Shown: in pieces, positions 1-64,000 of the stretch
Numbering within the stretch: position 1 is the first letter of the stretch
Layout: every line of letters begins with the position of its first letter
Assembly: GCA_022059125.1 (NCBI GenBank)
Contig: JAEUWY010000016.1
Span: 806,001 to 870,000 of the forward strand
DNA from: Corynespora cassiicola
Lineage: Eukaryota; Ascomycota; Dothideomycetes; Pleosporales; Corynesporascaceae
Direction: 5' to 3'
Length of the DNA: 64,000 nt
Translations under genes and position numbers: made by a program
Notes under the pieces: model-generated
The model's database searches: none
Seen by the model: only the letters and a program-made list of their open reading frames with translations
Told to the model about the DNA's origin: nothing

Positions 1-30
1 TGCCTTATTACGCATCTAGAATTCATAAAA

Positions 31-3000
31 TCATATCCATCCCGAGGGAGGAGTAGGGTATCGTGGTTTAGAAGGACGTCTGGCGTGCGAGCGAACGAAA
101 GGAGGAGGCGAGCTTTGAGAGCTCGCCTGCTGGCTCTCCTGGATATTTGCTTGAGTATTGGCTTGAAAGTTCGATTGTGAATTGGCCTGAGTATGTTCTT
201 GGTAATACGCGTGAGGATTCGCCTCGTAATATGTCTGAGTCCTTGGTTGAGAGTCGAGAGGAAGGGAAGGATTGGACGCGAGAGGTGATGGGTGACTGTA
301 AAACGCGAAAGGGGGCAAAGGACTCGAAGCACCGAGTGGAGGTGTCGGAAATGAAGGTTCGAAGGGCGAAACTGGCGGCGAATTTGCAGGAGGCGTCGGT
401 GGCGATTTGAGTGACGAAGAGGATGAAGGACACTCGAGAGTAGGCGAAGACGACATCGACTTGATCGAAGGTGCATGAGAAAGCGTTCCAAATGAGGGTG
501 TTGAGTGGGGCGACTTGAGAGACGGCGATTTGCTAGAGGGCGATATGGTAGAGCTGAGGGATTTAAGGGAAGGCGATGCGATCAGCGTGGTGTTAGTGAG
601 TGGTGGTGATGGTGGAGGGTACATCGGAGACTTAAGTGATGCTTCCGAGCAAAGGGTTTGGCGAGCTTTGATAGTTGAAGGGGAAAGACCACTGTTGCCT
701 GAAAATCTCCAACCAGATTTCGGAAGCCATTTGAGTTTAATTTCTTTGGCCTTCGCTCGTGGAGTTCCAACTTGCTTCGATGATGTGATTTTCTTTTGCA
801 TCTCATCTGGGAGACCGTACAAAAGAGTTGCAATGGCTGACGTTTTCCAGACGCCCACTTGCTCCTGCTCTACAGAGCTCCGAACAACGGTAGCAATCAG
901 GAACAAAAATGTGAGTGCAAGTAGACTGAGAGGAAGCGCCAACCATGCCCATCTGACTTCCACAAAGCTCTCCTCCTCAAAGGCAGGACCTTCCACATCT
1001 TCTGTGTGACCAGATGACCGCATCAAATTTGTAAGTGAAGTGGCCATGTTGTCCAGGTGATCTGTTACATTGTCGAAGATCCAAGGGTTGAACCCCATCT
1101 GCCTTGTAAGAGGATTGACAGTCAGATATTGTTTGTACCGGAGCCTAGCGTCGGCTTCGTCTGTGCTGTTGACGAGAGTAAAGGTCGAGGGAAACATGTC
1201 GTCGAATAAGGACAAAGTTAGGGCGTGGGTCCGGTTATGCACAGTGTATATTCTGCCTTCACTCCCCTGGACTGTCACATTTTCGCTGTACTCGTATGTG
1301 ACAAATTCCAGTTCTTTGTTGTCATTGTAGCCACGGATTGTCGACCATAACCCATCTCTGACGGATCCATTGACGATTGTGTTGGTGACCTTTTCCGTGT
1401 AACCGCCCTCAGAATATTCTGAATCAATTGTCTGGGCACACCAAGACAGAACGCACTCGTGTGCTATAGGGGTGGCATTCCTGCGAACATTGTCGAGGTT
1501 CCCGCCCGAGACAATCATTACGTGTGATAGAGGATTACGGCTGTTGTTGAGCCGGGATTGATATCCAGGTAGAGGTTCCCTTGTCATAATATCGTAGAGA
1601 GGATGAGCGCGCATCAACAATACCTCTTCTGCATGGGCACCCTCGGTATCAGTATTGTAGCCAGTCATGAGCAGGGGGTCATCCGCTTTGAGCCACCAAC
1701 CGCATGAAGTGCCGTTCGGCGAAACAACAAAGAGCCCGTCTTCGTCACGATCAAGTACTTGAACCCAGTCGAGCGGCTTCTCGATGCACTTGAATTCGAG
1801 TTGATCGGAGATGTCGGCACATTGATTGCACATGCCGAACGTTTCGTATTGCGCCCAAGTGCAATTGCTACTGGGACATGCCAACGGAATCTCGGCTCTG
1901 TTCCCTTTCCCGAAAGTGATGGGTGAGACTCCAGTATCGTAAAAGTAATGATAGGCAACACCCATCATGTTTTGGTCGAGTTCCAGGTTTTCTTCGCCGA
2001 GTCGGTATTCCTTTCCTGACACGTAGGGTACGTAGCCGTTAGAAATGGGGATGGAACCCATTCCTGGCTGACGTCTCCAACGTTCAGGATATTCGACGAC
2101 CTGTTGAAAGAAGGGATCCAGAGCAAGGGCGAATAGGGTGACAGCTGCTCCGAGTGCCGCCAGCGATCTACCCTTGGTACGGACCAGTAAAAGTAACGAC
2201 CCCCAGGGTCCTCGAGATGCATTGTCAAAGATCTCAAAATCCCACATCTTCTTCGAGTTGTCACCCTGAAACCAACTCCACTTCAACTGTCCCAGGGCCT
2301 CCGATACAGGAAGAAGGAGTGCAGCAGATGCTACTTTCGACAGAACAGAGATGTATGCGTTTAGAGTCAGACCTAAGGGCCATTTCGGTATGCGTTCGTC
2401 CTTGTAGAAAATCAACATGCCAATAATACCAGCCATGCATACAGCACTAAGTGACCAGCTGATAATCTCAATTAACCACCTCTTAACAACATTGCCGGAC
2501 GCACTGTATTTCCAGAGCTTTTGCTCAATCCGCTGAGCAAAGTTTGAGGCAGCCTGAGAGTCACCACCACGTTCCTCGCCAACCTTCTCCGCAGTCCCAG
2601 GTGTTATTGGGCTCGTGTCGGGATTGAACTGCGCACCTGGAATCCCAAGTCCGATGTGGCTCTTGCGACTCCAGTCGATGCCATCCTTTTTGGGGAGTGT
2701 AGGCGTCAGGGGAGAGAAGGCATTGCGACGAAATCGTAATGCTGGCCTTCCTTCGGGATCAAACTGGAGCGCAGGGCGTGGGGCTTGTGGGCTGAACTCG
2801 CGCTGCGACGTTATGATGTTGAGCTCAGGCACCGCTAGCCTTCCCGGCGATGGTGCTGGCGGTACGACTGATCGATAAGAGGGTGGTGACGGTCTAGTGT
2901 GGGATATGCAGTGTATTGGCTGGTCCCTTGAACTAACTTCGCAGGTCGGACAAGTATAGCCAGGTGTCTCTGGAGGGCTTTGGTGCTGTTTCTCGTCGCC

Positions 3001-3087
3001 GGCGTCGATGTATATTGGGATCTGGGGACTGGCGGATAACAACGAAGAAGGAGGAAGCCTAGACATGATGTGCAGAGAACGCCACAA
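31..3087 (-). CDS. DUF3176 family membrane protein
   Basis: Single uninterrupted frame of 1018 residues. The family is known from filamentous ascomycetes; its function is not established. Visible features: a Pro/Ser-rich N-terminal tail (about 1-200), a hydrophobic helix starting WLIEIISWSLSAV, a second in VLSKVASAALLLPVSEALGQ, which with the following LKWSWF is the signature of the family, a third in LAALGAAVTLFALALDPFF, then a long extracellular or lumenal part with cysteines (CTWAQYETFGMC) and several N-glycosylation sequons, and a last helix in WLALPLSLLALTFLFLIATVV. The final 230 residues or so are low-complexity (SLKSP, PPPSPP and QANTQANIQ runs), longer than I expect for the family. 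The start at 3087 gives MWRSL; a second ATG at 3066 (MSRLPP) is equally possible. It is transcribed in the same direction as the repeat-peptide gene 1.8 kb upstream, but too far away to infer a link. Confidence 0.85.
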   Translation of the reverse strand: MWRSLHIMSRLPPSSLLSASPQIPIYIDAGDEKQHQSPPETPGYTCPTCEVSSRDQPIHCISHTRPSPPSYRSVVPPAPSPGRLAVPELNIITSQREFSPQAPRPALQFDPEGRPALRFRRNAFSPLTPTLPKKDGIDWSRKSHIGLGIPGAQFNPDTSPITPGTAEKVGEERGGDSQAASNFAQRIEQKLWKYSASGNVVKRWLIEIISWSLSAVCMAGIIGMLIFYKDERIPKWPLGLTLNAYISVLSKVASAALLLPVSEALGQLKWSWFQGDNSKKMWDFEIFDNASRGPWGSLLLLVRTKGRSLAALGAAVTLFALALDPFFQQVVEYPERWRRQPGMGSIPISNGYVPYVSGKEYRLGEENLELDQNMMGVAYHYFYDTGVSPITFGKGNRAEIPLACPSSNCTWAQYETFGMCNQCADISDQLEFKCIEKPLDWVQVLDRDEDGLFVVSPNGTSCGWWLKADDPLLMTGYNTDTEGAHAEEVLLMRAHPLYDIMTREPLPGYQSRLNNSRNPLSHVMIVSGGNLDNVRRNATPIAHECVLSWCAQTIDSEYSEGGYTEKVTNTIVNGSVRDGLWSTIRGYNDNKELEFVTYEYSENVTVQGSEGRIYTVHNRTHALTLSLFDDMFPSTFTLVNSTDEADARLRYKQYLTVNPLTRQMGFNPWIFDNVTDHLDNMATSLTNLMRSSGHTEDVEGPAFEEESFVEVRWAWLALPLSLLALTFLFLIATVVRSSVEQEQVGVWKTSAIATLLYGLPDEMQKKITSSKQVGTPRAKAKEIKLKWLPKSGWRFSGNSGLSPSTIKARQTLCSEASLKSPMYPPPSPPLTNTTLIASPSLKSLSSTISPSSKSPSLKSPHSTPSFGTLSHAPSIKSMSSSPTLECPSSSSSLKSPPTPPANSPPVSPFEPSFPTPPLGASSPLPPFAFYSHPSPLASNPSLPLDSQPRTQTYYEANPHAYYQEHTQANSQSNFQANTQANIQESQQASSQSSPPPFVRSHARRPSKPRYPTPPSGWI

Positions 3088-4859
3088 ACAGAGACGCCAG
3101 TCCCGACTAGCCAGCTAGCTTGTTGATGAATGTTCTATGGTTGTGGTAATGCGGACAGCGAGGAAATAAAGTACTCAGGAAGCGGAACTGATGTTCCCAA
3201 CGGGTCTTAATGCCATGGCTGCCGTAGATCGATGAGCATAAACAATTGTCACTAAAATTGGGTACCAACACTGCTGCTACTGGACAGGCGCAAGCTGATC
3301 TCTGGAATAGCGCAGAAAGCGCCAGTCATGGAGAAGCCTACGCGCAGTAGCTATAACTACGCCTCAGTGCAGCATGCCAAGTGAGGAGCCATCAACTCAC
3401 CATGCCCAAGTTGAAGGTAAAAAAGGCTGGGAGGCGACCTTTTTGGGGGGGCCGAGAACGGCCAGTCCCTATGGGAGCAGTGGTTAAGCGCCAGGATGAC
3501 TTGTCCCGTAAGAACAGCGCGTAAGCGCCCGCATGGTTTAGCCGGTATTGGCTGGAGTGTGGAGGCGCCGAGGCACGGGCGCGGCGCCGGAAGCTTAGTC
3601 CTGGGTTGGCTTCGCTTTCTTGGCATCATCACGACCATGTGGCACAGCATGCCGGCGGCTACGCTCAGGTAGCTGAAACCACGCATTCTCTTTTGTAAGG
3701 TGTTTAGAGCGGCTGTGGCTGTTTGCAATCATGAGTTCACGAATCGGTATGTCTCCTGAGAAAGGCGTCTATGGAGGGTGAAACTTAGGGGCTGCACAGA
3801 GTTGAGCCGACGAAAAATGGTCAAGTTGGACTTAGAGCGGGCCGCGCACCATCCTAGCAAATATAGCCCTCGACTCCCAGCGCGTAAAACTCGGCAAGCC
3901 TCTTCACGTGTTCATGCACTGACCCTAGGGTCCGGTTCTGCCGCTGTTTCCAAGATTTCAACGTGATCAGCCAGTTTTCATAAACACCGTATCTTGCATA
4001 CATTGCGCGGCCCTATCAACGACTGTTTCCGCCAATGGGATTGCGGCTGATTAGCCAAAAGATACCAAGCCCATGATGGTCAGAATCACAACAGGTACGG
4101 AAGATAGAAGGCGACAAAACATATCACTTTCCTCATAATCTCAGTCTCCATCATCCAGCAAGCGTGCTAGAAAGGAAGCTAACTAAACGTCTTGAGACGA
4201 TTTCCAGGTATTTGGAATATTAGTGTCCGCATTATCATCATCATGCCAGCTTGACGAGTTTTCTATCAGCAGGAAGTCTCTATATCTTGGTCATGTGATT
4301 CAGCGTCCATATCTCCCTAGCCAGGTAGCTATCAAAATTGCCAGATATCTAACAACGCAGAAATTAAGATATTCTTCTGTATAAGTGAGGAGGTAATTCT
4401 TCGGAACAAACAGATAGCATGCGTCTTTTGATTTCCTGCTGAATCTCAATGGTAGAATCTCACTCTTCCTGGGATGTGATTCCGTGCCTCAGAGTATTGC
4501 AACGGACAGGCATCGTCGTTGCTCATCCCCTCTCCTAGTTCATGAACGGACTTTTTTGTACATGCTTACCATATATCTTGAGGTGTGGTCACGCGTGGCT
4601 TCAATTAGAATCAATCATGCATGCAATTCGTTGCTGACCAGACGCGTTGTATTTGCTCGTAGCCTACCACTACTTATTTCCCGAGGAACACAAATGATTG
4701 AAGAGATGAAAAAGAAATTAAAAGACTGTAGAAACAAATCCTCGCGTGTGCGGCAAACGATCCTTGCAGTAACTCGGCAAACAGGTTACACAGATAGTCA
4801 ATGAGAAAAGCGCCTTGGTGAGGTTGACCAGCTGTGTTACATGGCAATTCCTGCAGCCT
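3088..4859. other. Gene-free interval
   Basis: The interval lies between the DUF3176 start codon and the 3' end of the repeat-peptide gene. It should hold the DUF3176 promoter (proximal to 3088) and the terminator of the peptide gene. The only longer open frame, at 3357-3728 on the minus strand, has no recognisable domain and no clear coding character. I see nothing else. Confidence 0.5.
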
Positions 4860-6102
4860 TCACAAAGGTTGTCGTTCCGGCATGCTGTTTGCGCTGCTGA
4901 ATCCCCGAGTCTTCAAAGCCTCAATCATCTCCACAACACCGTCGTAAACGGATCGAACGACGTTGGTGCGCTTCGCCTCCTGGGTGACATCGCGCTGGTT
5001 CTTCTCCTCAACGTCAAGTTCCTCCTCATCCTCCTCCCTCTTGCCGTTGAACCTGCTAACACCACGACCGTTGAACCGGCTAACGCCGCGGCCGTTGAAT
5101 CGGCTGACACCACGGCCATTGAAGCGGCTGACGCCACCCCTCTCCTCCAAAACACTCTCGTCTTCAGAGTCGTCCTCAGATTCGTCACGCGGTCCGTTGG
5201 GACGCCTCACAGTGCGCTTTCCGTTAGGCTGCCTCACAGCGCGCTTTCCATTGAATCGGCTGACACCCCTCTCCTCGACAACAATCTCGTCTTCCTCAGC
5301 ATCAATGTCCTCCGCTTCGCGCTTTCCGTTGAAGCGGCTGACACCCCTCTCCTCGACGATCACCTCGTCATCGTCGGCCGGCTCCTCGCGCTTTCCGTTG
5401 AAGCGGCTGACACCCCTCTCTTCAACCACAACATCCTCATCAGATTCCTCACGCTTGCCGTTGAACCTGCTAACACCGCGGCCGTTAAACCTACTGACGC
5501 CGCGACCGTTAAACCTGCTAACACCACGACCATTGAATCGGCTGACGCCTCTCTCCTCAACGGTGGCCTCATCTTCAGACTCTTCACGCTTGCCGTTGAA
5601 GCGGCTGACACCCCTCTCCTCCACAGAGACCTCGTCATCAGATTCTTCGCGCTTGCCGTTGAAACGGCTGACGCCTCGCTTGCCATTGAACCTGCTAACG
5701 CCCCTCTCGTCCAGCGTGTCATCTTCAGATTCTTCGCGCTTGCCGTTAAAGCGGCTGACGCCCCTCTCGTCCAGAGTGGCATCCTCAGACTCTTCGCGCT
5801 TTCCATTGAAGCGGCTAACGCCCCTCTCGTTCAGGACGTCCTCCTCGGATTCCTCGCGCTTGCCGTTAAATCGGCTGAGGCCACGGGCGGAAATGTGGCC
5901 ATCGTTGTTGTCCCGTTGGAACCGCTTGTCGATGGCAAGGAGAGGAGCATCAACGGCGGTCTCGCTGCGTGCAAGCAGGTCGTTCTAACGCCATATTAGT
6001 ATCAGAATACATGGCGGGTCAAGTTGGGCCTACCTCAGCGACTGGCACGGGAACCGTCAGAACGGTGAGAGCCAAGGAAGCAATGATAAGAGCGGAACGC
6101 AT
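4860..6102 (-). CDS. Secreted repeat-peptide precursor (KEP / RiPP-like), 17 GVSRFNG cores
   Basis: Two exons, 6102-6034 and 5984-4860, with a 49-nt intron (GTAGGC...TTAG, containing TACTAAT), give 397 residues. Exon 1 encodes a signal peptide (MRSALIIASLALTVLTVPVPVAE). From residue 58 there is one GLSRFNG and sixteen GVSRFNG heptads. Most sit in a cassette R-GVSRFNG-KR followed by an acidic spacer such as EESEDATLDE; two blocks of four heptads are joined by single Arg (RGVSRFNGRGVSRFNG...). Two divergent units (AVRQPNG, TVRRPNG) lie between arrays. A 58-residue non-repeat tail follows. Lys-Arg borders are the classical Kex2/KexB sites, so the likely product is many copies of a short secreted peptide, as in fungal KEP proteins and dikaritin RiPP precursors. 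No homolog can be named and no DUF3328 tailoring gene is in the window. CACGTG lies at 6200-6205 upstream. The gene model rests on my manual splice; the repeat architecture is certain. Confidence 0.88.
5985..6033 (-). other. Phase-0 intron separating signal peptide from repeat region
   Basis: The donor is GTAGGC directly after the GAG codon; the acceptor is CGTTAG; TACTAAT lies about 15 nt before the acceptor as branch site. Removing it joins the signal-peptide frame to the repeat frame with no stop. Splitting the signal peptide onto its own exon means that an ORF caller starting at the internal GTG at 5624 misses the N-terminus. Confidence 0.8.
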
Positions 6103-8563
6103 GTTGTCGGCTGTGGTGATTATTACTTTTCTGGGAAGGTGGGATTGGACGGCTCAGAAGTGGCTATACAAAGGTACGCAAAAGATTAAATGTGCACAGC
6201 ACGTGTAAGTTAAAGTTAGGCACAGCCTGTAAAAAGAAGACGTAGTTGCAAAGAGCGGGTTTGAAGCGGATCCAGATCCTGATCCATCATACTTGGGGGT
6301 CGAGGGGACTTATAACCTTGAGACAAAGGCTCGGGCTGTCATGCCATCATTTACTGGGCAGGGATCGATTAGAGCGGAGTATTGGGCCCTGGTACCTGAA
6401 GCGCCGTTGTCATGCGTTGTCGTGATGGTGGGTGCATTGCAGGATGCGGTACGTGCGGGGCTAAGCACCTAAGCGCCCGGAGTGACGGATTCGGCTAAAG
6501 CAGGACTGCCCCAAGCAACGTCACGCCTTCATTGGTGTACCACACTGAAACTGGATTTCTGTCGTCCACTCTTATTCGAGACTACCGCCTTATCAGTGAC
6601 GCTACACGACATGTGCGTACGCGCCGAGAAACCTGGAAATAGAACCAATATAACGGCAACGATGCGATTGGATCCCTGATCTGCGCATGGAGGGGGACTA
6701 ATCCGCTTGGGGGTTGATGCATTTCAGCGCAGCCCATGGTGAACACTAGGCAAACATCTACACATGGTCTATCATCCAAGGTACGCCCTGACTGAAGAGG
6801 TTGATGCAGGAACGGAGCAGCCACAACCTCGATCACAGTGATGACATTGCCTTTAAGCGCCCTTTGGCCAGAATGACCTCCTGGGCATAGAGACATTAAG
6901 CGACCAAGCAATTGCCAGGCCTTCTGGACCTTCTCAATCGGTATGCACAAGACTTCTTACAAGACATTACAGCCTTGTTGGGGCTGGCTTTCAAAGTCCC
7001 GAGTGTGGAAATTTGCGTTCCCATCCTCAGAACGGAGTTCGGTTTTCGAGCAAGCTGAGACGTGGGAATTGTTCTTGACGCCGATACCCTGGAACCAATA
7101 TATTCCGACCAAATGGATTTCACTCATACGAGCAAGCAACAGTGATGCGCTGACAAGGGATGTTGGTTGTTCACCAAGTAACAGGATCAGGCTGTCCAAG
7201 CCCGGCGGGATGCTCGGTTCGCGTTCGTACCCTTGTCCCTGAGGAGCCATGAAGACCTTGGGCAGCTCCCTTCATCTCAGCCAATCGAATTCTACCATTC
7301 ACAGTGCGTGTGACGATCCAAAAAATTCACCAGCAGGAATTGATTCATGCGATATTATTCGTCCCACCTCACATCTCAGTACATCTGCGTCGCTGCTTCA
7401 TGCATCGTCCAAGATGATAAGAAGGTTGGCAATGCCCCACAATAGACACCATCCTCACCCATAATGTAGTAATTGTTCCGTGACTTGACCGGACGAATGC
7501 GATTCAGCCTTGTTGGTGGTGCTAATGTAGGATTGGTTGGGGGTCATCGCCTGTGTCCAGACGACAACATCTAACATCCAAAGTTCGACCAGAAGAAATA
7601 TCATCTCCATTGGTCTCAGTCAACCACAGACACGAGATAGACCTTGGGTCACAAGGTTTGTCTTCTGCCAGATGGAGGATAGGCGTTTCGGGAAAAGGCC
7701 GCACCCCTCCTTTGATCCACTTCGTCGGATTAGTTCCATTTCAGGTAGGCAGGAAGATAACCGAAAAGGAAGGTGTTTAAGTGGGGCTCTTGCATTCCAA
7801 GGCCAATTGCAGCAAAACATTCTCTGCACTTCATATACAGCTTCTATCTACTGCCAGTAGAAATTTAAGTACGATAGTTTGGCGCAAAAGCACTCAATGA
7901 CATCCCCGACTTGACGTGACAATCAACGATATACTTCTCCGGGCGCTTACAGGCCTTACCAGCAAACGGCGCAACACCCAACAGCGTCGATATGGACAGT
8001 TCGGTAGTTTTACGGCTCGTGCTATCTTCACTGGCGGTGTGATTGCAGCCCGGTAGATACAGCTTGACAAATGGGCATCAATCAAACATGTTTGAAAGAC
8101 GCGGACGGAGTCATGGGCTCCATTCTAATCCCACTCTCATCATACCTGCTGACCTTGTGGGAGCGCTTAATCCACAGAAATCACATACGCAGCAAGTAAT
8201 CACACGAGAAGCCCTTCCTTTGGATATTGTTTAAGCCATGACCTAGGCTCATTCGGATTGAATCACATTCTTGACTATGCAAATGGTACCTTTTGTATCC
8301 AGTCTGCAATTTGCTTTTCCAGATACTGAAACCAGGTTCTATTTCTATACAAAAATCACTAGTACAGTACTTCTTATGACTCGTGGCGTTGGGTAGTACT
8401 ATTGCGAGGTTCAAAAGCTTCAAGTTTGGTTGGCCCCTACGAGCCACTGAACACTACTTGCCAACATTACTATATTTGCCATCATATTGGCAGCCTTCAA
8501 GGATCCCTCTCATATAGTCTTTCCTTCTGATTTGATGAAGAAGAGCCTATTGAGCTTTCCGGA
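6103..8563. other. Gene-free interval with upstream region of the peptide gene
   Basis: The first 200 bases upstream of the peptide gene carry a TATA-like TTTGTATAGCC (minus strand) and a palindromic CACGTG at 6200-6205. The remaining 2.2 kb holds only short, unrelated open frames on both strands without domain or splice logic. No RNA gene or repeat was recognised. Confidence 0.45.
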
Positions 8564-10854
8564 CTACTCCGCTATAATTTGCCCGCTCCGGCAGACAGTA
8601 CCCACTGATACGTCCTGAGGCGGCTCCATGCCTGACGAACAAACGCTAAACTTCTTATCGCTGAAGCAATACATTCCTGCGGTGCATTCTGGAGTAGCCG
8701 TCGAGGATGGTGACCATCCCGGGTACCTGAACGCCCCACATGCGCAAAAAGTTCCAGGAGGTACCATCCCCTCCCTCCCATCCCCACAAGTCCATCTTCC
8801 ACCATCTACACACAACATTTCAACGCTCCCACACGGTTTTCCACCAGGTGATGGAGCAACAGAGCTACAATCGTACTGCCTTATGCCTCCCGCTATTCTA
8901 TTGGGAAAGAATACATTTTCTGGCGGAAGCTCGCCATCTTTAGGCCTCCCGGGAAATTCAGGAGGCGGAAGCTTCGGCACAGAGTCACCCGACACGTCGA
9001 AACACTTGTCAATTACATTCCAGGTCTGATTTAAAGGCCCAAAGTCAGCATTAAAGTCACCGATCTCAATGCCCAGGGCAGTAGCTTCGCCGCTGAGCAC
9101 GAGACCAACACTGATATCTGCACTGAGGTTTATCGCTTCTTCGAAGGGGCCTGCATCGCAATCTTCATTGACATCTAGGGCATGTGAGTGGACAAATCTA
9201 ACTGGTAGGAAGATGACATACTTTGAGCGAGCGATGCGCAAAGGGAAATCCGTGGCAAATCGATCCAAGCCTCAAGCTCGAGGCTACTACTCAACGACTC
9301 GACCTCTACCCCCAACGATACGGCTGGACCTATTGCCACAAATGCGCACACTCGAGCTTCGGTATCTTCTTCGTTGATAACTGGAGCTTGGATTTTTGGG
9401 GACGACAGCCTCGGTCAGGGTGTTCGTGGTGTCGCCGCTGAAGAAATTCTTTGAGGCTGCACTTCCTTGGGGTACATCTATGGTAGTCGGCAGGATACTT
9501 CCGAAAGTTAGATGTATTCATTCTAAGCCAGGACTATATGAGATAGTGGACTTACATGTTGACGCTTGCGAAGGCGTCGAAGCCGACGCTGAGGCCGAGA
9601 CTGATACTGGCTTTCAAGGTCACGCCACTCAACTATGCACCATTAGTCTTTGCAAGTACATTGTTAAGCTGTGAAAACTTACGCTGGAGCCTCCGTTTCC
9701 ATTGTCAGAGCCAGGCTCGAATTTTCGCCCCAGGCCGGCGTAGCTCCCTTTTGAGAAGCCACCCAGGGGAAACGGGCATTCGACATGGGCTTCGACCGCA
9801 GCTTCGATCTCAATGTTGAAATATCCATCAATGACTTGAGTAGCTTCTAGCTTCAGTGTTGCTTCGTTGAACGGATTAGAAAATTCAAGGATCTCATCGA
9901 GGTCAATGTCCAGAGTAAAAGATGTTGTCGCCTGCCCCCTTGAGGCTGCAATCGACGCATGTGAGGCTCAGACCACTGGTCAGGGGTTAGAGTTGTAAAG
10001 GCATAGCAGCAAGGGGATGGCCTACTCAATGAAAGAAATGATGTCTTCTCTGGCATCAAACTCTTGGTTCAGGTCAATGACCCATTCAGACCTATCAACA
10101 TCTCGTCTCGCAATTTCATTGTAATCAATGTTGCTCCGGCGCTTCAGCTTCTTCCGCAGCTCCGAAGATGTCGGTCCGCCTTCAAAATGCAAGGTTGTGC
10201 TTGCTTCGGCCGAATCTCCCAACACGAGGGGGTGCGTGACGGCGGTTGCAGTGAGATTTCCCAAGTCGAATGTGATATCGGATGCCCTGCAACAGTCAGT
10301 AAGCGCCGAAAAGTGATTTATCGTGATAACGTACTTGTAGACTGCTCTTTCGTTGGACGGATTGCACGGCACGTGATGGGTCACGAACAAGATCGACGAT
10401 CGGTTGGTCCAGAGCTCTTGCGCCCATCCAATTGATTGAGTGGTGTTGAAAGAAAAATTCAGTGAAGCGATTCCATCATTATTGGTGCAGGTAAAGTCGG
10501 AGAGTAGGTGCTCAAAGTCTTCGACTACGACGTAGGCTGATTCGCGATGGCTGGCAGTAACGCTAATCACGTATGGATGGCCATTGGTATATTCTACTTC
10601 CGAGTTAGTACTGCAATCACGATGGAAACCATACTGGAAGCTTGATGTAAAGCGTACGATTAGCAGATGTGCAACGGGTAAGTACCTTCGGCATAGTGGA
10701 GGTCGACCTTGGATGAAGGCCGGAAGCAATCCCGTTTCTGATCATCTCGAGCAGAAAGAGATGTCCTTTCGCTATGAAATCCGACTGGAAGAAAAGTACT
10801 GAATACGGGAGATATCGATAGCCAAAGCGCTATGAAATGGATAAGCAAATACAT
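8564..10854 (-). pseudogene. Secreted Cys-rich DUF7029/DUF7223-type protein with two apparent frame breaks
   Basis: Seven exons inferred: 10854-10686, 10593-10335, 10286-10026, 9975-9683, 9632-9556, 9497-9222 and 9174-8564. Exon 1 begins with a signal peptide (MYLLIHFIALWLSISPVFS). The body has a beta-rich part (HYAEEYTNGHPYVISVTASH), a CVDCSLKG motif, acidic-aromatic repeats and a C-terminal cysteine-rich module (CACGAFRYPGW, CTAGMYC). This layout fits fungal secreted proteins carrying DUF7029 and DUF7223, of unknown role at the cell surface; the assignment is from memory of the family and is tentative. All introns have GT-AG borders and match in phase, but the reading frame slips by one base at a G5 run (9935-9939) and at an A5 run (minus strand, 9393-9397). 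The first break can be avoided by a weak AAG acceptor that would drop CVDC; the second has no plausible intron. Either a recent pseudogene or homopolymer errors in the assembly. Confidence 0.6.
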
Positions 10855-13324
10855 GGTGTTATTAGAATTAGATCGAAATCGATTAGAGCTATACTGAACT
10901 CAACACCAGCGTCGCGACCTCTCGAAAAGCCGGCTTCACGATATTTAACCTCAGACTACTGATGAATGTCTCCTACAAGGCTGCACAGCTCTCAAGTCTC
11001 CAGAAAGCCGGCCCCAACTTCAACCTCCAGCTCCTGCACCTCAAGAGGCACTGCCAGCGCCCAAACCACCATAAATACTCTTTATCGCCAGATCCGTTAA
11101 GAGGGGGCCGTCATCAAAACGCCGACCCCCCGACAAAAATCGCAAATTCAAGATCCTAACCAACATAGCCCCGATGCAGGTTCTGAGTAGTAAGCACCTA
11201 GGTACCTTCGTCCAGAAGGAGGCGCTTTTGCGTCCATGTCATTCATGGTTGCGGCTGCTCCGCCCGCCTTGGCCATGCGGTTCGCGCTAGCCTCCAATCC
11301 AGAGTCGACGGAGTTGTATTAGTGTCCGGGCGGGTTGTGAGGTTTGTGTTTCAGCCTCGGGGTGTGGGGTGGTTCAGCCCCCACCAATGGTGGTTTTGTC
11401 TGGGGCCTGGGGGGTGAGGTGCTGCTTGGTGTCTTATTGAGGCTTTGCACAGTGCCTGGTCAGTTAGTATTTGCCGGTGAACCCAGGCTGGCTACCCAGA
11501 AATGCACAGCTTGTTGTTCCAGTCAGCCGGATTGGGCAACAGCCTTGATGATCGAGTGTGATGTGTGATGCCAGCGGGGTTCATAGAGGTAGTTTCAAAG
11601 CGCGACCATGGGTTAAGAGCAGAGGGATGACCATCAAGCACCGTCTGAGAAGAACCCGATAACTCGGAAAAGGCTGCAAGAATGACAAGCAGCTCCCGCA
11701 CGAGCGCTTGAAAACTGCAACCCACCTGATTTAAAGCAAAACGGACGGAAAAACAGGCAGTCTCACATATCGATAACGGACATGGTGGCGTTCAGCTGAG
11801 GTTTCCAGGCCCTGAAGATATTCCTTTTCGGGCGCATCAAAGCGGCGAGTGTCCTGCAACGCGGAATGTTAGAAAGCATCAGCTGAGCGAAAAAGCAATA
11901 TCCCAAGACTGAACGCATAAGTTTGCCTTCTTGGTTTCGAATCAGTTCGGTTCAAATGCATGATTTTGCGGGCGGGAGGGCGGAAGGGCGGGAGGGTGTT
12001 TGAGGAAGATGAAGAACTCGCACGTTCGTTATGCCTTGTAGGGCGTGCTGTGCCGCAGAGCTCGATCTCGTTACCAAGTGCATGGTCAGTCTGGGCATAA
12101 TGGAGCCCTTGCGGATATCCGGTAAAAAGGGAGGGAAAAATCGGTCACGTGTAGACCCAGTGATCATTATCCTGGGTACTTGCGCACGTAACGAGGCATA
12201 TGCGGCGAAGCACAGTGGGGTGGCCCCACCTCCTACGAGGAGCCATGGATCGCTAGAGTGGAGCTGAGCTCTGTGATGAATCCATTGGTCCCTGAAAAAG
12301 TGCGTTGATAGATCCTGCGTCTTTGATTTGGCCAGCCTGGCAGGTGGTAGGCAGTCCGATTATTCATCATACCCTGGTCGCGATTGAATGAATGGCTGCC
12401 ACATAGAGCTGATCCAGGAAAACATAAACGACAGGATGGTAGACAAGAGCGAATGAATTCTAGAGAACCAGCCGTAGTGATGTGCTGTTATGAAGGAGAT
12501 TGTCACCTGAAACCAGTTAGTGGTCTCGTACACATGCCTAGTTGAGGATTCAGGTTCTTCGTCTCGTCGCGTACTCGCTTCCGCCAATAGTGCGTCTGTC
12601 CAGAACACCATCAAGGCGCGACCTTATTCCTGCGGTCATTATTCGTGTTGGTGTCGTCACACTCCTCGAAATGTCATTCTGAAAGATAACGACGCTTGTG
12701 ATGCTTTTTATCCCTTTTGCTGCGACCTGGCAGGTGACATTGCCCCAACGCCATTGGTGTTGGTGGTAACTACACGCCACAAGGCAGTCTGAACTGGATT
12801 CGAATACCAGTGGACACATCTGTCCGGAACAAGGGCACAAAATCGAAGAAGTCCGAAGCCCTTGTATCACCCGGTAGCGTAGTGAAATCGGATGCCACGC
12901 TAACATATCCGCCGGCATTCGGGTGTGCCAACGACGCTATTCAATGTTGCACAGTAGTTGCAACCAAGATCAAGGATAATTTTTAGGGCTGACCACTCCT
13001 CCATTGTTATTTTCAATAAGGGTTTTTCCACAGACCAATCAAAAAGAGGCAAATATGGGAATACAACTACTTAATGTGACATATAATTCGCAGGAACGAG
13101 CGTGGGGTTTGCTTGTCCAGTTAGTCCGGGCCAAGACATACCGGGAGCCATGTAGATGACGCAGGTCACTGTAAGTGACGATACGAGGGAAGTGGAGAGT
13201 GGAGTTTTTCGTCATTGGGCCTGGGCAGGGCTATGGAAGGCACGAAGCACCTTAAAGGTCGATAAAGTTTCGGGGCGTCCCGTAGCTGAGATCTGGTCTT
13301 TGAAAAAAAAAAGTGCCTCCAAAC
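10855..13324. other. Gene-free interval
   Basis: This stretch separates the divergently transcribed secreted-protein gene (-) and P450 (+), so it holds both promoters. Around 11340-11440 there is a G/T-rich low-complexity patch (repeated GGGGTG and TGGGG words). Open frames here are short and carry no domain or splice logic. Nothing else was seen. Confidence 0.45.
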
Positions 13325-15057
13325 ATGGACTTCATCGTCTTAGAGAAGCTCGGTCTCACTACCAGCCTAGGATTGGCGGTGGTTGTTCTTGTCAGTCATG
13401 GATATAAACCACAGATCTTATTTAGCAACTCACTTTTTGACAGTATCCATTATGCAATATTGTATACAACTTGACACTCCACCCCCTTGCTCGTTTTCCC
13501 GGTCCATTGCTATGGCGAAGCCTAAGATTCCCGTACATGTACTCCATGTGGTCAGGCAAATCGCATATCCATTGGCAAGAACTCCACAGGAAATATGGCC
13601 CAATCGTGCGAGTTGCACCAAATGAACTGTCCTTCGCTGACACTGCGGCCTGGAACGATATTTACTCAAACAATGGAGGCGATCATTCATTCCTAAAACC
13701 CAAGGAATGGTATACACCTTCTCCAGGTCGTGCAAATTCCATCATTGATTGTCGTGGCCAGGAACATACCAGAACCAGAAAGAAGATGGACCCAGCATTT
13801 ACTGAAAGAGCTACGATGAGCCAGGAGGGAATTGTACAGAAATATGTGAGCTTGCTCATGCGTAGACTGGGAGAGAAAATCGTCCATGTCGGACCAGAAA
13901 GGAGGGATATCGGCGATGTGAACATAACCGAATGGTTGACGTGGACTACTCTGGACATCACTGGCGACTTGGCTTTTGGCGAGGCGTTCGGATGCTTGGA
14001 ACAGAGTGCAATGAACGAATGGATGGGCTCGATTTTTGGAAGCCTGCAATTCATGATCCTCGCGGCGTTGTTGAGGTATTACCCGTGGCTCAACTGGCTA
14101 ATGGAGAAAATGACACCCCAAAAGCTGAAGGACGCTGTCGTGGAACATTGGAGGATTGTCGAGAACAAAGTCGACACAAGGCTACGCCGAGAGACCTCGC
14201 GCGCCGATTTTATCGGATATTGGACGAAGAATGGCAAAGGTCAGGATAGCCTGACATTGCACGAGGCGTATTCCAACGCATTCATAATGATGCTTGCCGG
14301 TACCGAAACCACGAGTACGTCTCTTTCTGGGATAATTTATCAGCTGGTGCACAAACCATCTGATATTGCGCGATTAACAAAGGAGGTGCGCGAAAATTTC
14401 CAGAAAGAGGAGGATATTACATTTTCGGCTCTGAAAGACCTCCCATTCCTGAACGCAGTCATATGGGAAGGGTTCAGAATGAGCACTCCATTGTAAGTCC
14501 CGCGGATCTTCCCCTCACAGCCAGAATTAAGCCTTGGAATGCTGATACCGGATAGTCCGCTTGGATTTAAGAGAATGACCCCGCCAGGCGGAGGTACGGT
14601 CTGCGGACAACACATCCCTGCCAATGTACGTTGAACCTGTCTCACATCAAAGTCCTTTGATGGTTCGATATGTCTGACTTTTTGATTCCAGACCATTGTT
14701 TTTCAAGCCTTCATCGCTTTGTATTTTGATGAAAACCGGTTTTACGACGCGCATGCGTTCCACCCTGAGCGCTGGTTGGAAGAGGCTACGACCGACCCAA
14801 ACAGCCCCTTCTATAACGATGATCGGGCCGCACTACAACCGTTCGAAGTCGGGAGAAATGTTTGTATTGGAAAGCCTCTAGCCATGGCGCAAACCAGGCT
14901 CATATTGGCGAAACTGTTTTGGAGATTCGACATTGAGAAATCGCAGACCGCCGCCGGGAATATGGTTTGGCAAGAACAAAAAACCTGCCATATGATTGAT
15001 AAAGATCCCTTTGATATCAATCTGAAGTTTTCGAATATGATTAGTGGGAAAGCGTAG
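13325..15057 (+). CDS. Cytochrome P450 monooxygenase (isotrichodermin C-15 hydroxylase-like)
   Basis: Four exons, 13325-13390, 13444-14492, 14556-14625 and 14692-15057, give 516 residues. Exon 1 encodes the hydrophobic membrane anchor (MDFIVLEKLGLTTSLGLAVVVL), indicating an ER-bound enzyme. The proline-rich hinge is HPLARFPGP. The oxygen-binding I-helix motif is AGTETT, the K-helix ExxR is EGFR, and the heme loop FEVGRNVCIG places the thiolate ligand at Cys453. Introns are 53, 63 and 66 nt with standard borders. Sequence flavour (YNLTLHPLARFPGP, HRKYGPIVRVAPNELSF) matches the large fungal group annotated as isotrichodermin C-15 hydroxylase-like, CYP65-related; the substrate cannot be told. 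No other secondary-metabolism gene is adjacent; the next gene is a membrane receptor-like protein, so a cluster role is not supported. Confidence 0.92.
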
Positions 15058-16289
15058 CCGATATAGCTGGGAGAGGTTCTTGGCCGGGAGGGGTGCGAAC
15101 AGTGGCGGCTTATTCCCCGAGTTCGATGGGGTCTGGGGTCGGGGACGAATTAGCAAAGTTACCGTTTTGGGCATACTCGTAATCCTCTGTCCTCTTCGTA
15201 TGCCCGATCTGGATTTCATGTTAGCATTTTATTCCTATTCTAGATTATTCACGTCGTAATGAGGCGGTGACGCGTAATTTGGAGGCGATGAGCCCTCTTT
15301 CGGGATGGGACTGGAGACCGAAATGGATGTGCCGTATCCACACGTAATGCAGGTCGAAGCGATCAGCATTCTTACAGGCTCTGGGGCCTCTCGTCCGTTG
15401 AGACAGGTTCCTGTAGGCAGAAGAGTGTTATCAGTGCAAGACGCGACATTCCGAAGGTTGTGTGAGGACACAGACCGCTGTTCCGTCCTATCTAGGACTA
15501 GCGCGGCAACATATTGGCACCACCATCAAGTCAAACCGCACCTCTGCTTCCAGATTCATCGGATCTCACGACCATTATCGACCAGTCGATCAATCAGACG
15601 GTATTGTTCATGCCAGAACCCCTGCCAGAACCATGTTGCGCCACTGTGCACGCAAAGCAGATCAATCCCGCTCACACGTGGCTAGCGCGGCGAAGGCAGC
15701 TTGAGGTGTTCCGAACTCCGAATTGGGTGCGGGAGTGGTGAACGTTATGCACAAAGTAGGTCGTACAACTGGAGACTAACAGTGGAAGAATGAAGATGGA
15801 CACGTTGCGAGCAATTTCTCCCAGATTTCCAATTATTCCGTATCCCTAGGTTGAGGGTTTGTTCACAAGTGGTATTGCAGGAGACTATGAAAGCCTTACC
15901 GCAGCTTGACGGGGTTTGATCTGCCTACTCAAAGTGCGTTCCGCCGTTGGAGAATGATTGTCCTACGTAGGGATTCTGTCTCAGAATCCGCTGCATACGG
16001 TATCGCAAAGAATGGAGTGCGTTCGTGTCTTACTCCGTCTTGCATGTACACCATGGTCCGAAGACATCAACCCCTTATATCCTGTCCGGTGAGACCTGCA
16101 TCGCATCAGGCGTATTCGCCTTTCTTCATTTTTTTCTCACTCAACTTCCACGTTCTTTCCTTTCTTTTTTGTCCCGTTATGGTCTTCTTGGTTTGAGCAT
16201 CAAGAACTGCCACTTTACTTACATTCCTTCATCTATTTCTTATTTTATTTTATCTAACAAACGGCGTTTGTAACGCCGCCCAGGTAATC
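15058..16289. other. Gene-free interval
   Basis: The interval lies between the P450 stop and the rhodopsin-domain gene on the same strand. The last 150 bases before 16290 are pyrimidine-rich (CTTTCTTTTTTGTCCC), as is common for fungal 5' leaders. No domain-bearing open frame or RNA gene was recognised. Confidence 0.45.
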
Positions 16290-17511
16290 ATGGGTGCCAA
16301 CAGTTCTATACCGGCGAATTACAGCGAACCTGCCTACGGGCTTCTTTCTCTCAACATTGTCTTGACGACAGCATCTCTTATCGGAAGGGTATTTTCACGA
16401 AGATTGATGGTGGCCCAAGTCGCGGCTGATGACTACCTCACGTACTTGGCATATGTGAGATTCTACTTCTGAAACGCTCCAGCGCGGCTGCTGACACTAA
16501 TATCAGTGTACCAATCTTGGCCTGCTGGTAGCTGGCATTCTTCTTGTTTCTCACGGCGCAGTAGATCTCGCGGAAGTTTCCATCAAGGACCATTCCAAAG
16601 AGCAGTTTATCAAGTCAGCATACAGCTCACTAGCTGCTCTTTACATTGTCTCCATTACACTCATTAAACTCTCGATTCTGTTCCTTTATCGACGGATCTT
16701 TACCATGTTTACGAAGTGGTTTCATCACGCTTGGTGGGCCTGCTTGATGGTCGTCTGTCTCTGGACCATTACCTGCGCCAGCATGTTGCTGCTCCATGTT
16801 GGAAGCAAACTCCCCAACAGCGAATTCGGACGACTGGGTATCTCCATCACTGGCATTATCAATGCAATATCAGACGTATTGATACTCTGTCTCCCAATCT
16901 TTATGATCTCAAAAATCAGGCTTCAGCGCAAACAAAAGATTGCACTCATTTCGGTGTTTATGATCGGTGGAATGTACGTCGAAAGCCCAAATTCACATTC
17001 AGCGTAATACTAACGTGCTTTCAGCGCATCTCTCGTTTCCCTGATTCGAGGAGTGATATTCTTTATCAACCGAAAAACGGCCTTGAATGAAGCATACTCC
17101 AACTACCTAGACGTTGTCCTCACTGCAACCGAATCGTCTGCTGGGTTCATGTGTGCTTGTCTGCCACTCTGTAAACCACTAGTTGTACGTCTTACAAGAT
17201 GTGTCCAGAGATGCTCTGGCCAAGATACCAGACATCAAGGCTGGACCACGATGGACGCATCAGCAACCAGGAGCTTCGAAACATCACAGATAAGGTCAAG
17301 GAGAAGGACAATCATCTCAGAATACGACCTCAAGCAACTACCACCAGTGCCGAGCAAGTACATTGGGCAGGTCGATGCGGATGAGAAGGCCGTCACCAAC
17401 GAGAAAGGATGGGACCAGACAAGCCCCTATTCTACACATCGCCAGTGGACAAGCCCAAGCTCTCAGGAATCTGACTGGGAAACACAGAAGACATGGGGTC
17501 ACAAGAGCTAG
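16290..17511 (+). CDS. Fungal rhodopsin-domain (SAT4-like) seven-helix membrane protein
   Basis: Three exons, 16290-16454, 16507-16973 and 17025-17511, give 372 residues. Introns of 52 and 51 nt have GT-AG ends. About seven hydrophobic helices are visible, starting with YGLLSLNIVLTTASLIGRVF and including LGLLVAGILLVSHGAV, YSSLAALYIVSITLIKLSILFLY and IINAISDVLILCLPIFMI. Family hallmarks are the DDYLTYLAY motif after helix 2, LIKLSILFLYRRIF in helix 4 and SDVLILCLPI in helix 6. The C-terminal 110 residues are polar and cytosolic. The family is plasma-membrane-like and expanded in plant-associated fungi, related to Pth11-type receptors but here without a CFEM domain; no retinal-binding lysine can be claimed. 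Function unknown. Confidence 0.87.
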
Positions 17512-17792
17512 ATTGAATGCATCATGATTTCTCTTTCTTCCGTCGACGTCCGCGGCCCGATCTCTCGTCGTCCCTTATGTCTTTCTTAACCCGCAGTTCA
17601 CAGATGTTGATCCGCGGGTTGGCAGTAGCAGGCTGAAATTCTCCCTTTCCTGCTGGAGCTGGCCCGCCAAACGCCATGGTCGGGTCTTATGCTGGTGCTT
17701 TGCGCGCTGAATCGAACCGAGCCGCACCTGTCTACTATTGTTTGCATAGAGCCACGCCGAAACTTTCAAATCACCACCATCGCTTCAGGTAC

Positions 17793-18458
17793 TCAAGGCA
17801 CATATCCAGATGTAGCAAGCGGGTCTCCCCCGTCCGCAAAGCCCTGGTACTGGCCCATCATGCCCATGCCGTGCCCCTCTGGTCTCTTCAAGGCAGTACC
17901 CTCTTTTAGATACAATACGAGGCGAAAAGCGGTATTACCGTTCAAGTAGTAACGGTGTAGGCGCTTGCTCCTCAGAAAGCCCAAGCGCTCGTATAGCTTC
18001 AACGACGCGGTATTCGTGACTTCGGTTTCCAAGACAATCTCGTCGGCATCCCGGGCAGCCATGGTATCTATAGCCATGGAAACGAGCTTCGTTGCGATTC
18101 CGCGGCCGCGATGAGATTCTTGGGTTGCGAGCATAGCAATGTACCCTCGGAAGGTGCCACTACGATGGGGTTCGAGTTTGCACACGACCACGCCGATGAG
18201 GTTCTGGGACGAGTCGAGGGCCTGTGAGGATGAGCATGCTGAGAAACAACCGCGTTTTGTTTCTTCACATACCATATAGCATAGATCCCCCCACTGATAG
18301 AGAAAATACCGATACACATAAATGCTATACGGTTCCGAGAGGTCTTTGGAGATCAACTGCCTGATGGCGGGGAGGTAGGTCTCCTCCTTTGCGCCCTCGT
18401 ACTGCACGTACCGCAGCTCCTCGCCATCAGGCGCTTTGTCTTCGTTGGGCTCGCCCAT
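17793..18458 (-). CDS. NAA30: N-alpha-acetyltransferase 30, NatC catalytic subunit
   Basis: Two exons, 18458-18273 and 18221-17793, give 204 residues. The 51-nt intron (GTATGT...CACAG) is in frame and stop-free, so an ORF caller reads through it. Removing it restores LCYMALDSSQNLIGVVVCKLE, the normal family sequence. NatC co-translationally acetylates N-termini beginning Met-hydrophobic, acting on ribosomes with NAA35 and NAA38. GNAT features: RGYIAMLA, the acetyl-CoA pyrophosphate loop HRGRGIATKL (RxxGxA), the LETEVTN strand with the alpha-5 LYERLGF, and the C-terminal KRLHRYYLNG that is diagnostic of MAK3/NAA30. The start at 18458 gives MGEPNEDK. It is divergent from PDAT with about 260 bases shared between start codons, and convergent with the rhodopsin-domain gene (281 bases between stops). 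Confidence 0.93.
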   Translation of the reverse strand: MGEPNEDKAPDGEELRYVQYEGAKEETYLPAIRQLISKDLSEPYSIYVYRYFLYQWGDLCYMVCEETKRGCFSACSSSQALDSSQNLIGVVVCKLEPHRSGTFRGYIAMLATQESHRGRGIATKLVSMAIDTMAARDADEIVLETEVTNTASLKLYERLGFLRSKRLHRYYLNGNTAFRLVLYLKEGTALKRPEGHGMGMMGQYQGFADGGDPLATSGYVP

Positions 18459-18718
18459 ATCCCCGAGTGCGACCCGCCCGGACTCGATAATATATGATGA
18501 TGGAGGGGTGGATCGGAAGCTTGGCTCACTCCCGCCCGCCGAAGGCTTGGCGAGCAGGTCCTCGCATGAGCTATGACGGCGATCACAGGGCGATCACATG
18601 GAAGCGGGTATCCAGCTGCGAGCTCGCGACACCCCCCAAACACCGAGGGGAAAAAAATCTCCAACTCTTTCCCTCGATACTTTTGCGCCCAGCTTTTTTT
18701 TTTTTTGCCTCCCCTGAT
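18459..18718. promoter_or_regulatory. Shared bidirectional promoter of NAA30 and PDAT
   Basis: This interval of 260 bases separates two divergent start codons. A T-run of about 12 (18694-18705) precedes the PDAT ATG in the probable leader. Two CGATCACA-like words lie near 18582-18598. No TATA box was recognised. The regulatory role is inferred from position only. Confidence 0.5.
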
Positions 18719-20812
18719 ATGTCTTTTCTACGACGCCGCTTCGGCGGCGGCGACGGCGAGAATTCGTCCTCGACTGAGCCCTCGCGCGAACCTACCCCCG
18801 ATCCGGACCGTCCGAGCAACCTGCGCGTGGTCACGGCCGACAGACTGAAGACGCTGAAGTCGCGCCCCAAGCATAACAAGAGGCGTAATTTCTGGGTCTT
18901 TGCGCTCGGCGGCGTCTTTGGGCTTGTGGTCGCGGCTTTCTTCGCGGAGAGCAATGACCTGGTGGACCTGAGCGGCCTCGAGGGCATGAACCTGGAGAGT
19001 ATATTCGACGCGCTGCCGACGACGTTCGTAAAGGATGCGCAGCAGCTACAGGTAAGTGTACGCATCGTTTGGGTTGGGGGTGTAGAATAGGGGTATGTGA
19101 GAAGAACAGTGCTGATTTCAGCGACTCAGTAGAAGCAAGAACGCGATGCGGTTAACTACGACTCCTTCGCTGTCGGCCTACATGCGCGGTCGCAGGGCAT
19201 TCATGCGCTTCATCCCGTCATCATGATCCCCGGTGTCATCTCAACCGGCCTCGAATCGTGGGGCACCGATGGCGAGTCGAGGCAATACTTTCGCAAGAGG
19301 CTATGGGGGTCATGGACCATGATGCGCGCACTGGTTTTGGACAAGGCTGGATGGAAGAAGCACATCATGCTGGATACTGATACCGGTCTGGATCCCCCTG
19401 GGATCAAGCTGAGGGCTGCACAGGGCTTCGACGCGACCGACTTCTTCATCACAGGATACTGGATCTGGAACAAGATCCTGGAGAACCTCGCCACGATCGG
19501 ATACGACCCTACGAACGCGTTCACTGCGGCGTACGACTGGCGGATGAGCTACATGAACTACGAGAAGCGTGATCAGTACTTCACACGCCTAAAGTCGCAC
19601 ATTGAGATCGCTGTGCGCGTGCAGAACAAAAAGGTTGTGCTATTGTCGCATTCTATGGGATCGCAAGTACTATACTACTTCCTCCATTGGGTAGAAGCAG
19701 AGGGCTATGGCAATGGAGGCAGTGGTTGGGTAGAAGCGTACATCGACTCCTGGATCAACATCTCAGGATGCATGCTCGGAGCCGCAAAAGGCCTCCCCGC
19801 CGTACTATCCGGCGAGATGAAAGACACTGCCCAACTAAACGCCTTCGCAGTCTACGGTCTCGAGAAATTTCTCTCTCGTCACGAACGCGCCGAGCTATTC
19901 CGCGCAATGCCGGGCATCTCTTCCATGCTGCCCATCGGCGGTAACGCGGTCTGGGGCGACATGAACTGGGCGCCCGACGACCGCCCCGGCCAAAACGTGT
20001 CGTACGGCAACTTTGTGCGCTTCCGCGACGGCAACTCGTCGCTGACCAACACTAACCTGACCGTCGAGGACAGCCTGCCCTACCTGTTCCGCAACAGCGA
20101 GCCCTGGTACAAGGACATGGTGCTCAGCAGCTACTCGCGCGGCGTCGCCCACACGCGCCGCGAGGTCGAAGACAACCAGCGCATCCCCGCGAAGTGGATC
20201 AACCCGCTCGAGACGCGCCTCCCGCTCGCGCCCAACCTCAAGATTTACTGCTTCTATGGCATAGGCAAGGAGACGGAGCGTGCATACTATTACAAGGAGG
20301 ATTTGGATCCGCTCAGCAAGACGAACGTGACCATGGACACGAGCTACACAAATGGGAAGGTGGACCATGGCGTCGTTATGGGCGAGGGAGATGGCACTGT
20401 CAACCTCCTTAGCACAGGGTACATGTGTAACAAGGGGTGGAAGATGAAGCGGTATAATCCTGCCGGTGTACAGATCAAGACGTATGAGATGCCGCACGAG
20501 CCTGATAGGTTTAGTCCTCGTGGAGGCCCGAATACTGGTAAGCTGCGCTCTTTGCTTATTCTTTCTCTCATCAACCTGCGTGTTCCGGGGCCCCTGTGGT
20601 ATATCTTAGAGCAGTTTGCTAATACATATCTTAAAGGTGATCATGTGGATATTCTGGGAAGGTCGTCGCTGAATGACCTTATTTTGAGGGTTGCAGGTGG
20701 GAAGGGCGACCTTATCACAGAGAGTATCCATTCGAGGATTTTGGAGTATGCGGAGAATGTGAGGATTTATGAGGAGGAAGAAGAGGGGAAGCCGAAGAGG
20801 GTGTCGCCTTGA
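18719..20812 (+). CDS. LRO1: Phospholipid:diacylglycerol acyltransferase (PDAT)
   Basis: Three exons, 18719-19051, 19133-20537 and 20637-20812, give 637 residues. The enzyme moves an acyl chain from a phospholipid to diacylglycerol to make triacylglycerol at the ER. An N-terminal Arg/Pro-rich tail is followed by one membrane anchor (NFWVFALGGVFGLVVAAFF), then the lumenal alpha/beta-hydrolase fold: PVIMIPGVISTGLESW (oxyanion strand and lid), nucleophile Ser285 in SHSMGSQV, the acid in GEGDGTVNLLS and the histidine in DHVDILG. Introns are 81 and 99 nt; the second (GTAAGC...TTAAAG, with GCTAATA) is in frame and stop-free, so reading through adds 33 foreign residues between PNTG and DHVDILG. I start at 18719 rather than an upstream in-frame ATG at 18494, because that one would overlap the promoter and add non-conserved sequence. 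Confidence 0.93.
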
Positions 20813-22039
20813 TGAGATTAGGGAGAGAAAGTCATTGGCGAATGGGACCGTGGCGTTTTGGGAAAGATCGTGGGGTGGTGGGGATGGCTTTTGTCATGTT
20901 CATGATACCATAGATTAATGTTAATGAGATGGTTTTACGGAGCTTTTCGAGGAGGTCATCATTTGTACTGATATGGTTTTTGGGAGGGCGTAGTGGCGAT
21001 GGTGGTGAGCATCATTGGGGAGTAGTATGGGTGCGTGTTTTCTGGCTCACCACCTTCGTACTCTCACATATTCGCTTCCTTGCATCTCTATTATTCGTGC
21101 AACTCCCCAGACATACGACAATTGTGGAGTAACTTCCTTTTCCGGTTTACGAGTCCGCCACGAGCCCATGTAATGATCTGGAAGTGTTTTTATTTCGTAG
21201 TAAGTTGCTTGTGCTTCTCATAGATTCCATTCCCCAAATCTTTTATTCAGCTCAGATAAGCGCACGTGAACGGAATCCATCATTTCAATTTGACAAGGTC
21301 GAGGCAGAGCCATTTTGTCGCCATCAGTCGATTTATGGAGTTCGTGTCCCAGCTCAAGATTCCCAAAGTACCCTCTCATGTTCCGTTAAGTTGTACATTT
21401 TTTTAGAATGTTGGCCACGAAGACAAACAAAAGGACCCCCATTAGGCTGTCCTGAGAAGGCTTGTGTTTCGATTCAACATCATCCGCTCCTTCGTTGTTT
21501 TTGGCCCAGTAAATCTTCAATGCCGTTCATGTTGCCTGTTGTTTCGCCTTTGGAAGATCTTGCGAAAAGAAGAACATAAATTTTCTTCGGTGCAAGTTTT
21601 GGACAGAAGAAGAGAGTTTAGACATCAAGAATTCCATGAGAGAGTTTTCGGTTTCAGGTTAACGTCGTTTTATGAGGCTGCCCAGGACTTTTACGCCCCT
21701 CTTTAGAGTCACCTTTATGTTTGGCGGAATGCTATGGGTGGATGCTCACATTGTGCGATGCCGTTGTACTTTAAAGATGCCCAAAAAGTTTACAAGTTAC
21801 CTTCGGATGGTTCTTTTTAATTATTTCCAGCGGCGGCGCTCTTATCCCGCTCGTGTCAACTGATTCAGTACTTTTCGAACAGCGAAAAAAAGAACGCATA
21901 GCTTTTTATGTTAACTACTTTATATCCTTGGATAGAGAAAACATTTGCGATCTTTTACTTCGGTTTTTGCTCAATTTTCTGATATTCAAAGGTCGCCCTG
22001 GCTAAAGTCCCGTCTACCATAAGCTTGGGTGTTTGGTAG

Positions 22040-22224
22040 GCAATCGGATCGAATGACGATTCGCTTGATCGGGCGACACACCGATCGATCAGAAGCATAA
22101 AGTGTGATGTATTATTGATTGATCCACTTAGCTGTTAAGCGGGCTATCTGCTACTGGTCGGTTGACCCTGCCTGTCGTCGGACCCGACGACAGGCGTGTT
22201 GGGTTTCCCCAACAGTGTTTTTTT
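22040..22224 (+). ncRNA. Candidate structured RNA: serial hairpins ending in T7
   Basis: Several short inverted repeats follow one another: CGAAT/ATTCG near 22053, GATCGG/CCGATC near 22070-22090, a 10-bp perfect stem CCTGTCGTCG / CGACGACAGG with a GACC loop (22171-22194, extendable by one G-C pair), and TGTTGGG / CCCAACA with a TTTC loop (22197-22214). A run of seven T (22218-22224) follows at once. Stems plus a T-run would suit a Pol III transcript, but no convincing A or B box was found and the sequence matches no RNA family I recognise. The strand is inferred only from the T-run. Confidence 0.2.
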
Positions 22225-24093
22225 AGGCTGGAGGAACGGAAAACCCGCACATAGTATCAGATATGTCTGTTTTAGACATACGCGATATTTTCTATATCTT
22301 TAATTTTGGCAGTTTCATCCATGAGAACTAATTAGAGTTATTGTTCGTAATTCGCATCAAAAGAGTGCGTGCACGCTTTTTAGGGGCCATTGACATATGT
22401 GACAAATCCGAAGTATGTTTTGCTCCTAGTCGAGGAACTCCATACAGAGAATAAACCCTTTGTTTTAATCACATTTGCAATTTGCATCATGTTCTTCCAG
22501 ATTAAGTGGTTTCTTAACAAGGTTTTGAGTCATAGTAAACTTCAGACAGCATTTGCTTTAATGTGCCTGGATCATACGAAGGAGACAGGAGACTTTTTTT
22601 CGCGGGGAGGTGTGAAAATAAGCTATAATAGGCGTGAGTTATTTTTGGGTTTCGTGACAGCTATATAATCTCGTGTCCTAGGTTTGGCTCACACGTGTGA
22701 GAAGCATTTCGCTTGTAGCTGGCCTTTTTATCTTGGAAGGAATTCAGTATGATCTTAAGGCGTTCTGGCGAACTTTCAGGTTCTTTTCCTTATATTAGAG
22801 TACGATGTCATCATGGAGTTATTTTTGGTTCACCCATAGGTTATGAGCTGCTCCTTGTGTGCGTTTGGAATTCCCAAAAAGGCTCACAGCCTGAATGTTA
22901 TTAAAACTGGAAAATCCTACACAGGACACAGAAAGAATATGACCCGTTTTTGAGTGTTTTGGGAGCCTCATATTGTTATCACCTGCAGTTTCTTGGAGCT
23001 GCATACGGCGTTCCATGTGCCTGAGCTAATAAATTCTTTATCATGCTGGTCTAGAAACTTTCTGGAACATGTATCATTTGGCGAATGTTTGAAATAGTTA
23101 TTTCTTAGTCAATGTATTATGAATTTATAAAAATAATTCCCACTTTCGCTGCTCTCTGGTGGCTTTTGTGCTGGACGACATGTTGTTAGCCGAAGATTTT
23201 CTGAAGACTCAGGCTTAGGCTTCTGGAAACTGATACAGCGTCGAAATTGTGTTTTTCTCCTTGTTTCCCTTCAATATAAATAATTTCTGGCAATTTCTCT
23301 AGAAAATTGCGTTCAAAAGGTCCAAAAACTTCATCTTGGAATCCCGGTGCAGGATCGAGACTGTCCTTTTTGTCCTTGGTTCTTTTCGATATATGCCATA
23401 ATCCAGCGATTTTTGCGACAAATTTTGCTTGAATGCTTACAGTTTACATTTAAAAGACAGTTTGACTCTTTCATAATGTCAATAACTTGTTACACATTGA
23501 TGGCGTCTTAGCTTTTCGGTGGATATCTTTAGTCCATGGCTCTTTTTTGTTGTAATTTTATACCAGGGTTTATGCCGCATATTTTCAATATATTCAAGCT
23601 TCTGGGTATTGAAAACAGTAATAAGATGTCCTGAATTTGGCCGCAGTGTGTCGCGCTGTCATGAGTGCTGCTGAAATTTGTTTTGTTCTACAAACAACCC
23701 GACGCCCACATTGGGTTAAGTTTGCTATGTTTTGAGGAATTTTCACAGTTTTAATGTAAACAACTCTTGATAGAGCTGAAATTGTTTTGGCAATATGCCT
23801 GATTTTGAGTAGACTTGGAATCATCGATAAGCAGTGGTCCAGATCGAGTGGCTTGTGAGATCTTGAAGACTTCATAGCATTAAAAATAGCAATTGGATTT
23901 TGAGTAGAACTAGAGTTCATATTTGGTTCGGCAGAAACCCTCCCTACACTTGGTTGAGAATCAATTTTCCCTCCCAAGTGAACGGTATCTGCACATGAGT
24001 CAACGCCCACTATAACGGCGCATACCCTGCCTGATGCTCTTTTTCGTTGATTCAGAAGTAAATAGTTAAAGTAATTATATTTCTGACACGAAT

Positions 24094-24321
24094 TTAAGGT
24101 GAAAGCTCAGATGAAAGTTCCATCAGCTGAATCGAAGGGCCTTTTTGGGGTTGACTGATCTGTAAATAGTATGCCCTCGGGCCTTGGCGATGATAAACGA
24201 TCAATTCAGTATCTTTCAGAACATTGCATAATTCCAGGAGTCGTCTAGGAACATGTTCAAATGGTGGATATACTTTAGAATATCGATTCACATGACTTTG
24301 ACTGATTCCAGGTTTGTTCAT
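24094..24321 (-). pseudogene. Possible HET-domain gene remnant
   Basis: An open frame of 75 residues reads VPRRLLELCNVLKDTELIV followed by YYLQISQPQKGPSIQL. This recalls the start of heterokaryon-incompatibility (HET) domains, where a P-x-R-L-L segment is followed by a Y-x-A-L-S-x-x-W-G motif; here the LS-x-x-WG part is altered. No downstream HET motif (WIDSLCI) was found, and the next minus-strand frame (23594-24010) does not match. It sits in AT-rich decayed sequence. Low confidence. Confidence 0.25.
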
Positions 24322-24758
24322 TTTTATAATGACAGTACCCAGTGAGACTGCGGCACATTCATATGGAGGGATGGGCTTTATTTTCTTTTAGAAAATAGAA
24401 GATAGGGCCTGGTTAGCAGTGTTATATAGGAACAAACTGGAAGCTTAAACACGTGTGACCTTAGTAATATTATGAATTCAATGGTGTGATGGGACCAATA
24501 AGCCAAAGTTGAATGATGATATACAAACGAATGTTATTGCCAACTAACCCAAACAACAGCTCCCTAGATTTCCACTTGTATCGTCGTTATACGTCACAGT
24601 ATTACTCATTATATAAAGAGTTCTCAAAATAATCTCTACAGCACATCAGTCGTGACCGTAACCCAGGCCGTGACTATAAGGATTTATGGGTGATCCTTTC
24701 AAGTTTCAGTACCTGATAACCTGTCGCTCCCTTGATTGTCAACCCCCCAAGTAACGTT

Positions 24759-26467
24759 CTAGATTGTCGTATAGATCGGAATACCGCGTTTGTTTGTTCC
24801 TACCACAGGTTGGGTGGATCGCTTAGCTGGCGAAACAGAGACAAAGGTGTTCATTGTCGATGGATTATATACTGCGCAAGACTCCACCGCTCCCCTTGGG
24901 TGAAACAGAGAAGATGGCGTCGCATCTCGCTTCCCTTTCGAATTTACAATTGGGCCTGGGAGTGGGGTGGCAGCCGATGGAGCTAGAGATAAAGTCGCAG
25001 CCGAAGTCGGGGTCACACCAGCTGGAGTCGCTGAGGGTATCGGTGTCGATCCGGACGCGGCGTATGCGCTGACAGCATTGCTCGAAGCAGATGGAGAGGG
25101 CTTACTGGCACCACTACTAGGGGCCGGGATGTTATCCTCAAATGCCTTTTGTAGCTCCAGTACTTTGCCTTTGACATTCTCTGCCTTGTTCGCCCATGCT
25201 GTGAATTGGTCTGAAGCCGCCCTGTAAAATTCAGTCTACTGTCTCTAGAACAATCAAAACTCAAGGGCACCCACCTGTTTCTCTCTGCATTACCACCTAC
25301 ACAGAGATCTACGACCATGTCTCCCTTGTAGGCATCCTTCTCACACGCCATACTCGCTTCTCCCTCTCGCGTCCGATCCCACGTGTAGATCAACATACAC
25401 TTCTTCTGCCCCGAGCAATAAAGTGGTGCACAATTGTCTCCTTTCGGATCACTGGTGAACGTGACAGCGACACCGTTCTCATACCCTGGGCATCCTTGTA
25501 GCTTCAGAGTATGATCTGCATTGGTCGCATTCGCATCACTGATATGGCGTAGGGGTTCAGGGTTCGCGCAGTCGAGGAGCGACACATCGTAGTTCATGCG
25601 CAAAAATGAGTCCCCACGAAACGGATCCTGGACTAGTGCGTACTCGAATTGGAAGACATTGTTGCCGCCTGTCTCATTCGCAATTTTCATCGAGATTCCT
25701 TGGCCTGCCAGCTTGTCCATTCCCTCGTGATACCATGCGAAAGGATTTGCGCCGCCGCTGGTATCGGACTTGAGCGGCGCAGTGATTCGATAAGGTTCCG
25801 CATAGGTACTGCCGGCGGTTATGTTCTGGATGATCATGTCTTCGGGTGTGCCGAAGCCTGTAACATTGTCGCGGCAGCCGCCGAGATACCAGGCTCCGAC
25901 TGAAGTTAGGGAAACGGTGTATTTGCAGTTGTTTCGGACGATGACTGATCCAAAGGTCCAACCTTGCTCAGGTTCAGGGAGGTTGCTGACCTTGGGTGTT
26001 GGAGATTGGCCAGGGCGGTTGAGTGATACTGATGCGACTGGGGGCATGGAAAATGGGGCAGTCGAGGGGCAAAAGATCGGAGAACCTGGTGGGATAGTTC
26101 CTTTTGTGGGGGTTGCTTTTGGTTTGACCCCTGCGTTAGAAGTACCGTTGAGCCATGGACCTGATCCTGCGGTATTCGCTGATGATAGGGGAAGAGCAGC
26201 GCTAATTGTAATTCCTGACCCCAATGGAACTGTGCTTGAGAGAGCCAGATAGGCTGGAGAACTTGATAGCAAGACGCTTGATGGCTTGATGCTTGATGCT
26301 GCCGGTGCTGCAGAGATAGCTGCAGCACTTGATGGATATGAGGGGGCAGAAACATAGCTAGCTGCACCTATTGAAGGTGACGGGTTTATTGTATTTGCGT
26401 ACTGTGCAGACGCCTTTTTTATTCCAGAAAGTAATGGCAAGTACACAAGAAGGCTTGTCGGAATCAT
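24759..26467 (-). CDS. Secreted BYS1-like domain protein with Ser/Thr/Pro-rich flanks
   Basis: Two exons, 26467-25275 and 25221-24759, give 551 residues; the 53-nt intron (GTGGGT...TTTACAG) joins VDLCVGGNAER to a tail ending GIPIYTTI. It has an N-terminal signal peptide (MIPTSLLVYLPLLSGIKKASA), a 130-residue Ser/Ala/Pro linker, then a BYS1/thaumatin-like beta domain: SVIVRNNCKYTVSLTSVGAW, then STYAEPYR, GISMKIAN, FEYALV and YDVSLLDC. Cysteine pairs follow (CPGYENG, CAPLYCSGQKKC). BYS1 was named from a yeast-phase-specific Blastomyces protein; the biochemical role is unknown. It is tandem with a paralog 600 bases downstream in coordinates on the same strand, sharing the WDRTREGE / YDRTREGE block, so the two arose by duplication. 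The tail contains several Lys-Arg sites but no repeats. Confidence 0.82.
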
Positions 26468-27082
26468 GTTGTGTCAAAATTTTATAAGAAGCGAAAGTTG
26501 CACAAGGCGAAGGTATATAAAAAATTACACAAGAAACTTCAAAAGACCTGATGCTTTGAACGATATTTTGTTTCAAAAGAGGAGACGGAGAGCCAAAGCC
26601 GGTGATATTCCTTTATAATAATATGGTATGAGTTTGTATTAGGATGAGTGGGAGGTGTGCGTGATCACTTTGAGTAACACTTGAGATATGACACTATGTG
26701 CGGATCCTAATGTCATACTGAAAGGTAGTGCAAGCTTTTTACTGTAACTGTGGCAAATTGGCATAAGGACAGTAGATTAAGGACAAAGAAACACGCTATT
26801 ATGATTGTTTAGAACGTATTAGAGCTATAACAAAGGCTGACACAGAAAGTCTGCAAAAGCAGTCATCATCACCAATCACAACCTCAGCACCATAAAGAGA
26901 CGGAAAACCAAAACAAATAAATGATAGATATATAATCTATTAGAAACACAAATGATAGCAAACTACAATGATCAAATGAATCATTAACCGAATCAAAGTC
27001 TGAGAGACCGAAAGAAACAGAAAAAGACCGTGATGACCTTAACCACCACTTCCACTCCTCCCAACTCGAATGTAGCTATTGA
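26468..27082. other. Intergenic region between the BYS1-like paralogs
   Basis: AT-rich sequence of about 615 bases between the start of the first paralog and the stop of the second. It should contain the promoter of the gene at 26467. No coding frame or RNA was recognised. Confidence 0.45.
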
Positions 27083-28991
27083 TTACTTACAAGGGCACCA
27101 ATACTTTCTAGGGAAATGGCTTTTATCTACTTTGCACTTTGTCGGGCATTTTTTTGAGCATCCCGGGAGGTTGTCATACGGACCCTTATCACAGGTCGCT
27201 CCTGAATCTCGAGGAGACATGGTATTTCTAGGCGTCGCCGGCGGTCTGGTCACCGCTTCTGTGACCCAACCCTTGGAATACACGTTTCTGCCTTCAAAAT
27301 TATCGCCCCTTTCCCCAGCTTGTCCTCCAGGAGTAGGCCAGGGGAAACAGTCATGCATCAAATCTGAAAAATCCCATGTGCAAACATTGCTGCTGTCCGC
27401 AGGTGACGTTTCTACTGGCCTTGACCCCGGACTTGGCTCCAAGATTTGGGACCTCAGAGGGAGGATAGGTCGTCCTGTCTTCAGCTCTGTCGATTCTAGC
27501 GATTCTGATGCCTTCTCTTCTTCATATACTGGTGGAGTGGGCTTAGGTGCCACTTCTGATATGAACTCTTCGTAATTTGTCATGTCTGTTGGCAAAGGCT
27601 CCGTTTCTGCTGGCACCAAAACCACTGGAGGCGTTGCAGTCATCGAGGGCAACAGACTCCAACATTGCTCAGTTGATATTTTGGTGTTGTAGATACAGGT
27701 GACTGTGTCCATTGGCGCACTTTTTTGTGTGATTGTCACCGTTTCGCGTACGGTTGTTGTCATGTAGAGGGTTGTCATCGGCGCTGCGCAGGATCCTATC
27801 TCATACGACGCTTTCGTTTCTATGTTGTTGACGCTATAAAGCACTGGCTCGTTGGTTTTTTTCGGCTGATTGGTGCTTGATGCTTCCACGTTGTTGTAGC
27901 TGTAGTCCACTTCTTTCAATCGAGTATTGTTGAAACCCCCAAGGTGAGTCAAGTTCGACCCTTCCAAGCTGGTCCATCTATTCGTCTGTGAGTGATCTGA
28001 TGCTTCCATGTTCGTCAAGTTTGTCACAATCGTGGAGGTTGTATTCTTAACGTTCAGTGCTATCGTGGAATTTGATGCCGGGACCGTATCTGAAATATTT
28101 TTCTTCTCGGAATTGTCGTCGACGGTTACCTCGATTTTCGTTTCGAATGTATTTGTCGAACTCGTCGTATTCTTATTGCCTCCATTTTGCCACTTCTGAA
28201 ACCTAGAGAGCGCATCTCTATAGAGGATTAGTATCGCGCCCTCGAAAGCTATTAGTTTTTTTAATCACTCACCCATCTCCAAGTGTTACACACATCTCAA
28301 AATACAGAGTACCGTGGTATTCTTCGTTGCAAGCTAATGATGGCTCTCCCTCTCTGGTCCGGTCATAATTGTAAATTTCATGGCAGAAAGTCTCCCCATC
28401 GCAGTAGATCGGCCGGCAATTTGTCGAGTCATCAAACCAAAGCGCGAGACCCTGCGAGTATCCCGGACATTCCTCCTCCTTCTTTATATACAAGCTGGTA
28501 TCTACAGCCGCCTGCGCATCGCTGATCTCATTCTTGACCGGAGCTGCACAATCCAGAAGCGAGACGTCATAATTGAGCCGCGTGATATTGTCTCGGAACG
28601 GGTTCTTCAGCAAAGCATACTCCAGCTGGAGAATATTGAGAAAGTTTGTCGCATTATTCGATATTTTGATGGAGACTCCCTGTCCCTCCAACTTGTTCGT
28701 TGTTGGGTCTACAATCGCTTCGCCATTGTGCGGCTTCGGGGCTACTAGTCGGAACGGCTCTTCGTATGCGCCTTTTGCAGGGAGGAAGGTGGTATCAAAG
28801 CTTTTATCATCGCTGACATTCCAGGCTCCTACTGATTGGAGCCAGACGTTGTAATCACAACTATTGATTATGCGGACCGAGCCCCATTCTTCGCTCGGAT
28901 CGACGATGTGGCTGGCATTTCGGTAACGTAAGGTGGCAGCATGCGCTGCAGAAAGTAAAAGTGGCGGTATCAGAAACTGAGACCAAGCCAT
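27083..28991 (-). CDS. Secreted BYS1-like domain protein with long Thr-rich, Cys-ended tail
   Basis: Two exons, 28991-28273 and 28217-27083, give 617 residues. The 55-nt intron (GTGAGT...TATAG with GATACTAATCC) fuses what look like two separate frames. The start at 28991 gives the signal peptide MAWSQFLIPPLLLSAAHA; the longer open frame upstream to 29087 lacks signal-peptide logic. The BYS1-like domain is within about 35-240: SVRIINSCDYNVWLQSVGAW, then AYEEPFRLVAP, GVSIKISN, LEYALLKNPFRDN and NYDVSLLDCAAP, closely paralleling the neighbour. The second exon encodes a Thr/Ser/Asn-rich linker with sequons and a TTLYMTTTVRETVTI stretch. It ends in a lysine/cysteine-rich module (CSKKCPTKCK, YWCPCK). 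Probably a cell-surface or secreted protein of unknown role. Confidence 0.82.
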
Positions 28992-29269
28992 GTGAAGTAA
29001 ATAGTGTATATGCTGGATTTTGGAGATTATAGAAATGCAAAATAATGTAGAGATGTGTACAATACTCGAAAATGTGCAAGATTCCAAGGAAGAAGAAGTC
29101 GTTGCGAACAGACATGGATTTTAGAGGGTTGATTATTGGATGAGTGAAGAGAGTTGAGAGCAACAACGCTGAGCATCATTCGATGAGTTTAAAGTTTGAC
29201 TGATGAAATGAACAACGCATGACTTTCGAGCCAGAATTGTTGCCTCTAATTTTGAATCAACGTCCATTC

Positions 29270-30981
29270 TTACTCTCTCTTCATTCCTACCTTTCCGATT
29301 CCCCTCAGTCCCCAAATGAACATCAGCACAGTTGCTGCGCTCAACGCAAAGAGATACCAGAAGGCTGCTCTGAAGCCCTCCATCAGCGCTGGCGGCGACT
29401 CCTTGTGTTCGTAGTGGCTTTGTTGGGTCACACTGCCAGCGATTACGGCACTGGTAGCAAGTCCTACGCTCTTGCCGACCTGTGCAATGGTGTTGAATAC
29501 GCCTCCAGCGAGTGCCTGAGTCTTGCCTGGGAACACCGAGGTGATGACTAGATTCGAGATAGTAAAGAGAGCGTCAGCTCCGATGGGATTCAAAAAGATG
29601 GCAGGGAAAGCGCACGCCCAGTAAGACCATGCAGGGTCAATGATGCACATGAGCAAAGCGCCAACAGCCGTCAGAGAGACACCGAAAATCACCGCCCAGT
29701 CAGCGCGCACTCTATGAGCAATGAGACCAATGACTACATTGCTCAACGCGCCAGCGATTGGGCCAGGCAAGAATCGCACCGAGGTCTGCGTCGCAGAGAT
29801 CTTCTGGACGTCTTGAAAGAACAGGGTCAGCCATGACTCCATAGCGTTGAAGACTCCCCAGGTAACGAAGACGCCGATGCAGATCGTCGTGAAGATGCGG
29901 TTCCGCCACAGCGAATTCGGAATGATAGCAGGGCGCCCGAGCTTCTCCTGTCGACCTACCCATGCGATGAAGGTAGGGATCAGGGCAATGGAAATTATGA
30001 GCAAAGCGAGTGTCGCTGGGGTCTTGATCTTGGATGAGTCCTCGGTGATTGAACTGTGCGTTATGAGTCATCGATTTCGTGACGTAGGGCTTGCACACTT
30101 ACGCGAAGGAATAAGAAAGCATAGCCAGAGAAGCGCTACCGATGGCGATGCCAATCCAGTCGATATCAGCCTTGAGGCGGGCCCAGACATTCGTCTGCAT
30201 CTCATCCGCCTTGGGCAGTCCGAAGAAGCCAACACAGAACACGGCCGTGTTGATGATCGCAGCAATGTGGAATCCCCATCTCCATCCGATGGTATCAGAG
30301 AAGACACCTCCAAGCGTGAGTCCGAGGGAGAACCCGATGGGCTGGCCGCCGCCCATGGATGCAAAGGCGATGTTCCTCCTCTTGCCTTCGGGGAACGTGC
30401 TCGTGATGATGCTCACAGCAGACGGGAGGCAGAACGAGATGGCGATTCCAGCCAGCGCTCTGAAGAGAATGATCTGAGTTCCCGTCTGCGCAAGTCCGCA
30501 TGCAAGCGTGAAGATTGATTGCAAGACGCATCCCGTGAGGTACATGACCCTACTCCCCAGCACGTCCGCCAGACTTCCAAGCAGCAAAAGCGTACAACCG
30601 CAGGTCAATGCGTATATAGAAATCGGCCTGTGATTAAATCAGTATATCTCTCGTATACCGTAGCATTTTGATTCTCACGTACCAAAGCATGACGTTCTGC
30701 GCAAGCGGCAGCTCCCTAGCCATCGTCGGCAACGCCGTCGTCACAACCCCCGAAAGCAAACTGCTAATCATCGTGACACATGTTACCGTCGTCAACACAA
30801 TTGCCGTTGTCGCCTTGTTCGGATTGTCTGTCTGCTCTGCCGATATCGCATTTGGGGGTGGGTTAATGGGGCGTGCGTCATCAGTGACTGGCGTCGCTGC
30901 ATCCTTCGGATGAAGAGCAGCGGGCGGCAGCACCGACGCTGGATACTCTTCCAGCTCAATGGACGTAGAGGAACGCGACAT
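29270..30981 (-). CDS. MFS transporter, DHA2-like (14-helix drug:H+ antiporter type)
   Basis: Three exons, 30981-30683, 30627-30103 and 30053-29270, give 535 residues; introns are 55 and 49 nt. A polar N-terminal tail of about 60 residues (rich in Pro/Asp) precedes TM1. Signature segments: GCTLLLLGSLADVLGSRVMYL (loop 2-3, GxLaDrxGRr type), FRALAGIAISFCLPSA (motif B region), GFSLGLTLGGVF followed by GWRWGFHI (the drug-transporter W-R-W-x-F block). Many hydrophobic helices run to the end, consistent with 14. Exports or imports a small molecule at the plasma membrane; the substrate cannot be inferred, and no biosynthetic partner lies next to it. Confidence 0.88.
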
Positions 30982-31386
30982 TTTGAAAGAAGAGATAGAC
31001 TTGAATTAGAAGGTTTCGACAGATAGGTCAGGCCGGAGGAAAATATTTATCAGATGGAACGCGGAATAATGCCGCAATCTGGCCGAGCTAGGTCGTCAAT
31101 GCGCCCTATGGCTCATCGCTTCTAGTATATCTCCGGGTCTCGGACTTAAGCTTAAATGCAGGTTGAAGGATTTAGTGCATTGGGTGAAACTTGCACTTTA
31201 CTGTTGCAGTGTAGGAGCAGCTCGCTCATTTGCCATGTTGAGGGGATGTAAGCAATGACGTGAGTATGAGTTTTGAGGCATGCTGGCTTTTTCGCAGAGT
31301 GCATCTTCTCGCATCACCAAAGTCATTTAAGAATAATTCAAGAAGTCTTGTTACATTTCCCATCTATCGTAAATTGCGTAAAATCG
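30982..31386. other. Intergenic region, MFS promoter side
   Basis: About 400 bases between the MFS start and the DUF6536 stop, both on the minus strand. Nothing distinctive was seen. Confidence 0.4.
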
Positions 31387-33842
31387 TTATGCATACCACC
31401 TCCCAGGTACAGGCGATTCGACATGGCCACTCGAAAATGAACAGTGTCCAGGTACATCCTGTCCCCCTTCGCCCTCGCCCTTTGCTCCGTGATGCACAGC
31501 TCCCCATCGCACTGACCGAATACTTGTTTCTTCCTCAGATGGTGGGTGGCAAGCTGCACTGATGGCCGCGCTACAGCTGCTTGCAAGAGGCATACCCGCC
31601 GGATATTTTCTCAAGGCCAGTCCAATACCCCCCAGAGCGATGACGGCTCCACAGGCAGTAGTGAATATGATAGCGAATGGACTATATCCACATGTTGATA
31701 TCTGCTGTTTCACTTTTCGCGCTTCTGAAAGAGGGGCATTAGTGACAGCGATCTGAACCATGAAAAAAGCCTGCGAGGCTAGCCAGTGGAAAAGTCCCGA
31801 AACTATCGTCATGGGCGTTGCGTAGCGAAAAGGAATGTTGAGCCAATAAGTGCTGCGCTGATTTCCAAAGGGAGCTGTTACTCGTAACGGCTTGTGCTCG
31901 GTACTGTAAGTATACCATTCTCGCGCGACAAACATACACGTATAGAAGGCGTTGAATGCGAGGTAGAGATACGAGAGCAATGCCTGAGGAGCGTTGGCGA
32001 GAAAGATGGAGCGTTCGAGGGATTGCGACGTCGCCGAGAGGAGGTTTTTCCCACTGACGTTGCCGAAGCCAACTTTCCAGAGAGACTTTGCGTCTGTGGC
32101 CATGCCTACTGTGGACAGTTTGGCGAGGACGCTGCCAACGATGAGGGAGGATATGAGTCTATTGGAATGTTAGTAGAGTAATTCGAGTCACATAAAACTG
32201 CCACACATACAGGAGGTAGGTTCCAACCCATCGATAGGCACTTGGTGCACTTCCCCATCCAATAGTCCGGGGTGTAAATCGTTCCGGTTCAATCTTGAGT
32301 TCGTCCCGCCTCCACAAGTTGGCCCGCTCCCAGTTCCATTCAGCTTCCATAAGGCGGCGGTCATGCAAGCAACGACCTTTTGTCTGTGGATCAGGGTCAT
32401 CCAGAAAGCTGGCGATGGTGTCGCCCAAAGTAACCAGTCCGGCGTGCTTTTTGTATAAGAAGAGTGTGACGGCGATGCATATTGCTTTGATGAAGTTGGA
32501 TACGACGACGGCACAAGCAATGGGAAAGTTGAACTGAAGCTTGCAAACCTCGTCAACTTCTTCAGCCATGCAATACTGCACAGGAGTCCCCCATGGAGCC
32601 CACAGTGATCGATTTTGGGGAACTTCAGCCGGGTCGTCGACATCGCAATTTTCAAGCATTCGTGAAGCACACCGCCACCCATTAGACGGCACAAGATCAG
32701 CGGTGCTATTGTATGGAATGGAGTCAGCAAATCGGAACGATCTAGGGCTAAAGTAGCTGCTAGATTTTTTCTGCCAAGCTCGTTTTGTCTTGTTGAAAAA
32801 CCAATTGTCGCCGTGCAAGATGACCTTTTCCTGTATAACCAAGAGGTTCCCATATTTGGAAACATATTGTTCTCCATAAGAGCTGAAGCATTCTTCCGTG
32901 GAAAGCCTTTTCCAACTCTTTACAGAGCTATAAAGTTGACCGTATGTTGGAATGCGGTCGACGATATCGTTGACAGTAGAATTGTCCACATCCACAAAGC
33001 TAGACGTGTCGTACTGGCCTCCATTCAACCAGCTTTCAGTGGCGGGAATGACAACATAATTGTTGGCTTGCAGGTTCGTGAAGATGACCGAGTTGAACAG
33101 CAGATGCAGAGGTACTGACGTCAAGAAAAGTACTACCCAGAGAAAAGAGCGATCCTTTCCGATCAGGAACAGATTTCTGATGTTCGGAACGCCGATGTGC
33201 AGCCAGTATTTTTGGGCGTGCGCCTTGACAAGCTCTTCGCGGTTCGGCGCGCTTAGGACCTGCATACAATAGTTTGAGGCACTAAGGAGCAGGGTGCTCA
33301 AGGCGTTGATGACCAAGTGCAGCCAGAGATCTTGACTCTTGATCATGTCGCATGCGCCCTGATTCAATATACCAATGCTGCCATTCATTTTGGGTTTTGA
33401 TTTCTTGACTACCCATATTGTCAATCCTCCGTTCAACAAGCAAATAATTATTGCACCGATGAGCGAGATCAGCGCTCCAAATCGCCAGCCGACGAAAAAG
33501 TTGCCTTGTTTGAGTCGACTTTGGTGTATGGAGCCTCTCGTCGAGATTGGACTGGATGGGTCACCGCGGACTGGCTCATATTTGTAGCTGGATTTCCGGG
33601 TAGATTTGGGTGTGGATTTCAAGGCAGATTCGAGTCGCGCGTTCTCAAGAATTGAATCAAAGGTACTTCTGGATGTAAGGGTCGGGTCAAAGCTGCTGCT
33701 GGCCGAGTGTGAGCTGCGTCATAGTTAGTGATTTGCTGTGTCTATAGCCACCGGAGAATAATTACCTGTATGCTTGCAGCTGGATGCCATCTTCTTCGTC
33801 CTCAATCTTGCGATAGGATTTGGGGGCTCTCTGCAGGCCCAT
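31387..33842 (-). CDS. DUF6536 family multi-pass membrane protein
   Basis: Three exons, 33842-33766, 33713-32211 and 32158-31387, give 783 residues. The ATG at 33842 begins MGLQRAPKSYRKIEDEEDG; the 52-nt first intron joins it to SHSASSSFDPT, and the second intron (GTATGT...CCAATAG with CTACTAAC) joins YLL to ISSLIVGSVL. The DUF6536 core is visible as FFVGWRFGALISLIGAIIICLLNGGLTIW, then DLWLHLVINALSTLLLSASNYCMQVL and the APNREELVKAHA block. At least six further hydrophobic helices and a large sequon-bearing loop follow. The C-terminal half has ATPMTIVSGLFHWLASQAFF and the conserved tail SAAISAACHPP then VRWGAV. The family is restricted to fungi and its function is unknown. Confidence 0.87.
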
Positions 33843-34030
33843 GATGCCAGCATTGAAGCGAAGATTGAACAAGAAGACAAAAAGGTGGGAATTTTGTCAT
33901 ATTTAATGCCACTTGGGGGCCTTGAATTTCAAGTACCTGGATACTTGGGGCGATGTCGTTCCAGCTGGTAGATCGGGCTAAAAATACGAGCAGTCTAACC
34001 CAATCGAGGTGGCGATCAGAATCTAGCTAA

Positions 34031-34178
34031 GGGCCTGTTTGGCAGCTCCAGATTTCAACTCCAGATTGGGCCCAGATTGTGGCATTTTCGGCGTCATTTT
34101 CGGCGAATAATGACAGGAATATGGTAGGGGCTCTTAGCAGCCACAAAATGGACATAAAAAATGTGGGGCTGTTTGGCA
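34031..34178 (+). repeat. Direct repeat unit, copy 1
   Basis: Starts GGGCCTGTTTGGCAGCTCC after TAA and ends near GGGGCTGTTTGGCA. Its first 95 bases are almost identical to the copy at 34217, with the shared words ATTTTCGGC twice and GCAGCCACAAAAT near the end. Confidence 0.8.
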
Positions 34179-34216
34179 CTAGTTGTATTTTATAAAAACT
34201 TCTGCTAGTAGCCTTA

Positions 34217-34356
34217 GGGCCTGTTTGGCAGCTCCAGATTTCAACTCCAGATTGGGCCCAGATTGTAGCATTTTCGGCATCATTTTCGGCGAATAATGAC
34301 AGGGATCAGGGCCCTTGGCAGCCACAAAATAGACATGAAAATGAGGGGCTGTTTGG
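34217..34356 (+). repeat. Direct repeat unit, copy 2
   Basis: Second copy, preceded by TTA. Relative to copy 1 several differences are G to A (TGTGGCA to TGTAGCA, GGCGTC to GGCATC, AATGGAC to AATAGAC), with at least one change the other way. Confidence 0.8.
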
Positions 34357-34489
34357 TAGAACCTTTAGAACGTTGATTATCACTTATTTAGGGAAGGCTT
34401 TATGCGACAGTAAGCACTAGCAGAAGCTATTAGGGATTATCAACGCTAGCCATTAGTTTGAATCTGGAGTCCATTCTTGGGCTGATTTG

Positions 34490-34725
34490 GGGCCTGTTTG
34501 GCAACACCTCCAGATTTGAAATAGGCCAGTTTTGTCACAAATTCATACTATATTAAATTAAAGGTAAGAAACAAAAGTAGAGTGATATGAAGTCATTTTA
34601 GCTATACCTTTTTAAGCTTAAACTAACCCTCTTTAGCTGAATTTAAGCCTAATTTAGCGATCTGAAGGTTACTCAGCTGATCGGGAGGGTCCATATGCGA
34701 TCTGGAGGTGTTGCCAAACAGGCCC
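34490..34725. mobile_element. 236-bp MITE with perfect 26-bp terminal inverted repeats
   Basis: Bases 34490-34515 (GGGCCTGTTTGGCAACACCT and six more) are the perfect inverted complement of 34700-34725. The interior is AT-rich and non-coding. The right flank is TAA, the left flank is TTG, so a target duplication is only clear when the outer left end at 34031 is used. Confidence 0.75.
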
Positions 34726-35121
34726 TAAGCTATGTCACGCCTAGTCGGAATCCTGTCAGCAGCTTATGCCGCGGAGCGTCTCCAGCTCCACCAAGCAAAC
34801 GCGTTTTCCGAAGCTGAGCTTTTCGTGTCAAGGCTTGTATATACCGAGTTGCTAACTTGCAGCATTTACACACTTCAACGGTTGTTCTGCTAACTTGGAT
34901 GGCTTGTTTGGTATTGATGAGGGACAACGAAACGCAAAGACGTCGATGACTATTGTAGTGCTACGAAGACACACTCAGCTACATAAGCTGAAATGAAGAA
35001 AAATCTTTTCTGGAACACAACATGCAAATTTAGTGTTCGCGGCACAGGCAGCAAAAAAAGAAAAAAAAAGAAAAAGAAAACCAGAGCGTGATACGGCACA
35101 AATATCCCCGACATGAGCCCA
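34726..35121. other. Intergenic region right of the MITE
   Basis: Contains a purine-only run of about 35 bases (A-rich with G, roughly 35052-35082) near the 3' end of the GAL80-like gene. Otherwise nothing was recognised. Confidence 0.4.
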
Positions 35122-36317
35122 TCACGTACCCCCGCGCTTCAGATAATCCCCTAACACGTCGTCAACAAACTTATGCTTCTCAACCGCAACCCCCCACCCA
35201 AACACCCCTTCTTCTTCACCCTTCTCCTCCGCAAAACCCTCATACAATCTCGCAACATTCCTCGCAACATTTCTCGTGTTCGACACTTCCCCACTCCACT
35301 CATCCTTCTCCACCTCCAACACCTCCGTCTCCCCACTCTGATGGTCAAACACCTCAATCTTATAATTGTCTTCCGAGAGGTGCAAGAAAGGATCCTGACC
35401 TGTGACTTGGATCTCTCCCTTTTTGCCATAGATGCGCCACAGCACACCCTCGGTCCTCTTAAAGACGGGTCCGCCGCGCAGATGGAAGGAAAACGGGGCC
35501 TTGGTTTCGGCAAAGGAGCCTTGGAGCAAGTACTGATCCGGGGTGGTGCGTGGGACGGTCTTGATAGTGGCACTTGCTGAGTCCAGGAGTTGGACGGTGG
35601 GGTAGGAGGTATGGAGGAGGGGGATATAGGAAGAGAGGGGGCCGAGGACGGATTGGATGGATGTTAGAACTGGCATTTCATGGTTAGTATGTGCATTTCT
35701 ATCCAACAGTATAGGGATAAAGGTGACATACTATGCATGCCATAGATGCTGACTAGGTTCTCTCCCGTCTTGATATCGCTCAGGTAAACCGTCCTCTCTG
35801 TTTCGGTGCTGCCGAAGATATTGATCGCGCCATTGAAGGTCGAGCTGAGCACTCTTCCGATGCGCCCTTCGTCGATTACGGACTTGAGCTTCTTCGTGGC
35901 TGGAGACTGGTAGGCTTGAAGGCCGATTAGAGTCCTGATTCCCTTCTCTTGCGCTGCGGCGTGGAGCTTCCGTGCCTGTTCTGCGTTGCTAGCGAGCGGC
36001 CATTCGCAATAGATGTTTTTGCCGGCTTGAATACTGGGCAGGAGAGTATCGTAGTGCATTTCGGCACGAATGCAGCAGACTATCAGCTCGACTTCTGCAT
36101 CGGCAGCGATTTCTTCGGGAGAGCCATAGGCACGGATGGTAGATGGAAGTCCATGGGCTTTGATGGCTGCTTTTGCTGATTCGACGCTAGAGTTGCAGAG
36201 CGCGACAATCTCGTACTTGTTGCTCGACTTTAGGTAGGGTAAATGAGCCCAAACTGCCCAGCAATGGGAACTAGAGAGGCCAATGAAGCCAATCTTAATC
36301 TTTCTATTGGTAAGCAT
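35122..36317 (-). CDS. GAL80-like Gfo/Idh/MocA-fold protein
   Basis: Two exons, 36317-35732 and 35669-35122, give 377 residues; the 62-nt intron (GTATGT...TGCCAG with ATACTAACC) joins IYGMH to ILTSIQSVLG. The Rossmann start is KIGFIGLSSSHCW, so an NAD(P)-binding fold is likely. The usual catalytic EKP motif of the family is EWP here (IYCEWPLASNAEQA), as in fungal GAL80-like regulators, so the protein may be regulatory or have lost classical dehydrogenase chemistry. The C-terminal half has the family beta-sheet (FHLRGGPVFKRTEGVLWRIYG, GEIQVTG). Start chosen at 36317 (MLTNRKIKIGF) because the upstream extension to 36422 is not conserved-looking. Role unknown; sugar-related regulation is only a family guess. 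Confidence 0.82.
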
Positions 36318-37840
36318 TGTGATATTGGAAGAAGCGCAGATAGGGGAATCAGGCTGGAGGTTTTGAATGAGAGGCTCGAAGGTGATGATATTGATTGGTA
36401 CTTCATACGAGAAGTTGTACAATTACTATAGGTATTGTTGATGCCATGCTGATGACGAAACATTGCTGCAATTCGGGTGAGCACGTGATTTTTAGCCGCC
36501 TATCCCTTGATTGGGAAAATACACGATGCTTTGGAATATCGGAATCCTACGGACGATTCCAATCGGTCGTAGCTAGAAAGTACCTTCCTATACCGGTCCC
36601 TTGATAGATGTTAGTCAGATATACAACCACATGCTTTATTTCACCCGTTCAGGCATGTAGCTAGACTGTTTAGATGGAAGCAAATAGCTACCCAGGTAGG
36701 TACCTAGGTGCGCGCACGAGCACCGTGTAACCGATGTATGATGCGAACGCCTGACAACCTTGGGATTTCTACAAACCATGCAATACAGTCATTGCGAATC
36801 GCAAAATAGACATGTTCAGCTGCAAAAAAGCCCAATAAAAAACCGCCCAACCAACGCTCCCCCCCCCCCTCAAACCTCAAAACCTCACCTCTCATCCATT
36901 CCCAACCCGCCCCCACCTCTCACGCCACCCCCCAAACCGAACTCCCGAAAGCGAACCCCCGGCACCCTCGAAATTCCCCAATCCAGCAATCCGGACCTCG
37001 CACCCCTCGTACAGCGGAAATGACCGCCAAGCCACCGCTCAACCTCCCGTCCGCTTACAGCCAAGCCCCGTCCACCCCCCTCCCTCCTCAGCCCGAAAAC
37101 GAGAAAAAAAAAATCAAAAGGAATCCCGCTCGGCCTCCGCCAGGGAGCGGCACAGTACGCTGCGGCCGGATAGGCGCGCGGGAAGCGAGGCGCTTGGGGA
37201 GGGCGCGTGCGTGGATACGAGGGGGGTGCTGATTTTGGGGGGTGGGTTTGGGGGCGCTGGAGTGAGTGCTGACGTTAAGGTCGTGTCGTGTGTGTGAGGG
37301 AACTGGGTTTTGGGGGTTTGTTGGTTCTGCGATCAACGATTCTCGTTTTTTTTTTCTTGATGGTTTTTTTTTGAGCTTGACGTACTAGCTAGGTGTACGT
37401 CTAAATGAAGCGGCATCACGAAACGAAAGCTCACACCCGGCTTGAAAACACGATACTCTTTTTTTTGACGATATTGTTGCCTTGTCCACACAGAACTAAT
37501 TGACTAAAAATAGCAACTTGGTTAAAAGTGCTACCCAACTAGTGATCCAGGACTTAGCAGATTTCTAGCATTTGCAAAAGAGTCATTTGAGAAGCAAAAA
37601 TTGTATAGTTCATAGCCAACTCAGCCCGCAAAATAGCTGCAGGCCCCCACTACGAATTAAACCCAACCTATTAAAGTAAAAAGCAAACAAAAAAGGCCAG
37701 ACCAAAAGGTCCCGAACCAGTAATCCATGCAAACCAAGAGTATAAAACGCCAGCCCAATGCAACACCAAGCCCCTCATAAGCGACCGTTCAAACCACATC
37801 GCCTCTCCCTCATGACAAGGAAGTTCGTAAAGGGCAGCTC
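36318..37840. other. Gene-free interval with homopolymer tracts
   Basis: Holds the promoter of the GAL80-like gene at the left. From 36850 to 37400 it is C-rich on the plus strand, then carries several runs of 7-11 T or A (for example near 37107, 37348 and 37365). Overlapping palindromic words around CCTAGG/GGTACC lie at about 36688-36710. No gene was recognised. Confidence 0.45.
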
Positions 37841-38698
37841 TTAGTACCCCTTCTCCCCCTTAAGCCCACACTTGACCAAACACTCATCAATACCCCTCGC
37901 AATATTGGCGGGAATAACCCCCCTAAACTCCTCAAAGTTCTTCCCATTGATCTGCCCGGGGAAACCCAGCGTCGCATCCACCACCGCAGCGTTCAACCCA
38001 AAGAACCCTTGAGCCACCTGGCTCGTCCCGGGATCCTCGCTGTTCAGCGAGGCGACGAAAGTCGCAGGCTCGCAGTTGGGGTTGACCTGGTAGTGTATGC
38101 TGCCCATGGGGAAGACGGTGCCCTGGAACTGTTGGAGGCGGTTCGCGACCTCGGCGTTGTTCCCCGCGTCGACGAGCCCGTTCTCGAGCACGTAGCCGAA
38201 GTCGAGGGTGCCGGAGGTGAGAGTGAGGAATTCGGTGGCGCGGGGGTGGACGTGCGGGGTGTTCATGCCGCAGGCGTCGAGGAAGCCGACGGTGGTGGAG
38301 AGGCCGAGGCCGGTGAGAATGGGGAAGGTTTCGATGTTCTGTTTCGAGAGTTAGAAAAAGTGATAGTAGTTATGGAGTAGTATACTCACGGCAGCCTTGG
38401 TGGCGCCGCCTAGAGCTCCCTTTGCGGGCTGGGCGCCGTTGAAGTCGAACACTACGCGTTGTTTGAGGGCGTCGCCACTGATGAGGGATCCAGCGTCGGT
38501 CAGGAGCCTCTGGAAGCGCTTGACGGCAGTGGGGGCGGTGAAGAGGTCGCTGAAGAGCTTGACTTTGTCCTCGGTAGCGGGAGGAGCAGGAGGGATGGGA
38601 GTTGTTGCAGGAGGGGCAGCACGAGGTTGTTGAGGGAGAGCTTGAACGGCTCCAAAAGTGGCAAGGCCAGCAACGAGGGCTTTGGTGATGGTGAGCAT
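37841..38698 (-). CDS. Secreted cupin (germin-like / spherulin-1 type)
   Basis: Two exons, 38698-38390 and 38338-37841, give 268 residues; the 51-nt intron (GTGAGT...GAAACAG) joins GGATKAA to NIETFPILTG. The signal peptide is MLTITKALVAGLATFGAVQA, followed by a Pro-rich stretch. The germin box 1 is PHVHPRATEFLTLTSG (two His and one Glu of the metal site) and box 2 is GTVFPMGSIHYQVN (second-strand His). These residues normally bind Mn, giving oxalate oxidase or superoxide dismutase activity in some germins; activity here is unproven. Length and domain order match fungal spherulin-1-like extracellular proteins linked to stress or sporulation. Confidence 0.9.
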
Positions 38699-39972
38699 TG
38701 TTACTGATTCCAGAAACGAAGGTGTAACAACTTAAAGGAAATGTAAGAGATAAAAGGGAAAAGAAAAAAAAGGGAAATAGGAGACGAGAGTATTGAGTAT
38801 GGTTTTATAGACCGTTGTGATATGAGATGGAAAGGACAGCTTAGGAGGCCTTCAGGCCATGCTTTATATCAAATAGTCACTACACCGTGCCACTCGACCG
38901 TCCCCTCCCGCTATGGTATCTTGATAATAGAACGGATGAGCTCAAGACCGAATAAGCGGACATCGGCTAGATGGCAGCGGTGTTGCGAGGCTGAGTACGA
39001 GCTTATTACGGTTGGCGAGCAAGGGCGAGGGTTTACAGTGAAATCATTGGCTGATTTATCAAGACATGTTTACCGCTTCAAGTTGGGCGACAGCGGCGCT
39101 GACCTGGGCGGCCACAGCGGCGCAGGGTAGACACATGGCAGCGGCGCGGACCCCAAGCCCCAAGGTCAGTAACGAGATAGGCGCGGGAGCGCTGTGCAGG
39201 AATCAAGGCCCATGACCCGAACGGTTCATCTTTCGAGAACGACTCGGTGATTGTGGCCTCGGAACGGAACAGAGGCATGCTCGAGGGCTTCTTGGTGTTC
39301 ACCAACACCGATGTGTGGCCGTCAAGAGGATTGGTTTTTTCAGGCCAACTCTGGCCAAGCGCATTAAATGACGACCTTGCGCAAAGCTGGATCAAATGAC
39401 CACATCAAAGACAGCTGCGCGCGGCTGTGGTATGAGTTGCGCCGCATCTTACGCCACGCTAACGGTTGTTGTAGCTGACGATGTGAGCTTGATGATGGAC
39501 ATCCTGGTCGCACAAGAGCAGAGAGGACGGGAGATGGCGGGAGCGACCTTGGACTCCCCAGACTTGGCACCCGGGTTGTAAGCGGACACCATAAATAGCG
39601 ACAAGGATTAGACGAAAAAACTTCGCAAGGACCTTTGACGTGGCAAGGCGGGCTGTGGAGATTTGATTTGGAAGCGTTCCCAAAACCGGATCTCCAAGCA
39701 TTCCAAGGCCAGATAGGGCTGTCTTCTGTTCGCGCATCAATATACACGACAGTGCACACCAATGCGATAATTCAAAAAAGCATGGATAAAATATATATAG
39801 ATTGCGAAAGAAGCTATGTGACATAATCTCGTAAAAGTCGCTGCGTGAGGTGTTCGCTAATGGAAAGTATGAACTAGGAAAGGCGTTTTCGAATCGGACC
39901 CAGCCGATGCGCTGTTTTAATGTTGGGTCATGGGCCTTGGGCCATGGGCCGTGAGCCATGGACCACGGGTGC
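38699..39972. other. Gene-free interval
   Basis: Contains the promoter of the cupin gene at its left side. At 39925-39968 a short imperfect tandem array of GGGCCATGGGCC-like words lies just past the stop of the acidic-protein gene. Longer frames at 39364-39959 show no domain. Nothing else was seen. Confidence 0.45.
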
Positions 39973-40920
39973 TCAGGACGAGTCAGATTCGACCTCCCAC
40001 TCCATCAATTGTGCAGTTCCCTGCCAGCCCCAGAACGGGAGCTCGTCCAAGGTAAATCCGTCGTCGGACGGGATCGACGGCGGGCCCTGCGAGTGCATAA
40101 CACCAGCATAGTCTGGCTCGTCGATTTCAATAATGTTGTTCATGTTGGGAAAGCCCATGTCCTCGAAATGGAGAGAGGCCCTGTTGCCGGGGCCGCGCAC
40201 CCGACGACGCAGGCGGCGAGCCGTAGAATCATTGTCGTCCAGAGGGTCGTCGTCCGAGTAGCTGCTGTCGCCTTCGATGCTTTGGCTGTAAGTGCGTTTG
40301 TGGACGCCAAGGCTCCACCTCTTCCTTCTCCGCATCATATATCTCCGGTATTGTGCAGAGTCGATTTCTTCATCTTCATCTGTTGAGACGTCGCAGTTTA
40401 GGTCGTTGAATTGGCCAATGAATTCGCTTTCCGCGACTCTGGATCCGCTCACGTCGCTCTTTGCGTCTTCGAAATTGTCTGGGTGCAGCACTTCGATGTC
40501 GCTATCGAAATCGGGATCGTCGTCCTCGCTGTCCAGTTCCTCGAGCACAAAGTCGGCCTTTTCGACCAGACGGGGCGGTGGAGCAGACTCTTGAGTACTC
40601 TCGTCCGAGTCCGAGTCGGTTTCATATTCAGATGCATGTGGCGATGCCGTGGGTGCTCGGCCGGAGGCGGTCGAGGGGCGCGATAGCGGCTCTGTGGAGT
40701 GAGGGCGGGAAAAGTGAAATTTCTGGCCCTCGACCGAGTCCAAGGGCGGAGACTGGGCAGAGTCGGCGGCATTCATTGGCTTGTAGATTGGAGACGTCCG
40801 GTCCATCTGGGGTGGGAAGGTCGGGATACTGGAGGTTCCGGGGGTCATGGGCGGCGAGGACGGGTGGCCGTTGGGGAGGGCGAAGGCTGGCGGGGTATCG
40901 TGCATGTCCATGGCGGACAT
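39973..40920 (-). CDS. Acidic, disordered conserved-looking protein of unknown function
   Basis: One uninterrupted frame; from the ATG at 40920 (MSAMDMHDTPPAF) it gives 315 residues. The frame is open upstream to 41001, but the extra 27 residues look like leader sequence. The N-terminal third is Pro/Ser-rich, the centre is strongly acidic (EELDSEDDDPDFDSDIEVL, STDEDEEID), followed by a basic patch (YRRYMMRRRKRWSLG and ARRLRRRVRG) and a C-terminal block ending DELPFWGWQGTAQLMEWEVE. The basic clusters could be nuclear-import signals. I do not recognise a domain. The gene is divergent from coatomer alpha across a GC-rich 1.4-kb interval. Confidence 0.72.
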   Translation of the reverse strand: MSAMDMHDTPPAFALPNGHPSSPPMTPGTSSIPTFPPQMDRTSPIYKPMNAADSAQSPPLDSVEGQKFHFSRPHSTEPLSRPSTASGRAPTASPHASEYETDSDSDESTQESAPPPRLVEKADFVLEELDSEDDDPDFDSDIEVLHPDNFEDAKSDVSGSRVAESEFIGQFNDLNCDVSTDEDEEIDSAQYRRYMMRRRKRWSLGVHKRTYSQSIEGDSSYSDDDPLDDNDSTARRLRRRVRGPGNRASLHFEDMGFPNMNNIIEIDEPDYAGVMHSQGPPSIPSDDGFTLDELPFWGWQGTAQLMEWEVESDSS

Positions 40921-42348
40921 GGTGGAGCAGCGGGTGGTGTGTTCACCGGAAAGGACCCGCAAGGCTGGCGAAACGTGGATCAAGAGGGGGTGCGTATGCA
41001 ACGCAGCAGAGGCGGAGGCAGAGGCAGAGGGGCTCTGGGGAGGCTCTGGGGAGGCTCTGGAGGGCGCTGGAGGGCGCTGGAGGGGTGTGGCTCAGGCTCA
41101 GGGCTCAGGGTATGACGTGCCGGCGGACGTGAGTCGACTTTGATATGTGGGGGAAGAGCTTCGCGGACAGTATCATTCTGGAAGTGATTTGGAAGTGTTT
41201 TGACTGAGATGTCTGAGCAACCAGTTCAGGGCGGATGGGCGGGTCTTTTACAAGTCAGACCCTGCAATGCCTTGGCTTATCGTGCAGGTGCAGGTGCGGG
41301 CGGGCGCCGTGGTGCTATAGGCAGCAGTGCAGGAGGTGGTGCAGAGGCGCAGAGACGCAGAGATGCAGAGATTGCACGTCGAGGGGAGCGAATTAGCCAC
41401 AGAGAGCTGGACAGCGGGCGCGGTGGGTGGGAGGTGGCCGAATGGGGGGACGGGGGAGAGGAAAAAGAGATCAGGAGGAGGGGCCTGTGGTGGTCACGAA
41501 TCCCTAGGGCTGGGATTTGTGCGGGCGGTCGCCAAATATTCACCTGCGTTTCAGCACTGAGTTGGCGGCCGTGGTGCGGGTCAATTTGCAAAGCTGCTTC
41601 CTTGCCATGACTCCGAGAACTGCCACGATATGTGGTCGCCAACGATTAGCGCAGCCCGCCCTGCCAGCGTGCAGTGCAGACTCGAGCAATCTCACCGTGC
41701 AGCGACCGCCGCCCGCCCATCCAATCGCGCCCATCCGCACCCAATGCCTCCCAGCCGTTCGAGCCCTCTCTGCCCGCCGCTCCCAGTCACACCCCGTCGA
41801 ACCCACGCCCGCGTCCGACAGCTGGCGGGCGCTGGCGGGCGCTGGCGGGGAGCGGATTGGTGGGGCGCTGGGTGCAGTGCAGCGCGCGAGACCAGGGCTG
41901 CTGCGCGCACATCGGCCGGCCAGCGAGCAGAGGAGGCAAAATTTGGGCACCGCGGCCGCCCCGTGAGGCTCTGTCATCACCGCCGCCGCCAGTGCGCTGC
42001 CATTGGACCTGTGCGGCCTCGTCGAGCGGCCCTGGTGTCGTTCAGGCCCGGCGAGGTGAACGGCCGCTGTCACGTGAAGCGGGGGATGGGTCGGCGCCGC
42101 GCTAGTCCCGTTCCGGCATGGCGCCAAATGGGTATTTCGCGAAATGCCCAGGTGTTCTATTCGGAGTGTCCACAGCTTCGAGAGCGAGGCAGCCAGCTGC
42201 ACCCCCGAGATATATCCCCATCCACCACGCCCGCCCTGCCCCCCCCTTTTGCTCCATTTGCCTCCGCGAGCTCCGTGCTGCCGCTGCGTCTGCCGATTGA
42301 GGTTGCTCCCCGCGCCATCGAAGCTGCGGCTTCCCCGACGAGTCCACC
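40921..42348. promoter_or_regulatory. GC-rich bidirectional promoter region of the acidic-protein gene and COPA
   Basis: Divergent start codons at 40920 and 42349 bound this region. It contains imperfect tandem repeats, GGCTCTGGGGA and GAGGGCGCTG units at 41031-41084 and GGCGGGCGCT units at 41823-41848. Several long frames on both strands are open only because of the GC bias. Confidence 0.45.
41031..41084. repeat. Short tandem repeat (GGCTCTGGGGA / GAGGGCGCTG)
   Basis: About three units of GGCTCTGG(GGA) followed by two of GAGGGCGCTG, head to tail. Confidence 0.7.
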
Positions 42349-45300
42349 ATGTCGTCCCCGTCCATGTTGACCAAGGCATGCCAGCTCCCGCCAATGCCCT
42401 CTCCCAGCCCGCCTACTGACGCTCCCCAGTTTGAATCCAAGTCCTCCAGGGCCAAGGGCATTGCCTTTCACCCCAAGAGGTACCTACGCGCCCACCCCAC
42501 GCCTCCCAATGCCCGCTGACCGCCCCTCAGGCCATGGATCCTCGTGTCGCTGCACTCCTCCACCATCCAATTGTGGGACTACCGCATGGGCACCCTGATA
42601 GACCGTTTCGAAGAGCACGACGGGCCGGTCCGCGGCATCGACTTCCACAAGACGCAGCCACTGTGAGAACCCCCCCACGATGAAACCCCCCCGACGGGCC
42701 ACGGCGGAGCTTGATGCTAAGAGGTTATTAGATTCGTATCTGGCGGCGACGACTACAAGATCAAGGTCTGGTCGTATCAGACGCGCCGGTGTCTATTCAC
42801 ATTGAACGGCCACTTGGACTATGTGCGAACCGTCTTCTTCCACCACGAACTGCCGTGGATAGTGAGTAGCTCGGATGACCGTAAGCCAAGCCCCATACTG
42901 CCACCTGGAGCCTTGCTAACATATCGTCTTTACAGAGACGATCCGTATATGGAACTGGCAAAATCGTAAGTGTCTCTGGTCTCTCCGCGTGTATTGCGCC
43001 ACTAACTCCAGACAGGCTCCCTCAGTAAGTCTCGCTGATTACACGTCTAGACCCATCTAACCCTGCAAGTCTGCACCATGACCGGACACAACCACTATAC
43101 CATGTGCGCGCAGTTCCACCCCAAGGAAGACCTCATCGTTTCCGCCTCGCTCGACCAGTCCGTGCGCGTTTGGGACATTTCTGGGCTGAGGAAGAAGCAC
43201 TCCGCGCCGACTGCCATGTCCTTTGAAGACCAAATGGCCCGCGCGAACCAGAACCAGGCCGACATGTTTGGCAACACCGATGCTGTTGTCAAGTTTGTGC
43301 TCGAAGGTCACGACCGCGGCGTCAACTGGGTTGCCTTCCACCCGACCCTCCCTCTCATCGTATCCGCTGGCGACGACCGTCTTGTAAAGCTGTGGAGGAT
43401 GTCGGAAACAAAGGCTTGGGAGGTTGATACGTGTCGCGGACACTTCCAGAATGCGTCGGCCTGTCTGTTCCACCCTCACCAGGATCTGATACTATCTGTC
43501 GGCGAGGACAAGACTATCCGTGTGTGGGACCTTAACAAGCGCACTTCGGTGCAGTCGTTCAAGCGGGAAAACGACCGATTCTGGGTCATTGCTGCCCACC
43601 CGGAGATTAACCTCTTTGCTGCTGGCCACGACAACGGTGTCATGGTCTTTAAGCTTGAGCGCGAGCGACCTGCGTCTGGCGTGTACCAGAACAACTTGTT
43701 CTACATCACCAAGGAGAAGCATGTCCGCTCCTATGACTTCCAGAAGAACATTGAATCGCCATCGATGCTTTCGCTGAAGAAGCTCGGCAGTGCTTGGGTA
43801 CCCCCACGAACCCTCTCCTACAACCCAGCTGAGCGGTCGATTTTGGTCACCTCGCCAGCCGACGGTGGTACTTATGAGCTCATCAGCCTCCCCCGCGACG
43901 CATCGGGCGCGATTGAGCCAACCGACACCAAGCGCGGCTCCGGAAACTCTGCTGTATTCGTTGCGCGCAACCGTTTTGCCGTCTTCAATCAGTCAAACCA
44001 GCAGATTGATATCAAGGATCTCAGCAACTCCACGACGAAGACGATCAAGCCGCCGCACGGCACCACGGACATTTACTTTGGTGGAACTGGCAACCTGCTC
44101 TTGATTACCCCCACATCCGTCGTCTTGTACGACATTCAGGGCAAGAAGAACCTCGCCGAACTTTCTGTCAGCGGTGTCAAATACGTTGTCTGGTCTTCCG
44201 ACGGTCTCCACGTGGCCTTGTTGAGCAAGCACAACATCACCATCGCCAACAAGAACCTCGAGCAGATCAGCACATTGCACGAGACTATCCGCATCAAGAG
44301 CGCAACTTGGGACGACACCGGTGTCCTCTTGTACTCTACCCTCAACCATGTCAAGTACAGCTTGATGAACGGCGACAACGGCATTGTCCGAACTCTGGAG
44401 CACACCGTCTACCTTGTTCGCGTCAAGGGCCGCAACATCTACTGTTTGGACCGCGCCGCGAAACCCAAGGTCCTTCAGATAGATCCTACCGAATACCGCT
44501 TCAAGCTTGCTCTGGTCAAGCGCAACTACGATGAGATGCTTAACATCATCAAGACTTCGAGTCTTGTTGGCCAGAGCATCATCTCGTATCTTCAGAAGAA
44601 GGGCTACCCTGAAATTGCGCTCCAGTTTGTGCAGGATCCCCAGACTCGATTCGAGCTTGCCATTGAGTGTGGCAACTTGGATGTGGCAGTCGAGATGGCC
44701 AAGCAGCTTGATCGACCAAAGCTTTGGCAGCGATTGAGCGCCGAAGCCCTCGCCCATGGAAACCACCAGGTCGTGGAAATGACCTACCAGAAACTCCGCA
44801 ACTTTGACAAGTTGTCCTTCTTGTATCTTGCCACTGGCGACCAGGAGAAGCTGAAGCGCATGGCCAAGATTGCTGAGCACCGCGGCGATATGACTGCTCG
44901 ATTCCAGAATGCGCTCTACCTCGGTGATGTGCAGAACCGAATCGAAATGTTCCAGGAGATCGACCTCTATCCGCTAGCGTACGCTACGGCAAAGGCGCAC
45001 GGGCTCGACGAGCAGGCCCAGTCGATTTTGGAAGCTAGCGGCCTTACTGAGGACCAGATCAGCATACCATCGGTCGGCGGTGCACTTGCGCCTCCCAAGC
45101 CCATTGTCCCGACATACAAGGCAAACTGGCCCACGCGTGCGGCTTCCTCGACAGTGTTCGAGAAGGCCTTGATGGGCGAAGTCGAGGGCATCGGTGCCGA
45201 GGAACCCGCAGCCAATGGCTTTGGCGACGAGGATCTTTTGGGAGATGCTGAAGCTCCTGGTGCTTCTGCTGAACTCGGAGGCGATGATGAAGACGATGTC

Positions 45301-46386
45301 GGCGGCTGGGACATGGGAGATGATGGTGATGCCGAGGTCGAGGACGACTTTGTCGAAGTTGAGGGTGCTGAAGCAGGTGCTGGCAGCAGCGAAGCCGACC
45401 TGTGGGCTCGTAACTCGCCTTTGGCTGCGGATCACATTGCTGCGGGCTCGTTCGAGACGGCTATGCAGCTCTTGAACCGCCAAGTCGGAGCCGTCAACTT
45501 TACGCCTCTTGAGGACCGTTTCCAGGAAATCTACCAAGCCACCCGGACATATCTTCCCGCTACCCCGAACATGCCATCCCTGGTCAACTACGTGCGGAGA
45601 ACCGTCACCGAGACCGACACTCGCAAGATTTTGCCCATTATTCCGCGGGATCTGGAGTCAATCTTGGCCACCGAGTTGCAGTCTGGCAAGCAAGCAATGG
45701 TCAAGAACCAGCTTCAGGATGGTGTAAACGTTTTCAAGAAGCTTCTCCAGCTCTTGATTGTCAATGTCGTTGCTTCGCAGGCCGAGCTCACCGAGGTAAG
45801 ACCTAACCTGAATCTTTTTAAGCCAAACTTGACTAACAACATCATACAGGCAAAGAAGGCCATTCACACGGCAGCCCAATATATTGTCGCCATGTCCATT
45901 GAGCTCGCCCGTAGATCCTTGGTGCAGGGTGCCACTGATATCTCTGGGCTCCCAGAGGATACCAAGAAGCGTGCACTCGAGCTGTCCGCTTACTTCACCA
46001 TCCCCGAGCTTGAAGGCCCACACAAGTCTCTTCCCTTGTCGGCTGCCATGAACTTTGCCAACAAGAACAAGCAGCTCAACACGGCATTGAACTTTGCCAA
46101 CCAGTTGCTCGACCGCACTGGCAATGCCAAGCTGAAGGAAACGGCCAAGAGGGTCAAGACGGTGGCCGAGAGGAATCCCTCGGACAACATCGAGATTGAC
46201 TTTGACCAGTTTGCAGACTTTGAGATTTGCGCTGCATCATACACTCCCATCTACAGCGGCAGCCCTTCGGCCGCCTGCCCATACGATGGCTCAAAGTACC
46301 ACGGCAAGTACAAGGGCACTGTTTGCAAGGTCTGCGAGATTTGCCAGATTGGAGCTCCTGCCAGCGGCTTGAGGCTAGTTGGTTGA
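42349..46386 (+). CDS. COPA: Coatomer subunit alpha (COPI)
   Basis: Eight exons, 42349-42375, 42430-42479, 42531-42662, 42732-42880, 42936-42965, 43016-43024, 43070-45795 and 45850-46386, give 1219 residues. It is a scaffold of the COPI coat that binds KKxx cargo for Golgi-to-ER retrieval. The N-terminal WD40 propeller covers about 1-320 ([53 protein letters not shown]); the coatomer WD-associated solenoid runs to about 780, an acidic linker ([16 protein letters not shown]) follows, and the COPI_C domain ends [17 protein letters not shown]. Exon 6 is only 9 nt, and the first intron uses a GC donor; both are needed to give the conserved N-terminus. The last intron (54 nt) is in frame and stop-free. 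The following gene lies 579 bases downstream on the same strand. Confidence 0.95.
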
Positions 46387-46965
46387 GATCAAGGGAGTTG
46401 AGTCGAGAAATTTTGCAACGCCCGCGTGGTGCAACTTAGTTGATTGGAATCTATATGCATAGCGCGGTTGTTGAATAGGGATGCGATCAACGGCCGGTTG
46501 AAGTGTAACAATGACGAGAGCATGGGGGTCCAGAGGAACAGGGGATGTAGAAGAGTGAAGACGTAACATCTTCCAAAACGAAATGCATGTTAATGAGCGC
46601 CTTTTGTTTCAATATCGTCTTACTCATCGGCAAGTGTATGAGTCGTCGTGCCATTTCCGCTAGTGTTTGCCCTGTAGGCGGAAAGTAGATGAGATGAGAG
46701 CGGAACACGTGAGAATCAGCCACTGGAGGCGGAGAGTTTCCGCCGCATTTGCGCCCCACTTTTTTTAATGTGACTGTTCGCTGCCCCACGAAGACTCATC
46801 GCAGCCCACGCACGCTCCGAACCCATTTCTTGACCGCGGAACTTGTGCGCACAGCTTGCCATATATTGTCGCGTTCTTTTATGCCAAAAAGACGTGCAGA
46901 TCTTCTTCAAGCCGAATCTCTCGAATTGACGTCCGTATACGTGTCGAGGACACGACTACCCCGCC
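46387..46965. other. Intergenic region between COPA and tyrosyl-tRNA synthetase genes
   Basis: Carries the COPA terminator and the synthetase promoter. No open frame of interest was found. Confidence 0.45.
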
Positions 46966-48428
46966 ATGGCCGACAAGGTGGCCATTCAGGATGAAATCGC
47001 CGTGATTGAGAAGAAGATTGAGGAGCTACAGGAGCAATTGAAAGATGCAAAGGCACGACTACACCAGGCTTCGATACCCAAGCAAGATGCTGCTGCGCAG
47101 TTGTCCAAGGAGGACCAGCTTGCCCTCATCAAGGTCAACTTGAAGGAGGTGCTCAATCCAGAGATTATGGATGCCGTCCTGAACAAGGGAGATGTTCTCA
47201 AGATCTACTGGGGTACTGCCACGACCGGCAGGCCTCACTGCGGATACGTAAGACGTGTCCCTCTCCATTCCCACGCCAATTCTGACCATTGCATAGTTCG
47301 TCCCCGTCCTCAAGATTGCCCAGTTCTTGCGCGCCGGCTGCCACGTCAAGATCCTGCTCGCCGATATCCACGGATTCTTGGACAACCTCAAGGCACCCAT
47401 CGAGCTCGTCAAGTTCCGCGCCCAGTACTACCGCTTCGTCATCACCGCGCTCCTCAAGGCCGTCCAAGTCCCGATCGAGAAGCTCGAATTCGTCTTCGGG
47501 TCCGACTTTGAGCTCAAGCCCGACTACATGATGGACGTCCTGAGACTAGCCTCGATAACGAGCGAGCACGACGCAAAGAAGGCGGGCGCCGAGGTGGTGA
47601 AGCAGACCGAGAACGCGCCTTTGAGCGGCCTCATCTACCCACTGATGCAAGCGCTGGACGAGCAGTACCTGGACGTGGATGTGCAGTTCGGCGGCCTGGA
47701 CCAGCGCAAGATCTTCGCGCTGGCCAAGGATGTGCTCCCCAAGATTGGCTACAAGGAGCGCGCGCACCTGATGAACCCCATGGTGCCCGGCCTGCAGGGC
47801 GGCAAGATGAGCGCCAGCGACCCCGACTCCAAGATCGACGTCCTCGACACGGCCGACGCGGTCCGCAAGAAGCTCAAGAAGGCCTTCGCGCCGCCCAAGC
47901 AGGTCGAGGAGAACGGCGTGCTCAGCTTCGTCGAGTACGTCTTGCTCCCCGCCGGCGAGCTCAAGTACGGAACCCCAAAGTTCGTCGTCGAGCGCCGCGA
48001 CGCCGAGCCCCTCATCTACACCGATATCAAGACGATGCAGGAAGACTATGTAAACGATATTGTGCGTCCCATCCCCTCCCTTTCCATCCCGTCCTTGTTC
48101 CAGCCCCGCTAATGCAGTTGGCCAGCTCACTCCCCAAATCCTCAAACCCGCCGTCACAGAAGCCCTCGTCCAGCTCCTCGCCCCCGTCCAGGAAGAGTTC
48201 CAGGCTACCCCCGAGTGGAAAGACATTGAGCAGAAAGCGTACCCGCCCCCGCCCGCGCCCCCGAAGAAGGAAAAGAAGAAGAAGGACAAGGGCACGTTCC
48301 ACCCGGGGAACAAGAAGGTCGAGGCGAAGCCTGATGGGCATGTCGAGGGCGAGGGGAAGGCGGAGGTGGATGTCGGGGCTGAGGGGGGCGCCAAGGCGAT
48401 TGAGAAGTTGAGTGTCGAGGATAAGTAG
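46966..48428 (+). CDS. YARS: Tyrosyl-tRNA synthetase, cytosolic
   Basis: Three exons, 46966-47247, 47297-48061 and 48126-48428, give 449 residues. It charges tRNA-Tyr. A coiled-coil N-terminus (IAVIEKKIEELQEQLKDAK) precedes the class I core: the HIGH-equivalent is RPHCGYFVPVLK (interrupted by the first intron after GY), tyrosine-pocket segments QALDEQYLDVDVQFGGLDQRK follow, and the KMSKS-equivalent is KMSAS. The anticodon-binding region leads into a lysine-rich tail (PPKKEKKKKDKGTFHP) and an acidic end. The second intron ends TTGGCCAG, with GCTAATG as branch site; using the earlier TGCAG would break the frame. It is convergent with UGGT, 353 bases between the stops. Confidence 0.94.
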
Positions 48429-48781
48429 ATGGTATGAGGGGTGTGTAGACGAAGGTGGGGGGGGGGGATATACCAAGCAAGCACAACGGCGCGTTCGCGC
48501 CGGCTGCTGAAAACATGCATACAGAAAACGGAGGAAATGAAATCATGAACAAGCACCTCCTCCCTCCCAATGCGCGGTCTGCGTGATGCCGAAAGAAGAA
48601 AGAAAGGGATGTAGGTGTGTACCAAAGAAGCCGTTGACTTTATATACCTACACGCTTTCTATGCATCCCAATGCCGATTCGATCGATCGATCCAAAAAAA
48701 AAAAAGCGCCACACGCCCGCTCTACTTCCATTCTGCGAAACACTGGTTTTCCACCCCGTCTTGCCACAACAGTCTCCATAT
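48429..48781. terminator. Convergent 3' region of the synthetase gene and UGGT
   Basis: Both 3' ends point into this interval. It has a G9 run at about 48459-48467 and an A-run at 48693-48704; no canonical AATAAA was recognised. Confidence 0.4.
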
Positions 48782-51700
48782 CTACAACTCTTGCTTGAAC
48801 CCCTTAACCCTCTCCTCCTCCTCCCGCTCCTTCCTCTCCCTCTCCTCCTCCTGCAACCTCTCCTGCACACTCCCCCCCTCGACAACCGCTCCCTCGCCCC
48901 TAACCCTCCTCGCTAGCCTCGCAACCTCCTCATCATACACCGACCACTCGGGCACCTGCCGCCTGGCACGCTCGAGCTTAGGTTCCTTGGTCTGTGGATT
49001 ATTGCACAGATCAATCGTCTTGGCCTCCTTTTGGCTCTCATCCGAGCACCAAGTCTCGCACCACAGCCACTCTTGGGGCAAGCTCTTGATGGGGAGGTTG
49101 AACTGCATGTTATTCGGGAGATCCTGGTCGAGGTTGGACAGGGAGTTCGGGTCCGCGGAGAGGGAATGGTACTGCTGGCGCAATCTATCACCGGCGGCGA
49201 GTTTGCGGAAGCGCTGGAGGTCGACGACGTACAGCGCCGAGATGTGGTAGGGGCGGCCGCGGAGGAAGTTTGCCCAGTAGCCCGTCTTCCAGAAGCGGAA
49301 GCCTTCCATTTCGGTGCGGGAGTCGCACATGGGGGTGAAGGCGTAGGGCGCGCCTTCGAGGTCGAGGGAGACGAGCTCGTACATGTCTGTGCGCACGACT
49401 TGGTCCGCGTCGACGAAGATGACCTTGTCGAGGTCGAGGGGGAAGAGGACGTCTAGGAAGAGGATCTTGTAGCCCCAGATCTCGCGTTGCTTTTCGGTTT
49501 GGCCGCGTAGCCAGTGGGGCCACTTGTACGTGACCATTTCGTAGCTGAAGCCGTATTCGGCCGCCATGTGCGGAAGGAACGACTTGAATGAGGGGGACAG
49601 GAATTGTTCGATGAACCAGAACTTGACCGTGTGCTCCGTGTTCTTCATCACTGAGAGCATCATGATGTTGAGCATGCGCTCGTAGAGGTGGCCTGACGCG
49701 ACGGAGAAGATGTTGATGTCAGCTTGCACGCCCTTGGAGGCGCTCTTACCACCAGACAAAAGCTCGGCACCCTTTGCGAGTACTTTCTCGGTGTTGAATC
49801 CTAGGCCGACCTTGCTAAGGAATTGGTTGACCTTTTGGGTGCCCTTTTCTACAATCTCCGAGGCGAAGGACTCGGGCTCGTCGGCACCGAGGACATCTGC
49901 ATTTTCCTGGCCAGGTTTGCGAGACAGGCGCGGGAAAAGCGTGGTGCCCTGGAAGCTCATGAGCACGATCTCGCTAGTCTCATCACCAGCCTGCGGTGCA
50001 TAGCCCTTGGTACCAGCACTGTCGAGGTTGAAGATCTCCTGAGAGCGGCCAGCCTTGAGCTGAATGTTGTAGAAACCTGGGTTCGCCTTGAACTGGAGAT
50101 ATCCCAGGTTGGCCATGATGATAGTGTCTGCAAAGTGTGGGTCCTTCTCAGTAGCAAGAACAACCTCCGCACCACGAGGTGGCTGTCCGTTGGTGACATC
50201 GCGAGAATGGCCTTCAATGAGGATACTCTCCAACCCGTAGATGGCGTCGATGTTAGTCCCACTGCTCAAAGAGCTGAGCTTGATGTTGTCCAGATCGTGA
50301 ATAGACTCTTCAGGAGCAACCAGCCAAGAAGGCGGAACATCCATACCCAAGTTAAGAAGTGCCTCTTTGGGAATTCCAGAGAAGTGGGCTTCGAGGTTGT
50401 CGACCGATCCATCCTCATTGAACGTAGGCTTGGAATCCAACAGGTAACGGTAAAATCGCTTCACCGGCAGTTCCGACAGCATCTGCTTGGGGTTCAAGAA
50501 GAGCTTGAGGTAAACACCATCCATCTCAGACAATGTCTTCAAGATGGGAATCCACCTCTGCGCCAACTCAGTGGCCGGGTCAATCGAAGCAACAATCTGG
50601 ATTACGGCAGTGTTGTTGTCGCCTTTGACGATAGCAGTGTGCTCGTCGCTCCACTTTTTGAAGATATCGATCCTCTGTGTGGAGGTGGATTCGTAGATAC
50701 CCTCTGGGACGTCCGAAATGCCAGAGAGAGCGACCAAAGACTGAATCTTTGCCAGCTCAAGGGGATTTCCAGTCTGGATCTCCAGGGCCTGCAAGGCCTT
50801 GCTGATGGGCTCAATGCGCTTGGTAGTCTCATACGAAATAAGGGTCTCAACGTCGTCTTTGGAAAATGCATAGTTTGCTGAGATGGGTCCAACCTTGCGA
50901 CCGTTGACCAAAATAGCGTTTTCACCCTGCTTGAGGCCGAGAGCTTCATAGATTGGCTCTGCAACCTTCCAGAATGCCGTAGAGTTGGCAGAAGTAGGCG
51001 AGAAAGACGGCTCCTCGGTCACAGTATCAAGAAGCTTTTGGCTGGTGAGTTTCTTGCTAGATTTGACCCAGGCCTCAAAGATGTCGGCTGATGCGTTCGA
51101 TTGTTCAGCGCCAGCTTGAGGGTTGTGAATCAACACAACCTCAACATTGGGGTTGTCCTGGCGGTACTGTGCAACGGACCTGAGCAGAGCGAGACCAGAC
51201 TCCGAGTCAAAATCACCAACGAGGGTCAGGTGGGCCCAAGTACCCTCGCTAGACTTTGTTGCAACATCAACACGGGGCATCTTCTCAAAGACCTCGCTAT
51301 GCTTGTCCTCAAACTCAGCCATGTTGATAATCGTAATGTCCTTTTCGTTCTCGGGAATAACCAGCGGGTTGCGCTTTGGTGCAGCCGAAGCCAAGAACTG
51401 CTGTGGGACCCAATTGTCCTCCTTGATGACATTCTCAAAGACAGCCTTTTGGACCTGGCGAAGATCCATACTGATACGCTGGCTAGCCAATTGAAGCCAT
51501 GACTCGTCGTTCGGGACGGGAACACCGTTGACGAATAGCGGAGCTTTGGGGCCATTTGCTGCGAGACGCGCGAGGTACTTGCTAGCAGCTGCAACACGCT
51601 CTTCAAGGTCCTCCGACTTCAAAACATTGGCAAGTTCAAGAGGCTCACGTTCCTTACGTAGCTTAGCGTCCTTGACAGTGGCATCGAAGATGGCCTTGTC

Positions 51701-53522
51701 AGGAGAAGCCAATTTCTTAGCCTCTTTGGCCTTTGGAATATGTCAGCATTGGAATGGCTCAACTCAGGTGTTGTGCTTACAGCATTGAGGTACTTGATAA
51801 GAGCAGAAAGCCCGTAGGTATCGAGCAAGTGGTATGCGACCTTGGCTTGCGCCATCTGGCCTTCAGTCCGCGTCTGAGGAACCAGGCCCCACTGAATGGG
51901 AACACCACGCTTGACAAGACCCAAAAGAGTCTCTGCAATGACAAAAACCTCGTCTTCTGAAGTCAGATCGACGGGGAGAATGACGTTGTGAATGTCACGA
52001 CGAACAGCAGGCAGTTGGCCAGGGAAAGTGCGCTGAAGGAGCTATACTTTCGTGAGCTTGTGAAAAAATAATATCGAGAATCATACATACCGAGGTCAAG
52101 GCAGAGGGCCAGCTCTCATACCTAGAGTCCTTCTCGATGGTGTTCATCCGGATAATCACCTTGCCGCCCTCGATTTCGTCCCTAAAGTCGTAGCGCTGAG
52201 GCTCATCCTCGGCCTGAGTCTCGGTAATGGCAGAGTGGGACAGCAAAGCAATGGCATCGGACCCAGAAAGACCCTGGCTGCGAATACCATTAACCAGCCT
52301 CCGCTCCTTGCGCAAATGCTCCAAAAGCGTAAAGGGGTTCACCTCACGGGCCGGAATTTGCACGCCGTTGATCCAGAGAACGTTGTATCCTGACGGGAGG
52401 AGCTGCTCGCGATTCTGGCTGTGCTCTGCCACAAACTCTTCAGACGCCTCGTGTCCAACGATAGCAGACGAGTACTTTGGAAAGTCTTGGACGAGCTTCA
52501 ACAGCGTGTCCATTGGCTGATCGCTCTTCATGACGAAGCTAGCAGCCTTGAGGCCAAGGTCGGAAACCTCATCCTTGGAAAGCGGCTTCAGATCCGACAC
52601 CTCTTCGTCATCATTCAGCTCAGTCTCGAGCGGCTTCTGTGCTGCATCTTCTCCCTGCTCCGCGGACCGATCGTCAATGACAATGTAATCGGTCCTCTTC
52701 AACTGCAACTCGACTCCGTAACCATTGACGATAAGAGGTGTCTTCGGGGCGTTCGCAGAGGGCTTGTGGCGCACACGATACGACGTCTTCCCCTCCTTTG
52801 CCGTCTTGCTCAACGTCTTATGAAACTTGGAAAACGAAGGCGCCGTGATATCCGCATAAAGGATCGACGAAAGCGGACTCGAAGCATTCCCCAGCACTCG
52901 GTCAAAAGGTAGCGCATACATCCTATCCAACATTAGCCCCTCCCTCTTTGCAAAAGAGCACAGAATCCCTACCTCTCGCTCTTGACAGCGCCATGACTCT
53001 CCTCCAACTGCGGAGAGCAAAACTGCTTCCCGCCAAACGCTACCCACGTATCGCATCCTTCACCTTGCTCCGCCTCTAGAGAAGGCTCAACCGACGTGTT
53101 ATAAAACTGATACTGCGCCTCTATCCTCGGAGCCGCCGACCTAACCGACAGCGCAAACTGGAACGACGCCAACGTCTCCGGCTCCGTGATATGTCCATCT
53201 TGCTCCAGGAGCTCCACAAACGCGACGAAAAGCTCCTGGTCCGTCTTTGCGCCGTCGAAGTAGCCGTCCGCTATGCGGTCGAGGAGCGGAAAGTAGGCGT
53301 CTGCGTTCTCCTCGGCGGCGGTTTCCCTGTGCCTGCGTTAGCTCCGCGGATGTGGGGATTGGGGGAGCGGGGGACGTACAGGAGCTCGACGAGGTAGGGG
53401 GCGGAGGCGAAGGAGGCACGGAGGGCGACGTTGATGCTTGGGCCGGCGTGGGCGCCGATGTGCTTGAATGCGCTGAGGATGAAGAGGGCCTTCACGCTCA
53501 GTAGAGAAGCGAGGACCCGCAT
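48782..53522 (-). CDS. gpt1: UDP-glucose:glycoprotein glucosyltransferase (UGGT)
   Basis: Five exons, 53522-53380, 53326-52973, 52922-52091, 52041-51781 and 51730-48782, give 1512 residues. This ER-lumen folding sensor re-glucosylates misfolded glycoproteins so that calnexin can rebind them. The signal peptide is MRVLASLLSVKALFILSAFKH. The long N-terminal part corresponds to the thioredoxin-like sensor domains (for example SFVMKSDQPMDTLLKLVQDFP, GYNVLWINGVQIPAREVNP). The C-terminal GT24 catalytic domain begins near INIFSVASGHLYERMLNIMM and includes the metal-binding DAD at about residue 1304 (VIFVDADQVVRTDMYE), WKTGYWANFLRGRPYHISALY and NLDQDLPNNMQ. The extreme C-terminus is KQEL, resembling a KDEL-type retrieval signal. 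Introns are 49-53 nt with standard borders and matching phases. Confidence 0.94.
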
Positions 53523-54127
53523 TGCGCAAGATATGACCCCGGAGCTGCGCCGGGGGTACGACCGTGTGTTCGAGGGAGTTCGAAAGGTCGGGTTTAATTG
53601 TGGGTGGTGGGGTTCAGCTCTGATATTGCTGAAGTTGCAACGTATGGCATTCCCGCCCGGGGGGCCGTGCCGCGTGGTGTTTGGGAAATTGGCTACTGCG
53701 CTCCCATGGAGGGTTTGCGCTTTTCAATCGATATGGAGAGAAAGGGGAATAGTGGTCGTGCAAGATACCAGAAAGGGAATGGAATCATGGGAATTGGGTG
53801 AGGGCTCTCCAATTGTCACGTCGAGGTGTCCGGAACGCCTTGGCAAGGGATCCCTGGGTGCACCGCCACTGTGGCACCTCCGCCTCTTCGCCGGTTCGGG
53901 ATGTTCTTTATTCAACGTGCAAACTATACACGCCGGTCTATACATGGCATCCTTTACTCTATTGGTGTCATCTAGTGAGTTTAGGCTGTCTACTATGATG
54001 AAGCTAAATATCTGACACGAACTATACATTGTTGTGTATTACATGGGCTTTTTTGCCGATTTTGTCCCCCATGCAGTATGCATAAGAAGACTATATATAC
54101 ATCCAACAAGTCTCATCCTTGGCCTCT
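53523..54127. other. Intergenic region, UGGT promoter side
   Basis: About 600 bases upstream of UGGT and downstream of the P450 stop, both on the minus strand. No conserved frame was seen. Confidence 0.4.
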
Positions 54128-56147
54128 CTACTCAAACACGAACCTCTCTTCTCCCCGTATAGCCAGCCGAATGGGGATCGTAGCTCCTCGTAGCTGCAAT
54201 GTGATGATGCTGCCCAAATCACTGCCGAGCAGCTTCTGTGCTCTACTAGCCGCCTTTTGCCATACTTCTTTCCGCTCTTTCCCGCCCTTTGGCATCCGCT
54301 CAATCTCCTCGTCGCTCGCATACTCGTCCACAGCGAGCTCAACGCTGTACTGCGAAAACAATACGGCAAGGAACGCCAGAATTTCGACCTGGGCGAACCT
54401 CCGCCCGATGCAGGACCGGTAGCCGTCGCTGAAGGGAATGTACGCACCCTTGACTGGCTTGAAGAGCTGAGAGGACGTATCCTCGCCAGAAGGCCCGCGC
54501 AGATCTTCGTCGTCGTAGTTAATGTCCACAAATGAATCAGACAGTTTGGCGTCGGTGAGCCACCGTTCTGGCCTAAATCTGTCGGCGTCGCGCACTCCAT
54601 CCACGACTTCCTCGCCAGGGGGTGCGGGCCAATATTTTGGGTTACGGTGTATGGCGGCAGAAAGCGAGACGTTGCAATCTCCGGGAATGGTGTATTGCTG
54701 GCCGCCCATTGACAGCTGCTGAGGTCGCCCGGGTGCCGTTGATTTTGGAATGTTGATAATGGGTTGAAGCAGGCGCAGAGTCTCGTTCATGACCGCAGCA
54801 GCCATGCCGTTGAAGAGTTTTGGGAATTCTTCTTCGTACTTCCACTCAGCGAATGGCTTGCCTTGGAGTGTCTTGTCAATGTCTTCCTGTAGGCGTTTTT
54901 GGGACTGCCAGTTCATGGCGAGGAATAGCAGAGCAAAGTGAATGGCATTGGCGGTGGTTTCGTGTCCTGCAAGCATGATGACGAATGCGTTGCCCAAGAG
55001 GTCGCTCTTGAGAACGTCCTTTTGCTTTTCGTCGAAAATGTTGCTCTTCTTGATGAGTGTTGCAAACAGGTCCATGCCCCCTGTGCTCTGGCCAGTTGCA
55101 ACCTCTGCCTTCTTGATGTCGAACAGTTCATTCATGTACTTTCCCCACTCTTTGATGGCCGTTCCAACGGTCCGATGTATTCTGAATGGTGATTTTACTG
55201 TACATCATTTCAGTAACGTTCCAAGACCGGCGTAGACGGAGCAGATCAGAACCACTTACGCAAGATGTTGACTGGCATCAGCTGTGACCACATGAAATTA
55301 TGAAGGAGTTCACTGAGAGCCTGACGGTAGTCCATCTCGTGGCCCTCGGGCACCTTGGAGCCGACAAACAGAGAATTGACCTCATCACTCTGCTGCTCTT
55401 CAGGCTGGTTCTCCTCCTCGTGGGGCCAGACCACGCGGACATCGAAGCCAGCACGGCTGATGATGTACAATGCAAACCGCATCGTGTCCGTGGCCGGATC
55501 TTGTATGGTCTTGTTGCCTCGGCCATCGAAGCCGGCCCACAGCCTTAGGAGTGACTGGGTATGGTAGACGGACTCATCAAACACCAATTCATTGTTCTTC
55601 TCACCAAAGCTGGGGGCTGTGAGTTTACGATGCTTGCGCCAGTCTTGACCTTCGGTGGACACCAAGCTCTTCCCATAGATGTCCAAGCCCTTGTACATGT
55701 CAAGAGGCTTGGGGAAGTCATTGCGGCGCGTGGTAATCTGGGTAATGGCTTCGGCATCCGCGACAAAGCAGTGTATCTTCCCTGGAGATACGGCTAGGAA
55801 CACGTCGCCGCCTACTTGCTCAAAGGGCCTATATCCGAAGCGGTATGCCCATTCTGGATCGAGCAAACTACGAGGCCCGTCGGTCAATTTCACGATTAGG
55901 TTTCTCGGACGGTCGGGAACACGTACTCTACCCACACACCCTCGAAGTAGGGCAGCTTGCGCAGTAGTGGAAGCCAAATCTGGTACGTTGCCAACCACAA
56001 GACTGCATATATATTCCAGGGATGTATCACATAGGGTAATCCGGAAGTTCTGGCCAGAGAGAGATTACGCAGCAGGGTGCGATACTGGGAATAGAGGTGG
56101 TACACGAGCACGGCGGCGGCAGCACCCAGCAGCAATAGGACCGACAT
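54128..56147 (-). CDS. Cytochrome P450 monooxygenase (second, unrelated family)
   Basis: Three exons, 56147-55927, 55867-55260 and 55197-54128, give 632 residues, long for a P450. The N-terminal anchor MSVLLLLGAAAAVLVYHLYSQY is followed by an unusual further hydrophobic stretch (HPWNIYAVLWLATYQIWLPLL). The core has the C-helix WRKHRKLTAPSF, I-helix AGHETTANA, K-helix ETLRLLQP and heme loop FSDGYRSCIGRRF with ligand Cys539. The first intron uses the donor GTACGT to give VWVD-LLDPEWAYRFGYR; other GT choices lose the frame. An acidic insertion (HEEENQPEEQQSDE) precedes the F-helix region. The family resembles broad fungal P450s with the FPKPLDMY signature; the substrate is unknown. It has little similarity to the P450 at 13.3 kb, so they are not recent duplicates. 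Confidence 0.9.
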
Positions 56148-57694
56148 GGCTGCCGTATCGTAAATGGGCGGCGAGTGCTCAAGTGAGGTCAAGGATGCTC
56201 GGAAATGACTCCACGCCACCCCGCGCATACGAACACGACGAGAGGGAGAGAAAGAGGGAGGGCTTTTGTGCGAGCGGACGAGCCTGGGGAAGAGGAGACG
56301 TTGGTGTTGTGACTTGTGACGACACGACAACCAAGGGACTCCGTTCTTGCCTCAGCGGCGTTTGAGATTGGCCACTGAGCGTCTCGGTAGCGACGCGCTA
56401 TACACAAGTGACATTGTCTGCAGTCGGCCAGGCGCCGCTGGATGAGCTCGCGATGCTGTCGACAATGGCATTGGCACTCCACGATGCAGGCGTTTGCCAT
56501 GTTGGTGGAGGATGCGCATCCGCGCACCGAGAGCCATGGCGGCGGTGTTGAGATTCGAGATGAGGTCCACAAAAGGCTGGCTCGGATGCCCCTTGGGGCC
56601 TAGCGGCAACAGGGCGAGCTGGCCGCTTGGCACCGTCGCACGTCTTTCTCCACAGCTTCAACGGCGCTGGCCGGCGCTGGCCATGTATGCCTCGCAGCTC
56701 GGCCCTATGTCTCCGTCTCGCCCCAGGTGCTCCGAGCCGACTTCGTCAGGCGCTGGTCCTCTCAGGCGCAGGCGGCCACGCCGGGCGCCGCCACAATGGC
56801 CTGAGGGAGCAAGCTGGTCCGTCGGTGCAGTCGATGCAGTCGGTGCAGTCGCTGGGAGGCGCGTCTAGCATCCATGCGATAGCGAAAGCGAGCTGGAAAG
56901 GGAGGAAGCCAAGGTGTTGTCGTGATGACTACGATTACACGTCCAACCTTCGGGCCCTGGCGAGCACTCCCGCACCACCACCACATCCGGTATGCCGTCC
57001 CACCCTGCCCTGCCTGCCTGCGCACCGGCAGTATTCGCGGCCAGTTGCACTCCCTTGCTATTTTCTGCAGCCCTCCTCACACAGCCATATCTCTTCTGTC
57101 CCGCCTTCGTCCGCAACTCGGATGCCATCATTAACCTAGAAGAGTCCCAAGCCGCCGTGCTCGACGACTAGGGCCAAAGTCTGCTTGCTTGGGTGCAGGG
57201 GAGGGCCTCGATGATTCCTTCACCTAGACAGCCTCGTTTTTGCGTGCCGCCATTGGATCGCAGCCAGGCCCGAGGGCAGCTCGTCCTCGCCCCATTATGA
57301 TGCTGTGTGCCGTCACAATCGGCTCGACGGTCGCGCGGAGGAGCTGGCCATGACGACCGACTTGGACGCGGAACGTTTCTGGAAGGTCAAGGAGGGCGGC
57401 AGAGCGACCCTTGGATCAGTTTAGTCGGTTTTCGCGAGCGCCCCAATCCCGCATGGCCTCGCCGTGATCCACGTGGACAGTTTCTCTCTCATGGTGAAGC
57501 AGCCAGGGGCCGACTACGACGGCAAGGTGACTTGCTGCTCGGGCTGCCATAGGCCCATCTGGAGCAGTCGGTCCTTCGGAAATATTGTCAATGAAGGGCA
57601 GAAAGGCGATGATTCGCGCCTGGGAGCAGCCTCACCGCTCCTAACGAAATGCTTCTTGCCTCGCCTTGGTTGGGTAAGCGGAGGCGCGGAGGCC

Positions 57695-57726
57695 GGCGGG
57701 CTGGCGGGCTGGCGGGCTGGCGGGCT
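57695..57726 (+). repeat. Tandem repeat, 8-bp unit GGCGGGCT x4
   Basis: Four exact head-to-tail copies of GGCGGGCT in non-coding DNA. Confidence 0.9.
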
Positions 57727-59000
57727 GTAATTTGAGATGGGCGTGGCTTATTAAGGGTTTTGATACTGGGACCTGCTTAGTACCATGGTCAGGTACGCCG
57801 GCTACTGGTTTGGTGCAGTCCCCTCGTGGCAGCTGACCTCTGCTCACCGGCATTTGGCACGTCGCTGCCCCGTGCAGCGCCGTAGTCGTGCGATTTGGGA
57901 ATGGCAGAGGGCTGCTCAGAGGCAGGCGGCAGGCTCCAGGGCTCGAGGCTACCCCGGCTCGGCTGCAGAATGGCATGCTTGTGGACGTTGCACGCGAACC
58001 GCCATGTACCAGCTACATGACAGCCAGCTCGCGAGGCCATCTCTGCCCTCAGACACGGCACTCCCTTGACTCGCCCTGGCCCTGGCGGCCCTGGCGGCCC
58101 TGACGACATTGGGGCGGCCGCTACGAGGGTGCCAGAGCGCGGCTAGAAAGAAAAAGTGGACTGATGCTCTGGCTTGCTCGACGGGCTCGACAGGCCAGAC
58201 AGGCGCCAGACAGGCCAGGCGGCGCGCGACGAGCACACCAGAAGGGGTGCGCACAGGAAGCAGCGAGCTCGGCGATATTCCGGGGGGAGATCCCAGAGGC
58301 ATACACGAGAGAGGGCAGCGGGCGTTGGATCGCCATTGGCATCACGGGCAAGCAAATTATCCACGGACGAAGCCTATCCAGGGCGCAGAGCCCAACCGTG
58401 CTGATCTTGGGCAGCGTGCTCGCGAGATGCGGGTGCTCTGGCGCGCTTCGGCGGCTGTGATTGCGACGAGGTGCGCAGCGGGCGGGCGCTGAGTCGTCTC
58501 GTCTCGTCTTGTCCTGTCTGGTTTGGTCTCAGGCGGGAGCAGCAGCAGCAGCAGCCCGGCAGTCTGCTTTGATTGAGAGCAGCGCAAGGTAGCAGCACTA
58601 GGGGCATGGGCAGCGGTGCGATGGGCGGCGGATAGCATCGGAGGCCCGACGATTCACGATGCGGTCTGCAGACGGGCGCCGGCGGACCAGTGGCAGAGCA
58701 GCAGGCTGGGCGGTGGGCGGTGGGCGGCGCGCATCACTTTCCACGAGGTCTTCTCGAAGACTTGGTGTCGGACCCGCAAGGTGCCAGGTGCCTCTGGAGC
58801 TAACACCAAGGGGAGCGAGGTGGGGCGCGCCTCCAGACCGTAACTTCAGTTTCATGCACTGGCAATCTCTGCTCTGGCGGCCAGGGTGACGAGGGGTGCT
58901 TGGTGCCCAGACGCGCCGCTGAGTCGCCGGGGTGGGCGCTGGGGCTGGGAATTATCCGAGGCGTGATTGCGATGGCAGCCGTGTTTGTGATGGACGATGG

Positions 59001-59028
59001 ATGGCGGATGGCGGATGGCGGATGGCGG
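59001..59028 (+). repeat. Tandem repeat, 7-bp unit ATGGCGG x4
   Basis: Four exact copies of ATGGCGG, continuing into degenerate GCGG words. Confidence 0.9.
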
Positions 59029-59346
59029 GCGGCGGTTGGCGGAGGAGCGCGCGCTGCCATGGCCAGACGCGCAGCGCGACGAGGGCGCGAGGGCGCGAGG
59101 GCAGAAGGGCCGTTGGCAGGCTTGATGCTTGCAGTGGGGAGCGGAGGAGCGGTGGCCGGCGACGCTCCCGAGGCGCGGCGGCGCGACGGCTGCGAGAGGG
59201 CAGAGGGCAGCGGGCAGAGGGCAAGCGCAGGGCCTGCGATGCTCTGGAGGCCGTCGTCGTGGGCGAGGGTTTGGATGGCGGCCGCAGCGCCGCAGTGAGC
59301 CCGCCGCCCGCCGCGACGGCGACGGCCATGGCCACGGCAGTGAATT

Positions 59347-59373
59347 GGCCTGGCTGGCCTGGCTGGCCTGGCT
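59347..59373 (+). repeat. Tandem repeat, 9-bp unit GGCCTGGCT x3
   Basis: Three exact copies of GGCCTGGCT followed by GGCC; similar TCCTGGCC words recur near 59535-59570. Confidence 0.85.
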
Positions 59374-60666
59374 GGCCGCGCAGCCTGCACAGCGCGCACA
59401 GCTGGCCGCGCGCTGCCCGCGCCTCGCTTTTTTTTTCCAGGGCTCCGGGACTGGGTTCTGGAGGCTTGCGAGCGGGCCCCTGATCCCTGCCGCCGCCCTC
59501 GCTGCCCCCAAGCGAGGCCGGCCGGGGGCCTGTCCTGGTCCGTCCTGGCCTGTCCTGGCCGGTCCTGGCCCGCCGCGGCCGCTGAGTCGCGCGCTGCCCA
59601 CTTACTCGCCCGGCGAGCGCAGCAGCGCAGCACCACCACCACCACCGCCAGCAGGCCCGCAGCCCAGCAGGCCAGCAGCCCAGTAGCCCTCCAGCGCAGC
59701 CAGTCAGCCAGTGCTCTGCGTCCCCCCCCCCCGCCCGCTGCGCAGGTGCGGCGGCCCCCTCCTCGCCCCGTCCCAGGCCCGCCCAGCGCTCCAGCGCTCC
59801 AGCGCCCGTCACGCCTGTCCACCCGGCCTGTCTCGTCTGGTGCTCGTCTGGTCCACGCGTATCCAGCGCGCTGCAAACCTCCACCTCCCTCCTCCGCTTC
59901 CTCTCTACTGCCCGCCTGCCACCCCCAGCGCGCGCTGCCCAAAGCTGCCCTGGCTCGGCTCAACTCTCTCGCATCCTGCCGTCTTTGCCTGCCCCCGTCG
60001 CCCCCCAAGCTCCCCGTCCTGCCCTGTCCGCTGCGGCCCTCGAGCCCTCCGCCGCCTCTGATTGCCTCCCTGGCCCTCTCGTTCGTGGGCACGGCCCGGC
60101 CGACTGCGCGCCACTCCTCTGCCCGGCCAGCACCAAACGTCGACGCATAGACTCGCAGTCTCAGCGCCCTCCACGGCTCGCCCTCGCGCCCTCGCTAATA
60201 TCGAGATCTGGCAGCGCTGGCCTCTTGCCTGCTTCCAGTAGCTGTCTCCGGCTCCATGGTAAGGTCGCACTCAAGCCTGGGTCTCCCTCGCGCGGCTTGA
60301 CTGAGCTTCCCGCCCCTCTGCATCCCACCCAGCTCTGCCCTACGGATCCCTCTGCCCACTGCTCTGCGCCTGCTGCCCTGCGACGCTTGTCAAACTCTTC
60401 CCTCCCCCCCCCCTTCCCTTCCCCCCCAGTGATGACGCGGATTGGCCCGTCGAGTCCGCAACACATCTCCGCCCAAACCCACCGCTGACGTGCTGGTGAA
60501 TTGCGCCCACTGTCATTGCTCTCGCTGCCGAGGCCCCTCCACCCCGTCACTCCTCCGAGCGCGGTGCTGGGCGCAAGCCGTTTGGTCCTGCGAGCCTCCC
60601 GTAGTAATATAGCTCAAGTGGATTATCGCAGCCGCATGGCCTGAGCGGAACCCGTCTGATATAAGG

Positions 60667-63600
60667 ATGGAGGGCGGTGATCCGGACGCGCACACGCAGA
60701 AGAGGCCCCGTTTGGACTCGGTCAATCCAGTGTATAACGGCCTTCCACATCCTCCGCACCCGCCTCAAACCCAATCCAACCGAAACTCATCACATCCCAC
60801 TTCCGTCACGTCGGTCCAGGCCTCGTCTCCTCCACCGGCCCGTCACTACCCTCCTCCCCACAACCTGCCTCCTCCCTCCCAACCGTATCCACCTCAACCT
60901 CACCACCCGGGCCACCAAGGGCACCACAGTCACCAGCCTCACCTAGCTCACCCAGCTCACTCAGCGCACCAGGCTCCTCCTCCCCATCCTCCTCCCGGCT
61001 CCCAAGGTCCTCCTCCACCGCCTCCAGGTCCCCAGGCCCAACCTCACTACCCGCCGGGCCCACCGCAACCCTCACCGTCTATTCCAGCCTCCGACATCCG
61101 AGCCTACTCTGACCCAAGGAACATCCCGTCGCCCAGTCAGCGCACTCATGGCGTCAACGGCTCGGTGACGACCCTCGCCGCCAGATCCACCACCATCCCT
61201 CAGGACAACATCTCCACCTACCGTCCGCCGCCGCACACTCCGCAGGCCACCTCCGCTCCGGAGCCCCATAGCTCCAGGTCCACCAGCGTCAGCCTCGACT
61301 CCAAACCTCCTCCTCCTCCACCTCAAGGCATGGAGCATGGCGCCCCTCCTGGCCCATGGTCAATGAACCCGGAGCAGCACCGTCACCACAGCAATGGGAG
61401 CATGTCCAACGGCTACTCCCACCAGGCCATCAGCCCCCCCAACCCCAACGAGCAGCCCTTCCACCCGCCGCCCATGGGCCAGGGGCAGGCTCCCTATGGA
61501 CAGCCCGTGGGCGCCTACACGCCGGGGCCCTACATGAACCAGGCCGCCTTCGGCCAGGCTGCTCAGATACGGAGGAAGCAGGTGCGGGCCACCCAGGCCT
61601 GCAACAACTGCCGCTCGCGCAAGCAAAAGTGCGACGAGGCACGCCCGTGCCAGTTCTGCCGGGAGAACAATTTTGACTGCCAGTACAAAGATGTCCCGCC
61701 TCCAAAGTGCGTCGTTCCAATTTGGTCTCTTGCCCCCCTGCTAATGTGATAACCCCAGGCAAGACAGGAGCATGATGCAGCTACAGGACAGCGTCAACAG
61801 CATCTCCGACACGCTCAAGAGCTTCGTCGAGGGCTTCAACACGTGGAAGCACAGCGTCGAGAGCCGCCTCCCTCCCTCAAAAGGCGGTGAGGTCATGCAA
61901 ATCGCGTCCAACCACGCCTCGCCCGAACAGAGTTTCGGTGTGCGTGGCTCCATGAGCGAGCAGAGCGGTTCGCGAATGCCTACTCCGGTGCAGGGCCGAG
62001 CCCAAATTAGACGGGTCAACAGCATGAAGACGGAGTCGCCAGTGGTCCCTCACTCAAACATTAGCCCAATTCCACCGCACGCGTCCACCCCCATCAAACA
62101 GGAGTCCATCTTGGTTCCTCAGCAGCCAGCCACTCCCGCCGAGAGCGTCCGGACCGACCACACGCAGCCGGTCGGCGACCCGTCCAAGGACAAGAGCGGC
62201 CTCCAGAGCGATCACACCACGCCAGCCCACCAGCTGCTGGAAGAATGGCCCTCGATGAAGACCTTTTACGAGAATCTGCCCGCGTGGCGAAATCTCGCAG
62301 AGAGAGGCCACAAGATCACAGACTATCCCATGGTCTTCGAGCAGGATCGCGGGCTCATTCGCGTCTGGGGCATCGGAGAGGGGCAGGACGCCAACGACGG
62401 CGCTCAGGGTCCGTCAAGCCCTGAGAGCAACGATTCGGATGCCTCCTCGCCAGCGCCCGTTAGGGAAGGCATTTGGGGCTACCCACCCGCCGATCACTCC
62501 AGCCCAAGCACTTTGGGCGGCGATGCCACTCCCCACTCGAGGGAGACGGTCGGCGGACTGGGCCCTGACGGCAAGCCAAATTTCCAGTCGGTGACGCTGT
62601 GGCGACTGCACTCCTCGTATATGCAGCATATCCACAGTCTCCACCCCTTCCTGAACCCCAGCAAGCTGCGCAAGATGATCTCCGAGTTCAGCGCCGTCTA
62701 CAGTCCCGACTTCAAGGGCAAGACGGCAGCTTCGCCTGGATCCGCCGTGCCGGGCTACCTCAACGCTGGTGTGAAGCGAAAGCGATCGTCTAGCGCGTTT
62801 GGCGACCACTACACGCCCGTACAGGACCCCTCGGTGAACGGCATAGAGCGATCCCTTCGCAACGCCATCGTACTCTTGGTACTGGCGCTGGGCAAGGTCT
62901 GCGAATACGAGGAGCCGCTGCCTGCTCCGCAGAGCGAACGGGGCCTCACTTCGGATGGATCTTGGGGCTTCACCCGTGGGTCGCCGCACTCGGCCAACAA
63001 CAGCTTCAGCGAGGAGATGGAGACGCCTCAGCGGAACATTGACATCATCCCTGGCATGGCCTACTATTCCTACGCGACGGACATCTTGGGCAACCAGCAG
63101 GGAGGAAACACAGTCGCCCATGCTCAAGCAATGCTCTTGGCAGCACTGTATCTGGGACAGTTTGCCAGGGCCTTGGAGAGCTGGAGCTGGATTAACAACG
63201 CCTGCCGGATCAGCCTGGTCCTGATCAAAGCGTAAGGTTTCAATCCGCACATTAATCGCGCTCACTAACACGGATCCTCAGGGATATGGACAAGATCGAA
63301 CGCAAGATCTACTTTGATGCGGCCCACCCTGTCCCTCAGTTTACCGAGAAGGAGAACTACCGACTCAACCTTGTAAAATGCGTTTACTGGACGTGTTTGC
63401 AATTGGAAACGTACGAAAAAAAAAACACGGCCCCAACCACAACCTCTGCACATGCTGACCTTTTCACCCCAGGGACATTCTTGCCGAAATGAGCACGCTG
63501 CCTCCGACCGAAATCTCAAAATACCAAGACCGGATCTCGTATCCGTCTGGCGTCTTTGAGAAATTCCCAACGAACCCTGATGCAATGACATATAATGAAA

Positions 63601-64000
63601 ACTCCGAACACGATAAGACGATGTGGATTTATTCTAGTCATATCCATTTGCGCGTCATTTTGAACGAGGCGCATAATACCCTGTATGGTGCCAGTACGTA
63701 CAGAAGCACGCACCCCCCCTCCAGCTCGGCTTGCGCGACTAACCGAGAACAGCTGGCCGCAAGAGGTCGCCAAACTTCGACACGACTAATGTCAAGGAGG
63801 TGGCAAGCACCGCGCGCTTCCACGCCGACATACTCCTCAGCTGGAGGCGACTTCTGCCGCAGGAACTTTCTTGGGATGACGGGGACCCTCCGTCCACCGA
63901 CATCCACATTGCGCGACTACGCGCAAAGTACTACGGAGGCCATTACATGATCCTCCGACCGTTCCTGCACATTGCGGTTCACGACATTCCGCTTCCGCCG
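60667..64000 (+). CDS. Zn2Cys6 transcription factor with fungal-specific domain (3' end outside window)
   Basis: Five exons in view, 60667-61706, 61759-63231, 63282-63410, 63473-63693 and 63753 onward, give at least 1037 residues. The first 300 residues are Pro/His/Gln-rich and disordered. The binuclear zinc cluster C-x2-C-x6-C-x5-C-x2-C-x6-C spans Cys312 to Cys338 (ACNNCRSRKQKCDEARPCQF and on), preceded by basic RRKQVRATQ. It is followed by a short heptad-like linker (MMQLQDSVNSISDTLKSF) suited to dimerisation, a Ser/Pro-rich stretch, and the fungal transcription-factor middle region from about residue 640 (HSSYMQHIHSLHPFLNP, MAYYSYATDILGNQQGG, then ALYLGQFARALESW). Introns are 50-62 nt. The placement of the zinc cluster so far from the N-terminus is unusual for the class. 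Target genes unknown. Confidence 0.9.

Follow-up and report, generated by a model that had tools for sequence, protein, structure and literature searches.

Fungal KEP proteins are secreted precursors in which an N-terminal secretion signal precedes at least three repeats that lie between Lys-Arg (KR) or Arg-Arg (RR) sites and are dominated by one core (Le Marquer 2019, PMC6339444; Umemura 2020, PMC7329392). The rule given for the class is that cutting at KR/RR yields at least four fragments with at least three similar repeats, and that the repeats make up at least 15% of the protein (PMC6339444). Such precursors are common, having been counted at 7878 in 1345 of 1461 strains, and 2560 of the 7878 are without homologues (PMC7329392). 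Conserved motifs quoted in the Results of one survey are EDYXI, DADAATXYV[A/V]D, YVW[G/A][G/S], SPPHKT, QKLKVD and XSDW (PMC6339444), and what KEPs do is said to be largely unknown (PMC9769878). A Kex2-type, multi-core secreted precursor is also the starting point of the dikaritins and epichloecyclins (ustiloxin, phomopsin, victorin and GigA; PMC9233826), and ascomycete alpha-type mating pheromones are likewise repeated secreted peptides that are released by Kex2 and Kex1.

Here, we describe a gene from Corynespora cassiicola, located in a stretch of 64,000 nucleotides (the window), that encodes seventeen copies of a heptapeptide core, GVSRFNG in all but one. It is a real, intact-looking gene with a strongly selected repeated core and is a new example of the widespread KEP-type precursors, with an unusual mixture of cut sites. 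Its layout is that of the KEPs described in the two surveys, but in most of its cores the left border is a single Arg, and the inner cores of its tandem runs are bordered by a single Arg on both sides.

Gene model and architecture of the repeat array

The gene lies on the minus strand of the window at 4860-6102, the coordinates given in the initial annotation, and encodes 397 amino acids in two predicted exons (CDS 6102-6034 joined to 5984-4860). Exon 1 (6034..6102) supplies 23 codons from the ATG and a hydrophobic, signal-peptide-like N-terminus. The predicted intron (5985..6033) comprises 49 bases in phase 0, with a GTAGGC donor, a CGTTAG acceptor and a branch-like ACTAAT that starts 16 and ends 10 bases before the intron end; it is one of 15 frame-keeping donor/acceptor pairs and was picked because of its donor, its acceptor and the branch-like site. 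Exon 2 (4860..5984) encodes a short pro-region with one KR, the repeat array and a C-terminal tail, and ends in a TGA stop. The best 11-residue Kyte-Doolittle mean is 2.77, at residues 5-15, and the mean stays at or below 1.13 from residue 31 on, which suggests that the precursor is probably secreted. Pro is the residue three before the likely signal-peptide cut, an unusual position for this residue.

The repeat array (5043..5882, minus strand) consists of the 17 cores, acidic spacers and two tandem four-core runs, cores 7-10 and cores 14-17, in which a single Arg forms each joint. The first core (5862..5882) reads GLSRFNG and the remaining sixteen read GVSRFNG, exactly as first annotated; together they account for 17 x 7 = 119 of the 397 residues (30%). 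Two features absent from that annotation are a pair of degenerate units, AVRQPNG and TVRRPNG, with a KR between them, sited between cores 13 and 14 (5193..5240), and a 60-residue C-terminal tail (4863..5042) that begins with the KR after core 17 and holds one further KR. Spacer length, including KR, is 13-19 residues in eight spacers and 37 in the ninth.

The two borders of the core are built differently. On the right, 11 of the 17 cores are followed by Lys-Arg and six by a single Arg. On the left, the border is Glu-Arg in eight, Gly-Arg in six, and Ala-Arg, Lys-Arg and Arg-Gly in one each, the last reflecting an extra Gly ahead of core 14. Arg is thus kept before every core, directly in 16 and with the intervening Gly in one, and the residue preceding it varies; a single Arg stands directly before 15 cores, and just one core has dibasic sites on both sides. 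In silico cutting at the 14 KR sites and one RR site gives 16 fragments, most of which end in GVSRFNGKR and only one of which is bare GVSRFNGKR. Set beside the KEP rule, the precursor has 16 fragments for the four demanded, repeats that are similar as judged by eye, and twice the required coverage. The genome also encodes a Kex2-like candidate processing enzyme, its one P_proprotein match (PF01483, contig C8, 109.7 bits), which sits in an open frame whose translation looks like a subtilase with a transmembrane-like stretch after it. The KEP reading proposed at the outset therefore holds for fragments, repeats, coverage and enzyme, with a putative signal peptide at the N-terminus.

Purifying selection on an orphan core

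Fifteen different DNA sequences encode the 17 cores, and this variation is overwhelmingly silent. Among codon pairs that differ between cores, 447 of 463 are synonymous in the gene frame, as against 276 of 422 in the best other frame. Differences from the core consensus number 48, of which 42 fall at third and six at first codon positions; they cause one residue change, whereas random placement in 10,000 trials caused a mean of 33.4 and a minimum of 23. The pN/pS ratio is 0.034 in the cores, 0.25 in the first six spacer codons after KR and 0.54 in the last five before Arg, the two spacer values being from eight of the nine spacers since the ninth and longest, which contains the degenerate units, does not stay in register. 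Inclusion of the ninth raises the values to 0.38 and 0.67, respectively, and with the six most alike they are 0.16 and 0.66. The core is under strong purifying selection; as the copies compared lie inside one gene and share a history, the test speaks to constraint on the core and not to its age. The spacer end adjoining KR also shows a fair degree of constraint, which is what a Kex2 context would call for. Two long antisense frames on the plus strand (4815-5999, 394 codons; 4963-5988, 341 codons) were rejected as by-products of repeat composition, since no other frame accounts for the synonymous change nearly as well as the minus-strand gene frame.

The repeat is far beyond chance. A GVSRFNG-coding pattern has 16 matches in the 44.35-Mb genome, all of them in this gene, and the reversed control pattern has none. 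The pattern for RFNGKR has 13 matches genome-wide (reversed control, 2), 11 of them in this gene; the other two, on contigs C3 and C6, belong to a dispersed element whose frame is broken by stops and which is without core repeats. The stretch shared by C3:97938-100954 and C6:2638284-2641300 is 94-95% identical over 1293 and 322 bases, lies in opposite orientation at the two sites, and probably represents a dispersed mobile element.

No credible homologue emerged from protein searches. The whole precursor had no match at E <= 1 among the 7998 candidates scored, those sharing most words with it, and the core region, scored against 2045 candidates, had a best E of 0.42 and eight rows at E <= 10, none convincing and seven of them carrying PF07494. 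Candidates were restricted to proteins of 0.55-1.75 times the query length with shared words, limits under which a relative whose core differs might escape detection; the database is rich in named Pleosporales proteins, so the blank result does say something about the core. A search of solved structures with the precursor gave no match at E <= 0.1 and a Pfam scan none at E <= 0.01, and the C-terminal tail searched alone revealed no second genome copy and one further row (E 0.73), taken as chance. We found no literature record of the GVSRFNG core, although the supplementary tables of the KEP surveys, which were not covered, may list it; shorter or variant core strings retrieved only papers unrelated by title and opening of the abstract. 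These results agree with the earlier statement that the core is not known to match any fungal pheromone or RiPP core. GVSRFNG is absent from the KEP motifs quoted in the sections of PMC6339444 and PMC7329392 that were compared, and it bears no resemblance to the motifs from the Results of PMC6339444 listed above. Because KEPs are common and many are without homologues, an orphan core is to be expected rather than startling.

Proposed processing of the precursor and alternative readings

We consider it probable that this gene encodes a secreted KEP-type precursor with many copies of one peptide, from which cuts at KR and at single Arg would yield linear GVSRFNG (computed [M+H]+ 736.374), a lineage-specific signal or interaction peptide. 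Exon 1 would direct the precursor into the secretory pathway, and in the Golgi a Kex2 enzyme would cut after the 14 Lys-Arg sites, giving mostly pieces composed of acidic spacer, Arg, GVSRFNG and Lys-Arg. A Kex1-type carboxypeptidase would then trim the Lys-Arg. Another cut, made between the single Arg and Gly either by Kex2 working less efficiently or by a different protease that accepts single Arg, would remove the acidic spacer and split the tandem runs, leaving many linear copies of GVSRFNG outside the cell, where the peptide would most likely act in signalling or interaction. The first of these cuts has a suitable context: Glu occupies P1' at nine of the 14 KR sites and P2' at eight, and eight of the nine sites with Glu at P1' have an acid at P4', in keeping with a report that acidic residues are over-represented at P1', P2' and P4' where Kex2 cleaves (PMC2515848).

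The second cut, at single Arg, is less straightforward. With dibasic sites on both sides of only one core, it is needed for the bare heptapeptide, so that the initial estimate of about 17 copies of a small peptide stands for the number of cores, and strict dibasic cutting would free just one of them. The published Kex2 scoring matrix gives zero for Glu, Gly and Ala at P2 (PMC2515848), which means that the Arg-Gly cuts would not be standard Kex2 sites. Several products of mushroom KEPs expressed in Pichia were apparently cut after a single Arg, as judged by peptidomics (PMC9769878). The conserved Arg may be a second, single-Arg cut site or may be part of the active peptide, and the tandem runs favour a cut site. 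Each core also contains an internal Ser-Arg at which a general single-Arg protease would cut as well, a difficulty that would disappear if the protease favoured Gly after the cut. It is possible, but quite doubtful, that the precursor carries two release codes, one read by Kex2 at Lys-Arg and the other by a distinct protease at a single Arg followed by Gly, and that free GVSRFNG is a lineage-specific signal recognised by a receptor of its own, possibly replacing alpha pheromone.

How much of the precursor is cut, and where, separates linear GVSRFNG from two other products. If dibasic sites alone were cut, the mature product would be an acidic spacer joined to Arg-GVSRFNG, about 18 residues long, together with two large multi-core pieces. 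The single bare core among the 16 KR/RR fragments, the zero matrix scores for the residues ahead of the Arg-Gly sites and the fairly conserved, EESED-like KR-side spacer end are all consistent with such a product; conservation of that end is, however, also expected from the need for a Kex2 context, the spacers vary in length and drift at their core-side ends while the core is nearly frozen, and two four-core runs joined by Arg alone make little sense if that Arg is uncut. On balance, we regard dibasic-only cutting as unlikely. That the precursor is never cut at all, and serves as a secreted repeat or cell-wall protein with Arg-Gly-rich repeats as a polymer, is a reading to which the Arg kept before each core lends itself, the unit being readable as RGVSRFNG. 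The 14 KR sites, however, nine of them in a Kex2-favourable context, would probably be cut in the Golgi, and the core-side spacer ends are not conserved, which together make an uncut polymer most improbable.

Release of the cores could also be followed by cyclisation through Phe by UstYa-like oxidases, as in the dikaritin reading of the initial annotation. The precursor layout is alike, cyclisation through Phe has been described for victorin (PMC9233826), and UstYa genes are present elsewhere in the genome. But the 26 genome matches to UstYa (PF11807/DUF3328) are spread over ten contigs and none is on the 1.705-Mb contig (C16) that holds this gene, a count that could miss intron-split candidates, whereas published KEP genes with UstYa among the 15 closest genes have it at a mean of 3.09 genes away (PMC7329392). 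Nor did UstYa turn up in the 19 other window frames that were scanned. In further contrast to the dikaritin and epichloecyclin systems, the core is without Tyr, and its Phe is at position five of seven rather than at the C-terminus, where the Phe that links victorin is described to lie (PMC9233826). We therefore hold a dikaritin-type product to be very improbable. An alpha-type mating pheromone is, in our estimate, likewise very improbable. The genome does hold a STE2-type receptor match (contig C12) and four DPPIV_N matches, from which Ste13-type enzymes could exist, and a DNA pattern for the Pleosporales pheromone motif PYG[L/M]P[I/V]G (PMC6339444) has no genome match (reversed control, 2), although such misses are not proof of absence. 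A looser PYGxPxG pattern has 28 matches (reversed control, 61), of which the six read, one of them lying in window frame 60667-61749, do not resemble a pheromone precursor; all three matches to WxYxPYG (reversed control, 4) were read, and none is a repeat precursor. Unlike pheromones of this class, whose typical core is PYGxPxG or has two Cys or Trp, the core described here has no Trp, Pro or PYG motif, and the spacers are without repeated Ste13 dipeptides. Identical 20-base PYGxPxG matches at C6:29093, C6:67876 and C11:164351 suggest another repeated element.

The Asn-Gly-Lys-Arg ends of the units had been likened to an amidation signal. This suggestion gains no support from the genome, in which Cu2_monoox_C (PF03712) has no match; the control genomes also have none, and the result counts neither for nor against it. 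Animal neuropeptide precursors such as those of cnidarian RFamides carry many short cores that contain Arg-Phe, are separated by acidic spacers and end in a single Arg or in Gly-Lys-Arg. The layout here is alike, but the core ends in RFNG rather than RFG, and the likeness is probably convergent.

Genomic neighbourhood and significance

A Pfam scan of the precursor and 19 window frames identified P450 (two frames), GNAT, LCAT, MFS, DUF7029, DUF6536, DUF3176, Gfo/Idh/MocA with Gal80-like pieces, a piece of a class I (Trp/Tyr) tRNA synthetase and two weak Bys1 matches; no tyrosinase was among them, and nothing matched the precursor or six of the other frames. The Bys1 (PF04681) matches, at 25013-26467 and 28269-29087 on the minus strand, fall below the curated cut-off, and their sequences look similar. 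Overlapping long frames on both strands at 58800-60092 are compositionally biased and are probably not genes. The neighbouring DUF3176 gene has its best named relatives in Lentithecium fluviatile (67% identity), Polyplosphaeria fusca (65%) and Massariosphaeria phaeospora (63%), all Pleosporales, so that this one gene points to a host in that order. No near-identical protein is among the matches listed (120 of 524), and the database therefore probably does not contain the host's own copy.

The within-gene codon comparison used here is a simple test that tells genuine peptide cores from repeats due to chance, even where orthologues are lacking. The gene adds an intact-looking and strongly constrained core to the many orphan KEPs of fungi, and its Arg-Gly borders yield a definite prediction for single-Arg processing, one that is worth testing. 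If two release codes do operate, the second protease would set how much GVSRFNG appears free as against in longer, acidic-tailed or tandem forms.
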